From Planctomycetaceae bacterium (GTDB taxonomy: Bacteria > Planctomycetota > Planctomycetia > Pirellulales > Thermoguttaceae), in NCBI GenBank assembly GCA_031277105.1, contig JAISLW010000268.1, positions 34,698 through 98,697 of the forward strand: a stretch of 64,000 nucleotides of DNA. Reading direction: 5' to 3'. Positions 1-64,000 of this stretch are shown here, one piece after another. The translations under genes were made by a program, and so were the position numbers. The notes below the pieces were generated by a model. It saw only the letters and a list, made by a program, of their open reading frames with translations, did not search any database and was not told where the DNA came from. Position 1 is the stretch's first letter; each line of letters starts with the position of its first letter.

Positions 1-23
1 GAGAAACGGGACATCATATATTA

Positions 24-992
24 TCATTCCTCTACAGTACACATCGCATAATCAGCAGTAAATTGTTTTGTTGTAGTTGTTTGTTTTACTTGATTTAGAT
101 ATATTAGTTCTTGCTCAGCTGCTTTAAGAATAGGAATAACTTTTTTAGGCGACAATATTACCGGTTCAAATAAGGAATATGTACTATTTAATCTGCTTAT
201 AGGCGACCACTTAAAAGAATATTCCACTTCTAAATTATTAAATTCTGAATCTGTATCTGATTTGGCTATTTCCATTATAGATTCCATTATAGAAATCAAT
301 GATCTGCACAAATCGGCATTAAATCCATTTCGATAATTTTTAACAATTATCGACCGTTCGCCATGTAACGTAGCATCAACGACGTCTTTTATACCAATAG
401 CAATACGTTCTGTTACTCTTCTTACCTGATTAGGTATATCTACTGATATACCAAAACTCCCTCTAAACGTATGCCCAAAAAGACAATTTTCAGCAATTTT
501 TTTACTGTACTTTACTGCATGATCCGATGGCATAAGAACATAATTTGTATTATTTGGTTCAACTTGATCTTTTACCATAAAATCCATTTGAACCGTTTTT
601 TGTATCATATCATACGTACTATTTAAAAAAGAGGTCATAAAATTCAAAGGAATACCATACATTCGACTTTTTTTATTAGTCGTAATAAATCGTTGTTGTA
701 AAATATCATAATCGTACAAAAACACTTCATTAAGAATATCAGTCTCGTCTACGCTTCTGACATTCGCTATACGTTGAATCGCACGTAACACAGCAAAATT
801 TGAATCAGAAAAAGAATCATCGACAGGCACATCAATAAGTAAACCTTTCTTATTGTATTGTAATGTCCCATAAGTAACAATATTCGGATTATCCTGTTCT
901 ATCTTTTTCCAGCCTGTGTTGGAAAGATATTTAGTAAACAGAGAAACGTCAGGCAATGATTCTGGCAAAATTTTAGTATTAAATTCAAACAT
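24..992 (-). CDS. Conserved-looking hypothetical protein, partner of DUF4365-like gene
   Basis: A 322-residue protein I do not recognise with certainty. It has no signal peptide, membrane segment or nucleotide-binding motif that I can see, and looks like a soluble mixed alpha/beta protein. It lies 14 bases downstream of the DUF4365-like nuclease gene on the same strand, so the two are probably co-transcribed and may act together. Pairs of a DUF4365-type protein with an uncharacterised protein of about 300 residues suggest a defence or counter-defence unit; this is inference from context only. Confidence 0.75.
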   Translation of the reverse strand: MFEFNTKILPESLPDVSLFTKYLSNTGWKKIEQDNPNIVTYGTLQYNKKGLLIDVPVDDSFSDSNFAVLRAIQRIANVRSVDETDILNEVFLYDYDILQQRFITTNKKSRMYGIPLNFMTSFLNSTYDMIQKTVQMDFMVKDQVEPNNTNYVLMPSDHAVKYSKKIAENCLFGHTFRGSFGISVDIPNQVRRVTERIAIGIKDVVDATLHGERSIIVKNYRNGFNADLCRSLISIMESIMEIAKSDTDSEFNNLEVEYSFKWSPISRLNSTYSLFEPVILSPKKVIPILKAAEQELIYLNQVKQTTTTKQFTADYAMCTVEE

Positions 993-1006
993 AAATTATC
1001 AACTCC

Positions 1007-1531
1007 CTATAAATTTTCCGTTTTTTCTCTTTCAACTTGTCTCAATTTTTCAATCTCTTCAATTATTACTTCAGGGGTAAGAATCTTTTCAAAATATACT
1101 GTAACATTTGACTTGTTACTCGTTTTTGGCGTTTTATATGAAAAATATTTCCAATAACAACATTTACGTAAAATTAAACTTCCAGTAGAAATTGTTACCC
1201 ATTCCGATTCATTACGAGGCAGTACAAGCAAAATTAACATAATTGGTTTATAACGCATACATAATTTATTATAGACATCAGCGTCAATAGTACAAGAAGC
1301 GCCTCCTTCACATTCTTTAGCATTTTTTGATGCTTTTAGTTGAAAGGGAATTTCTATGCCATCATCATAGAGTTTACCAGTATCATTATCCTTTGACACA
1401 CTGAAAAAACGTCCGTCTGTACCATAATCAAATTCAGATTCATTAATAGTAATATTAACGCTCGCTTTTGCAGCTAAAGCCGACATGTAGGAACGATGAA
1501 TCAATTCTTCACGATGTTGTAATAGCAACAT
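1007..1531 (-). CDS. DUF4365-like PD-(D/E)XK nuclease-fold protein
   Basis: The segment EFDYGTDGRFF followed about 25 residues later by IPFQLKAS fits the E/D-x-G-x-D-G ... Q-x-K signature of DUF4365 proteins, which have a PD-(D/E)XK restriction-nuclease fold. I chose the ATG at 1531 because the protein then starts directly with the helix before the motif; a GTG at 1570 would add 13 residues, and neither start has a clear ribosome-binding site. The stop lies 14 bases before the next gene. Family membership is read from the motif; the substrate is unknown. Confidence 0.65.
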   Translation of the reverse strand: MLLLQHREELIHRSYMSALAAKASVNITINESEFDYGTDGRFFSVSKDNDTGKLYDDGIEIPFQLKASKNAKECEGGASCTIDADVYNKLCMRYKPIMLILLVLPRNESEWVTISTGSLILRKCCYWKYFSYKTPKTSNKSNVTVYFEKILTPEVIIEEIEKLRQVEREKTENL

Positions 1532-1692
1532 GATAAGATTATTACAGTTTATATCAAAATACGAAATCACAAATTAAATATTAGTGAAAACAAAGAGCAT
1601 TTATTGACTATCGACTTAACAAAACAAAAACTTGAATAAAGATAGAAATATTTTGTACATGACCGTTTTACGTCTAAACGTCCCTAATACAT

Positions 1693-2751
1693 TTATGCAT
1701 AAAATTTAATTTTACTCCAACTGCCTGGTAACGAAACAGTAGACCAATTAACCGCATTAGACGAATATGCAATTTTATCAGTTGCAACCGCAACAAATGT
1801 ACCAGAACCATAAGCCACACTACGCCAATCGCCAGGCAAATCAATAATCACCCAATCCAGAGACGAATAGTCTGAAAAAGACGCGTATGCAATCACGTTA
1901 GACCCAACGCCAACAAATTTATTAGAATCACAAGTCACACCCTGAAGAGACGACATACCGCTTGGATACGACTTTATTACTCCATTGGACAAAAATGAAA
2001 AATCTGATGGACTAGAACTAAAATACACATAACCATGCGAACCGACAATTACACCCCGTCCCTCCTTGTATATTATATCCGTCCACTTATAACTACGAGC
2101 AGATGTACCCCCAATAGTACCAAATTGCCACCACGTGCCGTAAGATGACCAATTTGACGTGAAGCAAAAATTACACACATCATCCATTTTCGTACTAGAA
2201 TCCGCATCAGGTCTTTGACCAACTACAACACACACGGCATCCGTGATTGCCATTGCATTCCAATAACCAGCCACAGCCATTACAGCACCATCTATTTCAG
2301 GAATAATTGATTCGAGTATATACTCAGGTCTTGTCCAACTCCAGTCGAAAACGCCTAATGACATTATTCCACTCACAAGATAAACGCCTGCCGTTGCCCT
2401 ATATAAACTGCCTTTGCACTCGATATTAGTTAATTCTCTTGTCAACCCCTTCCAAGTTACTTTATCTTTTGCATATACAGAGGATGCCCCAGCGCCTGCA
2501 ATAACAACATTATCGTTATGGTTAAATGCCACACCGCGTAATTGACCGGACTTAATCGCTTCTGTAATAGTCCAATTCAATACATCTGAACCAATTGTAT
2601 ATGCCACATTTTTACCGCCTGTCATTATAAAACCGTCTGCAAAGAACGGTATCATATTTCCCCATACTTTTTTCCCGTTGTAGATAGCGTTGACGTGGTG
2701 TCCGTTCCAGATTGGTTTTGCAATGTGTATTCCGTTGTAAATAGCGCCCAT
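1693..2751 (-). CDS. Tail-fibre-like protein with beta-propeller-type repeats
   Basis: A 352-residue protein with recurring blocks of the form W-x-x-V-A-Y-G-x-G-x-F-V-A-V followed by I-A-Y-S-S-x-x-x-x-W. This is the spacing of the BNR/photosystem-repeat type found in phage receptor-binding and tail-fibre proteins. The N-terminus (IYNGIHIAKPIWNGHHVNAI) is rich in short Y-N-G/W-N-G turns, as in tail-tip attachment regions. It heads a run of tail-fibre-like genes and probably faces the host surface. Receptor unknown. Confidence 0.7.
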   Translation of the reverse strand: MGAIYNGIHIAKPIWNGHHVNAIYNGKKVWGNMIPFFADGFIMTGGKNVAYTIGSDVLNWTITEAIKSGQLRGVAFNHNDNVVIAGAGASSVYAKDKVTWKGLTRELTNIECKGSLYRATAGVYLVSGIMSLGVFDWSWTRPEYILESIIPEIDGAVMAVAGYWNAMAITDAVCVVVGQRPDADSSTKMDDVCNFCFTSNWSSYGTWWQFGTIGGTSARSYKWTDIIYKEGRGVIVGSHGYVYFSSSPSDFSFLSNGVIKSYPSGMSSLQGVTCDSNKFVGVGSNVIAYASFSDYSSLDWVIIDLPGDWRSVAYGSGTFVAVATDKIAYSSNAVNWSTVSLPGSWSKIKFYA

Positions 2752-2834
2752 GATCTTTAAAAGTTAGGTGGTTAATTGTTTGGACTATGATTTTTTTGGT
2801 TTTTATGAGGTTTTTGAGAGACAATAATTGTTTT

Positions 2835-3524
2835 TTAATCCTCCAAGTAATAGCAAAGAATATTGTTGTTTCCTGCCGCTGTTGTTGCTGCGGATTCGGA
2901 CGCGAACATTGTTTCGTGCGTTTTCATGCCTCTGTGTACATGGTCTTCTTTTGCGTACTTTACACTTGTACCAACAGCAGCAGTCCCCAACGGTTGCGGC
3001 GCTGCCGTCGCTGGTTGAATTGCAGCCGGTATTGTCGGTTTATTTAATATTTGCGCAACGCCACTCGTTGCAGCCCAATCCGCATTCACTTGAGCAGATG
3101 CAACATCAGGCTTGTCAGTCAAATCGTTGTAACTGATTTTTTTAGAATTTACGCCGTTATGATCGTGTCCACTTGTTGCGTTAAATCTATCAGTCAAATC
3201 TGGAGGAATCGTCGGCGTGTTGAGAATGTTTTCATATTCAATTTTTTTAGAATTTTCACCATCGTGATCGTGTCCACTTGTTGCGTTAAATTGACCAGTT
3301 AAATCCGGAGGAATCGTCGGCGTGTTGAGAATGTTTTCATATTCAATTTTTTTAGAATTTTCACCATCGTGATCATGCCCAACATCGGGATCGGTTGTTT
3401 GACCTACAGTTGTATCAATTGCGTCTAACCTCGCAATAAGATCGTCAAACTCGTCTCTTATCACTTCCAACGCTTGCCGTAAATTTGACTCCGTTACCTT
3501 CTTGACCACTTTGCTATCCCACAA
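2835..3524 (-). CDS. Tail-fibre-like protein with GHDHDG repeats
   Basis: A 229-residue fibrous protein. After a short coiled-coil start (residues 1-45) it carries two nearly identical 35-residue repeats and a third divergent one, each with GHDHDGENSKKIEY or a variant and then ILNTPTIPPDL. The C-terminal part has AVGTSVKYAKEDHVH, a motif common in phage tail fibres and collar proteins. His/Asp clusters suggest metal-stabilised trimer turns (inference). The repeats are also near-identical at DNA level with a period of 105 bases, so copy number could vary by recombination. Confidence 0.75.
   Translation of the reverse strand: MWDSKVVKKVTESNLRQALEVIRDEFDDLIARLDAIDTTVGQTTDPDVGHDHDGENSKKIEYENILNTPTIPPDLTGQFNATSGHDHDGENSKKIEYENILNTPTIPPDLTDRFNATSGHDHNGVNSKKISYNDLTDKPDVASAQVNADWAATSGVAQILNKPTIPAAIQPATAAPQPLGTAAVGTSVKYAKEDHVHRGMKTHETMFASESAATTAAGNNNILCYYLED
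3160..3385 (-). repeat. Tandem 105-base repeats inside a tail-fibre gene
   Basis: The segment GAGGAATCGTCGGCGTGTTG starts near 3202 and again near 3307, embedded in about 105 bases of almost identical sequence that encode the 35-residue GHDHDG unit. Higher divergence at the 3160 end marks an older copy. Confidence 0.8.
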
Positions 3525-3624
3525 TTAAAAAAATTTTAAACTGTCCTTACTTGAAATTGAATTTACATTCTCACGCCGTAACCGTTCACTGAAAATTTGT
3601 TTAGTAATTACGTTTTGGCTGTTT

Positions 3625-3762
3625 TTTGAGGGACAAGTGGGACAGGAGGAACAAATGGGACAATTTTTGTTGCAAAAAACCTTTCTCATAATTCCGAATT
3701 CCGAATTTCCTCCCCTACACTCTATTCTCTAAAACTTGTCGCTTAAATTTCCGTGAACGTTT
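3625..3762. repeat. Dispersed intergenic repeat, copy 1
   Basis: The gap 3525-3771 has no gene. It contains a GGGACAAGTGGGACA-type block followed about 90 bases later by CGCTTAAATTTCCGTGAACG. A diverged copy in the same order lies at 26960-27095. The purpose is unknown; both copies end close to the 3' end of the next upstream-side gene. Confidence 0.65.
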
Positions 3763-3771
3763 ACACAATAT

Positions 3772-4512
3772 TTATCGCAAAATATTCAACGTAAAATTAG
3801 CCGCAACATATTTACCTTGACTGTCAACAGCAAAAATCGCCGCGTAATAATCGCCACTCGATAGCGAACCCGATGTAACGCCCGTTTCACCCGCCGCAAC
3901 TACTACATCACGAACATACACAAAATTAACATCATATATTCTAGCCGTAACTACAGGCAAAACATCAACGTTGACCATGTTAAAATGAGCAGCATTGTCA
4001 GAATAAAATTTGTACAACGCAAACGTTACGCCTTGAACATTGGGATACTCGCCGTCCTCCGGTATAAGCGTCGTCGCAACACCGTCAACATACGCCGCCG
4101 TCCCCACGCCTACGTTGATCAACAACATTTGCAATACCTCTTCTTCCGACAAGCCTTCGCCAAATTTCTCCTTAACAGAATTAGCCAATTCAGACAAATC
4201 AATCGGATTAGTTGTAAAATTACGCGGCAAACCCTCTATCTTCGTCGTGTAACTCCACGCAAAAACACCTTCCGATACTTCCGCATAATCATACCTTGAA
4301 ATATCGCCCTCATGCGGCGCCGCATCCGATTGGACATACGCATAATCGCCTACACGCGGATTAGATATTGCCGATAACGCCGTTACATTCGCCACACTGT
4401 TGCGAAACCTACTGCCTGCCGCCAAAACCGCAACCTTGCCGTCAACATAACTCTTCACTCCCGACAACGATTGCTCCAAATTTTCCGGATAAACTACTTT
4501 TTGAACCGCCAT
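3772..4512 (-). CDS. Tail-fibre/baseplate-type structural protein
   Basis: A 246-residue protein related to its neighbours at 4623-5357 and 5419-6075. All three start with a short amphipathic helix (here YPENLEQSLSGVKSYVDGK) and then a beta-rich region. It shares with the 4623-5357 protein the segment NFTTNPIDLSEL and a stretch ending in a leucine-rich helix (EEVLQMLLINVGVG), and its C-terminal third looks like an all-beta carbohydrate-binding or fibronectin-like domain. The repeated architecture points to paralogous tail-fibre or baseplate appendages. Confidence 0.65.
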   Translation of the reverse strand: MAVQKVVYPENLEQSLSGVKSYVDGKVAVLAAGSRFRNSVANVTALSAISNPRVGDYAYVQSDAAPHEGDISRYDYAEVSEGVFAWSYTTKIEGLPRNFTTNPIDLSELANSVKEKFGEGLSEEEVLQMLLINVGVGTAAYVDGVATTLIPEDGEYPNVQGVTFALYKFYSDNAAHFNMVNVDVLPVVTARIYDVNFVYVRDVVVAAGETGVTSGSLSSGDYYAAIFAVDSQGKYVAANFTLNILR

Positions 4513-4622
4513 AATATTTTAGGGGTTAGGGTTTAGGGGGTAGGGAATAGTTTTTTACATTCCCTACACCCCGACCACTAACGTCAATGAATTATTGTCA
4601 AAAATTAAATTTTGATTATGAA

Positions 4623-5357
4623 TTAAATTCCGCTTACAAACTTGAACGTTGCCGCCGAAATCTCGCCCGTCGCAGTCAACACCGATGATACTTTAACATA
4701 ATAAATCCCGTCATACGCAGTCGTATCAAGATAAGTAGTCGTATCTGTTCCCGCAAACGAAATCGACGTTACTTCCGCAAACGCCGCATCATAAACCGTA
4801 ACCGTATAAGTATGAACCGCCGCCTTGTCCGATAACGACCAACGAATATCGCCAGGCGTAGATTCAACCTTGAAAAATTGCGTAGTCGTATAAATCTCCG
4901 ACGTAAACAAACTGCTACTAAACGTACCCAAATCGACAGCGCCCTCAAACGGATTAAGAAAACCAGTATCAATCAATAATTCCATAACCTCATTAGAATT
5001 TAACGCCGCCGTCGCCAACGAATCTAACAACGTTTGCAACGCCGTATCCAATTCATCTATCGTAATCGGATTAGTTGTAAAATCACGATTGTCAATTTCT
5101 ATCGCCGTAATATATTCCCAACCTTCGCCGTCATACTTGTAAATCGATGATTGACCGTCGTTGCTCTCATCATTCAATACTATCGCCAAATCACGAACCA
5201 ACGGATCAACAATCGAACTTAAACCCGCAACAGATTCAACAAAATCCCGCACTCGAAAACTATTCGCTGCATTCGGCGTTGACCGCTCATCAATATAAAT
5301 TTTAATCGACGTTAAAAACGCTTCCTGATTAGCAGCGTCTATAAATTTTTTCGCCAT
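4623..5357 (-). CDS. Tail-fibre/baseplate-type structural protein, paralog
   Basis: A 244-residue paralog of the preceding protein: NQEAFLTSIKIYIDERSTPN helix, then NFTTNPITIDEL, then EVMELLIDTGFLNP, then a C-terminal beta domain (about residues 150-244) with YTVTVYDAAFAEVTSISF. The same helix plus LIDTG module reappears in the protein at 39697-40236, linking that distant gene to the tail set. Role inferred from architecture and location. Confidence 0.65.
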   Translation of the reverse strand: MAKKFIDAANQEAFLTSIKIYIDERSTPNAANSFRVRDFVESVAGLSSIVDPLVRDLAIVLNDESNDGQSSIYKYDGEGWEYITAIEIDNRDFTTNPITIDELDTALQTLLDSLATAALNSNEVMELLIDTGFLNPFEGAVDLGTFSSSLFTSEIYTTTQFFKVESTPGDIRWSLSDKAAVHTYTVTVYDAAFAEVTSISFAGTDTTTYLDTTAYDGIYYVKVSSVLTATGEISAATFKFVSGI

Positions 5358-5418
5358 AAATTACTCCATGTTATAATTAAAGCGACATCCCGTTTAAGGA
5401 TGTCGCTCCCCCTGTTTT

Positions 5419-6075
5419 TTACTCACCGCCAAAAATACTTGCTATCAACGCGTCAACTTCCGCATTCGTCATCGCAACGACAGTATCACCGTCAATCACA
5501 CTGATACTTTCCACTTTCAAATCCGTGTAAGCGTGCGAAGCCATAACAGACGATTCAATTATGCCGCCTAACAATTCATAAACATGAATTAAATCAAGTA
5601 CGCCGTGATTTGTTATCGCTATATTTGTCGCTTTGGCAAAACCAGTCAATACAGGCGCGTCAAACGTTTCAGTCCAAGCGCCGTCAAAACCATACTTCGT
5701 AACATACGTAGCGCTAATCCAACCGTTAGTCGAATTGTATATGTCTTGAACGGAAACATATTCGCTGTCGTCGGCGCTCGATCTGAATAATCCCAAATGC
5801 GTAGTTTCGCCGCCGTCATTAGTCCAAAAACCAAAAAATAAATCAGGTTGACCATTGACCAACGCATAATCAGCAGCAACATCACCCGAAAACGGAGTCA
5901 ACACAGGCTCCGTTGAAGTTTCAAACGCCAACGTTACGCCGCGCGGAACTGCCAAACTCGGAGTCCACGTATAATTCGACGCTTCTATTTTATTCGCCTT
6001 GCGTGCGTCTATAATACCCCACGCATTACTTAAAGCCCGCTGCAAATTAGCAGGATTGACAATTGTTACAGCCAT
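5419..6075 (-). CDS. Tail-fibre/baseplate-type structural protein, paralog
   Basis: A 218-residue protein with the same type of N-terminus (IVNPANLQRALSNAWGIIDA) as the two genes upstream of it in transcription. It has a different central beta domain and a C-terminal helix (VVAMTNAEVDALIASIFGG). That C-terminal pattern recurs in the next protein (VVALTNDEVDLITNLIFNS), which suggests a shared docking or oligomerisation helix. Likely a virion appendage. Confidence 0.65.
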   Translation of the reverse strand: MAVTIVNPANLQRALSNAWGIIDARKANKIEASNYTWTPSLAVPRGVTLAFETSTEPVLTPFSGDVAADYALVNGQPDLFFGFWTNDGGETTHLGLFRSSADDSEYVSVQDIYNSTNGWISATYVTKYGFDGAWTETFDAPVLTGFAKATNIAITNHGVLDLIHVYELLGGIIESSVMASHAYTDLKVESISVIDGDTVVAMTNAEVDALIASIFGGE

Positions 6076-6086
6076 AATAATTCCTT

Positions 6087-6326
6087 TTAAACTGAATTAA
6101 AAATTAAATTAGTTATTAAATCAACTTCATCATTCGTCAACGCAACAACATCGATTTCGCCGTTGCCGCCGCCGTCGCCTTGAGTTACCCAATATTCTGT
6201 ATCCGTTACAAGAATATTAGGCGGCACATCCCTAATCGCCTGATACAAATATTTGCCAGACGTTACTTTAGCGCCAGCGCCATACGGTATTGCCGGATTA
6301 TGTTCAATAAACAATGAAACTGTCAT
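6087..6326 (-). CDS. Small tail-associated protein
   Basis: 79 residues if started at the ATG at 6326; a TTG start at 6338 would add four residues. The segment KYLYQAIRDVPPNILVTDTEYWV is the kind of short aromatic strand pattern seen in phage fibre carbohydrate-binding modules. The C-terminal VVALTNDEVDLITNLIF matches the end of the neighbouring 218-residue protein. It probably assembles with the tail-fibre proteins around it. Confidence 0.6.
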   Translation of the reverse strand: MTVSLFIEHNPAIPYGAGAKVTSGKYLYQAIRDVPPNILVTDTEYWVTQGDGGGNGEIDVVALTNDEVDLITNLIFNSV

Positions 6327-6382
6327 AAATAACAACAAAACAAAAAAACACTATAACAAATTACCACTTTCCTGTGTCAAAT

Positions 6383-7639
6383 TTACCAATACGCTTTTAT
6401 GCCTAATTGTTTGAATTGTTTTATTGCTAAACGCCACGTAAATAAACTGTCTAAACCGTTGTACAACAATAATTGCTCGATTGGGATTTCATGCAACTTG
6501 TTCAATTTGTCCACACTGGAAATATACGGTTTGACCGGATCGTCATAACCACTTACGCCAAAATTAACCAACGTCTGAAACTTCAAACCACATACCCCCC
6601 GCCTGCAATCCAATATATGCGAATTCAAAAACGTATCCGCGTACCAATTATTGACCGAAACGCCAAACCAAACATTACTCCATCTATCCTCAAACTTCAA
6701 ATTATGCGCTATCTTGGGAATCCCCGATTGCAAAAAAGTACGCCAAACCGGAATAATATCCGGCGTCATCGGAAACGCTACCGTCTCAAAAACCTTCTTA
6801 TAACCGCCTAAACAAACCGAAGCCGATAACACTCGCGAATTAGATACTTCAGGCTTCAAACAATTCGTCTCATAATCGAAAGCCGCATAACCCTTGTCAA
6901 AATTGCCGATATATTGCAATATTTCAGATATTTCATTTTTAGCGTATAACAATTTGACTTGATTTTGCGGCTCGATTTCACACGTTCCAAACGGGCGCTT
7001 GTCAATTACCCGCTTAATATTTTCGATATGTTTGTTAAACCACAAAGCGGCAACTACACCCGAACCCCGCATCGCCGATATATCGCCGCCGCCATATTCC
7101 ACTACCGAATCATAATCATACGTCGGACATATCCACGCATTCCAACGTTTCGACGGAATTTGACAACCGTAATAACGAACCGCATCGCCAACTTCCAAAC
7201 CACTAAAAGCGCCAGATAATACAGATTGAACCGCAACAATACCAAGCGGAATTATTACAACAGGATTTAACTCCTTGACCGTTTTGTGTAAATTGTACAA
7301 ACAAGACGTTGCCGCTACGTCAATATTAGACGCACCGTAACAAGCAACAGCGCCAGTCAACCAACAATCATTACGCAAATCAAAATCAATATTATTAAAC
7401 GCCTCCCGCAACAATACATCCGTATCGCCAAACCACGAACCCGACGCATTGTTCATAGACGTAGGCGATCCCATTACAATCAGAATTTTTGATTTACCGT
7501 TACCGCTCGGTTGTAACGGATTGATACATTTTTTTGACGATTGCGAATTATTTTGCGATTTACGCCCGCAAGTCCCGCAACGCGCCGCTACCGGTTGTTG
7601 CAATAACTTCGATTTAATTTCACGACTAAATAACGCCAT
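6383..7639 (-). CDS. Uracil-DNA-glycosylase-like domain fused to DnaQ/PolA-type 3'-5' exonuclease
   Basis: Residues about 15-210 resemble Fe-S uracil-DNA glycosylases (families 4/5). They contain C21-x2-C24, ILIVMGSP, further cysteines at 100 and 113, and VVIIPLG. Residues about 245-418 are a DEDD exonuclease with Exo I FDYET, Exo II HNLKFED and Exo III YNGLDSLFT, so all four acidic residues are present. In SPO1-like phages a UDG-like domain precedes the exonuclease and polymerase domains of a family A polymerase; here the protein stops right after the exonuclease. A separate polymerase subunit is presumably encoded outside this window. A solitary crRNA-like repeat lies in its 5' leader. Confidence 0.75.
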   Translation of the reverse strand: MALFSREIKSKLLQQPVAARCGTCGRKSQNNSQSSKKCINPLQPSGNGKSKILIVMGSPTSMNNASGSWFGDTDVLLREAFNNIDFDLRNDCWLTGAVACYGASNIDVAATSCLYNLHKTVKELNPVVIIPLGIVAVQSVLSGAFSGLEVGDAVRYYGCQIPSKRWNAWICPTYDYDSVVEYGGGDISAMRGSGVVAALWFNKHIENIKRVIDKRPFGTCEIEPQNQVKLLYAKNEISEILQYIGNFDKGYAAFDYETNCLKPEVSNSRVLSASVCLGGYKKVFETVAFPMTPDIIPVWRTFLQSGIPKIAHNLKFEDRWSNVWFGVSVNNWYADTFLNSHILDCRRGVCGLKFQTLVNFGVSGYDDPVKPYISSVDKLNKLHEIPIEQLLLYNGLDSLFTWRLAIKQFKQLGIKAYW

Positions 7640-7734
7640 AATAAATTTAGAAAATAATAAAGAAAAATTCGGAATGCAGAATTAGAGACGTTAGTCTTTG
7701 TAAATTGGTTTTGTCCAATTGTTTTTATATCCTG

Positions 7735-7766
7735 ATCTACGATAGTAGAAATTAAGTAATACTTCT
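7735..7766 (-). ncRNA. Solitary Cas12a-repeat-like unit in a 5' leader
   Basis: On the minus strand positions 7754-7735 read TAATTTCTACTATCGTAGAT. This has the UCUAC-loop-GUAGA stem and A/U flanks of the Cas12a crRNA handle. It is preceded by AGAAGTAT, the right arm of the accessory hairpin seen in fuller copies at 49.9 and 63.6 kb; the left arm is missing here. It lies between the clamp-like gene and the UDG-exonuclease gene. Confidence 0.7.
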
Positions 7767-7826
7767 AAAAAAAACAAATGACCCAAGAATACAAACATAA
7801 TTCCGCATCCCAAATTCCAAAAATTT

Positions 7827-8858
7827 TTACGCTTTTTTCACTTCCGTAATATACGTCATTACGCCGTCGTCGATCAAAATACAATCTTCACAAACTGTAC
7901 AAATATCGAACTTACCCAATAAATCTAATAACAATTTCGGATGTACTTTGAAAGTTACGCTGGCGCCGGAATATGCTACTGGATATTTTGATTTGAACCA
8001 ACCGTACAAGCCTTCGCCTTTCATTTCAATTTGACTGCGTTCAGGGTTAAACGTAACAGTTATTTCATCCGAACCTCGCATATTTTCTTTGCTAAAAACA
8101 AAAGCGGTTTCAATTGAATCCCGCAACCCGTCTGGAAAAGTAACATCAACGCCGCTGCGTTTCTTGTTAATTATCGGGTCAACAGGAACGTCATACGAAA
8201 CATTATGCCGCCTGCAATCTATATGCAAACCGTGAATATTTCTGAAATGTAACCAATTGCTTGTTACCGAATATTCAGTTACGCCCATTTTTAGTATTGA
8301 ACGTAAATGACCATGCCGTACCAGACACGAACCGTCTATACCAAAATCCCAACGCACTCTACACAATTGGTGCAGCGTCGCCGACTCAATATAATTGTCC
8401 GTAATATGAATTGACGATAATTGGAAGTCGTCGTTGCTTTGCGAAACGCAATCCTCGACTATTACGACGGCAGTTGCGAATTTATCCGGCAACGGTCGCC
8501 AAACGGCGCTCGCAGAACGTTCTAATATGTCTATCGGCAACATCAAATTCGGATCGCACTTTATACCCGCTTCAACTTTATCGCCCCTTATAATCAATTC
8601 CGATTCACGCTGTTCTAACGTAACCGTCGCATCTGTTAATTTTGATAAAACTTTGAAAAACGGCTCGGCGACAACAGCGCCCGTTATACCCAAATCCAAC
8701 GGCACAAAACAAGCGATATTTTCGTTAAACGTATAAGCCCATTTGCTAGCGCCGTCAAACGCTATACAATCCGATTGTTCTATTACTTCCTTGTCAGTCA
8801 GACCCGGCTTCAACAATTCCAAATCCGCCAACAATTGACTACGATCAACATTTTCCAT
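7827..8858 (-). CDS. Sliding-clamp-like protein (DNA polymerase III beta type)
   Basis: A 343-residue protein that reads like a beta-clamp homolog of large phages, judged by length and pattern. The N-terminus VDRSQLLADLELLKPGLTDK begins a repeating beta-alpha-beta pattern, with FFKVLSKLTDATVTLEQRES early and VTFKVHPKLLLDLLGKFDIC near the C-terminus. It would encircle DNA and tether the replicative polymerase. It overlaps the upstream gene by 14 bases and is followed by the exonuclease subunit, which fits a replication operon. Assignment is by overall pattern; there is no single diagnostic motif. Confidence 0.55.
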   Translation of the reverse strand: MENVDRSQLLADLELLKPGLTDKEVIEQSDCIAFDGASKWAYTFNENIACFVPLDLGITGAVVAEPFFKVLSKLTDATVTLEQRESELIIRGDKVEAGIKCDPNLMLPIDILERSASAVWRPLPDKFATAVVIVEDCVSQSNDDFQLSSIHITDNYIESATLHQLCRVRWDFGIDGSCLVRHGHLRSILKMGVTEYSVTSNWLHFRNIHGLHIDCRRHNVSYDVPVDPIINKKRSGVDVTFPDGLRDSIETAFVFSKENMRGSDEITVTFNPERSQIEMKGEGLYGWFKSKYPVAYSGASVTFKVHPKLLLDLLGKFDICTVCEDCILIDDGVMTYITEVKKA

Positions 8859-9513
8859 AAATAAACCTCAATAATTTTTCAGGCGAAACGCCATACTGAT
8901 TTGACCACTTCACTAAATATTTACGCATTTCCAATTGCGTTATTTCAAGACGTTTAACAGACAAACCAAAACCAGACTCAAAATGAAATTGTACAAACGA
9001 TTCACTAGCGCCTATTTGACCTAGTACGTACTTCGTCAATCCTGTATCCAATTCAACGCCGCAACCCAACAATTTCGATTGCACGTCGTTGACTACGTAC
9101 AAACTGCGACCTACCGCTAATTCCAATTCAGCAAAATCACAATCCCAAATAAAACGTTGCAAATAATTCATAACCGGTCGCAACCGCTCGCTAGAATACG
9201 GATTGACCGATAATTTATACTCATGCAAAATAACGCGAAACCATTCAATAAATTGCTGCGGCGAATTGTGTACGCGTTTGTTATTCAATTTGTACCAATC
9301 TATAACTTGCCGCACAACTGTTTCGCCGTACTTGTCCGATAACGCTTGCAATTGTTTACGCCAACGCTTAACTTGCTGCGAAGTACGCCACGTGCATTCC
9401 GTAACCGTTAATAATTCATTTAACATACGATTAACATTAGAACGCACGCCCGCAACAGGATTACCGCAAGAAATACCGCCAGCCAATCTATTACCACGCG
9501 AAACCAAAACCAT
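8845..9513 (-). CDS. Hypothetical protein upstream of clamp gene
   Basis: 222 residues from the ATG at 9513; an in-frame upstream extension to 9570 is hydrophobic and looks non-coding. It is basic, helix-rich and has RTSQQVKRWRKQLQALSDKY and LQRFIWDCDFAELELA segments. No family recognised. It overlaps the clamp gene by 14 bases, so it is probably translationally coupled and may be a replication accessory protein (inference from context). A P2 promoter lies about 110 bases upstream. Confidence 0.6.
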   Translation of the reverse strand: MVLVSRGNRLAGGISCGNPVAGVRSNVNRMLNELLTVTECTWRTSQQVKRWRKQLQALSDKYGETVVRQVIDWYKLNNKRVHNSPQQFIEWFRVILHEYKLSVNPYSSERLRPVMNYLQRFIWDCDFAELELAVGRSLYVVNDVQSKLLGCGVELDTGLTKYVLGQIGASESFVQFHFESGFGLSVKRLEITQLEMRKYLVKWSNQYGVSPEKLLRFIYGKC

Positions 9514-9619
9514 AAACAATTCAGCAAAAAAGATAATTGAAAACAAAAAGGAAAAACTTAAACAAGTCAAATACGACCAATTAAATATATCCCCAACGTA
9601 TAAACAACCGCTAATATAT

Positions 9620-9643
9620 TATGCCAATTGAAACAGAATAATT
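9620..9643 (-). promoter_or_regulatory. P2-type promoter
   Basis: Minus strand: AATTAT, 12 bases, GGCATAATAT. Directed at the gene starting at 9513. Confidence 0.55.
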
Positions 9644-9706
9644 ATTAAAATTAAATTTGACCGCGCAAGAAAAAACGGCACACTCAATTTTACTCGAATG
9701 TACCGC

Positions 9707-9727
9707 ATCTACGATAGTAAAAATTTT
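9707..9727 (-). ncRNA. Solitary Cas12a-repeat-like unit
   Basis: Minus strand reads AATTTTTACTATCGTAGAT; the stem C is U, leaving a G-U pair. It lies between the acidic tagged protein gene and the P2 promoter at 9620. Confidence 0.55.
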
Positions 9728-9740
9728 AACGTTCAAGAAA

Positions 9741-10043
9741 TTATCGCCGTCTGTTTTTCACGGGAATTTTCTTTTCCTCTTCCTCATCGTTTTCGACTTT
9801 GTCTTTATCTTTGGAATTTTTGACTTTGTCGTCTTCTTCGTCTTCATCTTCGTTTTCAACGTCCTCGTCTTCATCTTCGTTTTTTACGTCTTCGTCTTCG
9901 TCGTCATTTTCAACATCTTTGTCTTTATCTTTGGAATTTTTGACTTTTTTGTTGAAAACGGACATTGAGCTGAATCCGAGCGAAGTATTAGCATCGCCTT
10001 GCAACGCCTCAAAAGCGCTAATATCGGCTAATTCTATAGACAT
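9741..10043 (-). CDS. Small tagged protein with acidic low-complexity tail
   Basis: 100 residues. Residues 6-31 (ADISAFEALQ ... SSMSVFN) match the N-terminal tag shared with the proteins at 12852, 13534, 14046 and 22777. The rest is an Asp/Glu/Lys repeat tract (KDKDKDVENDDEDEDV and similar) ending in a basic KNRRR. The DNA under the tract is repetitive and the opposite strand is open by chance. The shared tag with unrelated tails suggests an address or packaging signal; see findings. Confidence 0.7.
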   Translation of the reverse strand: MSIELADISAFEALQGDANTSLGFSSMSVFNKKVKNSKDKDKDVENDDEDEDVKNEDEDEDVENEDEDEEDDKVKNSKDKDKVENDEEEEKKIPVKNRRR

Positions 10044-10199
10044 ATCTTACTTCTCCATTACTTTGTTAAATTAACAACCACGCCATAAATGGCACTGCTA
10101 TCAATATAACCCAAAACAAAAATCATGTGTCAACAAAAAAACAAAACAATAAACATTTAAAATAAGATTACACAAAGTCTGACTACGCCAAACAATAAT

Positions 10200-10472
10200 T
10201 TATCCTAAATCGGTTATTTCGGTTGCTTGTGCATTGTTAGGCGGTTCATCTAACATTTCAAAACAACACATCAAACCGCTAATAAACGCACAATCCCAAA
10301 TATGAACAACCATCGACACTACATCAGGCGTAAATACTTCTATACGCTCAATCTGCTTGCGAACCTCTGGATACTCCGCTAAAAAATTTTCATATTCAAC
10401 CTTGCCCAAATCATGCAACGATTCAAACATCTTCGCCAATTTACCCTCTACATCTTTTTCGTTTTCTGACAT
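10200..10472 (-). CDS. Small hypothetical protein
   Basis: 90 residues from the ATG at 10472 (MSENEKDVEGKLAKMFESL). In-frame upstream codons to 10571 look like AT-rich promoter DNA, so they are excluded. Predicted helical and acidic; the C-terminal half has two cysteines. No family recognised. It is followed by about 150 gene-free bases. Confidence 0.5.
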   Translation of the reverse strand: MSENEKDVEGKLAKMFESLHDLGKVEYENFLAEYPEVRKQIERIEVFTPDVVSMVVHIWDCAFISGLMCCFEMLDEPPNNAQATEITDLG

Positions 10473-10593
10473 ACCAAAAATAAATAAATTTGTTAAACCA
10501 AAATCGACCGCTAAAAAATACTCACAATTTGACCAACACTTTATATCAAGGATTATCCGCTGTTGATTCAATTTTTCTTGTCAATTGACTAGC

Positions 10594-10929
10594 CTAATAA
10601 ACGCCATCCCAAAGCAACGCAGACGCCGTCGTATCTGTAATTCCGTGCGTATTACCATCAGGATCGATTCCTTACAATTCCCCCGCAGCGCCAATTTGTC
10701 TAGCTATTGCCCGTCTGATTACACATTTATAATCAGCATCCCACCGAGCATAAACTTGATACGTTTTTAACATTTCGTTTATAACATTTGCAACTTCAAC
10801 ACACTCGTCAACCGTTACTTCACCCTATCAATAATCTTGCATTACGTAATTAGTCGCATATTTCTCATGATCTGCTGTAGTGTCCGTTATGGAATCCGTA
10901 TCAAGTACAAAAATCGGTTTAACTGACAT
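10594..10929 (-). pseudogene. Decayed small gene with three in-frame stops
   Basis: From ATG 10929 a single frame runs 112 codons to TAG 10594. It is interrupted by adjacent TGA and TAG (codons 34-35) and later TAA (codon 86). It keeps a ribosome-binding site (GGAGAAATAAGT before ATG) and protein-like sequence on both sides (VKPIFVLDTDSITDTTADHE; VTVDECVEVANVINEMLKTY). Three different stop codons argue against a reassigned codon and for point-mutation decay. No frameshift is needed. Confidence 0.7.
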
Positions 10930-10944
10930 ACTTATTTCTCCAAT

Positions 10945-11103
10945 TTAATTTTTAATTTTACAATTTTTAGCCTTTGCCTCTTCTTTAACCCTTTTAGCTA
11001 TCAATTTGTCAACTGCTCTATCCACAGCCTTATCGATAGCGGCAAACAACTTTTTAGTACCGGGTTCTAACTCCGGTTTCTTTATAAATTTTTCGTTTTT
11101 CAT
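10945..11103 (-). CDS. Small lysine-rich protein
   Basis: 52 residues (MKNEKFIKKPELEPGTKKLF, then a helix AAIDKAVDRAVDKLIAKRVK). It has a good ribosome-binding site (AAAGGAAAAG, 5 bases before ATG) and sits between the CAP-domain gene and the decayed gene with 1-16 base gaps, so the set is an operon. Amphipathic basic helix; function unknown. Confidence 0.7.
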   Translation of the reverse strand: MKNEKFIKKPELEPGTKKLFAAIDKAVDRAVDKLIAKRVKEEAKAKNCKIKN

Positions 11104-11105
11104 TT

Positions 11106-11546
11106 TTACTTTTCCTTTCTAACTCTTAATGTCCAATATCCTCCAGAGCGTCCTACGCCGATCCGGTTGATATTTCTTTTCATCATCACGTTCCAATGCG
11201 GCGGCGAATTACGCCATTGGTTGAATGCGTTGCGGCTAATGTTGTTGTTAAACGCAACGCATTCGGCGCAACCTTTCCGCTCGCTTGCGGAGGCGTGCCA
11301 AATACGCGTTACGCTATAAACAAAAAAGCCCCGCACTACGCGAGGCTTGCTACTCCGCAAAGTATCCGACCACCGGCGGCAGTCTTGCACCAATTCGTCG
11401 TCAACCTCCAACTTGCACAACCCCGCTTTAACACGGGTAGCGTTCAACTTAACAATCACCTCCCGCTCGCCCGTTTCCAATTCAACGCCAAAACAAATTA
11501 CGCCAAACATCGCAAAAATCACAAACGCCAAAAAAATCCTTTTCAT
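11106..11546 (-). CDS. Secreted CAP/SCP-domain protein
   Basis: 146 residues from ATG 11546, chosen for the AAGGAGATTTT ribosome-binding site. Residues 1-20 are a signal peptide (MKRIFLAFVIFAMFGVICFG). The mature part has CAP-superfamily marks: LNATRVKAGLCKLEVDDEL, HASASERKGCAECVAFN, and SPPHWNVMM with IGVG. It would act outside the cytoplasm. Such proteins are common in bacteria but unusual in phages; possible roles are cell-surface change or lysis-related (inference). A P2 promoter lies 60 bases upstream. Confidence 0.75.
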   Translation of the reverse strand: MKRIFLAFVIFAMFGVICFGVELETGEREVIVKLNATRVKAGLCKLEVDDELVQDCRRWSDTLRSSKPRVVRGFFVYSVTRIWHASASERKGCAECVAFNNNISRNAFNQWRNSPPHWNVMMKRNINRIGVGRSGGYWTLRVRKEK

Positions 11547-11609
11547 AAAATCTCCTTTGTCAAAAAAAACCAATACGTTAAACTTGCTCTTAAAATTTGT
11601 GTAATACTG

Positions 11610-11633
11610 TATGCCAATTTATCTATCAGAATT
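11610..11633 (-). promoter_or_regulatory. P2-type promoter
   Basis: Minus strand: AATTCT, 12 bases, GGCATACAGT. Directed at the CAP-domain gene (start 11546). Confidence 0.6.
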
Positions 11634-11790
11634 AGAATAAAAAAATGAAAAACAAGCCTAAAGAAAATAATTGACTGTTTTTTTCAGTTACGAGGCTTTT
11701 CTGTTCGATATTAAATTGTAGAATAATAACAATAATAACACTTGACTACACAAACCAAACAAAACCAAAAATAAATAGGATGTAAACCAA

Positions 11791-11916
11791 ATGATCAATA
11801 GCGTAGAATTTGCAAAATTCATTTTGCTACGTGCAAAAGAATTAGACATCGAAACGGAAGAAACAAATAAAGTCATGAACAACAAGCATTGTCTGTATCA
11901 ATTTCGTTTTGTTTAA
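11791..11916 (+). CDS. Possible small plus-strand protein
   Basis: 41 residues (MINSVEFAKFILLRAKELDI ...), preceded by AGGATG ten bases before ATG and a TTGACT about 50 bases upstream. It is one of the few plus-strand candidates. The composition is protein-like, helical and charged, but the opposite strand is also open, so this is tentative. The rest of 11574-12001 shows only a P2 promoter and a weak inverted repeat (AGCCT ... AGGCT) near 11656-11697. Confidence 0.4.
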   Translation: MINSVEFAKFILLRAKELDIETEETNKVMNNKHCLYQFRFV

Positions 11917-12001
11917 CGCAACCGCAAAATGCATTCGGCTTGTCCAACACTTCCCACAATTTTTAAGGACTTTATTAAAATTCTCTTATAATAGATTACG
12001 C

Positions 12002-12105
12002 CTATAACTTGATCAAAATATCAGCAGGTATTTTTACCTTCACACCGTTCAACTCCACATCGACAAATACGTTCAATCCGCATCTATTACGTTAAAATTC
12101 AACAT
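12002..12105 (-). pseudogene. Short frameshifted reading frame
   Basis: ATG 12105, five bases after the stop of the upstream gene, encodes MLNFNVIDAD then a stop. One base out of phase the sequence continues as VFVDVELNGVKVKIPADILI to a TAG at 12002. The span is 104 bases, so one missing base would restore a 34-residue protein. Either a recent frameshift or a sequencing slip; programmed frameshifting is less likely without a slippery site. Confidence 0.4.
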
Positions 12106-12109
12106 TATC

Positions 12110-12658
12110 CTATTCTTCGTCCGGTTCGTATTCTGACCGTTTTGATTTCTTTTTTTGGTCTTGGTCAACTTCCGGCAGACCGTTTTCAATCACGTCCAAC
12201 CAATCTAGGTCACGATGATCAATCCACCAATGAGCATATTGCACAGATTGCAATTGCTTAAATATTTTCTTACACAACGATCTGTTTTGTACCGCTTGCA
12301 TATTGTCAGACTCGTTACAATATTTGACCGCTACGTCGTCAAACGCTTTCAACATTTTTTCTCGCAACGTTGCAGCCCAAGCAACTTGCTTTTCCGTTCC
12401 ACGCAATTCAGGCAAACTAGATAAAAATTCCAAATCCGCAACCAACCCCTCAACCGTAAAACCACGACGCTCAATAAACCAACTAGCCGAACTAATACGC
12501 CACAATTGAGCAATACACGCTTCCTTACTGTCGCCGTCTATACCCGAATTATAAATACAGTTATGAAACTTGTCCCGAATACTTTCCGCCCACTCAACCT
12601 GCTTGTCCGTACCTATCAAAGCAACTTCAACAACCTCTATCTCATTTTCGCAAGACAT
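12110..12658 (-). CDS. Hypothetical protein with duplicated GTDKQVEWA domain
   Basis: 182 residues with an internal duplication: LIGTDKQVEWAESIRDKF (residues about 14-31) and LRGTEKQVAWAATLREKM (about 84-101), each followed by a helical stretch with a WFIERR or WWIDHRD segment. The same G-T/S-E-K-Q-V-x-W-A motif occurs in uncharacterised plasmid and phage proteins. The C-terminus is charged (KKKSKRSEYEPDEE). Strong ribosome-binding site (AAGGAGATTTTT). A P2 promoter lies about 100 bases upstream. Confidence 0.7.
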   Translation of the reverse strand: MSCENEIEVVEVALIGTDKQVEWAESIRDKFHNCIYNSGIDGDSKEACIAQLWRISSASWFIERRGFTVEGLVADLEFLSSLPELRGTEKQVAWAATLREKMLKAFDDVAVKYCNESDNMQAVQNRSLCKKIFKQLQSVQYAHWWIDHRDLDWLDVIENGLPEVDQDQKKKSKRSEYEPDEE

Positions 12659-12754
12659 AAAAATCTCCTTTCACCCACTTCATCACACATATCTACAATT
12701 CACCAAAAAATAAGTCAAATTAGACCAAACAAAAATTTATACTGACAATCAGAG

Positions 12755-12778
12755 TATGCCAACAAAAAAAGAAAAATT
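12755..12778 (-). promoter_or_regulatory. P2-type promoter
   Basis: Minus strand: AATTTT, 12 bases, GGCATACTCT; directed at the gene starting at 12658 and placed just after a terminator. Confidence 0.6.
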
Positions 12779-12784
12779 AATGGC

Positions 12785-12821
12785 AAAAAATAGCCGTCTG
12801 ACAAGTAGAACCAAACGGCTA
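12785..12821 (-). terminator. Rho-independent terminator
   Basis: Minus strand: TAGCCGT, 17-base loop, ACGGCTA, then TTTTTT. It ends the transcript of the tagged protein gene at 12852 and separates it from the next P2 promoter. Confidence 0.7.
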
Positions 12822-12851
12822 ATCTACGATAAAACCAAAAATTTAATTTAC

Positions 12852-13265
12852 CTAAAATGATTGTTCTTCAGTCTCCTTTGAAAGCGGAAGGTAATATGAT
12901 TTATACGAACCTGTAACGCCTAGTTTATTTAACCTGTCAAAAGTAGGTTTAAGTTTGCTTATAACGCTAGTTTTTTCATCCGTGTATTGATCGTTAAGTT
13001 TATTTTCGTTTTCATCCATTAAGTGTCTATAATGCGTAGCCATACGGTAAATATCATTTTCTAGTTTTTTTACTTCGTCAATGAGTTTAGATATTTCTTT
13101 CACATCCTTGCGAGATATTGTACTTTGTTGTCTCTGTACTTTCCAAGTAACATTATTGACCGCTCGACCATTCTGAAAAGCGCCCATTTGACTACAAAAC
13201 GAATCATTAGCCTGATTCTGTAACGATTCAAATATCGCTATATCCGCAACATTTTGATTACTCAT
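12852..13265 (-). CDS. Small tagged coiled-coil protein
   Basis: 137 residues from ATG 13265, chosen because AGGAGAAATTTT precedes it and because the protein then begins with the shared tag MSNQNVADIAIFESLQ ... SQMGAFQNG. A longer frame to 13334 lacks support. After the tag comes a charged coiled coil (about residues 50-110). It belongs to the five-member tagged set; the tails are unlike one another. Confidence 0.75.
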   Translation of the reverse strand: MSNQNVADIAIFESLQNQANDSFCSQMGAFQNGRAVNNVTWKVQRQQSTISRKDVKEISKLIDEVKKLENDIYRMATHYRHLMDENENKLNDQYTDEKTSVISKLKPTFDRLNKLGVTGSYKSYYLPLSKETEEQSF

Positions 13266-13449
13266 AAAATTTCTCCTACATTTTTTGTTTATTTGTTTAC
13301 TATTTATCCTTTGTTCAAAGGAACGAATTGACATAGTACAAAAAAAAATAAAATTGTGTCACACACAAAATAATCCCCAAAATAATCCCCAAAGTGATCA
13401 TTTTATTATGTCTACACAAATTATCAAAATAAGTCAAACTATGTTTTGA

Positions 13450-13478
13450 CACAAACCTAGTTTTTTTTTGTATTATGC
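13450..13478 (+). promoter_or_regulatory. Sigma-70-like promoter of tagged genes
   Basis: TTGACA, a long 19-base spacer with nine T residues, then TATTAT, about 60 bases before the plus-strand tagged gene. The spacer is longer than usual. Confidence 0.4.
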
Positions 13479-13533
13479 CAATTCGTTTCTCTTACAGTAA
13501 GAGGTAAATGTTAAACAAAATTGGAGAATAATT

Positions 13534-13980
13534 ATGAAAAACCAAAACATCGCAGATATTAGCGTATTCGAATCAATACAAACAGATCAACATACTAAAA
13601 CTGGTATGAGTCAAATGAACGTATTTAACAACAATTGTTCGATTAAAAATAGCGCTCTTTTGGATAAAGCCGCTATGGACGTTAAAAAATATCGTGCAAA
13701 AGTAGATGCGTTTATCAAATTAGGCAATGAAGTAGCAAAACGACGTGAAAAATTCGTGTCAAAAGAACGCGACGCTATTTTTAAGTATGAAACGTCTGAC
13801 GAATACATTAAAGAACGCATACGAGTTTTTGGCGTGCTTGGCGCAAACCCTAACGATCCTGAAGCATTAGCCGACGAAAAACAAAGTAACGAAATAGCAA
13901 CAGCCAGATACGAAGCAGAACAGAAACTTGCCGCTTTGGTAAAAAGCGATCACGCATTATTTTGGAGATATTCTTATTAA
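13534..13980 (+). CDS. Small tagged coiled-coil protein (plus strand)
   Basis: 148 residues. Residues 1-35 are the shared tag (MKNQNIADISVFESIQ ... SQMNVFNNN), followed by CSIKNSALLDKA and a charged coiled coil. It shares ANPNDPEALADEKQ with the next gene, so these two are tandem paralogs. GGAG lies 8 bases before ATG. Upstream is TTGACA ... TATTAT at 13450-13475. It is one of three clearly plus-strand genes in the window, all tagged proteins. Confidence 0.8.
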   Translation: MKNQNIADISVFESIQTDQHTKTGMSQMNVFNNNCSIKNSALLDKAAMDVKKYRAKVDAFIKLGNEVAKRREKFVSKERDAIFKYETSDEYIKERIRVFGVLGANPNDPEALADEKQSNEIATARYEAEQKLAALVKSDHALFWRYSY

Positions 13981-14045
13981 AAACACCACCTATAATTTAA
14001 TCTATTTTAACAAAAAACAACTCAAATAAAAAAGGAAACAAATAT

Positions 14046-14504
14046 ATGAAAAATCAAAACGTTGCCGATATTTCGGTATTTGAAAATTTACAAAACAACA
14101 CTAACAATTCTTTTGCCAGTCAAATGAACGTATTTAACGGCAATTGTTCAATTGAAAATAGCGCTATCTTTGACAAAGCCGAATCGTTAGTTAAAAAATT
14201 TGTCGCAGACATTGACTTACTTGTAAAAGAAGGTACAGAATTGGTAAAACTCCGAAATTCAGTCATAAGAATGCGACCTAAACGCAAAGATCAACGAGCA
14301 ATCGGAGACATATTAGATAAGGAACAAAAACGAATTACACAAGCGTTAAAAGAAAACCCTAACGACCCTGAAGCGTTAGCCGACCAAAAACAAGCCCTAT
14401 CTATACAAAAGGAATTTAACGCCAGCGACAGGGATATGTTTAATTTTATAACAACTAAACCTAATAAAGAAGTATTTCTGGACTCCATTTATCAATATTT
14501 TTAA
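14046..14504 (+). CDS. Small tagged coiled-coil protein (plus strand), tandem paralog
   Basis: 152 residues: tag MKNQNVADISVFENLQ ... SQMNVFNGN, then CSIENSAIFDKAESLVKKF and a coiled coil containing ENPNDPEALADQKQ. A ribosome-binding site AAAGGAAAC precedes ATG. It follows the previous tagged gene by 65 bases and ends at a strong bidirectional terminator. Confidence 0.8.
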   Translation: MKNQNVADISVFENLQNNTNNSFASQMNVFNGNCSIENSAIFDKAESLVKKFVADIDLLVKEGTELVKLRNSVIRMRPKRKDQRAIGDILDKEQKRITQALKENPNDPEALADQKQALSIQKEFNASDRDMFNFITTKPNKEVFLDSIYQYF

Positions 14505-14543
14505 TTAGTACATTAGGTCGTTAGTAAAAGATATTAAAACAAG

Positions 14544-14585
14544 AACAACGAAAATAAACCATAACATGATTTTATTTTCGTTGTT
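14544..14585. terminator. Bidirectional terminator
   Basis: Perfect 15-base inverted repeat (AACAACGAAAATAAA ... reverse complement) with a 12-base loop between the convergent plus-strand tagged gene and the minus-strand ParB-like gene. Confidence 0.75.
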
Positions 14586-15242
14586 TTATTTATCTTTTTT
14601 GACTTTTGCTCTTGATGTTCCTTTTGGCACAGCCCACGCTCTGCCGTATTCCGCATCTTTATACAATTTAGAGTAACCTGTAATATGTTTCAACTTTATT
14701 AATTCTTCCGGCTGCATTCCTAATTCGTTACAAATATCAGCGTCTGATTTGCCGTTTTTCAACATTTCAAAAACCATATTCGACATACCTTTGACCGAAT
14801 GCGTTCCTCTCGCTCTGTTATGTCTTACAGTTGCAGCCATCCGCTCGTTTATATTCTTGTCCAACACGACTACAGGCAATAATCCAGCAGAAATATCCTT
14901 AATATCTTCCCGCGTTTTCATTGTAAAATAACGATGGAAACCATCTATTATTACAAATTTATTCGTTTTATCATCGTAAACTGACACCGTTGGTTGCGTA
15001 TAACCGTCGGCTTTAATCGACGTGTACAACAAACCCATCTCAATCGGCGCTACCGCATTCGGATTGTAATCATTCGCTTGAACCCGATCCACAGGCACAT
15101 ATTGAACACAACCTACCGGATGCGGAATCCCACTTACTTCATGGACTACTTTACGCACGTCATTTAATTTCAAATTCCGTTCAACCGTATCCAAACCCTC
15201 GACAAATTTTTCAATAACCGATTTGACATCATCAATAGTCAT
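14586..15242 (-). CDS. ParB/Srx-fold protein (IbrB-like)
   Basis: 218 residues with a ParB/sulfiredoxin core at about 50-140: VDRVQANDYNPN, MGLLYTSIKADGYTQPTVSV, VIIDGFHRYFTM, and VRHNRARGTHSVKGMSN. ParB-like proteins of this type pair with PAPS-reductase-like proteins (the IbrA/IbrB arrangement), and such a partner lies two genes upstream in the same operon. The fold binds or hydrolyses nucleotides in related proteins. A role in DNA modification is inference from the cluster. Confidence 0.75.
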   Translation of the reverse strand: MTIDDVKSVIEKFVEGLDTVERNLKLNDVRKVVHEVSGIPHPVGCVQYVPVDRVQANDYNPNAVAPIEMGLLYTSIKADGYTQPTVSVYDDKTNKFVIIDGFHRYFTMKTREDIKDISAGLLPVVVLDKNINERMAATVRHNRARGTHSVKGMSNMVFEMLKNGKSDADICNELGMQPEELIKLKHITGYSKLYKDAEYGRAWAVPKGTSRAKVKKDK

Positions 15243-15264
15243 ACGTTAATCTCCTCAAAAATAA

Positions 15265-15948
15265 TTATTTTTTTGCTTTATTACGCGTAGATTTACAAAT
15301 AACATCCCACCCTTTAGCGTACAATAAATCATGTTCGCCTATGGCGTTAAAGAACGCTCGCTTGCAACCTTTACGAATCCTGTCATGCAACTCGACAATA
15401 AAATAATTGACCGAATTAACCCAACTCGCTGAATTTTCAAACACCTCTATTTCCGATCCTTCTATATCACATTTCAGAATATCAACACGTTGCATGTTAA
15501 ATTGTTCCTTAACAGCATCAATCGTAATGCCAACAACATCAAAATCATCGTCAATCGCTTCTGTTACTTGAAAGGCGTACTTGTTCTTATTGTCATCCAA
15601 AGGCGCTATTTTTAATTTAACATCAGATTTCCACAAGCCGCATTGAATACAACATATATTTGGATACATTGCCGTATTTATTTTTAGCACGTTGTAATTC
15701 GACGTTTCAGGTTCAATTGCTACTATTTTTGCATTAGGAAATCGATTAGCAAACCAGAGCGTCCTTATCCCGATATTAGCGCCAGCGTCGATTATCGTTT
15801 CAACGCTATCAAATTGAACCGACCCCATTTTATTTTGTGTTACATCTGCGTTAACATAAACGTCAGACGTATTCGGTCGGACGTAATAAGGGTATCGAAA
15901 CAAAGCGTGCGTCTTGCGTTTCAAGACTGTACCGATTGATTTTTCCAT
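15265..15948 (-). CDS. FkbM-family methyltransferase
   Basis: 227 residues from ATG 15948 (a GTG sits one codon earlier). SAM-binding motif I is IIDAGANIGIRTLWFANRFP, followed by IVAIEPETSNYNVLKIN and VDILKCDIEGSEIEVFENS, the FkbM pattern. FkbM enzymes O-methylate sugars or small molecules. It lies between the IbrB-like and PAPS-reductase-like genes, so its substrate may be a sugar or modified base made by the cluster (inference). Confidence 0.8.
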   Translation of the reverse strand: MEKSIGTVLKRKTHALFRYPYYVRPNTSDVYVNADVTQNKMGSVQFDSVETIIDAGANIGIRTLWFANRFPNAKIVAIEPETSNYNVLKINTAMYPNICCIQCGLWKSDVKLKIAPLDDNKNKYAFQVTEAIDDDFDVVGITIDAVKEQFNMQRVDILKCDIEGSEIEVFENSASWVNSVNYFIVELHDRIRKGCKRAFFNAIGEHDLLYAKGWDVICKSTRNKAKK

Positions 15949-15952
15949 CACG

Positions 15953-17065
15953 TTACGTTTTTGTTTGTTGCTCCTTCTTTTTTAAGATCATACTATGCGT
16001 TGCGTGAAACATGTCAACTTTTACACCCCAAACGTCAACTAAAATAACAGATTTAATCTGCGTCTTAATTGCGTCTAATTCTGCTTCCGTTCCATAATAT
16101 CTATCCAATTTAGCACACGTTTTACGCATTGCTTCTCTATCTTGCGGCTCTACCAAATTATCAATTAAATAATCTTTGTATTCTACCCAACTGCTGAACA
16201 TATACGGCAATTTATCAGGACAACACATAGAATCTTCTTTTAGTACGCGACATGTATTAGCGCCAGATAACCTGCTAGTCAACCTTGCCCACGTATCAGG
16301 CTCAATTTCGGCTACTTTCAATAACGTAGATAACGCACAATCATGACACACCGATGAAACGCGCATAGCACGCGTACTAAAACCAACAGAATAAAAATAA
16401 TCATATAACGGATTGTACTCAATATTATTGTCGTAAATATATTTCCATACGTCGGTCGTTTTCCAATCATATATTGGGTAAAATCTATAAACTTCTTTGT
16501 CTTTTTTATCGACTAGTATAGTTCCGTTTTTGCCTTTATACGCTACGCTGTTGCAAACCATTTTGTACCTTGTAGGCGATTCGTCCGCTCGCACGCCTGC
16601 AAACACTACGCCCCGTTGTCCCATACACCGCAAAATACACGTATCCATCGCCGCATAAAAATTATCAAGTTCAATCGAACCTATATCCTTGATACTAATC
16701 GGGTCTTTCGGATGAACCCATTCGTTTTCTATCGCTGGATCCCAACAATAAATATAACGGTCAAACGTCGATGAATTATTTGACAAATGAAACGGTACTT
16801 GATGCCAACACGGTTTAACGTCGGGATGATACATAACTTTGCGTATATGGTTAATCGTACTATCCCATTCGGCTTCTTGATCTAGAAAAAATGTTTTTAA
16901 CGGTAATCTATTTCGCCGCTTCGCTTCTTGCATGACCAAGTGATGAACTACCGATGAATCCTTGCCCCCCGAAACGTTCACCATTACATCGTCAAAATCA
17001 TCGAAAGCGTCCGAAATCCGCTTTTGCGCCGCTTCCAACACATTTTGTTTCAAATATAATTTCAT
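15953..17065 (-). CDS. PAPS-reductase-like PP-loop protein (IbrA-like)
   Basis: 370 residues. The ATP-pyrophosphatase PP-loop is VNVSGGKDSSVVHHL at about 30-45, followed by TFFLDQEAEWDST, the GVRADESPTR block and the FYPIYDWKTTDVWKYI block. All are typical of PAPS reductase and IbrA-type proteins. Extra cysteines (SSVCHDCAL; CCPDK) could bind metal or an Fe-S cluster. It overlaps the upstream methyltransferase by 4 bases (ATGA), so the genes are translationally coupled. It may transfer sulfur or adenylate a substrate, as DndC-type relatives do; not demonstrated. Confidence 0.8.
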   Translation of the reverse strand: MKLYLKQNVLEAAQKRISDAFDDFDDVMVNVSGGKDSSVVHHLVMQEAKRRNRLPLKTFFLDQEAEWDSTINHIRKVMYHPDVKPCWHQVPFHLSNNSSTFDRYIYCWDPAIENEWVHPKDPISIKDIGSIELDNFYAAMDTCILRCMGQRGVVFAGVRADESPTRYKMVCNSVAYKGKNGTILVDKKDKEVYRFYPIYDWKTTDVWKYIYDNNIEYNPLYDYFYSVGFSTRAMRVSSVCHDCALSTLLKVAEIEPDTWARLTSRLSGANTCRVLKEDSMCCPDKLPYMFSSWVEYKDYLIDNLVEPQDREAMRKTCAKLDRYYGTEAELDAIKTQIKSVILVDVWGVKVDMFHATHSMILKKKEQQTKT

Positions 17066-17841
17066 AGCGCTTTTTGACCCCGTTCAACTGAATAATTCCC
17101 AAATTTAATATATGAATCTTTTCTGCACACAACTAATTCAGGACTAATCGTTCCCAAATGAACCGCTGGAAAATAACCATGCGTGTAATACATCAAAAAA
17201 TATTTACCACCAGGCTTCAATAAATCCATCAATTTTGAATTCGACATTTCCAAATAACCAGGCGTAATATACGACGGCGTACCGTAATCTGCAAAAATAA
17301 AATCAAATTGCTTGTCCGTATAAAACGATTCAAACGACGCAACACAAAATTCCTTGTCAGGATATAAACGTTTTGCCTCTTTTACCATCGCAGCCGACGG
17401 ATCAATTCCGATATAATTGTTGAATAATTGCGAAAACCTGCCTGTCGCACATCCAACTTCCAACACAAAACCATCACCCGAGTACATCTCTTTCATAACA
17501 GTCCCGACTAACTCGTCTTCCTGTAAATATTGCGGGTAACAATAAACGCCGTCATAACAATTTGTAATCTCGTCATAAGCCGACACGTCATTCAACGATC
17601 TGCACAACCCGTCTATATCGTCAAACCAATACCGATACTCGTTGACATCAAAACAACGCGAAATATCCCCGTTAGGATAACCGTGTTTTTCCAAAAGCGA
17701 TTTTAAGTTTTCTTCTACATGCGATTGTACCCGTCGCGTACAATCTACACGTTCTACGTTATTAACTGAATCGCCCCATTTAAGCGACAATAACGATGTT
17801 GCCAAATACTTAAAAGTTGACCAACCCGTATAACGATTCAT
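17062..17841 (-). CDS. Class I SAM-dependent methyltransferase
   Basis: 259 residues. Motif I is VLEVGCATGRFSQLFNNYIG at about 128-147, then IDPSAAMVKEAKRLYP and a motif IV-like FDFIFADYG, then LLKPGGKYFLMYYTHG. The N-terminal 120 residues are not recognised. It sits in the cluster between the PAPS-reductase-like gene (4-base overlap) and a two-domain putative glycosyltransferase. Confidence 0.75.
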   Translation of the reverse strand: MNRYTGWSTFKYLATSLLSLKWGDSVNNVERVDCTRRVQSHVEENLKSLLEKHGYPNGDISRCFDVNEYRYWFDDIDGLCRSLNDVSAYDEITNCYDGVYCYPQYLQEDELVGTVMKEMYSGDGFVLEVGCATGRFSQLFNNYIGIDPSAAMVKEAKRLYPDKEFCVASFESFYTDKQFDFIFADYGTPSYITPGYLEMSNSKLMDLLKPGGKYFLMYYTHGYFPAVHLGTISPELVVCRKDSYIKFGNYSVERGQKAL

Positions 17842-17850
17842 TTTTAACTC

Positions 17851-18846
17851 CTATCTGTAAATTTTATTTTCATCGCCTATCAAAGAACGATTTATAAGAT
17901 TTAACGAGTAATACGTCCAATACCTGTGATCGCCCGCTCTGCAATACACAAACGGCGCCGTATAATACAACTCAATATAACCGTTAAGCAACGTCCACTT
18001 CGCAGCCCGAAATAAATCAGTCTTGTATTGACTCTCTTCCGCATCTTCTTTTACTACCGCGTACTCATGCGGCGCTGTTTTCGCATACGTCCTAGCAAAA
18101 CGCCACTTCGCATTTTCAACAAATTCCAAAAACTCTGCCTGCGTCATCATCGGTTGCAACGGTTGCGGCAACTCAAACGGATCGTCAAATATACCAAACC
18201 AACCTTTACTAGCATACTCGCGACGTATCGCTTCAAATCCAATCTTATTACTTATAATCAACCGCTTCTCATCTACAAAATCAGGACAAATTAAATCACT
18301 GTCCCTGTAATCCGCTACGCCGCGTCTGCCGGCAGTTTTGGCAATTGATCCCGTATCAACACAATTTTTCCAACCGTACTTCAACACTTCCGCAGCAAAC
18401 GCTACATCGTCTAATTTATATCGCGGCTCATACGGCATCCTGCCAATCATCCGCTGAACTAACGGATTCAATACAAAACCGCCGCCAATTCGCATTACGC
18501 CTGACTTGACTATTCCGTCCTTGTCCGTTAAATTGTCTGCCTTGTCCGCTACTGCAACTATGCCAACGCCAGGTTCAGCGCTACGCAACAACGCAGAATC
18601 AAAATCAAAATCATCCGTAAATTGCAAGTTATCAGGAACAAGTACAATAGTCCGCTTGTCGTCATAATATTGACGAATAGACTCCAGCCGCTGTACATAA
18701 TGCGGCTCCTGACTATGCACAATCGCAAGTTTATACTTGTCCTTATGCTTCCAATGATAAAACGTATACAAAAAACGACGTATCACCGAACACCGCGAAG
18801 CAGACCAATTCGTATGCAAAACCAATAATTGTTTCTCATTACTCAT
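17851..18846 (-). CDS. Two-domain protein: GT-A-like N-terminus and PHEY/WTYY C-terminal domain
   Basis: 331 residues. The N-terminal 170 residues (LLVLHTNWSASRCSVIRRFL, VDTGSIAKTAGRRG) look like a GT-A nucleotide-sugar enzyme related to the next gene. The last 75 residues (PHEYAVVKEDAE ... GDHRYWTYYSLNLINRS) match a short domain of unknown function that I recall from phage and bacterial proteins, with PHEY and YWTM-type ends. The pair of domains in one chain within a sugar/ParB cluster suggests nucleic-acid or sugar decoration. Tentative. Confidence 0.55.
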   Translation of the reverse strand: MSNEKQLLVLHTNWSASRCSVIRRFLYTFYHWKHKDKYKLAIVHSQEPHYVQRLESIRQYYDDKRTIVLVPDNLQFTDDFDFDSALLRSAEPGVGIVAVADKADNLTDKDGIVKSGVMRIGGGFVLNPLVQRMIGRMPYEPRYKLDDVAFAAEVLKYGWKNCVDTGSIAKTAGRRGVADYRDSDLICPDFVDEKRLIISNKIGFEAIRREYASKGWFGIFDDPFELPQPLQPMMTQAEFLEFVENAKWRFARTYAKTAPHEYAVVKEDAEESQYKTDLFRAAKWTLLNGYIELYYTAPFVYCRAGDHRYWTYYSLNLINRSLIGDENKIYR

Positions 18847-18929
18847 ATACTATTTTTCTACCTAAATATGTTAAATTGTTTTAGACCTAGCCACAAAACA
18901 CATATTTTGTAACTTTTCAATAATAATAG

Positions 18930-18955
18930 TATGCCTTCTAAAAAACGAAAATTAA
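18930..18955 (-). promoter_or_regulatory. P2-type promoter
   Basis: Minus strand: TTGTCTTTAATTTT, then GGCATACTAT. Directed at the gene starting at 18846 and thus at the modification cluster. Confidence 0.65.
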
Positions 18956-18964
18956 AGACAATTT

Positions 18965-19756
18965 CTATTTTTTTTGCTCTAAATACAATTTCATCAACAT
19001 TTGACTGCGCGCTTTACGATGCATTTCTTTGGCAAGCGGTTTAACATCTGCATCAAGCGGAATATGCGTTTCACCTTTAACCGTTTTACGATAATTCAAA
19101 TAATCAGCGTACAATAACCCCAATGAATTTATATTGACCGATTTATACCAATCGTGCATCCCGCCTTTGGATAACGTATGATGCACCGATAAACTGCCGC
19201 TGTAACGATAATTCGTATAACCTTGCAAATAAGAAGTCAAACTCCAACCTTCGTCAAAAACAGTTTCGACCAACGGCAACTTCCGCATCAATTCGGCTAC
19301 CGTATCGTTATACAACATACCGCCGCCTTGATACAACAAAATCTGCGGATCAAATCTATGAACCATATTCGCCGATTTTTGAACTACTTGCTCATACGTC
19401 CGCGCCCAATTAGTCAATACAAAACCAACCCCATAATTCTGGACAATCATTGCAACAACAGGATCAAACCGCGTCCATTGCGTCAACTCTATATCATCGT
19501 CCAAATTACAATACACGTCATAAGACTTGACCTTTTGCAATAGCATTATCCGCGCCTTATTGCAACCCAACCGAATCGGCTCAACAAAAAATTCATCAAC
19601 TAAATCTTTACGAACTTGATCAACATTATTCAAATAATCTTGATACAACAACGCTATCGACCAATCTTTGTATTGCGATTCCCGTATCTGATTAAGTAAC
19701 GCGTTAAGATACTCAAACCTATCACTTACCGAAATAATAATAAAACATTTACGCAT
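18965..19756 (-). CDS. GT-A family glycosyltransferase
   Basis: 263 residues. It starts with CFIIISVSDRFEYLNALLNQ, has a DxD-type metal site in VYCNLDDDIELTQW at about 80-93, then GVGFVLTNWARTY and GGGMLYNDTVAELMRKL. This is the organisation of GT2-like enzymes that use nucleotide sugars and a divalent metal. It is probably part of the same cluster as the methyltransferases and ParB-like genes; target unknown (DNA base, capsid or host surface sugar). Confidence 0.7.
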   Translation of the reverse strand: MRKCFIIISVSDRFEYLNALLNQIRESQYKDWSIALLYQDYLNNVDQVRKDLVDEFFVEPIRLGCNKARIMLLQKVKSYDVYCNLDDDIELTQWTRFDPVVAMIVQNYGVGFVLTNWARTYEQVVQKSANMVHRFDPQILLYQGGGMLYNDTVAELMRKLPLVETVFDEGWSLTSYLQGYTNYRYSGSLSVHHTLSKGGMHDWYKSVNINSLGLLYADYLNYRKTVKGETHIPLDADVKPLAKEMHRKARSQMLMKLYLEQKK

Positions 19757-19830
19757 TATTCAACTATTTTCGTTTGATTTTACTTTTATAGATTTACAAC
19801 AAAACGTCACAACAAAATCCTACGATTCAG

Positions 19831-20940
19831 TCAAACGTCCTTAACTGCAATACTGAATTCGCACGTACATTTTGGGCAAATGAAATCTCGGTATTGTTCG
19901 GAATTATTTCTGTTTTTTGTCATTGTAGCGATGTCGTCTTGTATGCCTTGCGACGCTTTATTTACATCGTCGTCTGTTACTTGTTGCACGTCAAACGTAG
20001 GATCGTATTTCACTTTAAACATACTTTCAATATCGCTTAAATCTATGCCAGGCAACGCCAATTCGCCATAATCTATATCCAAGTCCTTGATAAAATCCAA
20101 TAAACCCTGTTTAGAAAATGTACCATTCACACTGTTTATTTCGATCAATTTTTTACGGGCTTCCTTTTCATTGTCAGCCTCGACTATAACTACAGGTAAA
20201 TCTGGAATAACATATCCCCGCCGCTCCAACTCTTTCAACGCCAATATACGACCATGACCATCCAAACAATTATTCACCCCGCCGTTTTTCCACACAAATA
20301 ACGGAAACGAAAAACCATTCAACAATATACTAGATACCAAGTGATCAACTTGTTTCTGATTACGCTTTTTCAAACCGCGTTGAAACGACTCTATATCAGC
20401 CAACGCCAAAACCGTATCAGTTTGACAAGTAATTGTTACACGTTGCCGCTGCTTGCCAAACGTTACACTGTTGCCATGCAAATCAACTAGATTAGGACAA
20501 ACGTTAAAATATTTGATGTTAGATTTCGCCAAAAATTTGCCTGCCCATTGCGAAGCCGTACCTGAACCTTTAACAGCGCTACTGTTGCCCCTAATATATT
20601 GGATCAATTTCGCAATGACCAAATTAGGCATATAAAAACAAACGCCATTCCAATCTATACCACTACGCACCCATTGCGAACCTAACCGTAAATCAGAATC
20701 ATTCTCACTGTAAAATTGGATTACAGACTCTTTGTTGCGTTCTATAATCCATTCAATTTCTTGACAAAATTGATCGCATAACGAAACGTCCGACCACAAA
20801 AAAACGCAATCATCACGCCCCGCCAAAATCAAACAATCCAATAAAACCTCAACGTCCGTTACACACTCTATACCGCCAAATTCAACAGACGGTATCGATT
20901 TACGCAAATATTCCGACTCGCCCTGAACTATATATCGCAT
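19831..20940 (-). CDS. Glycosyltransferase-like domain fused to ParB-like domain with C-terminal zinc ribbon
   Basis: 369 residues in three parts. Residues about 1-170 resemble phage GT25-like glycosyltransferases (VFLWSDVSLC, VIQFYSENDSDLRLGSQWV, VCFYMPNLVIAKLIQYI, WAGKFLAKSNIKYFNVCPNL). Residues about 175-310 are a ParB/Srx domain (VDHLVSSILLNGFSFPLFVW, NNCLDGHGRILALKELERRG). The tail has FICPKCTCEF, a half zinc ribbon. The ParB part is about half identical to the next protein. A direct fusion ties the sugar and ParB activities to one pathway. Confidence 0.75.
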   Translation of the reverse strand: MRYIVQGESEYLRKSIPSVEFGGIECVTDVEVLLDCLILAGRDDCVFLWSDVSLCDQFCQEIEWIIERNKESVIQFYSENDSDLRLGSQWVRSGIDWNGVCFYMPNLVIAKLIQYIRGNSSAVKGSGTASQWAGKFLAKSNIKYFNVCPNLVDLHGNSVTFGKQRQRVTITCQTDTVLALADIESFQRGLKKRNQKQVDHLVSSILLNGFSFPLFVWKNGGVNNCLDGHGRILALKELERRGYVIPDLPVVIVEADNEKEARKKLIEINSVNGTFSKQGLLDFIKDLDIDYGELALPGIDLSDIESMFKVKYDPTFDVQQVTDDDVNKASQGIQDDIATMTKNRNNSEQYRDFICPKCTCEFSIAVKDV

Positions 20941-21480
20941 CTAAACCTCCACTTCAAATGAATATTGACACTCTGGACAAACAACCGTTACTTTATTATC
21001 GCTTTGTTCCTCGTTTTTTTCCGGCTCTTCCAACCCGATTTGACCGCGTAATTTAGCGTCAATCTTTTCCAAATCTAAACCAGGTATGTTGAAATCCAAT
21101 AAATTCAAATCTAGATCAACTACAAATTGCGAAAAAATCTCTTCGACAAAATCGCCGTTGAGATTATTTACTTCAATTAGTTTCCTTCGCGCGTCCTGTT
21201 CAGTTTCAGCGTCAATATAAACTACAGGAATTTTGGGTATCGTATAACCCCGCCGCTCCATCAATTGCAAAGCTTGCAACCGACCATGACCGTCAAGACA
21301 ATTATTTTCGCCTTTATGTTTCCATATAAAAATCGGAAACGAAAAACCATGCTGATTTATACTCGTAATAATATGTTCAATATTACGCTCGTCATGCGAT
21401 TTAACATCACCCTGAAAATCAACAATTTTCCGATAATCTAATACGTCTTTCACCGCACACGTTATTTTTATTGTTTCCAT
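20941..21480 (-). CDS. ParB/Srx-fold protein with C-terminal zinc ribbon
   Basis: 179 residues. ParB core: IEHIITSINQHGFSFPIFIW, NNCLDGHGRLQALQLMERRG, DARRKLIEVNNLNGDF. The tail VVCPECQYSFEVEV carries a CxxC. It is a free-standing paralog of the ParB part of the fused neighbour, to which it is directly adjacent. The DGHGR motif is the nucleotide-contacting element of this family. It is the third ParB-like protein of the cluster. Confidence 0.8.
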   Translation of the reverse strand: METIKITCAVKDVLDYRKIVDFQGDVKSHDERNIEHIITSINQHGFSFPIFIWKHKGENNCLDGHGRLQALQLMERRGYTIPKIPVVYIDAETEQDARRKLIEVNNLNGDFVEEIFSQFVVDLDLNLLDFNIPGLDLEKIDAKLRGQIGLEEPEKNEEQSDNKVTVVCPECQYSFEVEV

Positions 21481-21501
21481 TTATTCCCTCTATTTGTAAC
21501 A

Positions 21502-22308
21502 TTAAACATCTATTACATTATTATCTGACCCTTTACTTTTTGATTTGCGTAACAATTGAAGCAATTGGTCTTTTTCTTCTATCGATAACCCAGTCATATC
21601 AAAATCAGATTGATTTCCGACGTTGATGTTGACCATCGGCTGCTTTTCATCAAAACCTAACGATCTGCCTAACGTCTTGCAAATAAAAATCTGGGCGCTC
21701 GTATCGCCTTCGTGCATCGCTTTGGCAATTAACGCTAACCCTACGCGTTCAGCCGTATGCGATTGGACTTCTCGTACCCTTTCGGCGAATTCAGGATCGG
21801 AAGCCATCCAACGTTTTACTCTGCGCTCGTTCAAACCCAAATGTTGCGCCGTTATACCGATAAACGCCGATTTTTCCAACGTCGCCAAAAACTTTTCTTT
21901 CAATTCCGCTATGTCTTCCAACGTAACATCCGACATTACCCACCTCTTATCCTTGTGCATATTCGCATCATATTCCCGATATACTTTGCCCAACCGTTCA
22001 ATACGCCGCCTGTTACGCACACGCTTTTTTGCCAAATAAGCTTTATAACGTACAGGATCATTTTGTTTCATTTTGGCTTTGTTTTGGCGATCCCATTCCA
22101 ATTTCGCTTTATGATACTCTTGGTATTTTTTGGGATTCGCTTTAAGATTGGCGTATTCTTTTTTGCGTTGTTTTTTTCGCAATTCTTGATACGCAGCCCA
22201 TCGAACCGGATCATTCCGCAACCGTTCCCGATACAACCGCATCTTGTTCCGGCTCGCTTCCCGCTTCAATTGCTGATCTGTCAATTTCAATTCGCCCGAC
22301 TTTTCCAT
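21502..22308 (-). CDS. Terminase-small-subunit-like DNA-binding protein
   Basis: 268 residues. The N-terminal 110 are very basic with repeated DPVRW/Y-KAY-type helices. Residues about 135-215 form a helix-turn-helix and following helix (ITAQHLGLNERRVKRWMASD, FAERVREVQSHTAERVGLAL, IAKAMHEGDTSAQIFICKTL) of the type found in phage terminase small subunits. The C-terminal LSIEEKDQLLQLLRK is typical too. No large terminase is adjacent, so a general DNA-binding role remains possible. It overlaps the small upstream gene by about 100 bases, which is unusual. Confidence 0.6.
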   Translation of the reverse strand: MEKSGELKLTDQQLKREASRNKMRLYRERLRNDPVRWAAYQELRKKQRKKEYANLKANPKKYQEYHKAKLEWDRQNKAKMKQNDPVRYKAYLAKKRVRNRRRIERLGKVYREYDANMHKDKRWVMSDVTLEDIAELKEKFLATLEKSAFIGITAQHLGLNERRVKRWMASDPEFAERVREVQSHTAERVGLALIAKAMHEGDTSAQIFICKTLGRSLGFDEKQPMVNINVGNQSDFDMTGLSIEEKDQLLQLLRKSKSKGSDNNVIDV

Positions 22309-22453
22309 TCAATATATCTAACGATTGTGCAGTGTACTGTTCAATTATCGCCATTGACTGCTCAACAGAAGGTAACGCAGACAGATCAAATTGATTCGCT
22401 ATACGCAATAAACGCTGCTTACCCCGACTCAACCGACCTTCAAACTTGACCAT
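22211..22453 (-). CDS. Small hypothetical protein overlapping terminase-like gene
   Basis: 80 residues from ATG 22453 (MVKFEGRLSRGKQRLLRIAN). The first 50 residues look like a real helical protein; the last 30 overlap the start of the terminase-like gene in another frame. A P2 element at 22697 points to it. Moderate confidence because of the overlap. Confidence 0.45.
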   Translation of the reverse strand: MVKFEGRLSRGKQRLLRIANQFDLSALPSVEQSMAIIEQYTAQSLDILNGKVGRIEIDRSAIEAGSEPEQDAVVSGTVAE

Positions 22454-22696
22454 ACCACAAAGAATATAAAAAGAATTATTTAAACTGTTCGTAATTGAAT
22501 TTACGTTTACATTCGCTTGCCCGTAGAGATACAATGCATTGCGTCTCTACTTTAAATCAATGAATTTCAAATACGAGTCGTATAGCGCTTTACCTCCCAT
22601 TTCGCCAACCAATAACAGCCAACGAAACCAAAAACACAATTTACCACAATAAAAAAATCACGTGTCAATTTACACTAATTAAAAGTTATATGGTAA

Positions 22697-22720
22697 TATG
22701 CCGACTTGTCGCAAATAATT
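22697..22720 (-). promoter_or_regulatory. P2-type promoter
   Basis: Minus strand: AATTAT, 12 bases, GGCATATTAC. It lies in the divergent gap between 22453 (minus) and 22777 (plus). Confidence 0.5.
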
Positions 22721-22776
22721 ATTTTTGCGAGTAATTAACCAAAAACATTTATTTAATTTTGTACGGAAGGATAAAA

Positions 22777-23133
22777 ATGAAAAATCAAAACATAGCGGAT
22801 ATTTCCGCATTCGAATCAATCCAAACAAACGGTCAAACCCAAAATACTACAAATTCAATGGCGATTTTCAACGATATTGCAGACGCTAAAAAAGCAGCAG
22901 AACGCGTTACAAAAATCGCACAACAAGAAATTAACATACAAACAGAAGCCGACAACGCAATACAAGCGCTAACAGACGTATTACGCAAAGAACACAAAAG
23001 AATTTACGAAATCCAAGATAACGCAGAACGCGAAAAAGAAAAACAACAACTCAAATCCATCATCGCCACAATGAAAACGCCAAAAATCTACGATAAATCA
23101 CTGTTCATAAAAGGAATCGAAACGATACGATAA
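22777..23133 (+). CDS. Small tagged coiled-coil protein (plus strand)
   Basis: 118 residues from ATG 22777, chosen because GGAAGGATAAAA precedes it and the protein then begins with the shared tag MKNQNIADISAFESIQ ... NSMAIFND. After the tag is a charged coiled coil (DAKKAAERVTKIAQQEINIQ). Fifth member of the tagged set and 8 kb from the others. It ends at a strong bidirectional terminator. Confidence 0.75.
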   Translation: MKNQNIADISAFESIQTNGQTQNTTNSMAIFNDIADAKKAAERVTKIAQQEINIQTEADNAIQALTDVLRKEHKRIYEIQDNAEREKEKQQLKSIIATMKTPKIYDKSLFIKGIETIR

Positions 23134-23150
23134 AATATTTGAATAAACGC

Positions 23151-23195
23151 TAAAAAATAGTTGTCAGATCATAGCGTTTTGACAACTATTTTTTA
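23151..23195. terminator. Bidirectional terminator
   Basis: Perfect 16-base inverted repeat TAAAAAATAGTTGTCA with a 13-base loop. It lies between the plus-strand tagged gene and the convergent RelA/SpoT-like gene; A/T runs on both sides serve both strands. Confidence 0.85.
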
Positions 23196-23226
23196 GACAC
23201 AAGTACAACTCTACAAATTGATTACG

Positions 23227-24264
23227 TTAAAGCAACGACAAAAACTCCTTGATGTCTAAAAAGTAACTCGGATACGCCTCGCATATATACTGTACGTCTT
23301 TGACCGAGACCAGAACAATATCAACATCACCACTGACATAATCTGGATTCTGTTCACGTGATTTATAAAACGCCAACGCCAAATCTAACGTGTCAGAATT
23401 AACGCCAAAAATATGAATTGTATGACGCTTAAAATCAACTTCCAAAATACAATAATCATAATTTGTACCAGACGATTCACGAACCGTTATAGGCAACGAA
23501 GACAACTTTGCAATAAATGAATCTTTATTTAAGGCTGTCAATTTATTGTTTATTGTAGTTTCATCGTCGTTTGCGTAAATTTCTACAACAGGCATATTTT
23601 CCTTGACAGCAAACAGAGCGCTAACACACTTGAAAAAATCTGACCAGCCGTCAGCGTCATCCGTTTTACTTACCTTTAATCTCTTGCCGTAAACCTTATC
23701 AACCGTTTCGATAGCCATCGCCCATAAATGTTGATAACGAGTCCGAATCTGTAACTCAAACCGCAAACCGTCAAATTCGGGTCGTTCCGAATTAACATTT
23801 TTCAAAACAAAATGAACAGAACGATAACCCGTTTTACACGGATGCATAACTAAATCACGAACCCGCTCAATGACAAAACAATCTGATAAAAATTCTTTTT
23901 GACGCTCAATAAAATCAGTAAACAACCGATTATTGTCTGATTGCGAATTCGTAGGCGTAAGAACATAACGCATTCCGACTATATCTTGTATTTGCGATAA
24001 TTTTAAGCGGGGAATTCGTTTTAATTTATCAATAATGGCTATTGCACGTTTTGCTCTGGAAGACACGGTTATATCAAAACCGCAACCGTTAGAATTAACT
24101 ATATCAGCAGGATTACACGACGTTTGGGGAATAAAATCAAACAAAAAATGAGTATGCAATTCCCGCCAAGAGTTCAATACGGTCAAAGCGTCCTCATTTT
24201 TTGGATCACTAATAAGCGTATCGCCCGCATCATCTATTTCTTTTAGATTGTATTCATTAATCAT
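23227..24264 (-). CDS. RelA/SpoT-domain protein (putative alarmone synthetase)
   Basis: 345 residues. The RelA/SpoT synthetase core spans about 70-190: SSRAKRAIAIIDKLKRIP, IQDIVGMRYVLTP, PCKTGYRSVHFVLKN, FELQIRTRYQHLWAMAIETV. There is no HD hydrolase, TGS or ACT domain, so it is a small-alarmone-synthetase type with a C-terminal extension (about 200-345) of unknown fold. Stand-alone synthetases of this type include toxins in anti-phage systems such as CapRel. It is directly followed upstream by RloB-like and AAA ATPase genes, suggesting one functional island. Confidence 0.75.
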   Translation of the reverse strand: MINEYNLKEIDDAGDTLISDPKNEDALTVLNSWRELHTHFLFDFIPQTSCNPADIVNSNGCGFDITVSSRAKRAIAIIDKLKRIPRLKLSQIQDIVGMRYVLTPTNSQSDNNRLFTDFIERQKEFLSDCFVIERVRDLVMHPCKTGYRSVHFVLKNVNSERPEFDGLRFELQIRTRYQHLWAMAIETVDKVYGKRLKVSKTDDADGWSDFFKCVSALFAVKENMPVVEIYANDDETTINNKLTALNKDSFIAKLSSLPITVRESSGTNYDYCILEVDFKRHTIHIFGVNSDTLDLALAFYKSREQNPDYVSGDVDIVLVSVKDVQYICEAYPSYFLDIKEFLSLL

Positions 24265-24280
24265 TAAATATATCTCCTAA

Positions 24281-25084
24281 CTAATCCCGTATCTTTAATT
24301 TATTTATAATTTTTTTGTATGATTTGTTTTTTATTTTATTTTTTGCACTCATTTTGTCCAATTCATCTTTAATGAAAGGCAACAGTTGTTCTGCTAATCG
24401 AAACATATTGGTAGAAAATAGCTTTGGTATGCCGTTGTTGTCTTCTTCGTAGTTAGATTTAGAATTGACGATTGCGGTTTCAATATCGAAAATGGCGTAT
24501 CGCGGATCAATACCGCCTTTGACTTTACGGTTAAGATAGGTCTTAAACTCTTGGCTTATTTTAAGAGCATTTTCAGGAATGCTAAAGTCTTTGGGCTTCT
24601 GATTGAATTTTCCGTAATAAAGCCAAATTTCCAAACAAGAATTACTAACTATCAAAGAGATATTTAACTCTTCGCATTTCGGTTTAATTCTCAACAAATC
24701 ATTCATAAAATGATCTACGTCAGACACGATGAAAATATTATCCGGTTCGTCGTCTTGACTTGATTGGTATCGTCTTTGTTCGTCTTCGGCTTTTTGTAAC
24801 AAGCCGTCTGGATGCAATTGATTGGGATCAGCGACAAAACTAATTTTTATTCTGCGGAATTCGTCCTGTCTTTCAATAATTTTGAAATACTTCTTTTCGC
24901 GTACTTCACCGCCGGAAATAATTACAAAAAAAGTTTTAGGCGATTTCACGCCAGATACTTTTTTGTGATTTACGTCCACAACATTAACGGGCATAACCGA
25001 AAGTTCTGAAACGACAACATCCGTTTTTTGTGCTTCCTGCCCTAATACAAGTTTTTCAGAAATTGGTTTTGTGTAACTTCTCAT
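24281..25084 (-). CDS. RloB-like (Toprim-fold) abortive-infection protein
   Basis: 267 residues. RloB marks: FFVIISGGEVREKKYFKIIE, then IFIVSDVDHFMNDLL with the D-x-D, then LIVSNSCLEIWLYYGKFN, the N-S/P-C-x-E-x-W block. RloB pairs with an AAA ATPase in the Rlo loci and in the AbiL system; here the ATPase gene overlaps by 4 bases. The N-terminal 45 residues are less conserved. Toprim relatives cleave or bind nucleic acid; the activity here is untested. Confidence 0.8.
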   Translation of the reverse strand: MRSYTKPISEKLVLGQEAQKTDVVVSELSVMPVNVVDVNHKKVSGVKSPKTFFVIISGGEVREKKYFKIIERQDEFRRIKISFVADPNQLHPDGLLQKAEDEQRRYQSSQDDEPDNIFIVSDVDHFMNDLLRIKPKCEELNISLIVSNSCLEIWLYYGKFNQKPKDFSIPENALKISQEFKTYLNRKVKGGIDPRYAIFDIETAIVNSKSNYEEDNNGIPKLFSTNMFRLAEQLLPFIKDELDKMSAKNKIKNKSYKKIINKLKIRD

Positions 25085-26397
25085 TCTTTAATACAGTCTA
25101 TACTGATTTCGTCAATTACAGGCGTAGCGCCATAACGACCTTCTAAATAACCATTTTCGATATTCGACGTATTATGCAACTTAAAATCGTTCAACGAGTA
25201 CAACTTCGTGTTTCCTTCAAATTTTTCTGTAAACCAAATTTCATCCGGTCGAACTAATTCATGACGATTTAACAAATGCGTTACATGCGTAGTGAAAATA
25301 AGTTGTCCCCTAGCATTGTTGTTAGCGTAAAAACGCAAGAGTTCAAACATTAAACGAGGATGTAGACTACTTTCAATTTCGTCAATAAAAATAACTTTCC
25401 CTTCCTGTATTACACTCCATAACGCAGGAATTAGAGTTAAAAGTCGCACAGTTCCATCCGATTGAGCGGATATTTTCATTGCTTTATGATAACCACATTG
25501 TCCTACTTGGTCGAACAATAATTCCTGTACCGTTTTTTTACCTTCATGAATTGTAACATTCAATACGTTACGATTATTTTGAAGTTGTGCAATATCACTA
25601 TTTTCCGACAATGGATTACTATTGATGATTTGATTTAACTCTGTTGCATTTGTAGATTCCGTAATTAATTTTTCAAAAGGAATATCGTGGATTTTAATCT
25701 CATCAATACCAATTCCGATATTTCTAAAAAAATTATTTGCGAAACTTAAAATTTGCGGTTTTTGCGACAACAATTTTATAAGCATTGGAATAGTACTGTT
25801 TGCTAATATGACTTCAATTTTTTTGGAAAACCAATCGTAAACATGTTTGACTTTTTCACTCGCAAGAACAGGAAATTGTAAATTCAAGGGGATCAATGAA
25901 GATCGGGAATTCATGGAAAGTAATTTTTTAACAAGAGGTTCATTTTGAATTGACGGAGCAACAATACTTGTTCCTTTTCTTTCAAATATTAGTTCATCAT
26001 CTGTTTTTCCTACGCCTGATTTTGATAATTTTTCAAAAACTTCTTTTTTGCTGATTTCAACGTTATAAATGTAATATTCTTCTCGATGAAAAAATTCTAT
26101 CTCAAAAGATATTGTCTGCGATTTTTCTTTTGTAAGTTGGAAAATATAATCATTCCAAGTAATTGATTTCAAGAAATTTTTGCGTGTTACAAATTCACGC
26201 AAAAAGATAACAGCTTTGATAAAATTTGATTTGCCTGATCCATTAGCGCCGTAAATTGCGGTTTGTTTCAATACAGGTATTTCCATATTGTCATGTATAT
26301 GGAGTTGAAAACTTTTGTGTTCAATATTCGGAAACATATCAAACACAGTTTCTCCGTTAAACGATAGGAAGTTTTTTATCTTTAACCTTAGTAACAT
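25081..26397 (-). CDS. AAA15/RloA-like ATPase, partner of RloB
   Basis: 438 residues. LRLKIKNFLSFNGETVFDMF is the N-terminal ABC-type strand. Walker A is AIYGANGSGKSNFIKAVIFL at about 50. Signature and Walker B regions are QSDGTVRLLTLIPALW and VIFIDEIESSLHPRLMFELL, then IFTTHVTHLL. This matches RloA/AbiL-type ATPases. The stop overlaps the RloB start (ATGA), so the two are coupled. A solitary crRNA-like repeat lies in the 5' leader, only 10 bases before ATG. Confidence 0.85.
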   Translation of the reverse strand: MLLRLKIKNFLSFNGETVFDMFPNIEHKSFQLHIHDNMEIPVLKQTAIYGANGSGKSNFIKAVIFLREFVTRKNFLKSITWNDYIFQLTKEKSQTISFEIEFFHREEYYIYNVEISKKEVFEKLSKSGVGKTDDELIFERKGTSIVAPSIQNEPLVKKLLSMNSRSSLIPLNLQFPVLASEKVKHVYDWFSKKIEVILANSTIPMLIKLLSQKPQILSFANNFFRNIGIGIDEIKIHDIPFEKLITESTNATELNQIINSNPLSENSDIAQLQNNRNVLNVTIHEGKKTVQELLFDQVGQCGYHKAMKISAQSDGTVRLLTLIPALWSVIQEGKVIFIDEIESSLHPRLMFELLRFYANNNARGQLIFTTHVTHLLNRHELVRPDEIWFTEKFEGNTKLYSLNDFKLHNTSNIENGYLEGRYGATPVIDEISIDCIKE

Positions 26398-26406
26398 AAT
26401 TTTTTA

Positions 26407-26441
26407 ATCTACAATAGTAGAAGTATATGTGGTCTTATCAC
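26407..26441 (-). ncRNA. Solitary full-length Cas12a-repeat-like unit
   Basis: A 35-base element on the minus strand: GTGATAAGACC at its 5' end and ACTTCTACTATTGTAGAT at its 3' end, the layout and length of a type V-A CRISPR repeat. It is preceded by GACATATTGT, a degenerate P2 -10 box, so transcription would start at its edge. The ATG of the AAA ATPase follows after 9 bases. The rest of 26442-26635 has no gene. Confidence 0.7.
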
Positions 26442-26635
26442 AATATGTCTGTTATACTTCGCACACTTTAAATTTCGGTTTTTGCTTTTTGATTTAATTA
26501 CAATACACTGAAAATTCAAGTACAAAAAGTATAAAGTAGTAACATGCCAATAATACGTTTACTTACATATCGCAATTGCTAGATTGCGGTCAAATGGACA
26601 ATAGGGAATGGCGTCAAAGGTGGCGCTAATTATTT

Positions 26636-26893
26636 TTATCTTACTACTTCAGCCGTTGACCCGCAAGTAGCGTAAAGGTCAAGGAATTTTTTATAACCGT
26701 TTATTTTTGCGTTTCGCCATTCGGAACTATGCGGTTGACGGCGGGGCGCTATTGCAGACGGAGCGCTGTACTTTTGATCAATAATCACCCCCTGAAAGGC
26801 ATCAAACAAGTCTTCACTATCCCGCTCCTGTTCCATTAACAATTGACCATAATCAACTCCCCACAAAAATATTTCCCATAAATCTATTTTCAT
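26636..26893 (-). CDS. Small hypothetical protein
   Basis: 85 residues from ATG 26893 (MKIDLWEIFLWGVDYGQLLM). The frame stays open upstream to 27055 only because it runs through the dispersed GGGACAA repeat, so the later start is preferred. The C-terminal half is basic (PSAIAPRRQPHSSEWRNAKI). No family recognised. Confidence 0.5.
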   Translation of the reverse strand: MKIDLWEIFLWGVDYGQLLMEQERDSEDLFDAFQGVIIDQKYSAPSAIAPRRQPHSSEWRNAKINGYKKFLDLYATCGSTAEVVR

Positions 26894-26959
26894 CGCAGCG
26901 CTCTTTGACCTTTTCGTGTTTAATCGTTTTTTAACGGTTATTTGTTTAACAAAATACAC

Positions 26960-27095
26960 ATTGACAATTTTTTGAGAGACAAGTGGGACATGAGGGACAA
27001 ATGGGACAAATTTTGTAACAATAAACCTATTCTCTATCCCATACACTCTAACCACTAAAATCTATCGCTTAAATTTCCGTGAACGGTTATATACT
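26960..27095. repeat. Dispersed intergenic repeat, copy 2
   Basis: Same ordered blocks as 3625-3762: GACAAGTGGGACATGAGGGA, then CACTCTAACCACTAAAA, then CGCTTAAATTTCCGTGAACG. The gap 26894-27238 holds this repeat and one flanking duplication but no gene. Confidence 0.65.
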
Positions 27096-27215
27096 CATCA
27101 CACTTGAAAATGCGTTTTTTGTTTTCGGTGCAATTATAAAATATGCTTATTTTTTAAGGACAAACACGTTTCTCATATTTTCAAAAAACGCAAATTCAAG
27201 TGTAAAAAGTATAAA

Positions 27216-27237
27216 ACTAAATTGTTATAACGTCGCC
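27216..27237. repeat. 22-base direct repeat, left copy
   Basis: Identical to 27854-27875, which codes for the C-terminus of the SbcC C-terminal half. The two copies bracket the helix-turn-helix gene and look like an insertion footprint. Confidence 0.8.
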
Positions 27238-27238
27238 T

Positions 27239-27832
27239 TTATTTTCTCAATTTTTGTAAATGATTTCGTTTGATTTTTATTATTTTTCGATATGTTGCAG
27301 GTTTGCCGATATAAACGCCGTTGCGGGTACAAACTTTGGAAACCCAACTGAAACTAACGCCGTATTTTTTTGCTAGACAGCGAATTGTTTTTCCCGCTCT
27401 GCGTTCTTCGATCATAAGTTGTCGCTGTTCATCAGTCAAAACGCGTTTACGTCCAAAATTACCTGTTCGTTTTTCTTGCGTTAAATCGAAAGGCGGATAC
27501 AACGCTTCGTACTGTCTGATAAAATTACCCCACAACGTACGTTCACGTTCAAATTCGGCGTACTCATCGGACGCTTGCGATATGTTGTTTTTTAGTTCTT
27601 TAATTGTATTTATTGCATTATCCTGTTCCGTTTTTATGTCTTTAATAGAATTTAGAAGTCGTCCCAATTCGCGTTTGACTGCTACAAGCAATGCATCTTT
27701 TTCTTTAACTCTCTTGATGTACGTTTCAACGTCGTTTTGGCATTTTTCCATTCGTGATTGCAGCGATTGCATATTGATTGTCAACGTGTCGCGTTTTTCT
27801 TTGGCGTAATCATAAGTTCCATTTAAGTCCAT
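27239..27832 (-). CDS. Coiled-coil protein with Hin-type helix-turn-helix
   Basis: 197 residues. Residues about 1-110 form a long coiled coil (MQSLQSRMEKCQNDVETYIK and so on). Residues about 125-172 are a resolvase/Hin-type HTH: GRKRVLTDEQRQLMIEERRA, AKKYGVSFSWVSKVCTRNG. The C-terminus is basic. No recombinase catalytic domain is present, so it is a DNA-binding protein rather than a complete invertase. It sits between two 22-base direct repeats inside the SbcCD operon and may be a homing or inserted cargo gene (inference). Confidence 0.65.
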   Translation of the reverse strand: MDLNGTYDYAKEKRDTLTINMQSLQSRMEKCQNDVETYIKRVKEKDALLVAVKRELGRLLNSIKDIKTEQDNAINTIKELKNNISQASDEYAEFERERTLWGNFIRQYEALYPPFDLTQEKRTGNFGRKRVLTDEQRQLMIEERRAGKTIRCLAKKYGVSFSWVSKVCTRNGVYIGKPATYRKIIKIKRNHLQKLRK

Positions 27833-27853
27833 AAATTTACCCTCTCCATTTTA

Positions 27854-27875
27854 ACTAAATTGTTATAACGTCGCC
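27854..27875. repeat. 22-base direct repeat, right copy
   Basis: Second copy of the 22-base sequence found at 27216-27237; it overlaps the last codons (GDVITI) and stop of the SbcC C-terminal half. Confidence 0.8.
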
Positions 27876-28430
27876 GATTTCTAATTCTCGTATGTGTGTA
27901 ACGATAATGAATTGGAAATCTAATTCTTTTGCTAACGTTTCTAATAATAACCGTATTTTTGGGCGATACTCTACGCTCAAAAATCTAAACGGTTCGTCTA
28001 ATAATAAAACTCTGCGGGATTGACTTGATTGTCGTAGCAGCAGCGCCGATAACCTTGCGCCAAACGCTGCGACATCCAAAACGCCGCCGCCTACTTGCGT
28101 CATCGGATCGTATATTTGACCGTTACGAATAAATTGCATTTCTGCTTCTATCTTATTCCGTTTCTGTTCAAAAGCGATCCGAAATTCATACGCTTCCTCG
28201 CCGAATACCGCTTGCAAACAACGGCTGACTAAATCAGAAACCGTATTGTGTATCGTACGTTGAACGTGTTGACTTACATCCCGTATTACAATATTAGCTT
28301 TATCTTGTATGCCTAATTTCGTTTTAATATTAATGTAATTTTCTAATTCGCTTTGTAACGCTAATTTGTAAGCGGAATATTCAGTTTTTTTTCGGTTCAA
28401 CTTGTCCCTTAATTCAATAAGTTTGACCAT
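27855..28430 (-). CDS. sbcC: SbcC/Rad50-like ATPase, C-terminal half
   Basis: 191 residues carrying only the C-terminal ATPase lobe. It has a coiled coil to about residue 60, the ABC signature region GGGVLDVAAFGARLSALLL, Walker B RRVLLLDEPFRFLS and the H-loop IIVTHIREL. There is no Walker A. The missing lobe is a separate protein at 29967-31265. Both lobes plus SbcD would form the Mre11/Rad50-type end-processing nuclease. It overlaps the small coiled-coil gene upstream by 22 bases. Confidence 0.8.
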   Translation of the reverse strand: MVKLIELRDKLNRKKTEYSAYKLALQSELENYINIKTKLGIQDKANIVIRDVSQHVQRTIHNTVSDLVSRCLQAVFGEEAYEFRIAFEQKRNKIEAEMQFIRNGQIYDPMTQVGGGVLDVAAFGARLSALLLRQSSQSRRVLLLDEPFRFLSVEYRPKIRLLLETLAKELDFQFIIVTHIRELEIGDVITI

Positions 28431-28663
28431 TTTTCGGTGAACGAATCGTAATTCGTTTTAAATTTTGTTTCGGCTTGTTCGTATTGTTTTTGCAATTGCG
28501 TTTGTAACTCTTTGGCTTCTTCTAACGTATCAACGTCGAATTCCTCTTTTAGGCGGCATTTGATTTCGTTCAATTGACCTTGCAACGTAGCCGATTTAGC
28601 CGACCACGTATCTACCTTTTTACGCAACGCAATAAACTCTTCACTTGATAATTTCGTTTCCAT
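28409..28663 (-). CDS. Short coiled-coil protein of the SbcCD operon
   Basis: 84 residues, almost all predicted coiled coil (LSSEEFIALRKKVDTWSAKS, EEAKELQTQLQKQYEQAETK). It overlaps the next gene by 22 bases. It could supply part of the arm that is missing in the split SbcC, acting as a third piece; this is inference from position and composition. Confidence 0.65.
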   Translation of the reverse strand: METKLSSEEFIALRKKVDTWSAKSATLQGQLNEIKCRLKEEFDVDTLEEAKELQTQLQKQYEQAETKFKTNYDSFTEKWSNLLN

Positions 28664-28958
28664 AACTTTTAACCTTTACGTTTGATTTATGTTTTTTGTA
28701 AAAAAATTTGTAAACGCGTCTCCGTATTTCGGCGGCGCTGTAACCCGACGCTAACCAATACTGCACTACCGCAACATGCAAATAATCGTACATTACAACA
28801 TACGTCAACCAATGACCAATATGTTTAAGCGACAACCATCTGATTTTGTCAACCCGCTGCTGATAAACTTGATCCGTCGTAATAGCCCACAAATCAAACG
28901 ATTCGCCCGACTCTTGTTGCGATAAAAACGGAAATAAACTGTTATCCTTGTTCTCCAT
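28641..28958 (-). CDS. Hypothetical protein in SbcCD operon
   Basis: 105 residues from ATG 28958, preceded by GGAG nine bases upstream; a TTG at 28973 is less likely. It is aromatic-rich in the middle (WLSLKHIGHWLTYVVMYDYL) and basic at the C-terminus (KFFYKKHKSNVKVKSYG). It lies 18 bases after SbcD. Function unknown. Confidence 0.6.
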   Translation of the reverse strand: MENKDNSLFPFLSQQESGESFDLWAITTDQVYQQRVDKIRWLSLKHIGHWLTYVVMYDYLHVAVVQYWLASGYSAAEIRRRVYKFFYKKHKSNVKVKSYGNEIIK

Positions 28959-28976
28959 AACTATGATCTCCAAACG

Positions 28977-29891
28977 TTAAATAGACGTTACGTTTAGCAA
29001 TCGATTAACTTCCGTTTTGATTGTTTCTTCTGTTTTGTTGCGTTCCATATATTCCGCAAAAATATTCGGTATATCCATTCCGTTAATCGTTGCCGCCGAT
29101 AAATATGTTACGAAATCAGAAACGCTTGCGTCTTCCAATACTTGCTCTTTGACTGTTACTTTATCCGAAATAATATCGTCCGAAACAGGTACAAATTCTT
29201 GAATAACTTGACCCGACGCTGTAATTAAACCTACAAACGGGTTATACAACCGTTCCGAAATAGAACGTCTGTAAAAAGTACCGCAATTGATTATTGTTTG
29301 TTTATCTTTGCGATGAACGAACCCGCAATGATTATCGCCGAATACCATCACGTCGTAACCGTATTTATATTGTTCCGCCACGTTCTGTTCAGGCGGCGCA
29401 AACGGGTAACTCGATCCTGCATCCCAACAATACCTGTGAACTACAGCCACATTCAACCCTGATTTCTTTTCGCATGGTAACAACTCTGTACCAAATGAAA
29501 AGGGATACAACGTAATTTTTACGCCTTTTATTTCCAGATTGCCGATTTTATCCAAATGCGTTACGCAACCTGCGCTGACTAAAGTCCAATAAGCCGATTT
29601 CGTTATTTGTTGTTGGTCGTGATACGGTTGATCGTGTTGACCGCATATCGCTATCGATTTCGGCAAATATTGTATTGCCATGTTTATCAATTCAGCAGGC
29701 TGGTTAAATGAATGAACTAAATCGCCTGCTATAATTACCGGCGCTTTATGCGTCTGTTGCAAGTTACGCAACCATACTAATTGCCGTATCGTCACAGCGT
29801 ACCAATCAGGCTCTTGACTACGCGAAGCCGGCGGATTATGCGATAAATGTATATCGCTAGCAACAATTAAAACAATATCTTCTTTACTCAT
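28977..29891 (-). CDS. sbcD: SbcD/Mre11-like nuclease
   Basis: 304 residues with the metallophosphoesterase motifs in order: VASDIHLS, IIAGDLVHSFNQPAE, ICGQHDQPYHD, VVHRYCWD, VFGDNHCGFVH. All metal ligands appear present. It would process DNA ends with the SbcC halves encoded on both sides. The P2 promoter places its -10 box immediately before the ATG, so the mRNA is predicted to have almost no leader. Confidence 0.85.
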   Translation of the reverse strand: MSKEDIVLIVASDIHLSHNPPASRSQEPDWYAVTIRQLVWLRNLQQTHKAPVIIAGDLVHSFNQPAELINMAIQYLPKSIAICGQHDQPYHDQQQITKSAYWTLVSAGCVTHLDKIGNLEIKGVKITLYPFSFGTELLPCEKKSGLNVAVVHRYCWDAGSSYPFAPPEQNVAEQYKYGYDVMVFGDNHCGFVHRKDKQTIINCGTFYRRSISERLYNPFVGLITASGQVIQEFVPVSDDIISDKVTVKEQVLEDASVSDFVTYLSAATINGMDIPNIFAEYMERNKTEETIKTEVNRLLNVTSI

Positions 29892-29899
29892 TATATCTA

Positions 29900-29923
29900 T
29901 ATGCCTATTACCAATAAGAAATT
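29900..29923 (-). promoter_or_regulatory. P2-type promoter with almost no leader
   Basis: Minus strand: AATTTC, 12 bases, GGCATATAGA, then the SbcD ATG 8 bases later. Confidence 0.55.
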
Positions 29924-29966
29924 AATAACTTGTCAAAATTTAATTTTCATCGTATTCTATTATCGT

Positions 29967-31265
29967 CTATTTTTCTGCAAATTGTCTTGAGCCGCAAACG
30001 GGACATACTGATTGACTGGATAATAATTCATTCATTTCAACTAAACCTTTTTCAACTTTATCTAGCGCCGTTTCAATTTCTAACAACGTTGAAATATGTT
30101 TGGTCAAAGTATTCAAATCGTTTCGCATTGCCGTTAATTTTTCTAGTTTGGCGTTTATTTTTGAAGTGTCAGGTATTTCAGGAATGTTGTTTAATAATTT
30201 TGTTAAGTTGTTGTACTGCTTGTATAACGTGTGAAGTTTATTTGTTTCGTCTTGTAACGGCGTAACGTCGGGTATCGCTTGCGGCGTATTTTTTAACAAC
30301 GTATTCAAAACGTCTAGATCGTTTCGCATTTTCGTTACTTTATTCAATTCGGCGCTTATCTTGGAAGTATCTGGCACGTCGCAAACGTTGTTTAACAATT
30401 CAGTCAAATTTGAATATCGCTCGTACAAGTTGCAAATTTGCACTAATTCATTTTGTAACGGCGCTACATCGGGAATCGCATACGGCGCTTGACCAATTAA
30501 ACCAGTCAATAACGAATTCCGTTTATCCAATTCAAAATATTCAACGTAACTCGATTCCAACGCCGCAAACGATTTCAAGAGATGTTGAATGTTGTTAAAT
30601 TCATCGTCGTATTTAACGGCGATTGCAAGCAAAGATTCCAATAATTCGTTTTTGGTTTTAATTTTATTGACTGATTTTTCTAACGTTTCAACTTCTTGCA
30701 ATTCCGTTTCGGCGTTTTCTGTCCATTGCAACGATTCGACTTTCAATTGCAACGAATTCAAATTAGTTTCGGAAGCGGCGTATAACGCTTGCGTTTCCCG
30801 TTTATCGGAATTCGATTGCGATTGTAATCGATCCAACCATGCTATATCCGCAATTTGATTTAACTCTTTGGCTAATTGACCTGCCGTGAGCGAAAACCAA
30901 AACGGCGCATCAAATTGATATTGGACGTTTAAATTACTGACTTTTGTCAATTTCAAAATTGATTCCGGCACGTCCCTGCCTACAGCGTTACAAACTGAAT
31001 TATCGGGCAAAACGTAACCGTTATTCGTTTTGTTTTTGATCCTCGTTATCGTATCGCCGTCCGCAACTAACGTAACTTTACATTCATTTTGACCGTGCGT
31101 AATAAACGAATCGCCTTGCAAGTTATTGAACAGTAACCAACTCAAACTCCGCATAATCGCCGATTTACCCGTATCCGATTCGCCGCATATCGTCGTAATT
31201 TGCGATAACGGCACGGTCAAATTACGATGACATTGAAAATTATACAATTGCAATTTCGTAAACAT
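29967..31265 (-). CDS. sbcC: SbcC/Rad50-like ATPase, N-terminal half with zinc hook
   Basis: 432 residues. LQLYNFQCHRNLTVPLSQIT and Walker A ICGESDTGKSAIMRSLSWLL are at the N-terminus. A coiled coil runs from about 150 to 420 and contains two similar segments (PYAIPDVAPLQNELVQI, PQAIPDVTPLQDETNKL), an internal duplication. It ends at a Rad50 zinc hook CPVCGSRQ. The second ATPase lobe is missing and is encoded by 27855-28430. This is a natural split exactly at the hook. Confidence 0.85.
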   Translation of the reverse strand: MFTKLQLYNFQCHRNLTVPLSQITTICGESDTGKSAIMRSLSWLLFNNLQGDSFITHGQNECKVTLVADGDTITRIKNKTNNGYVLPDNSVCNAVGRDVPESILKLTKVSNLNVQYQFDAPFWFSLTAGQLAKELNQIADIAWLDRLQSQSNSDKRETQALYAASETNLNSLQLKVESLQWTENAETELQEVETLEKSVNKIKTKNELLESLLAIAVKYDDEFNNIQHLLKSFAALESSYVEYFELDKRNSLLTGLIGQAPYAIPDVAPLQNELVQICNLYERYSNLTELLNNVCDVPDTSKISAELNKVTKMRNDLDVLNTLLKNTPQAIPDVTPLQDETNKLHTLYKQYNNLTKLLNNIPEIPDTSKINAKLEKLTAMRNDLNTLTKHISTLLEIETALDKVEKGLVEMNELLSSQSVCPVCGSRQFAEK

Positions 31266-31317
31266 ATATACTATAAATAAAAAGTTAAAATTTTATTGTA
31301 ATTTTGTTGAAATTATC

Positions 31318-31402
31318 TTGACGTTGTAACGAAACAAGTTACAACCCGTACCAACACGTCAAATAACGACGTTATACTTCTACTATCGTAGAGTATATGA
31401 AA
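31318..31402 (+). ncRNA. Plus-strand small RNA cassette with Cas12a-repeat-like hairpin
   Basis: TTGACG at 31318-31323, 16 bases, TACAAC at 31340-31345, then a predicted start near 31352. The RNA would carry ACGTC and GACGT arms and then ATACTTCTACTATCGTAGAG. Only the first hairpin remains; the second repeat seen at 39.7, 49.9 and 54.8 kb is absent. It runs antisense into the methyltransferase gene's end. Confidence 0.5.
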
Positions 31403-32133
31403 CTATTTTTAACTTGTTCGATACGCTCGTTTGCCATCTTGCAATATGTTTCTGAAATTTCGATACCGATGTATTTTCGTTTTAGTTGTACGGCTGCTAC
31501 GGCTGTCGTTCCGCTGCCTATGAACGGGTCAAGTATTATTTCCGCAGCCGTCGAACTGATGATACGTTTGACTAGATTAACTGGAAACGGCGCCGGATGC
31601 TTGTTATTCAACTCTTGCGTAAACGTCCAAACGTCGCCGTAACGGTTCATCGTGGGCAACAACTTAAATTGCGGTTTGCAAATCAAATAGATTACTTCAT
31701 ACGTTGGCACAAAATAACCGTCGTTAAAATTTACGCCGCCTGCACGCCGCCATATAATTATTTGACGTACAGGAAAACCGTTGACTATATCTTGACGGTC
31801 TTGCATCAAACCTGATTGAACGCGCCATTTATGATTGTAAAAAATAGCGCCGTCAGGCTTGATTAAACGCAACATCTCACGCAAACATTCACGTTGCCAT
31901 CGAACATAAACTTCATGCGGTAAATTATCATCATACGTATCGTAACCGTTGACTAGATTACTTACAAAATTCAATTTACGATTCGTTCCGTTGTTACTGC
32001 CTTTTTTGAAATTACCGCTTGTAGAATTACGCAAGTTATACGGCGGCGACGTTATTACCAAATCTATCGATTCATCTGAAAACGACCGCATAACGTCAAT
32101 ACAATCACCGCATATTATTTTGTTATACTCCAT
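31372..32133 (-). CDS. DNA methyltransferase (amino-type, TSPPYN)
   Basis: 253 residues. Catalytic motif IV LVITSPPYNLRN at about 27-38 precedes SAM motif I ILDPFIGSGTTAVAAVQLKR at about 205-224, the beta-class order. The S-P-P-Y form occurs in N4-cytosine and some N6-adenine enzymes. No separate specificity domain is visible. It may protect phage DNA from restriction. Its last codons (YSTIVEV) are encoded by a repeat hairpin. Confidence 0.85.
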   Translation of the reverse strand: MEYNKIICGDCIDVMRSFSDESIDLVITSPPYNLRNSTSGNFKKGSNNGTNRKLNFVSNLVNGYDTYDDNLPHEVYVRWQRECLREMLRLIKPDGAIFYNHKWRVQSGLMQDRQDIVNGFPVRQIIIWRRAGGVNFNDGYFVPTYEVIYLICKPQFKLLPTMNRYGDVWTFTQELNNKHPAPFPVNLVKRIISSTAAEIILDPFIGSGTTAVAAVQLKRKYIGIEISETYCKMANERIEQVKNSFIYSTIVEV

Positions 32134-32325
32134 TGTATCTCTATATCCTTCAAGTTTAGTAAATTACTTTCATATCGCAAAAAACTAATAATACTGTTTA
32201 ACGCCTGACTCATTTTCATAATTACAATGTAATAATGTTACGCTTAACGTTTACATCTTATCCCATTTATCTTGTTTCAATCGAAAGTTATTAAACTGTT
32301 CGCACTTTAATTTTCGTTTACCGCC

Positions 32326-32351
32326 GCCTGCCTAGTTTTCGGACGGCAGGC
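32326..32351 (+). terminator. Possible plus-strand terminator
   Basis: GCCTGCC, 12-base loop, GGCAGGC, then TTTTACGCTTTT on the plus strand. It could end a plus-strand RNA such as the one from 31318. The gap 32134-32472 otherwise has only regulatory sequence. Confidence 0.45.
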
Positions 32352-32413
32352 TTTTACGCTTTTACATCGCCGAATTTCAAGTACGAATTGTATAAAATTT
32401 TATTGAAATCATC

Positions 32414-32485
32414 TTGACGTTAAAACGATTATAATAATTATCAACACGTCAAGTAACGATGTTAAACTTATATTATTGTCGATCA
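32414..32485 (+). ncRNA. Degenerate plus-strand small RNA cassette
   Basis: TTGACG and TATAAT are present but only 10 bases apart, then TATCAACACGTCAAGTAACG as in other copies, then a mutated hairpin. Probably a decayed copy; it overlaps the 3' end of the sigma-like gene. Confidence 0.4.
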
Positions 32486-33099
32486 AGTAATCTGTACGAG
32501 TATTCAAGTTCAAATATATTGCGTAATTTGACTAACAAATCTTTGCGTAACTTGCACATCGTCGAGTCAAACGATTTGAAAATCTTTGTAATTTCTTTTA
32601 ACGGTTTACCTGCGAAATATGTGTAATAGAGAAGTTTCCATTCATCAGGCGTAACATGTTTTTTGATCTTTGCGATCATACTCTTTATGAGTTCTTTTCG
32701 TTCAAAATTTTTGACGTTGTTGTCGTTGTCTTTGACTTCGTATCTGAAATCGCAATCGATTGAGTTGTCCACGTTTGGCGTACTAATAGATGTGAAATTT
32801 TTTGGGGCTGTGGAATTGTATTTGTAGTCGCGTAAATAATGCAACATAGCGCCGCGTATCATCAAATGCAAATACTTGTTCCATGACCGATCAACCGACC
32901 ATTCCGTTTCTGTAGCCCACGTTACGTATTTCGTAGCGGCTACGTAAATGCCGTTGACATACGCTTCCTGTTCAAGGTCGCACGCTTCTACTAACGGGTT
33001 ATACGTAGCATATTTTGCAGCCGTGCGTGCAACGAAACATTTGTGAGATTCATACATTTTTGCGGCTAATTCAGCCACCGTGCATTTAGTTTCAATCAT
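32473..33099 (-). CDS. Sigma-70-like factor (small, phage type)
   Basis: 208 residues. The middle (LEQEAYVNGIYVAATKYVTW ... YLHLMIRGAMLHYLRDYKYN) resembles sigma region 2, and the C-terminal part (VTPDEWKLLYYTYFAGKPLK, ITKIFKSFDSTMCKLRKDLL) resembles region 4 with its helix-turn-helix. Small sigma-like proteins of this size drive middle or late genes in large phages. It is itself preceded by a P2 promoter and a P1 promoter. It is a candidate for the factor that reads P2 (inference). Confidence 0.65.
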   Translation of the reverse strand: MIETKCTVAELAAKMYESHKCFVARTAAKYATYNPLVEACDLEQEAYVNGIYVAATKYVTWATETEWSVDRSWNKYLHLMIRGAMLHYLRDYKYNSTAPKNFTSISTPNVDNSIDCDFRYEVKDNDNNVKNFERKELIKSMIAKIKKHVTPDEWKLLYYTYFAGKPLKEITKIFKSFDSTMCKLRKDLLVKLRNIFELEYSYRLLDRQ

Positions 33100-33222
33100 A
33101 ATTATTACTCCTTTACATTAAGAGTTAAGAGTTAAGTCCAATACGATTTTGTATTGGACTACTGTTTGTATTAAACATAAATCCAAATTACGTCATTTGT
33201 TATGTTTAATTGTTATATATAA

Positions 33223-33249
33223 ATTATAATAGGGTATCGTAATCGTCAA
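33223..33249 (-). promoter_or_regulatory. P1 (sigma-70-like) promoter
   Basis: Minus strand: TTGACG, 15 bases, TATAAT, about 125 bases before the sigma-like gene. Confidence 0.65.
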
Positions 33250-33393
33250 AGTAAAAAACACGAAAAAAGTTAAAATTTTTCAATTATTTTTTAACGCCGC
33301 CCATCGACTAACTATTATAATTTTTACCGCTTGTTGAGTTCAGCAATACGCATTAAATAATGCAGTTACCGCTTGTTTGTTATAATAATAGTA

Positions 33394-33423
33394 TATGCCT
33401 GCTATTGACTAGGAATTAGTCAA
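33394..33423 (-). promoter_or_regulatory. P2-type promoter with palindromic upstream site
   Basis: Minus strand: TTGACTAATTCCTAGTCAAT then GGCATATACT. TTGACTA-ATTCC-TAGTCAA is a perfect 7-base inverted repeat over the -35 area. It reads toward the sigma-like gene. Confidence 0.65.
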
Positions 33424-33449
33424 ATTTAACAAAATTTTTATCGATATTT

Positions 33450-33899
33450 TTACGCTACTACTGATGTTAACTTTGTTTCTTTTGCAACGGTCGCCGTCGA
33501 TACGATGGATAACGTAGCCGCTAACGCTTCCGCCGCTTCTACCAACGCTTCCATATAAACGCTATCAATTAAATCCAAAAATTCGGTAGAACTTAAATCC
33601 GCTTCAATCACGTCAATAATTTCACTTTTAACAGTGAAATCAGCGAACTCGTTACCGCAAACGTACCGTTCTATTTCAACAGTTTCGGTTGTCAGTACGC
33701 CTGCGTTTTTCAAGTCTTTACGCTCGCAAGACCAATCTATCTGTATTTTGTTGTCGTCCTTGTAAACGCCAAGCAATAGCAACCATTCGTCGCCGTTCCA
33801 ATATTCCAAAACAGCTACATTGTCTTCCGCTACAATTATTACATCGTCGTTAAATTTACGAATTACGTTAGAAACTGATTTGTTAGGGTTTGTGTTCAT
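33450..33899 (-). CDS. Hypothetical protein
   Basis: 149 residues, acidic. The N-terminal half is beta-rich (VAVLEYWNGDEWLLLLGVYK), the C-terminal half is helical with a hydrophobic Ala/Ser/Thr-rich stretch (AEALAATLSIVSTATVAKET). No family recognised. It has its own P1 and P2 promoters with a roughly 240-base leader. Confidence 0.6.
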   Translation of the reverse strand: MNTNPNKSVSNVIRKFNDDVIIVAEDNVAVLEYWNGDEWLLLLGVYKDDNKIQIDWSCERKDLKNAGVLTTETVEIERYVCGNEFADFTVKSEIIDVIEADLSSTEFLDLIDSVYMEALVEAAEALAATLSIVSTATVAKETKLTSVVA

Positions 33900-33987
33900 T
33901 TGTGAACCCTTTCTGTTTGTTAGTTTGTGTTTGTTGTTGATTATAATCGCATACGTTACATGCGGTTGCGATTAGTTTGATAGCAGG

Positions 33988-34014
33988 ATTATATTAGAGT
34001 ATCGTAATCGTCAA
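33988..34014 (-). promoter_or_regulatory. P1 (sigma-70-like) promoter
   Basis: Minus strand: TTGACG, 15 bases, TATAAT, about 90 bases before the gene at 33899. The surrounding gap 33900-34376 has no gene. Confidence 0.65.
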
Positions 34015-34147
34015 AATGCTTTTTTGGTATTTTTTATAAATTTTTTGAAATATTTTACTGGACAAAAAAACATTTTTTCTAATCGACCAAATTTAATGCA
34101 ACAGCATACAACAGGATAAATTACCAAAATAAATTTTATGATTTCAA

Positions 34148-34177
34148 TACGCCTAGCATTGACTAGGAATTAGTCAA
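34148..34177 (-). promoter_or_regulatory. P2-type promoter with palindromic upstream site
   Basis: Minus strand: TTGACTAATTCCTAGTCAAT then GGCGTATTGA, near-identical to the element before the sigma-like gene. Confidence 0.6.
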
Positions 34178-34211
34178 ATTTGAGAATTATTTTTAGAATT
34201 AGCAACGAGAA

Positions 34212-34258
34212 TAAAAAAACGGGCTGCTTGCAAACTTAAGAAATGCAAACAACCCGCC
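34212..34258 (-). terminator. Rho-independent terminator
   Basis: Minus strand: CGGGTTGTTTGCA, 11-base loop, TGCAAGCAGCCCG, then TTTTTTT. G-U pairs make it specific to the minus strand. It ends the membrane-protein transcript. Confidence 0.8.
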
Positions 34259-34376
34259 CAACAAACAGTAACCATTATTTTATATTATTTTCAATCTGTT
34301 ATGTACATAGAATAGTCAAAGTAAAAAAGTTTAAATTTATTACATTTTTATACCGATTCGCAAACCAAATCTATAT

Positions 34377-34778
34377 TCAAAACAATGCTGTAGTTTTTTT
34401 CAATCTGCGTTTTTTCGTTTCAATTGGTTGATTTTTAGGTTTCGTTGCGGGTATTATAACGTCGGCTTTTTCTTTTGCGGACACTGGAAGTTTATTCTGG
34501 TATCCGCAAAATTGCTCTAGCGCCGTCAACCTGTTGTCAAATTTTTCGTAACAATTGACCAACATATCGCTCGATTCATTATGCGACTTGATCCAATTAC
34601 TAACAGTAACCAACTCTTGACTGATAGTTTTCAATTTGTTGTTTCCGCTGCTATTTGACCATCCACTTACAACAAGATAAACCAAACAACAAACCAACAC
34701 GATTAAAACCGCTACGTTAATCGCAAAATTCAACCACATATTTAACGTCGTAATATCGACTGAATCTAACCCGAACAT
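34377..34778 (-). CDS. Small membrane protein
   Basis: 133 residues with one strong membrane segment near the N-terminus (AINVAVLIVLVCCLVYLVVS, about 18-38), then a helical soluble part and a basic tail (KPKNQPIETKKRRLKKTTAL). The layout of an N-terminal anchor with a charged exterior would fit a spanin, holin accessory or superinfection factor, but nothing is decisive. It is followed by a terminator. Confidence 0.65.
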   Translation of the reverse strand: MFGLDSVDITTLNMWLNFAINVAVLIVLVCCLVYLVVSGWSNSSGNNKLKTISQELVTVSNWIKSHNESSDMLVNCYEKFDNRLTALEQFCGYQNKLPVSAKEKADVIIPATKPKNQPIETKKRRLKKTTALF

Positions 34779-34819
34779 ATTTATTCCTTCAGCATAATAA
34801 TTGCCTAACGAAAAATCGT

Positions 34820-35674
34820 TTATCCAATTGTGTTTTGGCGTATTTGTGCAAATAGATTTCTGATATTCGGCGATTCTGATAATGCGTAACTTACTGATTT
34901 ATCGACCGAACTCGTATAACCGTATTCTTTGACTAGATCAATGTACATCGTAAAAATCCCGTCGCCGCCCATGTATCGCTTGTTCCACGTTTCCGTATCA
35001 ACAAGAGACCGCACGTCCAATTGCTCACACGCCAAATTGTCAAAATATAACCCAACAATCAATTCCGATTTATTCACAATAAAATCCCGTAATCCGTTGA
35101 TCGCATCATTATTCGGCTGCAATCTCTTACTGCCTAACAATAATACTTTGTTACGTTGCGATAATTCAGTAATCACGTCCAGCGGCGTTATTCCCAATAT
35201 CGTGTGAAACAATACGCGGTCTTTTATCTTATCGGCTATTTGTACGTTACACTCTTTATCGCCGACGCTTATTCCTAACCCGTGTACGTAACGGTCAATC
35301 ATTAGTCGAATAATATACGGCTTGGCAAAATTATAATCGTTTTGATGCACGGTCAAATTGCATATTACGCCTTTGGTTTTCATTCGCTTTAAGAACGATT
35401 CAATGTCAGGATGCGATAACGGATTGCCGCCGCCTATCGCTAATTCCGTCCCCGCTTCCAACGTTTCCAATATCGGATGTTGTAAATCTGAATGCGTACC
35501 CTTGTTGTTGCTATGTTCGTAACAGAACCAACAATTATTTTCGCAATAATCCGTTATTTTTATATCGATACTTTCGGGGCGTACCGGTTGCGGGATTTGA
35601 CCGTCCGGCGTATGACGGATTTTCGTACCGTCCGGACAAAGTAATACAGTCGTATTACCGTTTCTGTAAATCAT
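34820..35674 (-). CDS. Radical SAM protein
   Basis: 284 residues. The radical SAM cluster motif is in IKITDYCENNCWFCYEHS at about 34-51 (C-x3-C-x2-C), followed by ELAIGGGNPLSHPDIESFLK, the GGNP SAM-binding loop, and LTVHQNDYNFAKPYI. There is no C-terminal SPASM cysteine cluster. The substrate is unknown; a modification of nucleotides, RNA or a peptide is possible. It shares an operon with the FETNSS paralogs. Confidence 0.8.
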   Translation of the reverse strand: MIYRNGNTTVLLCPDGTKIRHTPDGQIPQPVRPESIDIKITDYCENNCWFCYEHSNNKGTHSDLQHPILETLEAGTELAIGGGNPLSHPDIESFLKRMKTKGVICNLTVHQNDYNFAKPYIIRLMIDRYVHGLGISVGDKECNVQIADKIKDRVLFHTILGITPLDVITELSQRNKVLLLGSKRLQPNNDAINGLRDFIVNKSELIVGLYFDNLACEQLDVRSLVDTETWNKRYMGGDGIFTMYIDLVKEYGYTSSVDKSVSYALSESPNIRNLFAQIRQNTIG

Positions 35675-35685
35675 TTTTACCTCCT

Positions 35686-36228
35686 TTAATGCGTATCAAC
35701 TGCAAATCGTAAATAACCGTCGCGTTTGCCAAAAGTATCTTCTATCGTTGTATCGTTAAGTTGGTGTTCCCATTCAAAAACGCCATTCAATACAAGCGAC
35801 GCTAACGGTTCACGATAATCTACAACTTCATTTAACACTGCGCCAAAATCCTCAAATGCACACCCGTAATCTTTTAACTTCGATCTGACTTCGGATGTTG
35901 ATTTATCGTCAAACGCCCATTCAATCCGAATATTATACGGTTTCAACATAGCGTCTATTTTAGCAGGTAAATCGCTGTACAATTTGGGGAAAAACGCTAC
36001 CGTCATCCATACTAAATCCAAAAATTCACCCGCTTTGAAATTTGAAACGCAAGCGTTAATAAACTCTTCGCTGCTGCTAACGTCGTCTAACTCAACGTCA
36101 AATGTATTAAATTTTGGCGTAAACACCTTTTCTTCAGGAAACGGTTGTATAAACTCCGGACTCTTTATCCACATCGCATGAGCCGACGACGAATTCGTCT
36201 CAAAAGCATTCGATCTAATCTGTAACAT
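35686..36228 (-). CDS. FETNSS-family protein 1
   Basis: 180 residues. It starts with MLQIRSNAFETNSSSAHAMW, a motif found at the start of many uncharacterised phage and bacterial proteins. The ribosome-binding site AAGGAGGTTAAAA is strong. Acidic overall. The two genes upstream are paralogs with the same start and the same layout (a NIRIEW-type strand, then helices). Function unknown. Confidence 0.7.
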   Translation of the reverse strand: MLQIRSNAFETNSSSAHAMWIKSPEFIQPFPEEKVFTPKFNTFDVELDDVSSSEEFINACVSNFKAGEFLDLVWMTVAFFPKLYSDLPAKIDAMLKPYNIRIEWAFDDKSTSEVRSKLKDYGCAFEDFGAVLNEVVDYREPLASLVLNGVFEWEHQLNDTTIEDTFGKRDGYLRFAVDTH

Positions 36229-36266
36229 TTTTAACCTCCTTTAATTGAAAAGTAAAAAATTAAAAT

Positions 36267-36761
36267 TTAACTTGTATAAACGCCAAGCATAGTATGACTA
36301 CTTGCTAAACGTTTTTGAAACTCAAAAATATCGCCTTCATCGGCGTGAATTACGTTTGACGAGTCAGACAATATTAACGAAATTAACAATTCAGGCTGCT
36401 CAACTAAATCCTTCATATAATCTGCAAACATAAAATCTTTAATTGAATTAATATCGCGAACCTCTTCTTCTGTCAATATATCAAGTGTCCAATTGACGCG
36501 GATGTTATATTGTTTTAAGATTTCTGTTATCCGCTTAAACAAACTCATATTATCAAACAAACCGGCTGAAATTAGCCACGTCCAAATAACATTCAAAAAT
36601 TCACCAGATTTATACGGTTCGTATTCCCATCCTAAACTGCTGAAATGAGCGGTCATAACTTGCTCTTCCGCAAACGGCGCTATCTTGTCTTGCGTCTTAA
36701 CCCAAAACGCATGGATTGCAGATGAATTAGTTTCAAAAACACTTTGTCTGATTTGTAACAT
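36267..36761 (-). CDS. FETNSS-family protein 2
   Basis: 164 residues: MLQIRQSVFETNSSAIHAFW start, LKQYNIRVNWTLDILTEEEV in the middle, LISLILSDSSNVIH near the end. Each block has a counterpart in the neighbouring paralogs. Tandem duplication followed by divergence. Confidence 0.7.
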   Translation of the reverse strand: MLQIRQSVFETNSSAIHAFWVKTQDKIAPFAEEQVMTAHFSSLGWEYEPYKSGEFLNVIWTWLISAGLFDNMSLFKRITEILKQYNIRVNWTLDILTEEEVRDINSIKDFMFADYMKDLVEQPELLISLILSDSSNVIHADEGDIFEFQKRLASSHTMLGVYTS

Positions 36762-36763
36762 TT

Positions 36764-37294
36764 TTAATTACGTTTCATGTAATATTTGAAGCCATCCTTT
36801 TTGATGTCTTCCGGATCGCAATAACAACCGCCGTCGTCATTACCTGTATAAAAACACGATTCATCACATAAACAAGCGGAAACAAATAATTCAGGGTTGT
36901 CTAACAATTCATCTAATATAGGTAAAAACTCATCAGCGTGATCCACATTATAATCGTTGCCGTAATCGGACGGCGTATCCAATTGATAATTCCACGTACC
37001 GATTTTAATATTGTACGGTTTTAACGCCGCTTCTATCTTGTTCTTATACGCTTCTATCGCTTGCGTATCAACTTTATCAACAGGTTGATACGATTCATAA
37101 ACAGTAAGTACCGCCGTCCAACAATAATCCACAAACCAACTAGATGAATAATGATCATAATCCCAACCGAACACGCCCAAACCAACATCCCACACTCGCT
37201 CTGTACTTGTATCAGGCTTGAAATCTTCCTTAATACAAAACGTATGCACCGACGACGAATTCGTCTCAAAAGCATTCGATCTAATTTGTAACAT
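36764..37294 (-). CDS. FETNSS-family protein 3
   Basis: 176 residues from ATG 37294; the ATG three codons upstream lies at the ribosome-binding site AGGATG, so the later one is preferred by comparison with paralogs. MLQIRSNAFETNSSSVHTFC start and LKPYNIKIGTWNYQLDTPSD block match the others. The C-terminal part has extra cysteines (LCDESCFY; GGCYCDPED), possible metal ligands unique to this copy. Confidence 0.7.
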   Translation of the reverse strand: MLQIRSNAFETNSSSVHTFCIKEDFKPDTSTERVWDVGLGVFGWDYDHYSSSWFVDYCWTAVLTVYESYQPVDKVDTQAIEAYKNKIEAALKPYNIKIGTWNYQLDTPSDYGNDYNVDHADEFLPILDELLDNPELFVSACLCDESCFYTGNDDGGCYCDPEDIKKDGFKYYMKRN

Positions 37295-37345
37295 TTTTAA
37301 CATCCTGTACTAATTATGAATCCCGAAGGGGAAAGGGGGAAAGGG

Positions 37346-37912
37346 TCAATTTTCTATCGCAACCAATTCGCTCAACAAAAAATAATTTACCAAAACATTG
37401 TCAAAACTCGGATTATTAGCAACATCTCTAACAGTACCTAATGTAATCCCGCCATATACATCAGCAACAAACGTACTAAAACCTGACCAAAAATATTCAC
37501 GTACCATTTCATTTTTGACGTTCAAAACACGACGGTACACAATCTGCGTACTTTGACATACAACCTGCATACTTTCGCAATTATACTTTTCAAGCAAGAC
37601 TTCAATATCGCCGTCCGAAACTTCAACTATTGTATCAAACGGCGATAAATTAAAACGTTTTTGAAGCAATTCAAACGATTGCCGAATTAAATTGTAAATA
37701 ACATCCGTTTGATTCACAAATTGCGTTTTACCTAACTGTTGACGTAACTGTTCTATTTTGTCCGTTACTATTGCGTTTTCGGATACGTTGCGATTCCGGT
37801 CAAACGCCAACATCAAATTCGTAAATTGTCTAGTATTCACATCTGCGGCAAAAACCGAAAATTCAAACAATTCCACTATCGCCAACAAATAACCCGACAA
37901 TGATATTTCCAT
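37346..37912 (-). CDS. Hypothetical protein
   Basis: 188 residues from ATG 37912 (AGGGTGTTAAAA upstream). Mostly helical, with a hydrophobic N-terminus (ISLSGYLLAIVELFEFSVFA). No family recognised. It ends 50 bases before the FETNSS cluster and probably shares its transcript. Confidence 0.6.
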   Translation of the reverse strand: MEISLSGYLLAIVELFEFSVFAADVNTRQFTNLMLAFDRNRNVSENAIVTDKIEQLRQQLGKTQFVNQTDVIYNLIRQSFELLQKRFNLSPFDTIVEVSDGDIEVLLEKYNCESMQVVCQSTQIVYRRVLNVKNEMVREYFWSGFSTFVADVYGGITLGTVRDVANNPSFDNVLVNYFLLSELVAIEN

Positions 37913-37961
37913 TTTTAACACCCTTTACTGGTTTATTTTGTTCCTTGATAGTCGTCCATCA

Positions 37962-38450
37962 TCAATTATCCGCAAACGCTAATTCAACTATATCGGGAAA
38001 CTTGGAAACTGTACGCATCGTCAACGGATCCGCTACACAACAATGGTCTAACATATTATTGATTTCGTCAAAAACGTCGCCGTCGCAATGGTCTTGTATT
38101 GAGTTAAATAACTCATGCCGTTTTACCGACTGTAATTCATTCTTTACGTCGTGTGAAACGTCGTCGTCTTCACAACGACACGATATAAATTCGTAATCGT
38201 TGCAATACTTGTGATAGAGCAAGCAATAAAATTCAAGCAAACGCGGATCCGTCGGCGTTAAATTGTACTTGCCGTCTGCTACCGAATTTATCCAATCTAA
38301 TACTTGTACATTCCATTCTAATTCCCATCTTTTATGCTCTAAAACGCGAATAAAACTTCGGATTTCAGATAACTCTCTTTCATAGTCTTTAAGCGACTCC
38401 GTACACGTTTGTATATCTGATTTACATTGGTTTATAATCTGTTCGTTCAT
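37962..38450 (-). CDS. Hypothetical protein with N-terminal coiled coil
   Basis: 162 residues. Residues 1-50 are a coiled coil (CTESLKDYERELSEIRSFIR). The rest is acidic with several cysteines (FISCRCEDDD; MLDHCC). No family recognised. First gene of an operon that has both P2 and P1 promoters. Confidence 0.6.
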   Translation of the reverse strand: MNEQIINQCKSDIQTCTESLKDYERELSEIRSFIRVLEHKRWELEWNVQVLDWINSVADGKYNLTPTDPRLLEFYCLLYHKYCNDYEFISCRCEDDDVSHDVKNELQSVKRHELFNSIQDHCDGDVFDEINNMLDHCCVADPLTMRTVSKFPDIVELAFADN

Positions 38451-38578
38451 TTTTATCTCCCGATTTATTTGCCGCTATATCTCGTACACGTATCATTGTA
38501 TTAAATATGTGAAACGGTCAAAGGCAAATTAAAATTTTATTAAAATAATATGCCATTGTTTGCGTTAGAATTAGACCT
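38451..38578 (-). promoter_or_regulatory. Double promoter cassette (P2 then P1)
   Basis: P2: AATTCT, 12 bases, GGCATATTAT at 38549-38572. P1: TTGACC, 15 bases, TACAAT at 38495-38521. Both read toward the gene at 38450. The same order recurs at 47.8 and 49.7 kb. Confidence 0.65.
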
Positions 38579-38619
38579 AATCAGAAATATTTTTAGAATT
38601 TTTGGATTTGATGTGTAAT

Positions 38620-39429
38620 CTAGATAATGCCGAAAGCGACTAACAAGTTTATTGCTTTTCTTGCGGCGGCGCCGTCTTGCAACATTAAATCGTTACCTGC
38701 GAAATAACTCATTAACGTATTATTCAATTCGTCTGTATTCGCCAAAACGTACAGCGCCAAACAACCTGCCGCCGTTTCAAACGCAATTTCTTGCATATCG
38801 TCGCAATGTACGCTTGCGACGTAATTTTCATTGTTCTTTTTTACTAGCGTTATTTCCAAATCGGCGTATTTATACGTTTTGCTCGTGTCTGCACCGTCCG
38901 TTTCACACTCTTCAATTAATTCCATTTCCAATTGTTTGACTATTAAATCAGCCGCCGCTAAAAAAATCGAAGCGTACATATCGTTTAACAAACGCGTTGT
39001 AGCGTCTTCGTACTCTGAAATAAATTTACGCACAGGTTCAAACGTTTCCGAAAACGTTACCGATAAATATTGACGTGCAAAATCCAATTGTAAATCGTCA
39101 ACAGTGAAACAAGACTCTAACGTTGCGTTATTACGTTCTGCTATTTTTTGGTTGATGTATTCGTATTTCTGTTCACGGTTACCTGGAATAGAAATCAAAT
39201 AATTCCTGACATTATCGTCAATTTTGGCGGCGACGCAAGCGATAGAAGCCGCATCGTCGTCGCCGTCAACAGTCGCCCAAAAATCAGTATCACTTGCAGG
39301 CGGTACGCCGCTTATCACCCACGCCTTCAAATAATCATAAAAAAGACGATGATAATTCCAATACCCGACAACTTCGTTCAAGCAACTTGCTAAACGACTG
39401 TAAACCGATTTCGATTTAATATAACCCAT
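38620..39429 (-). CDS. Hypothetical protein
   Basis: 269 residues, acidic and helical, with NNENYVASVHCDDMQEIAFE near the middle-to-end. No motif recognised. A P1 promoter lies about 100 bases upstream, and a degenerate repeat ending GTAGATG lies just before the ATG. Confidence 0.6.
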   Translation of the reverse strand: MGYIKSKSVYSRLASCLNEVVGYWNYHRLFYDYLKAWVISGVPPASDTDFWATVDGDDDAASIACVAAKIDDNVRNYLISIPGNREQKYEYINQKIAERNNATLESCFTVDDLQLDFARQYLSVTFSETFEPVRKFISEYEDATTRLLNDMYASIFLAAADLIVKQLEMELIEECETDGADTSKTYKYADLEITLVKKNNENYVASVHCDDMQEIAFETAAGCLALYVLANTDELNNTLMSYFAGNDLMLQDGAAARKAINLLVAFGII

Positions 39430-39526
39430 AACATCTACGATAGCAAAAAATAAATATCGTTACAATAATAACGACATCATTGACATGAACAATATTGTCA
39501 ACGAATGTTTAATTCTTATACTTAAT

Positions 39527-39553
39527 ATTATATTGACATATCTGGAAGATCAA
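39527..39553 (-). promoter_or_regulatory. P1 (sigma-70-like) promoter
   Basis: Minus strand: TTGATC, 15 bases, TATAAT, before the gene at 39429. Confidence 0.6.
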
Positions 39554-39584
39554 AGTAAAAAATTAAAATTTTATTGAAATATTC

Positions 39585-39695
39585 TTAACGTTGCAACGAA
39601 ACAAATTACAATAATTATCAACGTATCAAGAATGACGCTATACTTCTACTATTGCAGAAGCAGAAGTATTATTTAATTTCTACTATCGTAAGATT
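39585..39695 (+). ncRNA. Plus-strand small RNA cassette ending in Cas12a-repeat-like hairpin
   Basis: TTAACG at 39585, 16 bases, TACAAT at 39607-39612, predicted start near 39619. Then come a TTATCAACGTATCAAG lead, a hairpin with arms ATACTTCT and AGAAGTAT, and TAATTTCTACTATCGTAAGAT at 39674-39694 with one inserted A. It runs convergent with the gene ending at 39697. Confidence 0.6.
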
Positions 39696-39696
39696 T

Positions 39697-40236
39697 TTAG
39701 TCGTCGGTAAAACCTACATGTAAAAAAGCGCTGCCGATTACAGGTTGACCGTTTGCCGATTTAACAACTAACCAATAAGTACCTGCTGGAGTACATTCAT
39801 TTCCTGGCCAAATATAAAGGCTTTGGGACTCATAGTAATCCATATTGACTATATTTTTATTGCCGTCGTATATCTCAATTAAAATTTCAGGACTCGGTTG
39901 AAGATCGATTATCCAAAGTAGAGCCAAATGATCTGGATCAACAACTGTAATTGTAAATCTAGTATAGTAAGCGGCAACTCCGTCTAATAGTATCGGTTTC
40001 AATTCCGCATCGAAATGTGCAAAATCACGCCAAAATTCAGCCGTATCAAATTCGTCCGGTTCTGGTTCTGGCTCTGGTTCCGGCGTTGTTTGTAACCATC
40101 CTGTGTCAATTAACGCTTGTATCGTATCCGACTCTGTCATTACAGGATTATCAGTACGGTCAATATAACGCTTGACCTCGCGCAATATCACATCCGCATT
40201 TTCCCTATCTATATTTTTTTTTGTAGTTACACTCAT
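39697..40236 (-). CDS. Tail-related protein with PE-repeat linker
   Basis: 179 residues. The N-terminus (ADVILREVKRYIDRTDNP; TIQALIDTGWLQ) matches the helix plus LIDTG module of the tail proteins at 3772-5357. A TPEPEPEPEPD linker follows, then an all-beta C-terminal domain (about 75-179) with GTYWLVVKSANGQPV. A virion appendage located far from the other tail genes. Confidence 0.6.
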   Translation of the reverse strand: MSVTTKKNIDRENADVILREVKRYIDRTDNPVMTESDTIQALIDTGWLQTTPEPEPEPEPDEFDTAEFWRDFAHFDAELKPILLDGVAAYYTRFTITVVDPDHLALLWIIDLQPSPEILIEIYDGNKNIVNMDYYESQSLYIWPGNECTPAGTYWLVVKSANGQPVIGSAFLHVGFTDD

Positions 40237-40278
40237 TCTGATTTATTTTAGGTACTCTTAACGTTAAAACTAAAACAA

Positions 40279-41409
40279 TTACAACTTGTGTTCTAGCAGA
40301 TACGCATTAGAAATTGTCTTGAACGAGTATTGCGAAAACTCGCCGCGCTCTTTGTACACCAGCCCTTCACGTATTTTGTCGGATAATTTGCTCCGCCCAA
40401 ACGCCGTATCGACCAGTTCCTTAACCGACGTTTCGTCCAAGCACAACGCATAAGACTCGCATATTACCGGAACATGTTTAAGCCCCAACCAATTCACAAT
40501 ATCGTACCGGACATACGCGTCCACATATTTCTGCGTGTCAATATTGAACACGTCGAAAACGTAGAGATCGACGTCGTTCAAGCCCAGCCGATTATCCGAA
40601 ACATTCGTTCCAACGATCTCGCCCTGTATAGCCAAATTAATATGCAACTCTCTGCACAATTCGGGCAACTTTTCGTGGAGGTTATATTTGACGGACATTT
40701 CCTCGTAAATACTTCTAGAAAAACCAAACCGTTTTTCAAATTCGTCCTTGAAAAATATACGCTTGATCCAATGCTTAAACTTCGCAAAAAGGCTTCTGTA
40801 AAATTCCGTACAAGCGACCTCATAATTCCGCGAGCAAACCCCGAAATGATTACATCGGTAGTAAATCGTTACCGAAGTGCCGTCTAGTTTTTCAGTAACC
40901 TCGTACTGCTTACCGTTCAGAGCCTCCAAACGGACTGTGTCAAAAGACTGAATCCGTTCTTGGTCTGTCTTGCGGATAAACGCAGGGAAACGCCGCATCG
41001 GACTGCCGCCAATCATACGCGTAGGGCGATTATCGGTAGGTTCGTAAAGTTTAACTTTGAGTAGTTCCGTTACGTCGTCGCCTTCTTTTGGTTTGGTAAT
41101 TTCGGGGAAGTCAGATAGCGGCAACAGCAGACCTTGCGATATTTGTTTTTTCAATTTAATCGTCCGCAATCTGTAGCCGTCCGTACCGTTCATCTTTTTG
41201 TCAGAGCGTCCGTCTAAAAATGCGTAGCGTTCTTCTTTTGGCAAGAACGAATCGATCTCAAAGTACACGCCGAAATCGCCGACGTTAAAATCGCCTTTTT
41301 TCGCTACGCATACCCAACCGTTAGTCGTCATTGTTGCGACTTCGATAAAGTCCGCGCCTTCAATCGGGCGTAGTTCTTTTACTTTCGTTACAGTTGCTAA
41401 TTTTCTCAT
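40279..41409 (-). CDS. RNA ligase with N-terminal OB-like domain
   Basis: 376 residues. Residues 1-110 form an OB-like domain (ATVTKVKELRPIEGADFIEV; GDFGVYFEIDSFLP). The nucleotidyltransferase motif I is VTEKLDGTSVTIYY at about 168, with the adenylated lysine in EKLDGT. Later motifs include LAIQGEIVG and a final GLVYKERGEFSQYSFK. This is the Rnl2/DRB0094-like organisation. With the adjacent HAD phosphatase it may repair cleaved tRNA. A 22-codon remnant of a second copy of its 5' end lies at 54.5 kb. Confidence 0.85.
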   Translation of the reverse strand: MRKLATVTKVKELRPIEGADFIEVATMTTNGWVCVAKKGDFNVGDFGVYFEIDSFLPKEERYAFLDGRSDKKMNGTDGYRLRTIKLKKQISQGLLLPLSDFPEITKPKEGDDVTELLKVKLYEPTDNRPTRMIGGSPMRRFPAFIRKTDQERIQSFDTVRLEALNGKQYEVTEKLDGTSVTIYYRCNHFGVCSRNYEVACTEFYRSLFAKFKHWIKRIFFKDEFEKRFGFSRSIYEEMSVKYNLHEKLPELCRELHINLAIQGEIVGTNVSDNRLGLNDVDLYVFDVFNIDTQKYVDAYVRYDIVNWLGLKHVPVICESYALCLDETSVKELVDTAFGRSKLSDKIREGLVYKERGEFSQYSFKTISNAYLLEHKL

Positions 41410-41430
41410 ACTTTTATGTTAATTTTTATG

Positions 41431-42096
41431 TTAATTACTTTTGCTCTGCGGTAAATATACGGTCTCTTCCCACGCTTGCGTCCAATCAAATCCTTGACTG
41501 GTAAAATTCTCATAAAATCTATTGATAAAATCATCTGCATCGATATAATCTATTCCGAAATTTTTGGCACAGCGTTTATCACTATCTGAAGATTGACCTT
41601 TACGACCGGATGCGTCGCCTACCATTATCATTTCGCGTTTATGGAATTTTTGCGGCAAGTGGCGGGCTATAAAAAAGTCTAACATTCCCGTATTCGGTTT
41701 ATGCATCCAGTCGTCAGGGTCATTAGCATCGCAACAAATGCCGTCAACTTCGATTTCTTTTTGCGTTGTCGCGTAACGTTCTTTAATCCGCTTATCATGT
41801 CCGCAATAATCTTCAATTGCAGCACAAACGAATTGTAATTTTTTATCAAAAGAGCTTTCTTTCATAAACCCTTTTTCGATACCGCCTTGATTGGATGTTA
41901 TCCAGATATATTCAACGTCAAAAGTAGCGGCAAAATTACATATCGCTTCAACGACGTGTGAGCGAAACTGCATATCGCCAATATAGTGAGGAGTCGTATA
42001 ACCCCACTTTTGCGCCTCCACAGATTCAATAATTGTTCCGTCAAGATCAAGAAACAATACTTTTTTACGTTTTGTACGATCTAATTTTACTGTCAT
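41431..42096 (-). CDS. HAD-family polynucleotide 3'-phosphatase-like protein
   Basis: 221 residues. HAD motif I VLFLDLDGTIIES at about 13-25 (DLDGT), motif II WITSNQGGIEKGF, a conserved HKPNTGMLDFF lysine region, and motif IV MIMVGDASGRKGQSSDSD. This matches the PNK3P/HAD-IIIA type that removes 3' phosphates. There is no kinase domain. It lies 21 bases upstream of the RNA ligase, so end-healing plus sealing is the likely joint function. Confidence 0.75.
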   Translation of the reverse strand: MTVKLDRTKRKKVLFLDLDGTIIESVEAQKWGYTTPHYIGDMQFRSHVVEAICNFAATFDVEYIWITSNQGGIEKGFMKESSFDKKLQFVCAAIEDYCGHDKRIKERYATTQKEIEVDGICCDANDPDDWMHKPNTGMLDFFIARHLPQKFHKREMIMVGDASGRKGQSSDSDKRCAKNFGIDYIDADDFINRFYENFTSQGFDWTQAWEETVYLPQSKSN

Positions 42097-42121
42097 TGAC
42101 CATCCTCCTTATATTGTAAAG

Positions 42122-42427
42122 TTAGCCTAATCGTAAATTGACTATTTTATGAACAGATAATAAATGATTTAGTTTTGTTCTTGTGTATTCAAAATACCCT
42201 AACGCTGACAAATAGCGATAGCAACAATCTTTCGTATTATGCATTTTCAACGATTCCAAACATTTGTCGCGTAACTCTCCACGCATGTTATAACTGCATA
42301 TCGCTTCATACACTTCATCGGGAACTTTGTCCTTGACTTGATCGCGTTGGATTGACCATCCGTTCATTAAGCAATGAACGATATAATCTTGGTACTTCCA
42401 CATAGGATCTACTATTTGACCACTCAT
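42122..42427 (-). CDS. Small hypothetical protein
   Basis: 101 residues, helical, with PMWKYQDYIVHCLMNGWSIQ and LKMHNTKDCCYRYLSALGYF. Not recognised. It has a P1 promoter and the recurring 5'-UTR hairpin, and leads into the phosphatase-ligase pair 25 bases downstream. Confidence 0.6.
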   Translation of the reverse strand: MSGQIVDPMWKYQDYIVHCLMNGWSIQRDQVKDKVPDEVYEAICSYNMRGELRDKCLESLKMHNTKDCCYRYLSALGYFEYTRTKLNHLLSVHKIVNLRLG

Positions 42428-42429
42428 TA

Positions 42430-42536
42430 TTTATTACTTGTTTGTTTGTTGTAAATTAACGTTACTTACTACGCCGTAGGTAATATTTAATTCTTATAGT
42501 TACATTCTATTGATAAAATGAAAATATCAAAGTAAA
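42430..42536 (-). promoter_or_regulatory. P1 promoter with 5'-UTR hairpin
   Basis: Minus strand: TTGATA, 15 bases, TAGAAT at 42504-42530, then an imperfect hairpin whose arms lie near 42455-42492. A degenerate copy of the leader at 47.74 and 49.64 kb. Confidence 0.55.
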
Positions 42537-42539
42537 AAA

Positions 42540-42887
42540 TTAAAATTTTGTAGATATTTCTGCTGTTATAGATTTCATAAATTCATGATCTTGACCGCAA
42601 GTAAGTCTCGCCAAATGTACGGAGGGCGGCGTTAATCGCACGTTTGGTATTACCGTAAAACCGTCTTTCACAAAACATTCTAATTGATGATAAATTATTT
42701 CGCAAAATCGCTTGCAAGCGGAATCAAAATCCGAAAACGACTCAACTAATTGGACAACGAAACTGACGTTAAATTCGCAATTTTCAGCGGTCTGTTTAAT
42801 AACCCCAATTTTGTATCCGTTTAATTGTGCATCGAAATTACAAGGTATTAACGGGTTTTGTACAAATTCCAAATAAAAAACAACCAT
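42540..42887 (-). CDS. Small paralogous-family protein (FxVxL-x-G-x-I type)
   Basis: 115 residues. Pattern: short beta strand, then LNGYKIGVIKQTAENCEFNV, then a helix (FSDFDSACKRFCEIIYHQLE), then a final strand. The same pattern recurs in proteins at 52116, 52499, 52895, 53908, 56736 and 62887. Members are highly diverged. Function unknown. Confidence 0.6.
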   Translation of the reverse strand: MVVFYLEFVQNPLIPCNFDAQLNGYKIGVIKQTAENCEFNVSFVVQLVESFSDFDSACKRFCEIIYHQLECFVKDGFTVIPNVRLTPPSVHLARLTCGQDHEFMKSITAEISTKF

Positions 42888-42909
42888 AAAAATTCCTTTT
42901 CAAGATAAT

Positions 42910-42935
42910 TTAATTTCTACTGTTATACGTAAGAT
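42910..42935 (+). ncRNA. Degenerate solitary repeat next to tRNA-like gene
   Basis: TAATTTCTACTGTTATACGT then AAGATC: the repeat with a disrupted loop and an inserted A, on the plus strand, 5 bases from the 3' end of the tRNA-like gene. Confidence 0.4.
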
Positions 42936-42939
42936 CAAA

Positions 42940-43014
42940 AAACGGCGGCGGGACTTGAACCCGCATCTCAGTCATAACTGATCGCGCGATATGTTGCCAT
43001 TACACCACGCCGTT
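42940..43014 (-). tRNA. tRNA-like gene, isotype unassigned
   Basis: Acceptor arms AACGGCG and CGCCGTT pair perfectly. The A-box TGGTGTAATGG and a T-arm GCGGG-TTCAAGT-CCCGC are canonical. The middle is not: 26 bases lie between the D-arm and T-arm instead of about 23, and the only clear stem there is TCAG-TTATGA-CTGA, so a normal 7-base anticodon loop cannot be drawn. No CCA is encoded. Either a degenerate tRNA or a tRNA-like RNA; it follows a P2 promoter and a crRNA-like repeat. Confidence 0.55.
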
Positions 43015-43018
43015 TCCA

Positions 43019-43064
43019 ATCTACGATAGTAATTCTACAATAGTAGAAATATAAGGTCTTATCA
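43019..43064 (-). ncRNA. Cas12a-repeat-like unit fused upstream of tRNA-like gene
   Basis: Minus strand: GTGATAAGACC, then TTATATTTCTACTATTGTAG at 43034-43053, then a second partial copy ending ACTATCGTAGAT, 4 bases before the tRNA-like gene. A P2 -10 box (GGCATATAGT) abuts its 5' end, so an RNA would start at the repeat. Confidence 0.65.
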
Positions 43065-43067
43065 CTA

Positions 43068-43091
43068 TATGCCAATTAAAAACAGAAAATT
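43068..43091 (-). promoter_or_regulatory. P2-type promoter
   Basis: Minus strand: AATTTT, 12 bases, GGCATATAGT. It reads into the crRNA-like repeat and tRNA-like gene. Confidence 0.65.
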
Positions 43092-43140
43092 AATGAATAT
43101 TTCTATTTAATTTTAACGTTTGGCAAATGAATTGATTTCT

Positions 43141-44415
43141 CTAATCTGCTATTTTGGAGACCATTAGGCACTCGCCTGCTTTATTTGTTTTTAGCATAGT
43201 TATAAACGGATCAAATAGTTTGAAATCGGTCAATACTATATCAAATCGTGCCATTGCCAAATTATCCGTACTTACGTATTTTGACATCGGCATAAAGTTA
43301 AAAACTTTTACGCTTTCCTGTTTACTTACATCCGCTACGTAACTCGTAAACATATTTCGTAAATAATTTGTAATATCAGCGCTATCGCGTATAGTTACAA
43401 CACTTGCAAACTGCATCGTAACGTTAGTCAGTATTACATTGTCTGCCAATGGGACTATTAGCGTTTCAGGTAACATATACGGTTCGCCAAATACTTGGAA
43501 TAAATCATAAACGGGATTAACTTGCAATTCATTATATTCTAGCCATTTCAAATGTATTCCGTAACCAGCCGTCAATAGTTTGCGGGCGTATTTTGCTAAT
43601 TCTGATTTGTTTTTATCAAGTCTGGCGACTACTTTATGAATATCCGTCAAGGTCGATGCAGGATAAATGCTGTTATAACGCTCAATTACTCTCGCTTGTT
43701 CTGGTTTCACGCGTAAATAAGTGTTACAAGCCAACGTTATATCTGCTACTCCTTTTTGTAATAAATCTGATAGTCCTTTGTTTGGCAAAGTGTAAACGAC
43801 AATTCCGCTGTCTTTGTCGTACTTTTTAATACTGTCTATAAATTGCGAAACTTGTTGTTCTATGCTATCAAGGTCATTACTCAACGGTACAATATTAGGC
43901 GTAATTTCTGCTGTTTGCGTTTGACTTGGCGGCTGCGTTTTTTCGGGCGTATTGTCAAGAACATCTACAGCAATAGTATTATCTGATTTGTCTTTTTCAG
44001 TACAAATCTCTAAACTATCATATTCCGTTTTATTACAAATCGTATCAATTTGACTAGCGCCTATATTTTGAATTTCTGATTTAGGCGTTACAACTGTTTT
44101 GAGTTTTGGTTGAAAATCTGTTTTGATTTCTGGTTCTAGTTGAAAATCTGTTTTAACTACAACTCGTCGTCCTAAAAGTTCTTTTATAAATTGAGCCGCT
44201 TCGTCTTTAATATAATTGACCATAACGTCAAAATCGGTTGTACCTGAAAACATACGGTCATAGTTGTACGTTGTTACTAACCAGTAAGGCAATTGTCCGA
44301 TAAAAAGACGCTGCTGGATACAACCGTAATACAGATCATTTATCGCAAAACTAAAATAAGGTCTCGCGTATTTATCGACTGATTGCCTAAAATGGACAAT
44401 AAATTCATCGTTCAT
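43141..44415 (-). CDS. Hypothetical protein with disordered linker
   Basis: 424 residues. An N-terminal domain (1-90) is followed by a Lys/Glu/Pro/Thr-rich linker (about 90-175) and a helical C-terminal domain (about 180-424) with YLRVKPEQARVIERYNSIYP and ARLDKNKSELAKYARKLLTA. No family recognised. A P2 promoter and a 35-codon gene lie directly upstream. Confidence 0.65.
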   Translation of the reverse strand: MNDEFIVHFRQSVDKYARPYFSFAINDLYYGCIQQRLFIGQLPYWLVTTYNYDRMFSGTTDFDVMVNYIKDEAAQFIKELLGRRVVVKTDFQLEPEIKTDFQPKLKTVVTPKSEIQNIGASQIDTICNKTEYDSLEICTEKDKSDNTIAVDVLDNTPEKTQPPSQTQTAEITPNIVPLSNDLDSIEQQVSQFIDSIKKYDKDSGIVVYTLPNKGLSDLLQKGVADITLACNTYLRVKPEQARVIERYNSIYPASTLTDIHKVVARLDKNKSELAKYARKLLTAGYGIHLKWLEYNELQVNPVYDLFQVFGEPYMLPETLIVPLADNVILTNVTMQFASVVTIRDSADITNYLRNMFTSYVADVSKQESVKVFNFMPMSKYVSTDNLAMARFDIVLTDFKLFDPFITMLKTNKAGECLMVSKIAD

Positions 44416-44417
44416 AA

Positions 44418-44525
44418 TTAAATTTCCTTTTGTTTAATTTTGTGTAGATCGCTGTCCTTGAACGAATTAATTATCGACGCAGCACGGTCAATAGTTGCTT
44501 CAGACATAATGTTTCGTTTACTCAT
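44418..44525 (-). CDS. Very small protein
   Basis: 35 residues (MSKRNIMSEATIDRAASIIN, then SFKDSDLHKIKQKEI). It ends 2 bases before the ATG of the next gene, and its last codons provide that gene's ribosome-binding site (AAAAGGAAATTTAATT). Its own Shine-Dalgarno is weak. Protein-like amphipathic helix; function unknown. Confidence 0.55.
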   Translation of the reverse strand: MSKRNIMSEATIDRAASIINSFKDSDLHKIKQKEI

Positions 44526-44593
44526 TTGTTTAACAGATTAAAAAAATCATAAATAAAGCGGAACAGCAATGTAGTATTATCATACTTATATGA

Positions 44594-44623
44594 TATGCCG
44601 ATTAAAAACAGAAAATTAGTCAA
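44594..44623 (-). promoter_or_regulatory. P2-type promoter
   Basis: Minus strand: TTGACTAATTTT, 12 bases, GGCATATCAT. One of the best matches to the consensus; reads toward 44525. Confidence 0.7.
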
Positions 44624-44644
44624 ACAAAAAATAAAAAGAAATTA

Positions 44645-45619
44645 TCAACTGTAAAGAATGTTTTCCAGCGATTGAAACGGTTTTGCTAAAGATTGGTAAA
44701 TGCAGTCGGTATCTTCTGTAACATTTTCCACTGAACAAAAACCATCTTTATCAGCGGTAACGTAATAATTGCAACAATCAGTAATTTTTTCTTTAATACT
44801 GAATACTTCAATCGCCCGCATGAAATACGGGCTGTATGTTGTCAATAAAATAGTCAAATTAAACGCTTTTTGCAATAATACTAACGCTTTGGCAAATTGA
44901 ATTTGCCATTCGGGATGTAAATGAATTTCGGGTTCGTCTAAAATCAACACATCTTCCTCTTGTATTGCATGGTTTTCTAAAAGGCGTTTAAGGATTAAAA
45001 ACGATTTCATTCCAGCTGAAACGTTAACGAGCTCTAATGATTCGTTAAGGTCTTTATAACGGTAACCTAATTGACCGTATTCTTTTTGTTCAAAGTTACC
45101 GTCAACAATGGAATTTAGCGCTGACCAAACTTTATTTAGTTTTTTTTCTGTAACTACTTCTTGTATCTCACTCTCTTTATTTTTAGAATGAAGCAATACG
45201 CGGTGCAAAGATTCTCTAGGATGCGTAATTGAAGTACGATACGAATCGATATAAAAAGCGTTATGAACAAGTCCAATATTATTTTCAAATGAAGAGCATC
45301 GTTTCTTGTTAAAATTGACGTTAATAGAATTGCCTTTAATGGTCAATTTCACCGTACTCTCTTCTGATAGATAATTGACGTGAACAAACTGATATGCAAA
45401 CTCTTTTCCAAAATTGTTTGAAATTATCTTTTTCTTAATTTCATCTTCGCTATCGTGTTGCATCACGTCATTGAGTTCCATAAAAGAGTTAAACGTACAA
45501 TACAGCGCTTTTCCAAACGTGCTTTTACCTGTATCGTTATTACCTGCGATTACAGTAATGCCTTGCAATTCTATTTCGGCTTCTCTGATTTTCCCAATAT
45601 TTTTGATTTTAAGAAGCAT
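44645..45619 (-). CDS. Lone ABC/OLD-like AAA ATPase
   Basis: 324 residues. LLKIKNIGKIREAEIELQGI start, Walker A ITVIAGNNDTGKSTFGKALY at about 20-40, a signature-like VSAGMKSFLILKRLLEN, Walker B DVLILDEPEIHLHPEWQIQF and LLTTYSPYFMRAI. There is no Toprim domain, so it is the short AAA type that often works with a nuclease partner in defence systems. No obvious partner is adjacent; its target is unknown. Confidence 0.75.
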   Translation of the reverse strand: MLLKIKNIGKIREAEIELQGITVIAGNNDTGKSTFGKALYCTFNSFMELNDVMQHDSEDEIKKKIISNNFGKEFAYQFVHVNYLSEESTVKLTIKGNSINVNFNKKRCSSFENNIGLVHNAFYIDSYRTSITHPRESLHRVLLHSKNKESEIQEVVTEKKLNKVWSALNSIVDGNFEQKEYGQLGYRYKDLNESLELVNVSAGMKSFLILKRLLENHAIQEEDVLILDEPEIHLHPEWQIQFAKALVLLQKAFNLTILLTTYSPYFMRAIEVFSIKEKITDCCNYYVTADKDGFCSVENVTEDTDCIYQSLAKPFQSLENILYS

Positions 45620-45673
45620 AAAACTTAATCCAGTTATTTTCGGGCGTTAATTTCTCTCCCGATTCGTATTTAT

Positions 45674-45823
45674 TTAATTGAAACACGACGGCAAAGTACC
45701 GTCGGGATAATCTTCATACTCTGCGTCATATAGCCGCATTTCATCCATTAACCTGCGTACCCGCCTGTCCAGCGCCGTTAAGCGTTCTTCTACCGTCGTA
45801 GGTCTAGGGAACACAAACGGCAC
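45674..45823 (-). CDS. Possible small protein or frameshifted tail of upstream gene
   Basis: 49 residues if a GTG at 45823 is used (VPFVFPRPTTVEERLTALDR ...). Just upstream another frame stays open across the stop of the 45908 gene (SEKYTQTGKKPDSIKTVTKT), so the two pieces could be a longer ancestral C-terminus broken by frameshifts. No ribosome-binding site is visible. Confidence 0.35.
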   Translation of the reverse strand: MPFVFPRPTTVEERLTALDRRVRRLMDEMRLYDAEYEDYPDGTLPSCFN

Positions 45824-45907
45824 AAACTCGCATTATTTTTACCTGTTTTTGTAACCGTCTTTATACTGTCCGGCTTCTTGCCCGTTTGTGTGTACTTTTC
45901 GCTTTTC

Positions 45908-46645
45908 TTAAACTTGCGGAACGTCAAACGTATAAGATTTAAGGAATGCCCGTTCTCTCCAACATTCGGGGACGTATCTTGTTATTTCGCCTGTCTTATT
46001 TATAACGGGGGACATCACTAAATACTCGCCCGTGGTGACTTCAACGCAACGATCTAGGTCATATTTTATTATAACCTTGTGCAAATTACGCGGATTAATC
46101 AAAACGGTGTAAAGTCTAGGGTTATCTAATAACTGATCTACAATCCATAATTGCCCACCTATAAATTCGCGCAACCCTGACATGTAAGTATGCGGCGTAT
46201 GATCTGCGGGCGGATTAAATAAATCTAGCGTTACGTCCGGTTCGTATTTTAATACGCGGGCGCTGAGTAACTCTAAATTAAATCCATAGCGGACAGCGCA
46301 GGGTATATCGGTATTTTGCGGCTTGCCGATTTCCATCAAGCGGTGACTTTTAACATAGGGCGCTACTTCGCCTGACACAAGAACGCGGAATGTCTTGTGT
46401 TTATCAATCCATTCGCCGTTAAGCGTAGGCGGATTATGTACAAGATAATCACCCGCTTCTAATTTTAAGTACGTGCGCGCCGTACCGTCAATGTATAAAA
46501 AAACCGTATCGCCGATTAAAGATAAACTACTCGGCGATACGGCTACTAATTTCTCCATGTTAGTTTTATCTGCGGGTATTTTATAAATATCGCAATACGG
46601 CGAACTAAACAAATACCGCTTTTCAATCGCTCTCAATATCTCCAT
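45908..46645 (-). CDS. Hypothetical protein
   Basis: 245 residues from ATG 46645 (GGAGGGAAAAA upstream). Beta-rich with an IYKIPAD segment near the N-terminus resembling the duplicated YRVYKIPVD units of the protein at 49176. It contains GDYLVHNPPTLNGEWIDKHK and LDRCVEVTTGEYLVMSP. The role is unknown. Confidence 0.6.
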   Translation of the reverse strand: MEILRAIEKRYLFSSPYCDIYKIPADKTNMEKLVAVSPSSLSLIGDTVFLYIDGTARTYLKLEAGDYLVHNPPTLNGEWIDKHKTFRVLVSGEVAPYVKSHRLMEIGKPQNTDIPCAVRYGFNLELLSARVLKYEPDVTLDLFNPPADHTPHTYMSGLREFIGGQLWIVDQLLDNPRLYTVLINPRNLHKVIIKYDLDRCVEVTTGEYLVMSPVINKTGEITRYVPECWRERAFLKSYTFDVPQV

Positions 46646-46712
46646 TTTTTCCCTCCATAACATCTGTTAATAACTGGGATGCTTTTAACTGTAAATTTAG
46701 ATTACTTACGTA

Positions 46713-47189
46713 TTAGGTGACTATACACAAGCCGCCGTGAACATTCGGGCAATATTCATACTCGCGGTTTTTAAGCAATTTATCTATATCCCATTTATAC
46801 AATTCGACGGCGTTACTATATTTGTTTAGCGATTTACTACTTGATACTAATTGACTTGTTTTGATTAATTTTTGGCAATAATCTAAACCTTGGTTTAACG
46901 CAGTTATTTCATCTTTTATCTGTTCGATAGGCGGAAACCGTTCTACGGTTGAACTCCTGTACGCTGCCATATCAAGTACATCCTCGTAACCGCTATCATC
47001 CAGAGACCGCAAAAATATAAAATCCCATTCGCATATTTTTGCATCCCAATAAAGCCAAATAGTCAAATACGAATTATGATAAAAATTATATCTGTACAAA
47101 TTAGACTTAATCAATATTATCGGCGGATTATTATCCATCCACCATGCGTCAAAAATTAAATTAGCAGTCGATGCAATTAGTTTATCCAT
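46713..47189 (-). CDS. Small paralogous-family protein (IWLYWD type)
   Basis: 158 residues from ATG 47189 (AAGGAG, 6 bases). The segment LTIWLYWDAKICEWDFIFLR matches LSIWLEFDFNAARWEWLLLR of the protein at 48664, and the helical second halves also align (NKYSNAVELY versus NRYRNVILTA). The two are paralogs of unknown function. Confidence 0.65.
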   Translation of the reverse strand: MDKLIASTANLIFDAWWMDNNPPIILIKSNLYRYNFYHNSYLTIWLYWDAKICEWDFIFLRSLDDSGYEDVLDMAAYRSSTVERFPPIEQIKDEITALNQGLDYCQKLIKTSQLVSSSKSLNKYSNAVELYKWDIDKLLKNREYEYCPNVHGGLCIVT

Positions 47190-47211
47190 CACAAACTCCT
47201 TCTTATTCGTT

Positions 47212-47244
47212 ATCTACAACAGTAGAAATATAAGGTCTTATCAC
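47212..47244 (-). ncRNA. Solitary full-length Cas12a-repeat-like unit
   Basis: 33 bases on the minus strand: GTGATAAGACC at the 5' end and TATTTCTACTGTTGTAGAT at the 3' end. The loop UGUU equals that of the Francisella Cas12a repeat as I recall it. It starts at the P2 -10 box and ends 22 bases before the ATG at 47189. Confidence 0.75.
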
Positions 47245-47246
47245 TA

Positions 47247-47276
47247 TATGCCGATTGGCAACGGCAAATTAGTCAA
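47247..47276 (-). promoter_or_regulatory. P2-type promoter
   Basis: Minus strand: TTGACTAATTTG, 12 bases, GGCATATAGT, abutting the solitary repeat. Confidence 0.7.
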
Positions 47277-47303
47277 ATTGTTGCAGTATCGTTCAGGTCT
47301 CGT

Positions 47304-47702
47304 TTACAACGTACAAGCAATATGTAACTCAATCGCTTCATCGTGGCGACTACGCCATAATTTTTTATAATCCTCATAGACGTTTGCGTCGCATAAATTG
47401 TCTTCGCTAAAGTGTTTTAACTGGTCAACAACGGTTTCAAGTCTATTAGTCAAATCTATACAAAAGCCCGTAACTGCATCAACTGTCGCAAAATTCATAT
47501 ATGGATTAGTTCCAGATTTGCGGATTTTGAATTCGTTTTTCAATTTCGTCAATAAGTTGTTGTTTAATTCGCAGGCGCATTCGCATCTGTCAGTATTTGA
47601 TCTGGTTACTAATTTAACTTGTTCCATCGCCTGCTTCAAATCGGCAAATAAACGGTCAATTAAATTAAAAACATCGCACTCTTTAATTCGTTCTTGTGTC
47701 AT
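47304..47702 (-). CDS. Small helical hypothetical protein
   Basis: 132 residues, helical, with CDVFNLIDRLFADLKQAMEQ and LTNRLETVVDQLKHFSEDN. Not recognised. It is first in its operon, behind a double promoter cassette with the conserved 5'-UTR hairpin. Confidence 0.6.
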   Translation of the reverse strand: MTQERIKECDVFNLIDRLFADLKQAMEQVKLVTRSNTDRCECACELNNNLLTKLKNEFKIRKSGTNPYMNFATVDAVTGFCIDLTNRLETVVDQLKHFSEDNLCDANVYEDYKKLWRSRHDEAIELHIACTL

Positions 47703-47875
47703 TTTTCACTAACCTTTTACTGTTTGTTTGTTTGTTGTAAATTAAACGTTACTTGCTACGCCGTAAGTAATGTTTAATTCTTATAGTTATATTCTATTGA
47801 TAAAAAGGAAAGGTCAAAGTAAAAAATTAAAATTTTATTAAAATAATATGCCATTGCTCGCGTTAGAATTAGGTA
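47703..47875 (-). promoter_or_regulatory. Double promoter cassette with 5'-UTR hairpin
   Basis: P2: AATTCT, 12 bases, GGCATATTAT at 47847-47870. P1: TTGACC, 15 bases, TAGAAT at 47791-47817. A 14-base stem (47741-47754 with 47765-47778, one G-U, 10-base loop) lies in the leader. The rest of the gap to 48015 has a CGTTAC-GATTT-GTAACG hairpin near 47965 and no gene. Confidence 0.7.
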
Positions 47876-48015
47876 AGATTAGAAGTATTTTTAGAATTTT
47901 TTTTGGGGGGAGATAATATTGGCATTATAATGTAAACATTTCGCTGACTTGCTTTTTGTATCGCGTTACGATTTGTAACGGTGGTATTCGATTGAGCAAC
48001 GTTGCCAGCGAATGT

Positions 48016-48330
48016 TTACGTTTTTGTTTTGCCGTTTAATATTATGTCGCCCCATAAATCGCACGGATCACAACAATTCATGTTATCGGCGTTCAATTCT
48101 AATTCAACGCCGATTAAATGTTCGGTCAAACGAGTCAATGATTCATTTATCATTTTTGCGTTTTGCCAAAGCGACGCTGCTGAGTTATCTAGTTCCTGTT
48201 TATTTGCGTTAGTAAAAGAATACGCTGCTATCGATCTGGCAATGCATCGAATGCTGAAACAATAATCGTTAAGTTCACGTATTATTTGGAGCGTTGTCGC
48301 TTTACGCGTCGGGTTGCGTTTGACGGGCAT
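48016..48330 (-). CDS. Small helical hypothetical protein
   Basis: 104 residues, helical, ending GVELELNADNMNCCDPCDLW. A basic start MPVKRNPTRKATTLQIIREL. Not recognised; a partial crRNA-like repeat (TTTCTATCGTAGAT) lies just upstream near 48345. Confidence 0.55.
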   Translation of the reverse strand: MPVKRNPTRKATTLQIIRELNDYCFSIRCIARSIAAYSFTNANKQELDNSAASLWQNAKMINESLTRLTEHLIGVELELNADNMNCCDPCDLWGDIILNGKTKT

Positions 48331-48362
48331 ATTATTTTCTTTCTATCGTAGATATTTTGTTC

Positions 48363-48662
48363 CTAGCGGGACAAATTTTTGTTGTCTAATTTTTCTAATA
48401 TTTCATTATACATTTGAAACCGTTTTGACCTATTTTCTAGCCATTCTGTATCTATGTCGATTTCGTACAACCATCGGTCAATGCGGTTTTGTAGCTCTGT
48501 TTCGTTTTCGTATTCTATTAGCCCTATTGTTTCCGTATGTAGATTGTGGATAAATTCTATTAACGGTTTTATTTTGGCTATTTTATGTTTGCCGTACCAT
48601 GCTATTTTTTCTAAATGGGCTGCTATCTTGGCACAAACAATTGTTTCATCGGTTTCAGTCAT
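48363..48662 (-). CDS. Small hypothetical protein
   Basis: 99 residues, helical and charged (IAAHLEKIAWYGKHKIAKIK, ETELQNRIDRWLYEIDIDTE). Its start lies 1 base after the stop of the upstream gene. Not recognised. Confidence 0.6.
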   Translation of the reverse strand: MTETDETIVCAKIAAHLEKIAWYGKHKIAKIKPLIEFIHNLHTETIGLIEYENETELQNRIDRWLYEIDIDTEWLENRSKRFQMYNEILEKLDNKNLSR

Positions 48663-48663
48663 T

Positions 48664-49179
48664 TTATTCTAGTTCTTTCGCTCTTTGTGCGAAAGCGGTT
48701 AATATTACGTTGCGGTAACGGTTTAACGATAATTGAGAGCCAAACGCAACGACTTTTTTATCAGCGTTGACCGCTTCGCACCATCTAATCGCTTGTTCTA
48801 TAACGTAAATTTCGTATAATATTATTTCTTTATCGGCTTCTCTGCCTAACCCGTCGAAATCGTATTGATAAATTGGAATGAAACCGTTATCGTCAAATCG
48901 TAACAACAACCATTCCCATCTTGCCGCATTGAAATCGAATTCTAACCAGATTGACAATCCGATTTTCGCTTTTTCTTTGCGTAACCAATGAAAAAACGGG
49001 TTGACCATAACAACAGGTCGCATGCCCAACGATTTGTAAATTACATCCGACGTACTTATCACCATCGATTGTAATTTTACTTGGTCGTATGTTAAAATTT
49101 TATCCGACTCGTCAATTATCATTCCCGATGAATCTACTAAATCGTCAGTAATCATATATTCAGTTACAGGCGGATTCAT
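48664..49179 (-). CDS. Small paralogous-family protein (IWLEFD type)
   Basis: 171 residues. IGLSIWLEFDFNAARWEWLL aligns with the protein at 46713. Unlike it, this copy has an extra 50-residue acidic N-terminus (YMITDDLVDSSGMIIDESDK). It overlaps the upstream gene by 4 bases. Confidence 0.65.
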   Translation of the reverse strand: MNPPVTEYMITDDLVDSSGMIIDESDKILTYDQVKLQSMVISTSDVIYKSLGMRPVVMVNPFFHWLRKEKAKIGLSIWLEFDFNAARWEWLLLRFDDNGFIPIYQYDFDGLGREADKEIILYEIYVIEQAIRWCEAVNADKKVVAFGSQLSLNRYRNVILTAFAQRAKELE

Positions 49180-49607
49180 TTTTCACTCCTTTCATTTTCT
49201 TTTATAGTTGCATCTACAGGTGGCGGTAGATGTGTAACGTAATACGTTTTTATGAACGTTTGGCATTTTTCAAACGTTCCTGCAAACAACTTTTCACAAG
49301 TTGGGTCGTCGTCCATGATCTCCCAACCAGATCGATGGATATACTTTAAGTAAAATCCGATTTCATTATCGATTGGAAACTTATAAACTCTGTAAATTGA
49401 GTTCACAGAGTTTTCCCATATTTGTCTAGTAAAGTTTGTCAAGTACGTGTCGCCGTAATTACGGCATTCCGCAAACGTACCTGTGAATAGGATTTCGCAT
49501 TTAGACGCGTACTCTGCGTTTGACCACCGCTCGGCGGGAATGTACGTTAGTCTAAACCCTATCGCAGTATCCACAGGAATCTTGTAAACTCGATATTGAT
49601 CTTCCAT
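49176..49607 (-). CDS. Hypothetical protein with two YRVYKIPVD repeats
   Basis: 143 residues made of two similar halves: YRVYKIPVDTAIGFRLTYIP with CEILFTGTFAECRNY, and YRVYKFPIDNEIGFYLKYIH with CEKLFAGTFEKCQTF. This is an internal duplication. The IPVD segment also occurs once in the protein at 45908. Function unknown. Confidence 0.65.
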   Translation of the reverse strand: MEDQYRVYKIPVDTAIGFRLTYIPAERWSNAEYASKCEILFTGTFAECRNYGDTYLTNFTRQIWENSVNSIYRVYKFPIDNEIGFYLKYIHRSGWEIMDDDPTCEKLFAGTFEKCQTFIKTYYVTHLPPPVDATIKENERSEK

Positions 49608-49775
49608 TTCACTAACCTTTTACTGTTTGTTTGTTGTAAATTAAACGTTACTTACAACGTCGTAAGTAATGTTTAATTCTTATAGTTACATTCTATTGAT
49701 AAAATGAAAATGTCAAAGTAAAAAATTAAAATTTTATTAAAATAATATGCCATTGTTCGCGTAAGAATTAGGTAA
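49608..49775 (-). promoter_or_regulatory. Double promoter cassette with 5'-UTR hairpin
   Basis: Near-identical to 47703-47875. P2 GGCATATTAT at 49746. P1 TTGACA, 15 bases, TAGAAT at 49690-49716. The 14-base stem is at 49640-49653 with 49664-49677. Confidence 0.7.
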
Positions 49776-49801
49776 GATTAGAAGTATTTTTAGTTTTTTT
49801 T

Positions 49802-49907
49802 TTGAGATACTCTTAACGAAAACATCTATAATATTTACCCGCACGTCAAGTAACGACGTTATACTTCTACTATTGCAGAAGTATCATTAATTTTTACTAT
49901 TGTAGAT
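49802..49907 (+). ncRNA. Plus-strand small RNA cassette ending in Cas12a-repeat-like hairpin
   Basis: TATAAT at 49827; the -35 is uncertain (TTGAGA at 49802 with a 19-base spacer). Then ACGTC at 49843 pairing with GACGT at 49855, a hairpin with arms ATACTTCT and AGAAGTAT at 49861-49884, and TAATTTTTACTATTGTAGAT at 49888-49907. It overlaps, antisense, the 3' end of the gene at 49859. Confidence 0.65.
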
Positions 49908-50605
49908 CTGTCGTGTATGTTATTGTTCTTATTTTGTGTGATGTTTTTTTGGTTTTCGTATTCGAAGTGGCAAGCAAACATTAAGTTACAAAGGGCGTGC
50001 GAAAGATGCGGCTCACTTTTATCATCTTGTAAAAACAAAAAAATATGACGTATAGCATGATTTAATATATCATCGGTAGGAAATCCTTTTTTCCAATTAT
50101 TTTTTCCGTACTTAGTCTCGCCTTGTTTGAACACCATTGCAGCAAGTTCCAACGCTTTCGGCGGCAATAAATGATACGCTACATTATCTGCATCAATTGA
50201 ACGTTTAGCGCCAGATGCGAATTGTTTCATTTTTATTTCGTTTTCTGTTTTCATTTTCGGTTCTGTTTTTAGTTCAGCGTCGTCAAAAGGTTCAGCGTCA
50301 ACGCAAAAATACTCTTGGGAAAAGCAATCAATAATAATAGGTACATGCGGATATAATTCTTGTAACTTATTGACGACATCCTGAAAAGTTATAAAAAAAA
50401 CTGTACCCGATTGATTTGACAAATTTTTTAGAATCCACACATCATTCGACGCACGCTGTCTTATATACTCTTTTTTTAATTTCATAACAACTTCTTTTTT
50501 TCCTCGATTGTAACGTGAAATCACGTGTACGTTTGGTCGGACAGCATTTATTTCTAGGTAATCGTCGAGCGTATCGTCAGGCGATTGTTTAATTATAGAT
50601 TTCAT
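49859..50605 (-). CDS. Two-domain protein with DUF5664-like C-terminal domain
   Basis: 248 residues. Residues 1-125 carry IKQSPDDTLDDYLEINAVRP and ELYPHVPIIIDCF, shared with the protein at 54239. Residues about 130-222 (YHLLPPKALELAAMVFKQGE, TKYGKNNWKKGFPTDDILNH, SHALCNLMFACHFEYE) match the DUF5664 pattern, often labelled dATP/dGTP diphosphohydrolase-like in phages. The last 17 residues (STIVKINDTSAIVEV) are encoded by the repeat hairpins rather than the domain. Confidence 0.65.
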   Translation of the reverse strand: MKSIIKQSPDDTLDDYLEINAVRPNVHVISRYNRGKKEVVMKLKKEYIRQRASNDVWILKNLSNQSGTVFFITFQDVVNKLQELYPHVPIIIDCFSQEYFCVDAEPFDDAELKTEPKMKTENEIKMKQFASGAKRSIDADNVAYHLLPPKALELAAMVFKQGETKYGKNNWKKGFPTDDILNHAIRHIFLFLQDDKSEPHLSHALCNLMFACHFEYENQKNITQNKNNNIHDRSTIVKINDTSAIVEV

Positions 50606-50699
50606 ATAATTAGGGGAAGGGTAATGTGTATTGTTTTTAGGGACAAGGGAAACAATTTGAAAATACGATCTTTAATTATGTATTCCGTAATCCCTTGTT

Positions 50700-50993
50700 T
50701 TATGTATTTTCGCAAACAAATAAGTAATTTTTATATGCTGATTGTGTTCTCATCCAGTCAATTGTATCTTCAAATGTTTTAAATCGCCAAGTTGTCCATT
50801 GGCGAGGAGTAGGACTAATGATAAGAGCGAACGGTTTCGTTGGATCGCTTAACTTTGCTACCTCTGGATCGTTTTCGTACAAAAATCCTAACAGATGTTT
50901 ATGACCGTCTAACTCTTGGAAAGTCAATTGATACGTACTTATATGTCCTATAATTCCGTCAAGTCTTTCGATTAATATGCAGGGTAATCCCAT
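50700..50993 (-). CDS. Small hypothetical protein
   Basis: 97 residues: PCILIERLDGIIGHISTYQL, FALIISPTPRQWTTWRFKTF. Beta then helix. Not recognised; possibly a very diverged member of the small paralogous family. Confidence 0.55.
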   Translation of the reverse strand: MGLPCILIERLDGIIGHISTYQLTFQELDGHKHLLGFLYENDPEVAKLSDPTKPFALIISPTPRQWTTWRFKTFEDTIDWMRTQSAYKNYLFVCENT

Positions 50994-51035
50994 AATTTAA
51001 TTAATGTTTTTATTATTCCCTTTACTTGTTTCATT

Positions 51036-51260
51036 TTAATTCTCTACTGGGTTTAACGTTATTTTTGTTACAAATTCCATATATTTTTTAACAGCGAAAC
51101 TGAATATTTCGTTACAAAAATCCAATTCAACGTAGCGTTCAAATAGTTTGTCATTCTGGATTAAATCGTTTATTTTTACTGTTACGATATTATTTCTATG
51201 TTCCTGTAAAAGTTTATCGTACTTTGGGACATATTTTTTACAAAACGATATTAAGTCCAT
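51036..51260 (-). CDS. Small protein with LIxFCKKY N-terminal module
   Basis: 74 residues. MDLISFCKKYVPKYDKLLQE and RYVELDFCNEIFSFAVKK match the first 75 residues of the protein at 62887 (MNLIEFCKRYVSNYENRLNR; LEMRFCNNVFEECL). There the module is fused to another small domain; here it stands alone. Confidence 0.6.
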   Translation of the reverse strand: MDLISFCKKYVPKYDKLLQEHRNNIVTVKINDLIQNDKLFERYVELDFCNEIFSFAVKKYMEFVTKITLNPVEN

Positions 51261-51280
51261 TTTATATTTTCCTTTCTTTT

Positions 51281-52003
51281 TTAATTATTTAGTTGGAGCA
51301 TCGTAGTAGAAAAACCAAACTGGATTGAGTACGCGATCAAGAACAAACAAATCGGGATTAAATCTGATTCGGCGATCCAATTGGAAGTTACAAAATCGGG
51401 TAAATTGGAAGTTACAAGTAACGTTAATGAGTTTATACGGAAAAGCCCGTTTTTACTTTGAGCGTTAAACGATTGGGAATTATTCAGCAAGTAGGAACAC
51501 AATTTCGTAATGGCTGCTGCAAACGCAATCCGTGAAAAATCGGTATAGCCTTGAGTACTGCCGTAAATAACAATTTCTTTTATCGGTTTTCCGTCATGTT
51601 TCAAAACATGGTCGGAACAAACGATAATAGAATCACGATATGAGTATAGCTTGGTTTTGCCTGATTTTTTGCAATATTTTGAAGCGGTTCTATAAAAATT
51701 TTGGAATAAATCGAATTGCGCGTCAGTCAAACATCCTTCTTTATTCAATTTGATTTTGTACTGTTTGCGTAACGTTGACCACACAGATTTTACGATAGGA
51801 CGCAACAACGAACCTATCTTAAATTTATCCGTATTGCAATCAACAAAAATACTGTCAAACGCAAAAGGACTGACAATCCCCAAAGCGTCAACAATATCAA
51901 ATAGACTCGCATCTGAATTATCAGTCAAACATTTGTACTGTTCCCAAGCGTAAGGTAAAACAATTACGCTAGTTTCACCACTCTGATTCTTTTGACTAGA
52001 CAT
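51281..52003 (-). CDS. Hypothetical protein
   Basis: 240 residues from ATG 52003 (GGAG, 7 bases before). Helical, with GSLLRPIVKSVWSTLRKQYK and FQNFYRTASKYCKKSGKTKL basic segments and a hydrophobic C-terminus. Not recognised. A P2 promoter lies about 90 bases upstream. Confidence 0.6.
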   Translation of the reverse strand: MSSQKNQSGETSVIVLPYAWEQYKCLTDNSDASLFDIVDALGIVSPFAFDSIFVDCNTDKFKIGSLLRPIVKSVWSTLRKQYKIKLNKEGCLTDAQFDLFQNFYRTASKYCKKSGKTKLYSYRDSIIVCSDHVLKHDGKPIKEIVIYGSTQGYTDFSRIAFAAAITKLCSYLLNNSQSFNAQSKNGLFRINSLTLLVTSNLPDFVTSNWIAESDLIPICLFLIAYSIQFGFSTTMLQLNN

Positions 52004-52093
52004 GTTCAAACTCCATAAAATATAAATTTACTGCGCGCTCATCGATCAAATTAATTTTTCTAAATCAACCTGATTGAATAGTTACTAATTTAA

Positions 52094-52117
52094 TATGCCA
52101 ATAAGCGGCGAAAAATT
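52094..52117 (-). promoter_or_regulatory. P2-type promoter
   Basis: Minus strand: AATTTT, 12 bases, GGCATATTAA. Directed at 52003; overlaps the stop of the gene at 52116. Confidence 0.6.
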
Positions 52118-52496
52118 AATGAAATTTTGATACTGGGTCATATTTCCGATTTGTTTTAACTTTCACGACGTAACTTTTACGTTTACGAAAATGAAAACAA
52201 TTTTTTTTAACGTTACTGACAAAGTAAACATTAACGTCAAAATCATCAGCGTAATAATTAGCGATAAAATTAAAGACCAATTCTTGGAATTTAACGGCGT
52301 AATCGTCAAACGTTTCGTAATGGTCATATTGACATATTCCGTCAAAATCTTGCGTACAAAACAATTCATGCGTTACACGACAATTTTGAAAATTATCTTT
52401 ATCATGTTTTATAACGCCGATACGTCTATCGCCGAGATAAACGTATGTTTTGAGTTTGTATTGATGTCTAAAAACTAAATTAAACGTCGCTGCCAT
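52116..52496 (-). CDS. Small paralogous-family protein
   Basis: 126 residues: FNLVFRHQYKLKTYVYLGDR, RIGVIKHDKDNFQN, a helix YETFDDYAVKFQELVFNFIA, then YYADDFDVNVYF. It aligns with the next gene (FNLVFLYFPYLNAHSVLLGN; FYLDDFDICVLF), so the pair is a tandem duplication. Unknown function. Confidence 0.65.
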   Translation of the reverse strand: MAATFNLVFRHQYKLKTYVYLGDRRIGVIKHDKDNFQNCRVTHELFCTQDFDGICQYDHYETFDDYAVKFQELVFNFIANYYADDFDVNVYFVSNVKKNCFHFRKRKSYVVKVKTNRKYDPVSKFH

Positions 52497-52498
52497 TT

Positions 52499-52867
52499 TT
52501 ATCTCTTATGTTTACATTCGCAAATATAACCTTTGATTTTACGAAAACGTAAATCATCCTTTTTTATCGGTCTATTAAATAATACACAAATATCAAAATC
52601 GTCAAGATAAAACTGTCCCAAAAAATCTGACACAATTTTGACCAATCTGTCTACACATTCGCGAAACGTTGCGTAATATTCTTTTGATACTAATCCTTTA
52701 ATGTTATGCTCTAAACGCCATTTATTCCTATTGTTTTTTTTGGGGCGCCATTTACGCTGCTTATATTTTGGAATGCTTAATCTACAAATAGGCTTATTGC
52801 CCAACAAAACACTATGCGCATTTAAGTACGGAAAGTACAAAAAAACTAAATTAAATTTCGCTTTCAT
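52499..52867 (-). CDS. Small paralogous-family protein
   Basis: 122 residues; tandem paralog of the preceding entry, 2 bases away. It has a Lys/Arg-rich insertion (KYKQRKWRPKKNNRNKWRLE) in place of the acidic loop. Basic overall, which could suit nucleic-acid contact (inference). Upstream is a run of CATTT repeats near 52868-52897. Confidence 0.65.
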   Translation of the reverse strand: MKAKFNLVFLYFPYLNAHSVLLGNKPICRLSIPKYKQRKWRPKKNNRNKWRLEHNIKGLVSKEYYATFRECVDRLVKIVSDFLGQFYLDDFDICVLFNRPIKKDDLRFRKIKGYICECKHKR

Positions 52868-52894
52868 TTTTATCTCATTTCATTTCATTTCATT

Positions 52895-53197
52895 TCATTC
52901 CACAATTTCTGTACGGAACACGAATTCAAAATTACAAATAGTTGTCAAGAATCCTGTATAATAATTTTCTACTTTCTGTACTGCTGCGGTCAATCTAGGA
53001 TACTTTGCGTTGCCAAATGGATTGAAACGGTTGAATAACCCTTCAATAACGTAATTCCCATTTATGCAGTAAATCACAGCAATTCGCCGCTTGTGAACAG
53101 ATACGGCATAATCGTTTTCGACCGCTGCTGGTAAATCTGCACAACTTCTAACAATACGCTCAACTCTCATAACGAATTCAGGTTTAGAATTATCCAT
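52895..53197 (-). CDS. Small paralogous-family protein
   Basis: 100 residues: NDYAVSVHKRRIAVIYCING, then VQKVENYYTGFLTTICNFEF and VFRTEIV. It matches the protein at 53908 (YDVRIHNWLIATIHYQNN; HMLTSMCNFDFEFSLKV). Unknown function. Confidence 0.65.
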   Translation of the reverse strand: MDNSKPEFVMRVERIVRSCADLPAAVENDYAVSVHKRRIAVIYCINGNYVIEGLFNRFNPFGNAKYPRLTAAVQKVENYYTGFLTTICNFEFVFRTEIVE

Positions 53198-53215
53198 TTT
53201 TTAATCTCCTTTGTT

Positions 53216-53437
53216 TTATTTGTACATTTGTTCATACAATCGATTTTTTATTCGATGTACTAATTTGTACTGCAAACCGTCGTAATATTCTTTACTGAAT
53301 ACTTCGGTATGAGTATCGCGCCAATCTACATATCTTTGATACTTATCGAAATTGTTTTTTACAAATTGTTTTAATTCAATTGTTTCCTCAACTACTGCGT
53401 TTACATTCGGGTTTTTAATATTATCTAATTGTTTCAT
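53216..53437 (-). CDS. Small hypothetical protein
   Basis: 73 residues, helical and charged (EETIELKQFVKNNFDKYQRY). It overlaps the upstream gene by 4 bases (ATGA). Not recognised. Confidence 0.6.
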   Translation of the reverse strand: MKQLDNIKNPNVNAVVEETIELKQFVKNNFDKYQRYVDWRDTHTEVFSKEYYDGLQYKLVHRIKNRLYEQMYK

Positions 53438-53784
53438 TTTTTAAATCTTCTCGTGTAATCATAAATATCGTCTATTATCCAATCGACTGTTACGTTGCAA
53501 CGAATTAGCATATCGCGGAACAATATCGGACAATGACTCGAATAATCATGATGCTGACAACGTTTTTCTTTATGCCTGACTAGGATAAGGCGGATCGTAT
53601 GATTGTTGTTTTCGTCCAGATAAGGGCATTTTGCACAAACTATATCAAACAAATTACCCATCACAAACTCGACATACGTTTGGTTGAACGCTCGCTTTGG
53701 AACAGTACCGCGTTTGACTACATAAGTTTGGTGATAATATCCTTTGAACTCGTCTTTATGCGTCTTGATTACGTCGTATATCAT
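53434..53784 (-). CDS. Small cysteine/histidine-containing hypothetical protein
   Basis: 116 residues. IVCAKCPYLDENNNHTIRLI and RHKEKRCQHHDYSSHCPILF contain clustered Cys and His that could form a zinc site (inference). Not recognised. Confidence 0.6.
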   Translation of the reverse strand: MIYDVIKTHKDEFKGYYHQTYVVKRGTVPKRAFNQTYVEFVMGNLFDIVCAKCPYLDENNNHTIRLILVRHKEKRCQHHDYSSHCPILFRDMLIRCNVTVDWIIDDIYDYTRRFKK

Positions 53785-53795
53785 ATAATTACAAT

Positions 53796-53927
53796 TTATG
53801 ATTCTATTGACCGTTTAGTCTCGCTCATTAATTCTGACAGCATTTTGTTAGCGATTTCTAACGTTTTTTGTATCGCCTCCGCCTCCACATCAAAAATCAA
53901 ATTCAACTTAAATACAGGACGACTCAT
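53796..53927 (-). CDS. Very small coiled-coil protein
   Basis: 43 residues (MSRPVFKLNLIFDVEAEAIQ, then KTLEIANKMLSELMSETKRS). The ATG is preceded by GGAGACTCCC and overlaps the end of the upstream gene by 20 bases. Clear protein-like sequence with a leucine-rich helix. Confidence 0.6.
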   Translation of the reverse strand: MSRPVFKLNLIFDVEAEAIQKTLEIANKMLSELMSETKRSIES

Positions 53928-54246
53928 GGGAGTCTCCATTATATTTTTTAACTTTTAACGAAAATTCAAAATCAAAATTACACATGCTTGTCAGCATGTG
54001 CTTAACAAAAGTAACCAACGCCTTGATAGCGTTATCCAAAGTAGCATACGAACCGCTTATCAGAATATTTTGCATTCCAAAGAACTCAATGTTATACGTA
54101 TTGTTATTTTGGTAATGGATCGTAGCGATTAACCAATTATGAATTCGCACGTCGTAATCGCCATGTTCCGTATCAGCCTGTTGAACATTGCGAACAGGAC
54201 AAACGCTCATAATAAACTTTGCCTTCTTAATACTCACGTTAAACAT
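53908..54246 (-). CDS. Small paralogous-family protein
   Basis: 112 residues: HGDYDVRIHNWLIATIHYQN, DNAIKALVTFVKHMLTSMCN, FDFEFSLKVKKY. It matches the protein at 52895. It overlaps the upstream gene by 8 bases. Confidence 0.65.
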   Translation of the reverse strand: MFNVSIKKAKFIMSVCPVRNVQQADTEHGDYDVRIHNWLIATIHYQNNNTYNIEFFGMQNILISGSYATLDNAIKALVTFVKHMLTSMCNFDFEFSLKVKKYNGDSHESSCI

Positions 54247-54520
54247 CGTTATTCTCCTTTAGTTTGAAAAGTGGTTTTGCAATCACGTTGAATATATCAG
54301 CAGCGTTAAAACCCCAAATAATTATTGGGGTATGTCTGTAACGCTTTTGTATTATGTCAACGATGTGATGGAATGTATCTGTCACATGCGGTGATTGACC
54401 ATTACGAAAATCCATTTTCCAATAAACGTAGTTGCGCGTGCTTCTTATTACTGATGCGATAAAGCCGTCGTCTATCGTATCAGTCGGCGATTGTTTGATC
54501 GTTGCGTTCATTGTTTTCAT
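54239..54520 (-). CDS. IKQSP-family small protein
   Basis: 93 residues: ATIKQSPTDTIDDGFIASVI, then YRHTPIIIWGFNAADIFNVI. It matches the N-terminal domain of the protein at 49859, which carries an added DUF5664-like domain. A stand-alone version of that module. Confidence 0.65.
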   Translation of the reverse strand: MKTMNATIKQSPTDTIDDGFIASVIRSTRNYVYWKMDFRNGQSPHVTDTFHHIVDIIQKRYRHTPIIIWGFNAADIFNVIAKPLFKLKENNDV

Positions 54521-54585
54521 TTTTGTTTTCGGGTTTTAATCGGAATTACTTCTTTTACTTTCGTTATCGTTACTAATTTTCTCAT
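54517..54585 (-). pseudogene. Truncated copy of the RNA ligase 5' end
   Basis: 22 codons, MRKLVTITKVKEVIPIKTRK and two more, then TGA. It matches the first 17 residues of the RNA ligase at 41409 (MRKLATVTKVKELRPIEG), with similar DNA. It overlaps the next ATG by 4 bases, so it now acts as a short leader reading frame. Confidence 0.6.
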
Positions 54586-54608
54586 AAGTTAAAATTTGAT
54601 TGAAATAA

Positions 54609-54632
54609 TATGCTGTTGACCGTATTGGAATT
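54609..54632 (-). promoter_or_regulatory. P2-type promoter (variant)
   Basis: Minus strand: AATTCC, 12 bases, AGCATATTAT. Reads toward the ligase remnant and the gene at 54520. Confidence 0.5.
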
Positions 54633-54677
54633 ATTACAAAACCAAAAATATTTTTAGATTTTTTTGGATAAATAATA

Positions 54678-54780
54678 TTGGCATTGAAACGAAACTGGTT
54701 ATAATAATTATCAACTCGTCAAGTAACGACGTTATACTTCTATTTTTGTAGAAGTAACATTAATTTCTACTATTGTAGAT
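54678..54780 (+). ncRNA. Plus-strand small RNA cassette ending in a perfect Cas12a-repeat-like hairpin
   Basis: TTGGCA at 54678, 16 bases, TATAAT at 54700-54705, predicted start near 54712. Then CGTC and GACG arms, a hairpin with arms ATACTTCTA and TAGAAGTA, and TAATTTCTACTATTGTAGAT exactly at 54761-54780. It continues antisense into the gene ending at 54780. The cleanest copy in the window. Confidence 0.75.
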
Positions 54781-54977
54781 TAACTTTCATCGGCTGTTTC
54801 ATAGCCGTCGTCGGCAGCGTCGTTGTACGCGCAACCGTCAGTACTATAAAAGAGTGTGAATTCATTTAGATCGTTATCCGAATTTTCGATTTCAACGGTT
54901 TCATTTGGCGCTAACGTTACGCTGCCGTTACGTCCAAAATTTTCGGAACGTACTATAGTTAATTCCACTTGTAACAT
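54780..54977 (-). CDS. Small acidic protein
   Basis: 65 residues from ATG 54977 (GGAG, 9 bases before). It starts MLQVELTIVRSENFGRNGSV and ends in an acidic tail (DAADDGYETADES). Not recognised. Behind a P1 promoter with the conserved leader hairpin. Confidence 0.6.
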   Translation of the reverse strand: MLQVELTIVRSENFGRNGSVTLAPNETVEIENSDNDLNEFTLFYSTDGCAYNDAADDGYETADES

Positions 54978-54979
54978 AA

Positions 54980-55097
54980 TTTCTAACTCCAAAAAAAGTT
55001 TAATGTTTGTTGCGAATTAAGTATTACCAATAACGCCGTAAGTAACATTTAATTCTTATAGTTACATTATATTGATATAACGAAACAATCAAAGTAA
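54980..55097 (-). promoter_or_regulatory. P1 promoter with 5'-UTR hairpin
   Basis: Minus strand: TTGATT, 15 bases, TATAAT at 55066-55092, then a diverged copy of the leader hairpin near 55014-55053. Confidence 0.6.
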
Positions 55098-55150
55098 AAA
55101 TTATAAATTTTGTTGAAATAAATTTGTTTATAATCGTACAATTTACGACG

Positions 55151-55831
55151 TTACGCTTCTATTAAAGATATTTCGCAATTAGTTATTTTGGATTTGATGT
55201 AATTTGTGATAACGTCTAAATTATCTTTTAAGTTTGTATTGGAATTACTTGGAATAACGTCGATGTACGGTACGCCAGCTGTACGTAATTGTACGTGGAA
55301 TTCGAGTAAATCTTTGTTTGTTGCGACTTGCGCGTTGACGTTGCCTATATTTGCGGAATTAAACAATATTGCAGCGCTGTATTGATTGTACTTCAAAACA
55401 ACAATGTGTTTATAATCGTTTAACGATTGTAACGTTTCCAATCTGCGTTTAATTTTATCAATAATTTTAATCGCTGATTGACCAACCGTATTTAACTCTT
55501 CGATTACTGTTTCGAGAAAACGGATGTCGTTATTCAAACACGGTCGACCTTTAATATCATTATTAGTTACGTTGACGTATTCTTGTTTCCCGCACGGTTG
55601 ATACAATATAGAAAAATCAGTCAAACGGAACTCATTTTGTAAACAATTGATCGCTTCGTCGAAATCTCTGGCGATTAAACAGCGCCGCCCGCCGTACTCT
55701 ATAACGATATAATAATTACCGTATATATCATTCCAGATATAACCTATCTTTTCGTTGATTGAAACGCTATCGTCACGTTTCACACTCCAATGACCATTAC
55801 CCGAATATGTAATTTTTATTGTATTACTCAC
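55151..55831 (-). CDS. Hypothetical protein, small-family-like N-terminus
   Basis: 226 residues. The start (IKITYSGNGHWSVKRDDSVS, EKIGYIWNDIYGNYYIVIEY) fits the small paralogous pattern. The second half begins with a coiled coil (LETVIEELNTVGQSAIKIID) and ends with YIKSKITNCEISLIEA. It may be two family domains fused. Confidence 0.6.
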   Translation of the reverse strand: MSNTIKITYSGNGHWSVKRDDSVSINEKIGYIWNDIYGNYYIVIEYGGRRCLIARDFDEAINCLQNEFRLTDFSILYQPCGKQEYVNVTNNDIKGRPCLNNDIRFLETVIEELNTVGQSAIKIIDKIKRRLETLQSLNDYKHIVVLKYNQYSAAILFNSANIGNVNAQVATNKDLLEFHVQLRTAGVPYIDVIPSNSNTNLKDNLDVITNYIKSKITNCEISLIEA

Positions 55832-55858
55832 ACTACCTCCTTTAACGTTATATTTCTA

Positions 55859-56653
55859 TTAAATATTACTATCGTAAATTACGTTATCTGACGCAACAAA
55901 CGGAATAATAATAGGTACATCAGGATAACGGTTATGCAAGAACTCTATTACTTTTTCCCAATTGTTAAAATTTATTGTGTGCGATTTATCGCTAGACACA
56001 ATTACGTCCCATTGATTGTCGTTATTGACAATCTTAATTACAAAATCGCGCACGTGCGCCGTACAAAGAAACACAATATATTTCTTATCAGATCGTTGTA
56101 CTATTTCGACGTATCTGCTAAACGGGATTTCATTACATTTTGGAAAAACAATTTTATGTACAACTATTTGACTATTTATGCGATTTCGACGGGCTATAAA
56201 CTCTTCACGTAAATTTTGTACAGGTTCTTTTTCACCAACAACATTGTTGAATTGCGACAACGGTTTTGTTGTTTCTACTTTTTCAAGCGATTGCTCATTT
56301 GCGATAGCGGATTCTGTAAATTGACGTACTGTTCTGACTAATTCTTGAAACGGGTCGCAATCTTTTTTCCAACCCGTGAACCGTGATACAACTTTTGACC
56401 ACGCACAAACGTACCGTAATTTACCCGTTATACGAAACGTATATTCGTACTTGCCGTTCAAATCACCTGTACATCGTAAATTATCCAACCGTATTTCACC
56501 GAACACCAAAAAAATACGCCGCAATTCAATTTCAGGGAAACGAGCGCGGAAAATATCCAATTTAGCGCCGTTTACAGTTTGAACTGTCGGCATTACTGAT
56601 ACTTCCATATCCCACAACGGAACATCGCCAAAACTACATAATAACCACGACAT
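55859..56653 (-). CDS. Hypothetical two-domain protein
   Basis: 264 residues. The N-terminal 110 (ELRRIFLVFGEIRLDNLRCT, YTFRITGKLRYVCAWSKVVS) are unrecognised. The C-terminal half ends EFLHNRYPDVPIIIPFVASD, matching the end of the IKQSP module (RYRHTPIIIWGF; LYPHVPIIIDCF). So the module occurs in three different contexts at 49.9, 54.2 and 55.9 kb. Confidence 0.6.
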   Translation of the reverse strand: MSWLLCSFGDVPLWDMEVSVMPTVQTVNGAKLDIFRARFPEIELRRIFLVFGEIRLDNLRCTGDLNGKYEYTFRITGKLRYVCAWSKVVSRFTGWKKDCDPFQELVRTVRQFTESAIANEQSLEKVETTKPLSQFNNVVGEKEPVQNLREEFIARRNRINSQIVVHKIVFPKCNEIPFSRYVEIVQRSDKKYIVFLCTAHVRDFVIKIVNNDNQWDVIVSSDKSHTINFNNWEKVIEFLHNRYPDVPIIIPFVASDNVIYDSNI

Positions 56654-56719
56654 TTTTATACTCCCTGCTACTAAAAATAATCAACAACGCATCAAACACG
56701 TAACGTTTGACTAGTCACG

Positions 56720-56744
56720 TATGCCAACAACTCGATCAAGAATT
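56720..56744 (-). promoter_or_regulatory. P2-type promoter
   Basis: Minus strand: AATTCT, 13 bases, GGCATACGTG; reads toward 56653. Confidence 0.55.
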
Positions 56745-57047
56745 AATCGATAATTGTCCGTTTTGTAACAATTGTGTAAAAAAACCCAAAAGCTCAAATG
56801 AAGCACACAACGAAACATCATTGCCAAAATGTAAATGTAACGTTTCCAATACTGTATTTTGTATCAATTGACAACATACCTCCAACGACTTCAATTGACG
56901 ATCCCCGTAAACATCATTAGTCGTAATCTCAAACAACCATTGAAACTCACGATCATATCTAATAAAACCAATACGCCACTTATTGACATATACATCAAAA
57001 CGATTCAAATCGTTTTCCAACTGTCTAAATACCAATTCAACTTGCAT
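56736..57047 (-). CDS. Small paralogous-family protein
   Basis: 103 residues from ATG 57047, chosen by alignment with family members and GGGGTGG upstream; an ATG at 57062 would add five residues. MQVELVFRQLENDLNRFDVY, VNKWRIGFIRYDREFQW, then helix and strand VSLCASFELLGF. One of the clearest members. Confidence 0.65.
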   Translation of the reverse strand: MQVELVFRQLENDLNRFDVYVNKWRIGFIRYDREFQWLFEITTNDVYGDRQLKSLEVCCQLIQNTVLETLHLHFGNDVSLCASFELLGFFTQLLQNGQLSINS

Positions 57048-57123
57048 AGTCAACCACCCCATTAAAAATTTCTAACTTGTAACCAAATCAAAACAGTAGT
57101 AAATTATCACCGTACTAATATTG

Positions 57124-57147
57124 TATGCCACTTTACAACCAAAAATT
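57124..57147 (-). promoter_or_regulatory. P2-type promoter
   Basis: Minus strand: AATTTT, 12 bases, GGCATACAAT; reads toward 57047. Confidence 0.6.
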
Positions 57148-57255
57148 AAATTTATTACCATCCAAATTTGACTCAACAAAACAACTATTGACCATCAATG
57201 TAAACACAAAACAACACACTAAAAAAACAACCGATAACGACCCGATAAAATTCAA

Positions 57256-57720
57256 CCGATCGCTAACGTTTATCGCTAACGTTTATCGCTAACGCTTATC
57301 GCTAACGCTTATCGCTAACGTTTATCGCTAACGTTTATCGCTAACGTTTATCGCTAACGCTTATCGCTAACGCTTACTGCTAACGCTTATCAATAACGCT
57401 TATCGCTAACGTTTATCGCTAACGTTTATCGCTAACGTTTGTTGACCGGTTGACCGATCGCTAACGCTTATCGCTAACGTTTATCGCTAACGCTTATCGC
57501 TAACGCTTATCAATAACGCTTATCGCTAACGCTTATCAATAACGCTTATCGCTAACGCTTATCGCTAACGTTTATCGCTAACGTTTATCGCTAACGTTTG
57601 TTGACCGGTTGACCGATCGCTAACGCTTATCGCTAACGTTTGTTGACCGGTTGACCGATCGCTAACGCTTATCGCTAACGTTTGTTGACCGGTTGACCGA
57701 TCGCTAACACTTATCGCTTA
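57256..57720. repeat. Iteron array, probable replication origin
   Basis: About three dozen copies of the 12-base unit ATCGCTAACGYT with a few ATCAATAACGCT and ACTGCTAACGCT variants. It is interrupted by four copies of TTGACCGGTTGACCGATCGC near the right half. The strict 12-base phase and few variants suggest a protein-binding array. It lies 650 bases from the PrimPol-like gene. Confidence 0.75.
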
Positions 57721-57723
57721 CTG

Positions 57724-57851
57724 CTCTATTACAATTCGACTTGCAATAGAGACATCTGCTAAAGAACACCTGCCAACGACTAAAGAACAATAGAACAATA
57801 AACACTCGCTACACAATCGCTGTTTTGTTACAAGTTGACTTGTAACAAAAC
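57724..57851. repeat. Two inverted repeats beside the iterons
   Basis: CTCTATT ... AATAGAG at 57724-57751, and a perfect 13-base stem GTTTTGTTACAAG with a TTGA loop at 57822-57851. Both contain a similar core (ACAATTCGACTTG and ACAAGTTGACTTG). Possible cruciforms or single-strand initiation sites. Confidence 0.65.
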
Positions 57852-57930
57852 CATCTGACGATGACCACATTAAAGATAACAAAACAACCGATAAAGAATA
57901 ACTTTAACGACATTTCATCGCCACTCCAAA

Positions 57931-58085
57931 TGAACAGACGAACAGATAAACAGAACAAGAATGAACAATCGAAAGAGAACGAACAGATGAACAGACGAAC
58001 AGATGAACAAGAACAGATGAACAAGAACAGACGAACAAGAATGAACAAAAGAACAGACGAACAATCGAAAGAGAACGAAAGAGAA
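57931..58085 (+). repeat. GAACAGA/GAACAAG strand-asymmetric repeat
   Basis: Irregular tandem GAACAGAT, GAACAGAC and GAACAAGAAT units; the strand is rich in A and G with almost no T. No gene is credible on either strand. The remainder to 58378 holds only an A/T-rich stretch and no gene. Confidence 0.7.
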
Positions 58086-58362
58086 TGTTGAATGTTAAAG
58101 GAATTGATTCTTTTTTTTTTGTTAAGTAGAAAATACCCCTGTAAGGAAGGTCGTTTTTGGAATTATTGCGTAGTCAATGAGAGCGTATTTTATTGTTTTT
58201 TACTTCTTTTTATTGCACTATTAGACCGTTGATTACGCTGACAACATAGATTTACGTTGCAAAACGCAAATAAATCGAGCAGGAATAACAAGAAAAATAG
58301 CTATTTTCCAGACGTTGACGCATCGATACCGTTTGGCTCGTATAACCCAGTATTGCGTGATA

Positions 58363-58390
58363 GATACGGCGTAACAAATTACGCCGTATC
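58363..58390. repeat. Perfect hairpin over the PrimPol stop codon
   Basis: GATACGGCGTAA, 4-base loop, TTACGCCGTATC. The 12-base stem spans the stop codon of the replication protein. There is no U-run after it, so it is not a standard terminator. Confidence 0.7.
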
Positions 58391-61222
58391 GCACGGATTG
58401 CCCCGTTTTGAAGCAGCATAAGCAGAACGCATATAAACGTAATATAACGCTTCCGGCAAACTAGCGCCAAATATAACGTAGAATAAAGCGCTTAAACCCG
58501 AATTTGAAAACGACGGCTCGCGCCTATACGCGATACGACCGTTAATTGAATTCGATGTTTCAGGCAAAGAATAACGCAACAATTCATCAATTAATTTCGT
58601 ACCGCATAATTGTTCAAATTGACCGTTTTGTAACGCTTTTTGTAGCGCTGCACGTTCGGTTTCAATTTTCGATTTTTGCTCCGCTTGTTCTTCAGCTGAT
58701 AACAATTCACATTTTAACCCTTTGATACGGGAAGATCTTTTGTAATTAATTGTTTTTTCGTGAAACGCAGGTAAATTCTTAAAACCGCACATAATACGCC
58801 AAAATCGATGCGATATAAGACTGATTTGTTGCGATTTCCTATAATTTTCAGACGCTGTTGAATAACCGTAACGCTGCATTACAGGCGATTTAATCGAATC
58901 AATCGCAAACGATTGATCACTGTTAGCATCAAAAGACCATTTATAACGAAGTAATTCCATTACCATTTCCACAAATAGTTCTTGATACTCTTTGTAATAT
59001 TGGTCGCAGTTTTCATGCGTTATCGCAACTAGCATTTTGGCTACGTGTTTGTTTATTATTTTGCGCCGTTTGTCGTTTAACGGTTGTGTACGGTCTTTGT
59101 TGTATTGTAATATCCGACCCAGATAATGATTTTTAGACTCTTTTTTATGCCGTATAGGTTTGTCGTCTATGACCATTTCGTTAATCTCTTTTTCGATGTT
59201 TTCCCAAGATGTAAGTAATAACTCTTCTGATTTCTTTTTGGCGGTTGTTGTATAATTTTTATCGCCGTACCGTTTATTTATTTCTTTGTTGTAAATTGAT
59301 TTGACCATTTCCTCTATTTTTTTATCGGGTAACGGCGAATCGAATTGTGAATTGTATTCTAGCGCTTGTTCTAATATTTCAGAATAATCTCGTAATTTGT
59401 TGCTAGAATTCATTATTGAACCGATGTAACGTAAAGTTTCCGTATGTTTGCTGCCGCCGCTTGCAATATTAAGTTTAATACGGTTTGTTTTATTTTGCCG
59501 TTTATCAGCCGCTTGCGTCGCCTGCGTAATAGCAACCGCCGTTTCACGCGTCATTACAGAACGCCGCAACACGTTATCAGAAATGTTGACAGCGCCTTCT
59601 ATTTCAGGAACAATTGCAGTGTTAAACCGATAATTTTTCGTTGTTGCAACGGCAATTCGCTTGTCAACCGTTTGCGATTGAATTGCAATTTCATAACGCT
59701 GCAATATCTTTGACAACTCCGGCAAAATTACAGATTTCATAAAGTAATCAAAAGCATCGTTATATTCGGACTCCGAAATAGCGTTGTAATCATATCGATC
59801 TTTTAATTGCGATAATCTTTGGTTATGCCTAGACAACAACATAAGAATAACAAAAGTTTTATACGGTAATTGCGGAAATTTATCAGACGTAACAGGAATA
59901 TCATCGCAATCGCAAGAACCGTCGCAAGGCAGCAACGACAAGAACTCTTCCGATAATTCGTTTTTATAATTTTTTTTATTTTTGGTATTGATTGCGATGT
60001 ATTCGCCGTTTTTTGTTTTAGAGCCTTCGCACATTATTGCTTGGTTGCAGCCCCAGAACATTTCGCCAAGATTAAACGGCAATACGCAATGCCCGTTATC
60101 GTTTACACCCGTACATAATAATATATCGTCATATTTCAATACGTATTGCAAGTGTACGCCAGGCGTATGTTCATCGCTGCCAGGAGTACGTATAATTTCA
60201 GCAGGCGGTAAATCAATATACTTGCACAACATTGACCATTCCTGCCGCATTCGTTTAGATAACGAATCAATATCGATAACAACTTGATTGTCAAGCCGGA
60301 AAAAATAATTATAATCAGTAGGAATACCGTTATTTATACTGCTCGTCATTTTGCAGATTTCGTCATGTTTTTTAGTAGCGCTTGAAATCGGTATCCATTT
60401 AAGTTGCTTTTTAGAATTAGGATACGCGGGCAGTACATAACGGCATTTGTTTATCTGGTTGATCGCTACATCCAAACATACGCCCCGTAATTCATGTTTC
60501 AAGTAACGGGCTTCTTTAACAGGTTTGGATAAATCCCGCTTGGATTGCGTAAACTTAAAATATTGACCTGTTTCTAATTTATGCGTAAAACATACATGTT
60601 GGTTGAATTTAGATTTATATTCAGCGCCCTCTAAAACTGTACCTAAAACGGAATCAATCGCAAACGGATCGTAATATTGCCGTTTTTTAGGCGACGGATT
60701 AAAACGGTTAGACCTGTCGTTTTTGTTTTTGCACTTTGACGATAACGATATTTGCCGTATTGTATAGAACGAATTTGCATCTGATTCAAATTTATCTTTG
60801 ACACATTGCGTAAATCGGTATAACTTACCGTCCGTACAATGCTCGGCTACGTACACTTGCCGACCTGATTTAGTCTTGTAACTCTTTTTAATTAAATAGT
60901 CAGGGTTATTATACGGCGACGCAACGTACTCTTTAATCGATTTATTTGGTTTCGTAGATTTTTTTACAAGATTATACGCATCAGCAACAATACTAGTTCT
61001 TCCAGATTCATAATGTTCAAATGAAATATTAGACCGTTCTACAACAGGACTAACTATATTTTTCATTTTAGTTTTACCTGTATAAATCCCAGACGAACAT
61101 ACGACCTTTTTCGTATTATCGCTTATATCAGAATCCATTACGTAACTAGCAGACGTTACGCAACTAACGGGTAATCGCTTATCAGAAATTTCGTTACAAC
61201 TTAAATAATAATTTTGCGCCAT
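58379..61222 (-). CDS. PrimPol-like replication protein
   Basis: 947 residues. An archaeo-eukaryotic primase-like region lies at about 285-410: FRLDNQVVIDIDSLSKRMRQ with D-x-D, PGVHLQYVLKYDDILL, and LGEMFWGCNQAIMCEGSKTK. A PriCT-like helical domain at about 600-665 reads KHTETLRYIGSIMNSSNKLR and DKKIEEMVKSIYNKEINK. No Walker A was found, so it is not a primase-helicase fusion. The remaining parts are unrecognised. Next to an iteron array it is likely the origin-acting primase or initiator. Confidence 0.7.
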   Translation of the reverse strand: MAQNYYLSCNEISDKRLPVSCVTSASYVMDSDISDNTKKVVCSSGIYTGKTKMKNIVSPVVERSNISFEHYESGRTSIVADAYNLVKKSTKPNKSIKEYVASPYNNPDYLIKKSYKTKSGRQVYVAEHCTDGKLYRFTQCVKDKFESDANSFYTIRQISLSSKCKNKNDRSNRFNPSPKKRQYYDPFAIDSVLGTVLEGAEYKSKFNQHVCFTHKLETGQYFKFTQSKRDLSKPVKEARYLKHELRGVCLDVAINQINKCRYVLPAYPNSKKQLKWIPISSATKKHDEICKMTSSINNGIPTDYNYFFRLDNQVVIDIDSLSKRMRQEWSMLCKYIDLPPAEIIRTPGSDEHTPGVHLQYVLKYDDILLCTGVNDNGHCVLPFNLGEMFWGCNQAIMCEGSKTKNGEYIAINTKNKKNYKNELSEEFLSLLPCDGSCDCDDIPVTSDKFPQLPYKTFVILMLLSRHNQRLSQLKDRYDYNAISESEYNDAFDYFMKSVILPELSKILQRYEIAIQSQTVDKRIAVATTKNYRFNTAIVPEIEGAVNISDNVLRRSVMTRETAVAITQATQAADKRQNKTNRIKLNIASGGSKHTETLRYIGSIMNSSNKLRDYSEILEQALEYNSQFDSPLPDKKIEEMVKSIYNKEINKRYGDKNYTTTAKKKSEELLLTSWENIEKEINEMVIDDKPIRHKKESKNHYLGRILQYNKDRTQPLNDKRRKIINKHVAKMLVAITHENCDQYYKEYQELFVEMVMELLRYKWSFDANSDQSFAIDSIKSPVMQRYGYSTASENYRKSQQISLISHRFWRIMCGFKNLPAFHEKTINYKRSSRIKGLKCELLSAEEQAEQKSKIETERAALQKALQNGQFEQLCGTKLIDELLRYSLPETSNSINGRIAYRREPSFSNSGLSALFYVIFGASLPEALYYVYMRSAYAASKRGNPCDTA

Positions 61223-61479
61223 AATTTTAAAATAAAAAAAGCGTAAAACCGTCCTGAATTAATAGTATTCAACACATTTATGGCAAATTACAAAAGCAAT
61301 TTAACCACGAACTCGCCAACAAAAACCAATTCAATTAATTAGGCGACGATTTTACGCTATATTCTACACTTTTTTATTTTAAAATTTGTTTTTGTTGTCG
61401 AGCGTTTTTGTGTCCAACAGCGGCATATTACCACAAAACATAAAAACCGTGTCATTACTCATATATTATTTAACAAAAA

Positions 61480-61640
61480 AATTGAAAAATTATTTTTATA
61501 CACGTTTGACTATTTATCAAATTCAATCGCAAATTTGCATTCTCTGTTTTGTTGATCGAATTGGCATCTGTTTTATTATCTGATTTAACCCAAAAAAAAT
61601 TTGAAAAATGTTTTTGCACACGTTTGACTATTTATCAAAA
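61480..61640. repeat. Duplicated AT-rich block upstream of PrimPol gene
   Basis: CACGTTTGACTATTTATCAAA occurs near 61501 and again near 61619 in similar context (minus strand TTGATAAATAGTCAAACG, then GTATAAAAAT or GTGCAAAAAC). The region 61223-61867 has no credible gene. The block may hold promoters or binding sites for the replication protein gene. Confidence 0.55.
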
Positions 61641-61707
61641 TCTATACGCAACCTTTATACACGGCAAACGGTATCAACTTCTACGACTAAATCCAACGTA
61701 AACTCTT

Positions 61708-61873
61708 AATCCGTGCGGGGCGTAAATCAATCCAACAACACGACAAAAATAACCAGAATTGACGTAAACGTTGCATACTGCGATCCCAGTTTACGACAAC
61801 GCGTACCTCAAAAACAAACGCAATAAGAATAAATTGACGTAAACCTTGAATCCGTGCGGGGCGTAAATCAATC
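61708..61873. repeat. 25-base direct repeats
   Basis: AATCCGTGCGGGGCGTAAAT plus CAATC occurs at 61708-61732 and 61849-61873, 141 bases apart, each next to GACGTAAAC or ACGTAAAC. Possible second replication or regulatory site; the right copy touches the stop of the next gene. Confidence 0.65.
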
Positions 61874-62404
61874 TCTACACTTATTGCACACGTTGACTAT
61901 TCCTAAACCGCCGTCAAGATTTTTATATTCAGCCGCTATTTGAACCAAATCCAATTCCGTATAACGCGACCGACTCATTAAAGGATAAACAGAAAAAAAT
62001 AAACGCATAAATCCATCATTGCCCAATCGATGACGTTTTTCTATTATAAAATCGATTATTTCACCAGATTTGTACAATTGCAGCGTTGTACAAATCGGAC
62101 GCATATTGACCATCATTCCAGACCGCAACCATTTCATTTCTATATCATCATCAATCTGCAACGCTTGAATTATATCCTCGTGAATATAACCAGGATAAAA
62201 CGTATGTTTCCATTTAATTCCAGATATTACGTTACCGTACTCCAACGCAAATTTCCAATCAGATAAAAACAATAAATTAGTCAATAACGAACCCGAAATC
62301 ACACGAACATCATTACCACTATCATCATAACGATAAACAATATAACGGACAACTTCATTCACACAGGCTATGTTCGATGACAAACTCACTTTATTATTTC
62401 CCAT
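61868..62404 (-). CDS. Hypothetical protein
   Basis: 178 residues: VNEVVRYIVYRYDDSGNDVR, WLRSGMMVNMRPICTTLQLY, and an end VNVCNKCRD with CxxC. Not recognised. It overlaps the upstream gene by 19 bases. Confidence 0.6.
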   Translation of the reverse strand: MGNNKVSLSSNIACVNEVVRYIVYRYDDSGNDVRVISGSLLTNLLFLSDWKFALEYGNVISGIKWKHTFYPGYIHEDIIQALQIDDDIEMKWLRSGMMVNMRPICTTLQLYKSGEIIDFIIEKRHRLGNDGFMRLFFSVYPLMSRSRYTELDLVQIAAEYKNLDGGLGIVNVCNKCRD

Positions 62405-62844
62405 TTTATGTTAGATTTCTGACTTCCTAGATTAAGCAGTTTATAAAAATCTTCTACGCTTGACCATTCTTTCGTATTGTACCTGACAGAAATGACAGCA
62501 GTACGATGCGTAACTTTATCGACATCACCTGATAATCCATTTGTACCGCCAGATTGCGATAACGATTGGGCAGCAATCAAACCTGCAAAATGAAATTCGA
62601 CATTATCCAACAACGTTATATTAGCAACTCCAGTCGATAAACACACGGCAACATCAAGATCAAAACACGACCACCAAACCGCAACTGCCGATAAATCAAT
62701 AAATACACCCCCACTGCGAAACAAAAAATCTATACAATTACGCAACCCGCTAAACTTGACCGAATACTGATTTACCCTCAAATCGCCATAAACAGGCAAC
62801 GATAATATTTCCCGTACATTTGTCATATCTGCAATAACAGCCAA
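62386..62844 (-). CDS. Hypothetical protein
   Basis: 152 residues: IDFLFRSGGVFIDLSAVAVW, then a Ser/Gly-rich LSQSGGTNGLSGDVD loop and VISVRYNTKEWSSVEDFYKL. Not recognised. Confidence 0.6.
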   Translation of the reverse strand: MAVIADMTNVREILSLPVYGDLRVNQYSVKFSGLRNCIDFLFRSGGVFIDLSAVAVWWSCFDLDVAVCLSTGVANITLLDNVEFHFAGLIAAQSLSQSGGTNGLSGDVDKVTHRTAVISVRYNTKEWSSVEDFYKLLNLGSQKSNIKWEIIK

Positions 62845-62886
62845 AGTAAAAATTACAATTTTAATTAAAATAATATACGCTGTTTT

Positions 62887-63510
62887 TCAACGAACCATCC
62901 AATTATCTACGTCTATTTTCTTACAGTTATGTTGCGGATTAGTGAATCGTTTTCTATCGCCGAAATCATCCACAATTTGACCGCTTTCGATAAACCTTAC
63001 ACGATACTCGATCCGAATATAAGGCAACATTAAGTAATCTTGAATAGACTCTGTAATTTTGGATTGCAATTGGTCAATTAGATCGTTGACGTTTTCCCGT
63101 ATTACGTAAAAATTGAAATAATTGTTTTGGAATAGTCCACCGTTAAACTCGTATTTGCATATACCCGCTGAATAGTTTATTACACCAATAAAATGACCGT
63201 TTAATTCAACACGCCAATCATAATCAGGATGCGGACGTACATCTATAATTTCTATTCTATACGTTACTGTACTTGCCGCCGTCAAACACTCCTCAAAAAC
63301 ATTATTGCAAAACCGCATCTCTAACGAATCGTTTATAACACTTTTGAGAAACAACCTATCAGTTTCGTTTACAATACAATTATCAATCAACTCGTCTATT
63401 AGACCTAATTGGTTACAAACGTCTTTGACCGCTCTATTGAGACGATTTTCATAATTTGATACATACCGCTTACAAAATTCAATTAAATTCATTTTCATTA
63501 CTTTGACCAT
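62887..63510 (-). CDS. Fusion of LIxFCKKY module and small-family domain
   Basis: 207 residues; the start may be ATG 63492, which matches the paralog at 51036. Residues about 7-85 (MNLIEFCKRYVSNYENRLNR) match that stand-alone protein. Residues about 90-190 (WRVELNGHFIGVINYSAGIC, IQDYLMLPYIRIEYRVRFI) match the small paralogous family. It shows that the two small modules work together. P2 promoter just upstream. Confidence 0.65.
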   Translation of the reverse strand: MVKVMKMNLIEFCKRYVSNYENRLNRAVKDVCNQLGLIDELIDNCIVNETDRLFLKSVINDSLEMRFCNNVFEECLTAASTVTYRIEIIDVRPHPDYDWRVELNGHFIGVINYSAGICKYEFNGGLFQNNYFNFYVIRENVNDLIDQLQSKITESIQDYLMLPYIRIEYRVRFIESGQIVDDFGDRKRFTNPQHNCKKIDVDNWMVR

Positions 63511-63558
63511 CGTCGTTATAATAATCTCATACTTCTAATATTGTAAATTTATCTATTA

Positions 63559-63582
63559 TATGCCGACAAATAAACAAAAATT
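63559..63582 (-). promoter_or_regulatory. P2-type promoter
   Basis: Minus strand: AATTTT, 12 bases, GGCATATAAT; reads toward 63510. Confidence 0.6.
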
Positions 63583-63599
63583 AAAATACGTTTGACCAT

Positions 63600-63681
63600 A
63601 TCTACCATAGTAGAAATTAAATAATACTTTTGCAATAGTAAAAGTATAAATGTCATTATATTGTTAAGATAGAATGGTCAA
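63600..63681 (-). ncRNA. Minus-strand small RNA cassette with full Cas12a-repeat-like unit
   Basis: P1 promoter TTGACC, 15 bases, TATAAT at 63655-63681. Then a hairpin with arms ATACTTTT and AAAAGTAT at 63624-63647, then TAATTTCTACTATGGTAGAT at 63600-63619. Same order as the plus-strand cassettes but on the other strand and with a P1 promoter. Confidence 0.7.
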
Positions 63682-63717
63682 AGTAAAAAATTAAAATTTT
63701 GTTGAATTTTTAACAAA

Positions 63718-64000
63718 TCAACCTAACAGTTCGTCCAAAAACTTATCGCGACCCACATCGCCGCTCGAACCCGAACCCGCATCAGACGAAACACCTGCAT
63801 AACTACACCAAACAGACTTCGAATACGAAACCTTGCTAACAGGACGCTCACGCTCCAACTCACTACGAAACCGTAACTGAAAATCAGAAGGTTGTGAATT
63901 ACACGCACGACCAGTACCCTTGTACAACAAATGCTGCAAAGCACACAATATACGATTAAAATACTCATCATCCCGATGAAAATCATTCGGCTCCGTACGC
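63718..64000 (-). CDS. C-terminal part of a protein cut by the window edge
   Basis: At least 93 residues in one open frame from the window edge to TGA 63718. The visible part has EPNDFHRDDEYFNRILCALQ and LRFRSELERERPVSKV, and ends in a Gly/Ser-rich linker plus DKFLDELLG. An acidic short tail after a flexible linker recalls single-strand-binding proteins, but the core is not visible, so no function is assigned. Confidence 0.6.
   Translation of the reverse strand, partial: RTEPNDFHRDDEYFNRILCALQHLLYKGTGRACNSQPSDFQLRFRSELERERPVSKVSYSKSVWCSYAGVSSDAGSGSSGDVGRDKFLDELLG

Follow-up and report, generated by a model that had tools for sequence, protein, structure and literature searches.

The stretch of DNA that we analysed (64,000 nucleotides, hereafter the window) belongs to a 171.6-kb phage contig of a large bacterial virus, which holds a run of nine collinear genes on one strand (Table 1). 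Their order is TerS-like, ParB-like, a fusion of a glycosyltransferase (GT) domain with a ParB domain, GT, a GT+DUFkw fusion, a DUFkw-type methyltransferase, IbrA, an FkbM methyltransferase and IbrB. Eight of these open reading frames had been described in the initial annotation, and we found all of them on the minus strand between 14586 and 21480, as tightly packed as it had claimed (intergenic gaps of 0–118 nt and a single 4-nt overlap). Its inventory also held, with three ParB-like domains (matching phrog_2159, phrog_620 and, at the C-terminus of the GT-ParB fusion, phrog_498 at 1.8e-19), one IbrA-like PP-loop protein and two methyltransferases, one FkbM and one class I; its two or three GT-like proteins are three according to the GT_a and GT_b profiles. 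The run reaches one gene further upstream, to the TerS-like gene at its head. The TerL gene does not adjoin the run but lies ~47 kb off on the contig (C529:315-2174, locus L017), and a separate ParB and DAM/GNAT gene is found beside it. Promoter and terminator scans gave signal at chance level only, and among the open reading frames of the phage contig, read by eye, we saw neither a dedicated pyrimidine hydroxymethylase nor a TET/JBP gene.

Table 1. Genes and domains of the run, with the profile or structural evidence for each.
Feature	Position	Strand	Evidence
IbrB, ParB/sulfiredoxin-like, DGFHRY and RHNRARG motifs	14586..15242	-	phrog_2159 1.1e-66; conservation (n=176 sequences)
FkbM-type methyltransferase between IbrA and IbrB	15265..15951	-	TIGR01444 2.9e-24
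IbrA, PP-loop ATP pyrophosphatase-like, SGGKDS, part of DUF3440	15953..17065	-	phrog_2302 1.8e-83; PAPS_reduct 5.7e-22; DUF3440 1.5e-7
DUFkw-type N-terminus + class I SAM methyltransferase	17062..17841	-	DUF_MT 4.1e-70 (aa 10-257); Methyltransf_25 3.1e-11
Fusion, degenerate GT_b-like (aa 51-205) + DUFkw (aa 232-324)	17851..18846	-	GT_b 5.5e-6; DUFkw 2e-14
DUFkw domain of this fusion, ~90 aa	17875..18153	-	AF2 pLDDT 88.8
Glycosyltransferase, LDDD and His motifs intact	18965..19756	-	GT_b 1.4e-100; alignment
Fusion, GT_a-type domain (aa 33-166) + ParB2 (aa 173-369)	19831..20940	-	GT_a 2.8e-18; ParB2 3.6e-38
ParB2 domain of this fusion, DGHGR motif and CPKC tail	19834..20424	-	ParB2 3.6e-38
Probable pseudo-glycosyltransferase domain of this fusion	20443..20940	-	8/12 family-conserved positions substituted
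ParB-like, ParB2 type, CPxC zinc-ribbon-like C-terminal tail	20941..21480	-	ParB2 1.5e-23; phrog_620 4.8e-16
TerS-like (terminase small subunit), head of run	21502..22308	-	TerS_a 5.9e-12 (aa 134-232); phrog_4044 2.3e-5

The GT-ParB fusion noticed in the initial annotation is real, being encoded by a single open frame of 369 codons. No Pfam domain scored in it, so that a Pfam-based survey would miss it. When its two domains were folded separately, the N-terminal one was predicted to adopt a GT-A fold (AF2, pLDDT 88.6) and resembled COLGALT1 (9evk_B; VIA Z 13.0, with 149 residues superposed at an rmsd of 2.6). The catalytic and donor-site residues are lost at 8 of the 12 positions kept in the stand-alone family; this half is probably a pseudo-enzyme and, with such a degenerate domain, the protein probably glycosylates nothing. 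The ParB2 domain shares 69–70% identity with a truncated homologue in a genome of the same genus; a search for the partner half in genome G019 found no match, which is not decisive. When the whole fusion was used to look for close relatives, no viral one was retrieved. Only its ParB domain found matches, in cultured phages as well as in two sets of genomes (147 related ones and 392 of the phylum). Since the loci baited with GT_a did not contain a second GT_a+ParB2 protein either, this fusion is known once.

In the alignment with the GT_b family, the glycosyltransferase at 18965–19756 retains both LDDDIEL (DxD-type) and VHHTLSKGG, with its conserved histidine; it looks active and is probably the only active GT of the run. 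The GT part of the DUFkw fusion shows PDN in place of DDD and has no such histidine; it, too, is probably a pseudo-enzyme. DUFkw itself matched nothing in Pfam, PHROGs or NCBIfam (0 of 68 members), gave no convincing hit in sequence searches (best E 0.035) and showed no clear relative among solved structures in the PDB, either by Foldseek (best E 0.43) or by VIA-align (best Z 4.0). It is found fused to five kinds of enzyme in different phages.

A comparison across phage and cellular genomes found the gene families of the run again in the neighbourhood of IbrA-IbrB, at 177 dereplicated loci. The initial annotation had named a lack of linkage in relatives as a result that would count against it; we observed the opposite, and this check does not refute its reading. 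A modifying-enzyme family is present in 68 of the 70 viral loci that extend 3 kb or more upstream of IbrA, while distant sequence of the same contigs (621 kb) yielded 0–1 matches for each accessory family. In the reverse direction, 31 of 32 loci baited with DUFkw and 40 of 41 baited with GT_a had IbrA or IbrB no more than 5 kb away, the collection scans having been baited with smaller alignments. TerS was nearby in 76 and TerL in 84 of 110 viral loci. The transferases at other loci include GNAT, SET and MT-A70-like proteins, one MT-A70-like family having DPPW in 34 of its 39 members, together with a 2OG-oxygenase-like protein and a SpeD-like decarboxylase. Further fusions join GT_b to IbrA (L059), GT_a to an MT-A70-like protein, and DUFkw to SpeD (3 cases), to methyltransferase (26 loci), to SET (Pfam SET 2.3e-9) and, by sequence, to GNAT. 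The cassette is also carried by cultured phages. Microbacterium phage Hendrix, whose host is M. foliorum NRRL B-24224, possesses the majority of its parts: close to TerL, it encodes GT_a, a methyltransferase joined to DUFkw, a protein annotated as N-acyltransferase, IbrA, a match to IbrB, and ParB2. Because the same families surround IbrA/IbrB in unrelated phages, the run is more than a chance assemblage, and the domain fusions and reverse linkage back the common pathway that the initial annotation had postulated. Phages FCL-2 (Flavobacterium) and 1H possess IbrA/IbrB and none of the profiled accessory families, and any accessory family accompanies only 7 of 65 pairs in cellular genomes; IbrA/IbrB must therefore be useful alone.

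The two proteins of this pair are encoded on the same strand in all 228 loci that have both, with a spacing of -100 to 50 nt in 207 of them; in the window they are 710 nt apart, with the FkbM gene between. SGGKDS is present in 164 of 173 IbrA sequences. The CysH-type motif ECG[LIV]H occurs in none of the 173, and there is no conserved cysteine, no alignment column exceeding 45% Cys, which argues against sulphur transfer. As expected of a TilS-like enzyme, IbrA combines the ATP-pyrophosphatase SGGxDS loop with the absence of a catalytic cysteine, and its nearest solved relatives in a profile search were CysD and FAD synthase, both of which transfer AMP. To our knowledge, the activation of prophage eib genes is the only reported effect of IbrA/IbrB.

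From gene content, fusions, linkage, and the conservation and loss of motifs, we infer that modification of DNA explains the pathway most economically, as the initial annotation had suggested, and consider it fairly likely that the run is a cassette by which the phage hypermodifies its own DNA, a variant of the predicted ParB-terminase modification locus. The ParB-like proteins (IbrB and ParB2) would bind nucleotide and load the enzymes onto phage DNA around packaging. The PP-loop of IbrA would use ATP to adenylate a base, to which a nucleophile would then be attached, in the way that TilS makes lysidine, with an amine as a likelier nucleophile than sulphur; taken by itself, this amine chemistry is a tentative proposal. 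DUFkw may recognise the modified base and bring transferases to it, and these variable enzymes would add or cap the group, a task that in the window could fall to the GT at 18965–19756 and to the class I and FkbM methyltransferases. Both pseudo-GT domains, on ParB2 and on DUFkw, would probably dock the active GT. The purpose of the cassette might be to escape host restriction. In its most specific form, which we regard as rather unlikely, IbrA/IbrB would use PP-loop adenylation to equip the base with a side chain that bears an amine and resembles an amino acid or a polyamine, DUFkw, as the shared reader, would deliver interchangeable glycosyl, acetyl or methyl (class I/SET) caps, creating a phage-specific DNA chemistry, and inactive GT domains would have been recruited for docking.

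Other explanations account for part of these observations. The run might be a regulatory or counter-defence module in which IbrA/IbrB change host or prophage expression or nucleotide pools, with the transferases in its service. Annotations of IbrA/IbrB indeed call them coactivators of prophage gene expression (PMC4490671), ParB-fold proteins bind ATP, CTP or GTP (PMC12704722), and pairs devoid of accessory enzymes occur. However, this model leaves unexplained the near-obligate linkage with GT, GNAT, methyltransferase, SET and MT-A70-like genes beside the terminase, and we consider it quite unlikely.

A sulphur-based modification, which was among the initial proposals, now appears very unlikely. 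It would yield a phosphorothioate or a thiolated base, and IbrA would have the role of DndC, SspD or BrxP. IbrA does share the PP-loop PAPS-reductase fold of these proteins (profile matches to BrxP at 5e-10 and to DndC at 3e-8), and a ParB-fold partner is found there as well, DndB being also classed with ParB-superfamily proteins (PMC10853773). Yet DndC holds its Fe-S cluster by three cysteines and has a Cys dyad in addition (PMC10853773), and BrxP contains a Cys-rich region (PMC12839542), whereas IbrA lacks conserved cysteines, as described above. Moreover, the run has no sulphur-donor gene, and cysteine desulfurase, DndD and DndE are absent from it.

We find it highly improbable that the substrate is RNA, most likely tRNA, modified as in lysidine or agmatidine synthesis. 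The TilS-type PP-loop chemistry would suit such a role, the class I methyltransferases match phrog_4752, named tRNA methyltransferase, and tRNA genes adjoin the cassette in phage Hendrix, but they are not a general neighbour among the loci read, and the linkage with terminase and ParB and the DPPW-containing adenine-methyltransferase-like neighbours indicate DNA. It is equally improbable that the GT and methyltransferases decorate the virion or a glycan of the host surface, with IbrA/IbrB as bystanders: FkbM and GT2-like genes are frequent in surface-glycan loci and the GT_a domain is structurally similar to a protein O-glycosyltransferase, COLGALT1, but GT_a and DUFkw loci almost always include IbrA/IbrB, GTs are fused to IbrA and to an MT-A70-like protein, and the usual neighbours (terminase, ParB and adenine-methyltransferase-like genes) make the virion decoration first envisaged less likely.

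The labels that IbrA/IbrB bear in many phages, prophage coactivator or PAPS reductase, come with no known activity. From the linkage data follows a testable claim, namely that they form the core of a widespread and variable DNA-modification cassette. If true, the known phage DNA hypermodifications would gain one more chemistry, and the cassette would provide DNA-acting enzymes as well as a new domain for recognition; restriction-resistant phages could also be explained.

Several known systems resemble this run. In the Dpd 7-deazaguanine system (DpdA/DpdB), the ParB-like ATPase DpdB participates in the insertion of preQ0 into DNA (PMC12839542), which likewise associates a ParB-like protein with a base-modifying enzyme; here, the activating enzyme is instead a PP-loop protein, and no TGT-like DpdA was seen in the run. 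A survey of the ParB-CTPase fold (PNAS 2025) described its fusion to methyltransferases and acetyltransferases, phages included; a glycosyltransferase fusion, as found here, is not mentioned in its text (PMC12704722). The E. coli IbrA/IbrB pair is homologous and has the same succession of a PP-loop protein and a ParB/Srx protein, whereas the phage versions come with a set of modifying enzymes and, in the window, are split by FkbM. In the ParB-TLS locus, of which a CaiB example is known (PMC9302106), modification genes lie between ParB and TerL, and ParB has been proposed to direct modification during packaging (PMC6536676, citing Iyer 2013). As described there, that locus combines ParB-like genes and DNA-modifying enzymes, sometimes ParB-fused, in overlapping order by the terminase; the window likewise gathers ParB-like and modifying-enzyme genes in one run. 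It differs from the ParB-TLS locus in its core, made of the PP-loop protein IbrA and IbrB with DUFkw-fused transferases, and since the adjoining gene is TerS-like and not TerL, we class it as a variant that would work like that locus.

The window corresponds to bases 34698-98697 of C529, a contig of 171,649 bp from a draft genome. C529 is a phage, since Pfam searches matched a TerL with an intein, a ThyX and an integrase; it looks temperate, and its right end past the integrase resembles host DNA by eye. The run studied here consists of nine collinear genes, from a TerS-like gene to that of IbrB, the ParB/sulfiredoxin-like partner of the PP-loop protein IbrA. Their intergenic gaps measure 0-118 nt, with a single overlap of 4 nt, and the gene downstream of IbrB lies on the opposite strand, which makes IbrB the last gene of the run. 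Families were assigned by profile searches, complemented with profiles made from neighbour clusters of related loci; GT_a and GT_b (glycosyltransferases), ParB2 (ParB-like) and DUFkw (a ~90-aa domain) are working names coined for this analysis. The gene cluster recognized in the initial annotation holds, and its glycosyltransferase-ParB fusion is real. Just before the TerS-like gene, neighbouring AAA_21 ATPase, RloB and RelA/SpoT-domain genes (23227-26397) form a defence-like group. Small ORFs scattered over the phage genome (14 in a scan of C529) have in common an N-terminal motif resembling 'MNNNVADISLFESLQSGQHERMGISSLSVFN', whereas their C-termini are unrelated; the motif is perhaps a tag for sorting or for targeting to the capsid. 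Three genes sharing the N-terminus 'MSVTTKKNIDRENAD..LREVKRYIDR' differ in their C-termini, in the manner of interchangeable tail or surface proteins.

Genes of the run and other features of the phage contig (window coordinates unless prefixed by a locus)
Feature	Coordinates	Strand	Remarks
TerS-like	22308-21502	-	first in transcription order
ParB2	21480-20941	-	second
GT-ParB fusion	20940-19831	-	GT_a residues 33-166 (2.8e-18), ParB2 173-369 (3.6e-38)
GT	19756-18965	-	GT_b over almost whole length (1.4e-100)
GT+DUFkw	18846-17851	-	GT_b 5.5e-6, DUFkw 2e-14
DUFkw-type methyltransferase	17841-17062	-	sixth
IbrA	17065-15953	-	seventh
FkbM	15951-15265	-	eighth, between IbrA and IbrB
IbrB	15242-14586	-	last
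Small-ORF family	9741-10043, 12852-13334, 13534-13980, 14046-14504, 22759-23133		motif scan; 12852-13334 by eye
'MSVTTKKNIDRENAD' genes	39697-40236; L017:14615-15187; L018:9291-10319		

Using IbrA and IbrB as baits in viral and cellular collections and in one same-genus genome, we gathered 245 loci in addition to the window. The two genes were co-stranded in all 228 loci having both, at a distance of -100 to 50 nt in 207 of them. Dereplication at 95% IbrA identity left 177 loci, whose neighbourhoods (4 kb upstream to 1 kb downstream) contained ParB2 (96 loci), DUFkw (61), GT_a (42), two MT-A70-like families (38 and 14), GNAT (27), DUFkw-methyltransferase (26), SpeD-like (12), 2OG-oxygenase-like (11) and GT_b (10) genes; each family had 0 or 1 match in 621 kb of sequence lying more than 6 kb away on these contigs. 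At least one enzyme family occurred in 68 of the 70 viral loci that extended 3 kb or more upstream and in 7 of 65 cellular ones. Bait bias was checked by reverse search: IbrA or IbrB lay within 5 kb in 31/32 dereplicated loci with enough flank for DUFkw and in 40/41 loci for GT_a, in scans covering the commoner members of both families on contigs partly shared with the first set. This linkage is the strongest result of our analysis, and the DUFkw and GT_a families are close to obligate partners of IbrA/IbrB. In Alphaproteobacteria, chromosomal pairs (at L194, L209 and further cellular loci) often come after a gene of ~415 aa, which may be helicase-like, and lack the phage enzyme families; IbrA/IbrB therefore has a second setting.

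Varied fusions join the members of the cassette. Besides GT_a+ParB2 and GT_b+DUFkw in the window, we found GT_b+IbrA (L059:2854-4788, 644 aa), GT_a+MT-A70-like (L321:7177-8514), and DUFkw joined to class I methyltransferase (26 loci), SpeD-like (L034, L037, L072), GNAT (L039, by sequence) or SET domains (L054:8044-8754, Pfam SET 2.3e-9; L094:2647-3378). DUFkw is therefore the adaptor that recurs among them. Its predicted fold is confident (pLDDT 88.8); none of 68 members matched Pfam, PHROGs or NCBIfam, and a search of solved structures found no clear relative, which does not imply a novel fold.

The GT half of the GT-ParB protein was modelled as a GT-A fold, matching COLGALT1 across 149 residues with Z 13.0. 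Stand-alone GT_a proteins have 12 positions with a conservation of 85% or more, and this half has lost eight of them; among those lost are D24, D130, the arginine that follows strand 1, the leading D of the DD pair and the final histidine (for which a one-residue shift is possible). The runner-up among complete relatives lacks three, and one truncated-looking relative likewise lacks eight. Judging from these residues, this half is probably dead as an enzyme, and the whole protein makes more sense as a pseudo-enzyme adaptor. In the GT+DUFkw protein PDN replaces DDD and the histidine is absent, leaving the stand-alone GT as the only one of the three to retain LDDD and the histidine. Next to one apparently active GT, the two presumably inactive GT domains are thus fused to the two modules thought likely to face DNA, which suggests that they may act as docking parts.

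As to the chemistry, the sulphur-based modification initially proposed found no support in IbrA. Of 173 sequences, 164 contain SGGKDS and none contains ECG[LIV]H, and cysteine does not exceed 45% in any column, whereas DndC binds an Fe-S cluster through three cysteines and has another Cys dyad besides (PMC10853773), and BrxP contains a region rich in Cys (PMC12839542); a sulphur relay is thus unlikely. By profile, the nearest solved relatives are CysD and FAD synthase, both AMP-transferring. TilS-type PP-loop enzymes without such cysteines adenylate a base carbonyl, which an amine then attacks. The SET+DUFkw genes adjoin a SpeD-like gene; amines are the usual methylation substrates of SET enzymes, and this would fit an amine-bearing base. 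Phage SpeD homologues can decarboxylate arginine or ornithine (PMC10407285), and the SpeD-like partners with a readable motif (TSHI..H.WD) lack the proline marking true AdoMet decarboxylases, compatible with an amine model. Such partners, none of which occurs in the window, would supply the amine in only some of the phages; we therefore regard this model for IbrA as possible but doubtful. Directly upstream of IbrA, L058 (8279-8806) and about 11 other loci encode a ~175-aa family without Pfam or PHROG matches, whose motifs PLHxDxxYPR and DTHSPHQ resemble 2OG-Fe(II) oxygenases.

Cultured phages also carry the parts. In Microbacterium phage Hendrix they span the ends of the record: GT_a (5.8e-40), DUFkw-methyltransferase (3e-16), IbrA (1e-101), ParB2 (7.1e-41), an annotated ParB protein matching IbrB (tblastn 5e-58) and an annotated N-acyltransferase, with TerL after ParB2, two genes between. 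In phage Rasputia, IbrA is accompanied by three annotated GTs together with an acetyltransferase and a methyltransferase; FCL-2 and 1H possess IbrA/IbrB and none of the profiled families.

The linkage of these families supports, without proving, the view that the run is a DNA-modification cassette, a possibility already raised in the initial annotation. TerS is nearby in 76 and TerL in 84 of 110 viral loci, and one MT-A70-like family has DPPW in 34 of 39 members. C529 contains a second modification locus (L017:2197-4268), ParB with a DAM-like+GNAT fusion (PF22555, PF22559), beside the intein-containing TerL (L017:315-2174). Passages in PMC6536676 (citing Iyer 2013) and PMC9302106 place phage DNA-modification genes between ParB and TerL, and the former presents ParB as the proposed director of modification at packaging. 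DpdB, a ParB-like ATPase, has a role in preQ0 insertion into DNA (PMC12839542), and ParB folds bind ATP, CTP or GTP, the binders including methyltransferase and acetyltransferase fusions (PMC12704722). We class the run as a new variant among the predicted ParB-terminase modification loci; its hub domain, DUFkw, was previously undescribed.

Follow-up and report, generated by a model that had tools for sequence, protein, structure and literature searches.

A large planctomycete prophage carries a candidate multi-copy set of Cas12a handle mimics and a putative AbiL–CapRel-type abortive-infection operon

RNA anti-CRISPRs (Racrs) are known mainly as solitary repeat units, and the enzymes of the toxic group that contains CapRel pyrophosphorylate tRNA 3' ends. 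RacrVA1–3 inhibit Cas12a in vivo when expressed (PMC10651486). In CapRel, roles have been described for residues R79, R116 and Y155 and for the YXXY motif (PMC9712102), and AbiL is an AAA-controlled pair whose AbiLii-type RloB protein is TOPRIM-related (PMC10440598). Here we analysed a stretch of 64,000 nucleotides (the window) from a Planctomycetaceae bacterium. We favour, at somewhat better than even confidence, a joint reading in which a large prophage carries a lysogen-protecting abortive-infection operon, composed of AbiL and a CapRel-type toxin-antitoxin, together with at least 12 mimics of the host Cas12a handle, spread across the prophage, which would represent a multi-copy type V-A Racr candidate.

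The window lies within C529, a contig of 171,649 bases that belongs to a 5.19-Mb genome bin. C529 encodes a terminase large subunit and other phage proteins, and its right end has a tyrosine recombinase (C529:163807-164916). Beyond this lies a cyclophilin gene; 19 of the 21 genus genomes carry it, with identity of up to 75% elsewhere. The integrase and the host cyclophilin gene indicate an integrated prophage with host chromosome on the right side; C529 is without the left prophage junction, and the prophage–host link rests partly on binning. This confirms the initial annotation in its view that the defence-type genes are phage-borne. Most C529 genes are on the minus strand, as are the three operon genes. 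The terminase large subunit has an intein-type splicing domain (L026:315-2174, on C529).

The ORF listing and Pfam recovered the three genes at the positions noted earlier, in the same order and all on the minus strand:

25081..26397, minus strand: AbiLi-type AAA ATPase (AAA_21/AAA_15; Pfam, PADLOC)
24281..25084, minus strand: AbiLii-type RloB protein, TOPRIM-like (Pfam, PADLOC)
23227..24264, minus strand: CapRel-type fused toxin-antitoxin, PDC-S33 (Pfam RelA_SpoT; PADLOC, structure match)

The layout is operon-like, as had been proposed. The AAA and RloB genes do overlap by 4 bases (ATGA), and the close spacing of the RloB and RelA_SpoT genes also stands, with a gap of 16 bases instead of the 17 first given and an AGGAG ribosome site inside it. 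PADLOC ties each family to phage defence, again as claimed, with E-values of 1.5e-77 for AbiLi, 8.2e-16 for AbiLii and 1.3e-71 for the candidate system PDC-S33. AbiLi contains Walker A (GANGSGKS) and Walker B (VIFIDE) motifs, and an SDVD acidic motif was seen by eye in the AbiLii-type RloB protein. An AAA ATPase and an RloB protein in tandem, called by PADLOC and sharing a 4-nt overlap, form an AbiL pair, and this order of AAA ATPase then RloB/TOPRIM-like protein in overlapping genes is shared with the AAA + OLD_TOPRIM group (PARIS AriAB; PMC10440598). The pair differs from known AbiL in its identity of only ~31% to the nearest plasmid relatives examined and in its neighbour, which is CapRel here and CD-NTase genes there. 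Judging from relatives, AbiLi would restrain the AbiLii nuclease until infection. No match to RloB was found in sequenced phages. Single-sequence AlphaFold models were too poor for use, with pLDDT 34 for RloB and 39.5 for CapRel, in which the pseudo-zinc-finger fold of the C-terminal domain was sought.

The third gene had been read as alarmone-synthetase-like, and its matches point elsewhere. The protein matches CapRel-SJ46 (7ztb/9erv) at 2e-10 over its full length with ~25% identity, far better than the small alarmone synthetases, which it matches at 5e-4 in the synthetase domain only. The gene is thus unlikely to encode an alarmone synthetase. Among solved structures, the nearest to its product is CapRel-SJ46, which is a prophage immunity protein, and in tblastn the SJ46 protein is the sole match among sequenced phages. 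In the alignment, the CapRel toxSYNTH residues are present (ATP-coordinating R79 and R116, G-loop Y155), as is the YXXY autoinhibition motif near the C-terminus, in the form AYPSYF. Full-length homology, toxSYNTH residues, YXXY and prophage setting are therefore common to this protein and CapRel-SJ46, the fused toxin-antitoxin of Salmonella prophage SJ46 (PMC9712102), whereas the C-terminal region is divergent here and the gene is placed behind an AbiL pair. By analogy with relatives, a phage trigger would open CapRel, and tRNA pyrophosphorylation would follow.

A conserved three-gene unit, as the initial annotation envisaged, did not emerge from the gene-neighbourhood check, which found no second case in the neighbourhoods examined: AbiL was absent beside CapRel relatives in 8 of 8, and CapRel was absent beside the AbiL pair in 2 of 2 (Agrobacterium and Fusobacterium plasmids). 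The CapRel relatives are located on plasmids and phage-like elements; one of them, with 42% identity, comes from a Planctomycetaceae bin, where its short contig lacks AbiL. A peptide-seed search of IMG/VR returned no CapRel or AbiLi relatives. Since no relative with all three genes was found, the island appears to be a local, new pairing of two known defence systems, and AbiL + CapRel would add a natural pairing to the known defence modules. In the two plasmids (L106, L107), the AAA–RloB pair adjoins CD-NTase-like genes, annotated in Agrobacterium and recognised by eye in Fusobacterium, an adjacency that hints at an AbiL–CBASS link.

The crRNA-like repeat reported in the leader of the first gene is real and matches the end of the host Cas12a repeat, although its weight had been underestimated, as it is one of about a dozen copies. 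The AbiLi leader copy reads TTCTACTATTGTAGAT, ends 9 bases before the AbiLi ATG and is identical, at 16/16 bases, to the 3' end of the host repeat GTCAATAAAGACTCAAAAATTTCTACTATTGTAGAT. The host is of the subtype that a type V-A Racr would address: the bin holds two full-length cas12a genes, on C56 and C377, and 62 array repeats with the 16-mer, 18 of them beside cas12a on C56 and 44 on C214. No cas12a was found on the prophage contig. For the C377 gene (L029:2028-6179, G000:C377), no repeat array is visible on the 8.4-kb contig.

At up to 2 mismatches, the window contains 12 copies, against 0.06 expected (100 shuffles). Copies on C529 are restricted to C529:42432-101775, and across the 5.19-Mb bin, at up to 1 mismatch and outside the two arrays, nine lie in C529 and one in each of two further contigs. 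They are mostly intergenic, often paired, and constitute repeat-like units in a mobile element, outside arrays and unlinked to cas genes. Their orientation relative to genes is mixed (7 along, 7 against). The sites in the window are:

7735..7750, minus strand: handle mimic, full 19-nt AATTTCTACTATCGTAGAT, upstream of DNA polymerase gene
9707..9722, minus strand: handle mimic TTTTACTATCGTAGAT
26407..26422, minus strand: handle mimic in AbiLi leader (sequence match)
31378..31393, plus strand: hairpin of plus-strand module, without second hairpin
32468..32483, plus strand: degenerate copy of plus-strand module
39433..39448, minus strand: degenerate handle directly before the ATG of gene 38620-39429
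39644..39659, plus strand: first hairpin of paired unit; the second, further downstream, has one inserted base
43033..43048, minus strand: handle-like hairpin directly upstream of tRNA-Ile (42939-43015)
47212..47227, minus strand: handle mimic, loop TGTT, before ribosome site of gene 46713-47192
49865..49907, plus strand: paired unit, hairpin 1 and handle (49892-49907)
54678-54705: promoter-like TTGGCA-16-TATAAT ahead of the 54738 unit
54738..54780, plus strand: paired unit, hairpin 1 and full handle (54765-54780)
63533..63548, plus strand: degenerate copy
63600..63645, minus strand: paired unit, hairpin 1 (63626-63645) and full handle (63600-63615), behind TTGACC-15-TATAAT

Three settings recur. 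TAT(A/T)GTGATAAGACC leaders carry the handle just before AbiLi, tRNA-Ile and gene 46713-47192, in 3 of 3 cases; plus-strand modules have CGTCAAGTAACGACGTTATAC (four copies) and then a hairpin, with a full second handle in two of them (49865 and 54738) and a cut-short or degenerate form at 31378 and 32468; and a TTGAC-15-TATAAT sequence precedes two hairpins at 63600 in the window and at C529:101732 outside it. The seven plus-strand copies are antisense to flanking genes and would thus need their own promoters. Promoter-like sites, including TTGGCA-16-TATAAT (54678-54705) and the two TTGAC-15-TATAAT modules, were no more frequent than in shuffles.

The 19-nt handle (AAT plus the 16-mer) is conserved, and directly after its last U the flank falls to random level (0.48 versus 0.49 expected), so that conservation stops at U-1, the repeat/spacer boundary. 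This profile is drawn from six copies chosen as second hairpins or full handles; the 16-mer served as search key, so its conservation is partly a product of selection; this does not apply to the sharp edge or to the AAT. Because the copies share a common origin, they do not count as independent observations. Except for hairpin 1, almost every copy has a terminal T, which corresponds to U-1 of the U-1/U-16 pair. U-10 is part of the Cas12a pseudoknot (PMC8789034). The AbiLi copy has a C at the U-17 position, which would weaken the pseudoknot contact. Hairpin 1 is a perfect DNA dyad, ACTTCTAC-TATT-GTAGAAGT, with a paired C-G to T-A change in the 63600 unit, and RNA folding z-scores of two units were -5.5 and -3.8. 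Against the 5' half of the host repeat, prophage copies match at 6-10 of 20 bases, and the handle half alone is common to both. This poor match, together with the lack of array spacing, disfavours a decayed host array as the origin of the copies.

A host array spacer matches C529:76399 with 5 mismatches in 28 and a TTTA PAM, inside a kinase/phosphatase-like gene that adjoins an RNA ligase. Although imperfect, the match is of the kind expected if the host had acquired immunity against a related phage; no further convincing match to C529 was found among the other host array spacers. The RNA ligase, the kinase/phosphatase-like protein and tRNA-Ile are clustered at 40279-43015, and such a grouping occurs in phages that repair cut tRNAs.

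What was computed for the Racr candidate is that the copies match the host repeat in sequence, occur more often than chance predicts and have predicted hairpins with conserved handle features, that the prophage belongs to a Cas12a-bearing bin, and that a host array contains a related spacer. Mimicry of the Cas12a handle would most simply explain the identity to the host repeat together with the asymmetric loop, the terminal U-1 and the abrupt edge of conservation. Transcription of the copies, Cas12a binding and Cas12a inhibition are steps that we infer from sequence: handle-bearing transcripts would be bound by host Cas12a and cut just 5' of the handle, and Cas12a would be loaded with useless guides that compete with real crRNAs. 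Such titration appears the likeliest function because RacrVA1–3 inhibit Cas12a when expressed (PMC10651486). In common with RacrVA1–3 and the solitary repeat units described with them (PMC10651486), the copies are phage-borne repeat mimics outside arrays that match the host's own subtype, are expected to form hairpin RNA and lie near putative promoters. They differ in being a dozen dispersed copies in one prophage and not one, in the pairing of many copies with a perfect hairpin, in the location of several in mRNA or tRNA leaders, in mimicking the 19-nt handle alone, and in an activity that is predicted here.

The mixed orientation relative to genes counts against the Racr candidate, and the perfect hairpin 1 dyad keeps alive another interpretation, namely that a prophage repressor binds the dyads as DNA operators or stoperators across the early region, with the resemblance to the Cas12a handle coincidental or secondary. 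A perfect dyad fits a protein-binding site, the sites lie near putative promoters in both orientations to genes and often in pairs 27-28 bases apart, and the element is a temperate phage. We nevertheless regard operators as unlikely: the spacer of the TCTAC-N4-GTAGA dyads in C529 is conserved and asymmetric, with a T[A/G]TN loop on one strand in 9 of 9, a non-palindromic T closes most sites, which are preceded by AAT, and the host 16-mer recurs without any mismatch at two sites. An operator for a host regulator is excluded, since within the bin the palindrome TTCTACNNNNGTAGAA is confined to this prophage.

The hairpins could also be 5' leader elements that stabilise or punctuate phage RNA, with no role for Cas12a. 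Although the units fold well and the phage has a second leader family with long hairpins behind a common promoter-like block, a plain hairpin needs neither 16-19 bases of identity to the host handle nor its loop nor its unpaired last U, and we judge this explanation very unlikely. A further proposal, by analogy with CRISPR-regulated toxins, makes the AbiLi leader handle a guard: host Cas12a bound there would repress AbiL–CapRel, and the Abi genes would be released once another phage inhibited Cas12a or caused its loss. Given its end 9 bases before the ATG, bound Cas12a would cover the start codon, and this position suggests that Cas12a control of AbiL is possible. Handles also precede tRNA-Ile and unrelated genes, however, and the pseudoknot contact of the AbiLi copy would be weaker, so that we hold the guard to be highly improbable; if true, host Cas12a would serve the prophage as a sensor. 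Should the Racr candidate hold, it would be a case in which RNA titrates a class 2 effector by dosage, through about a dozen mimics in leaders and intergenic spaces, and its copies would serve as a natural test of the importance of individual handle positions. The arrangement also raises the question of whether phages control their own genes through CRISPR effectors.

Among 20 IMG/VR records with an exact 20-nt handle, many of which are fragments in which copies may be missed, a single copy at up to 2 mismatches is present in 17, two copies are present in two, and one has an extra palindrome counted on both strands. A 298-kb IMG/VR record has three copies. Fifteen IMG/VR loci with related terminases (159 kb) yielded no handle copies, and the two-hairpin unit, exact or gapped, was absent from IMG/VR. 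The present prophage stands out by its copy number from the IMG/VR phages with the handle. Solitary handles in sister genomes mostly resemble worn arrays, and those in IMG/VR phages (L120, L127, L141, L146) often lie shortly before a ribosome site or start codon.

Several minor features accompany these elements. The long hairpin leaders occur in four copies (42434, 47721, 49620 and 54996), with ~17 bp in two and an AT-rich promoter-like block ahead. At 35686-37303 there are three tandem paralogues with the N-terminus MLQIRxxxFETNSS, and at 57207-57721 a tandem 13-base repeat, ATCGCTAACGTTT, is interrupted by TTGACCGGTTGACCG blocks and may be an origin or protein-binding array. An N-terminal motif like NQNxADISxFExLQ, ahead of unrelated tails, is common to at least six small phage proteins and may be a targeting or packaging tag:

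9741-10043, 12852-13334, 13534-13980, 14046-14504, 22759-23133 and C529:159381-160025: NQNxADISxFExLQ-like proteins
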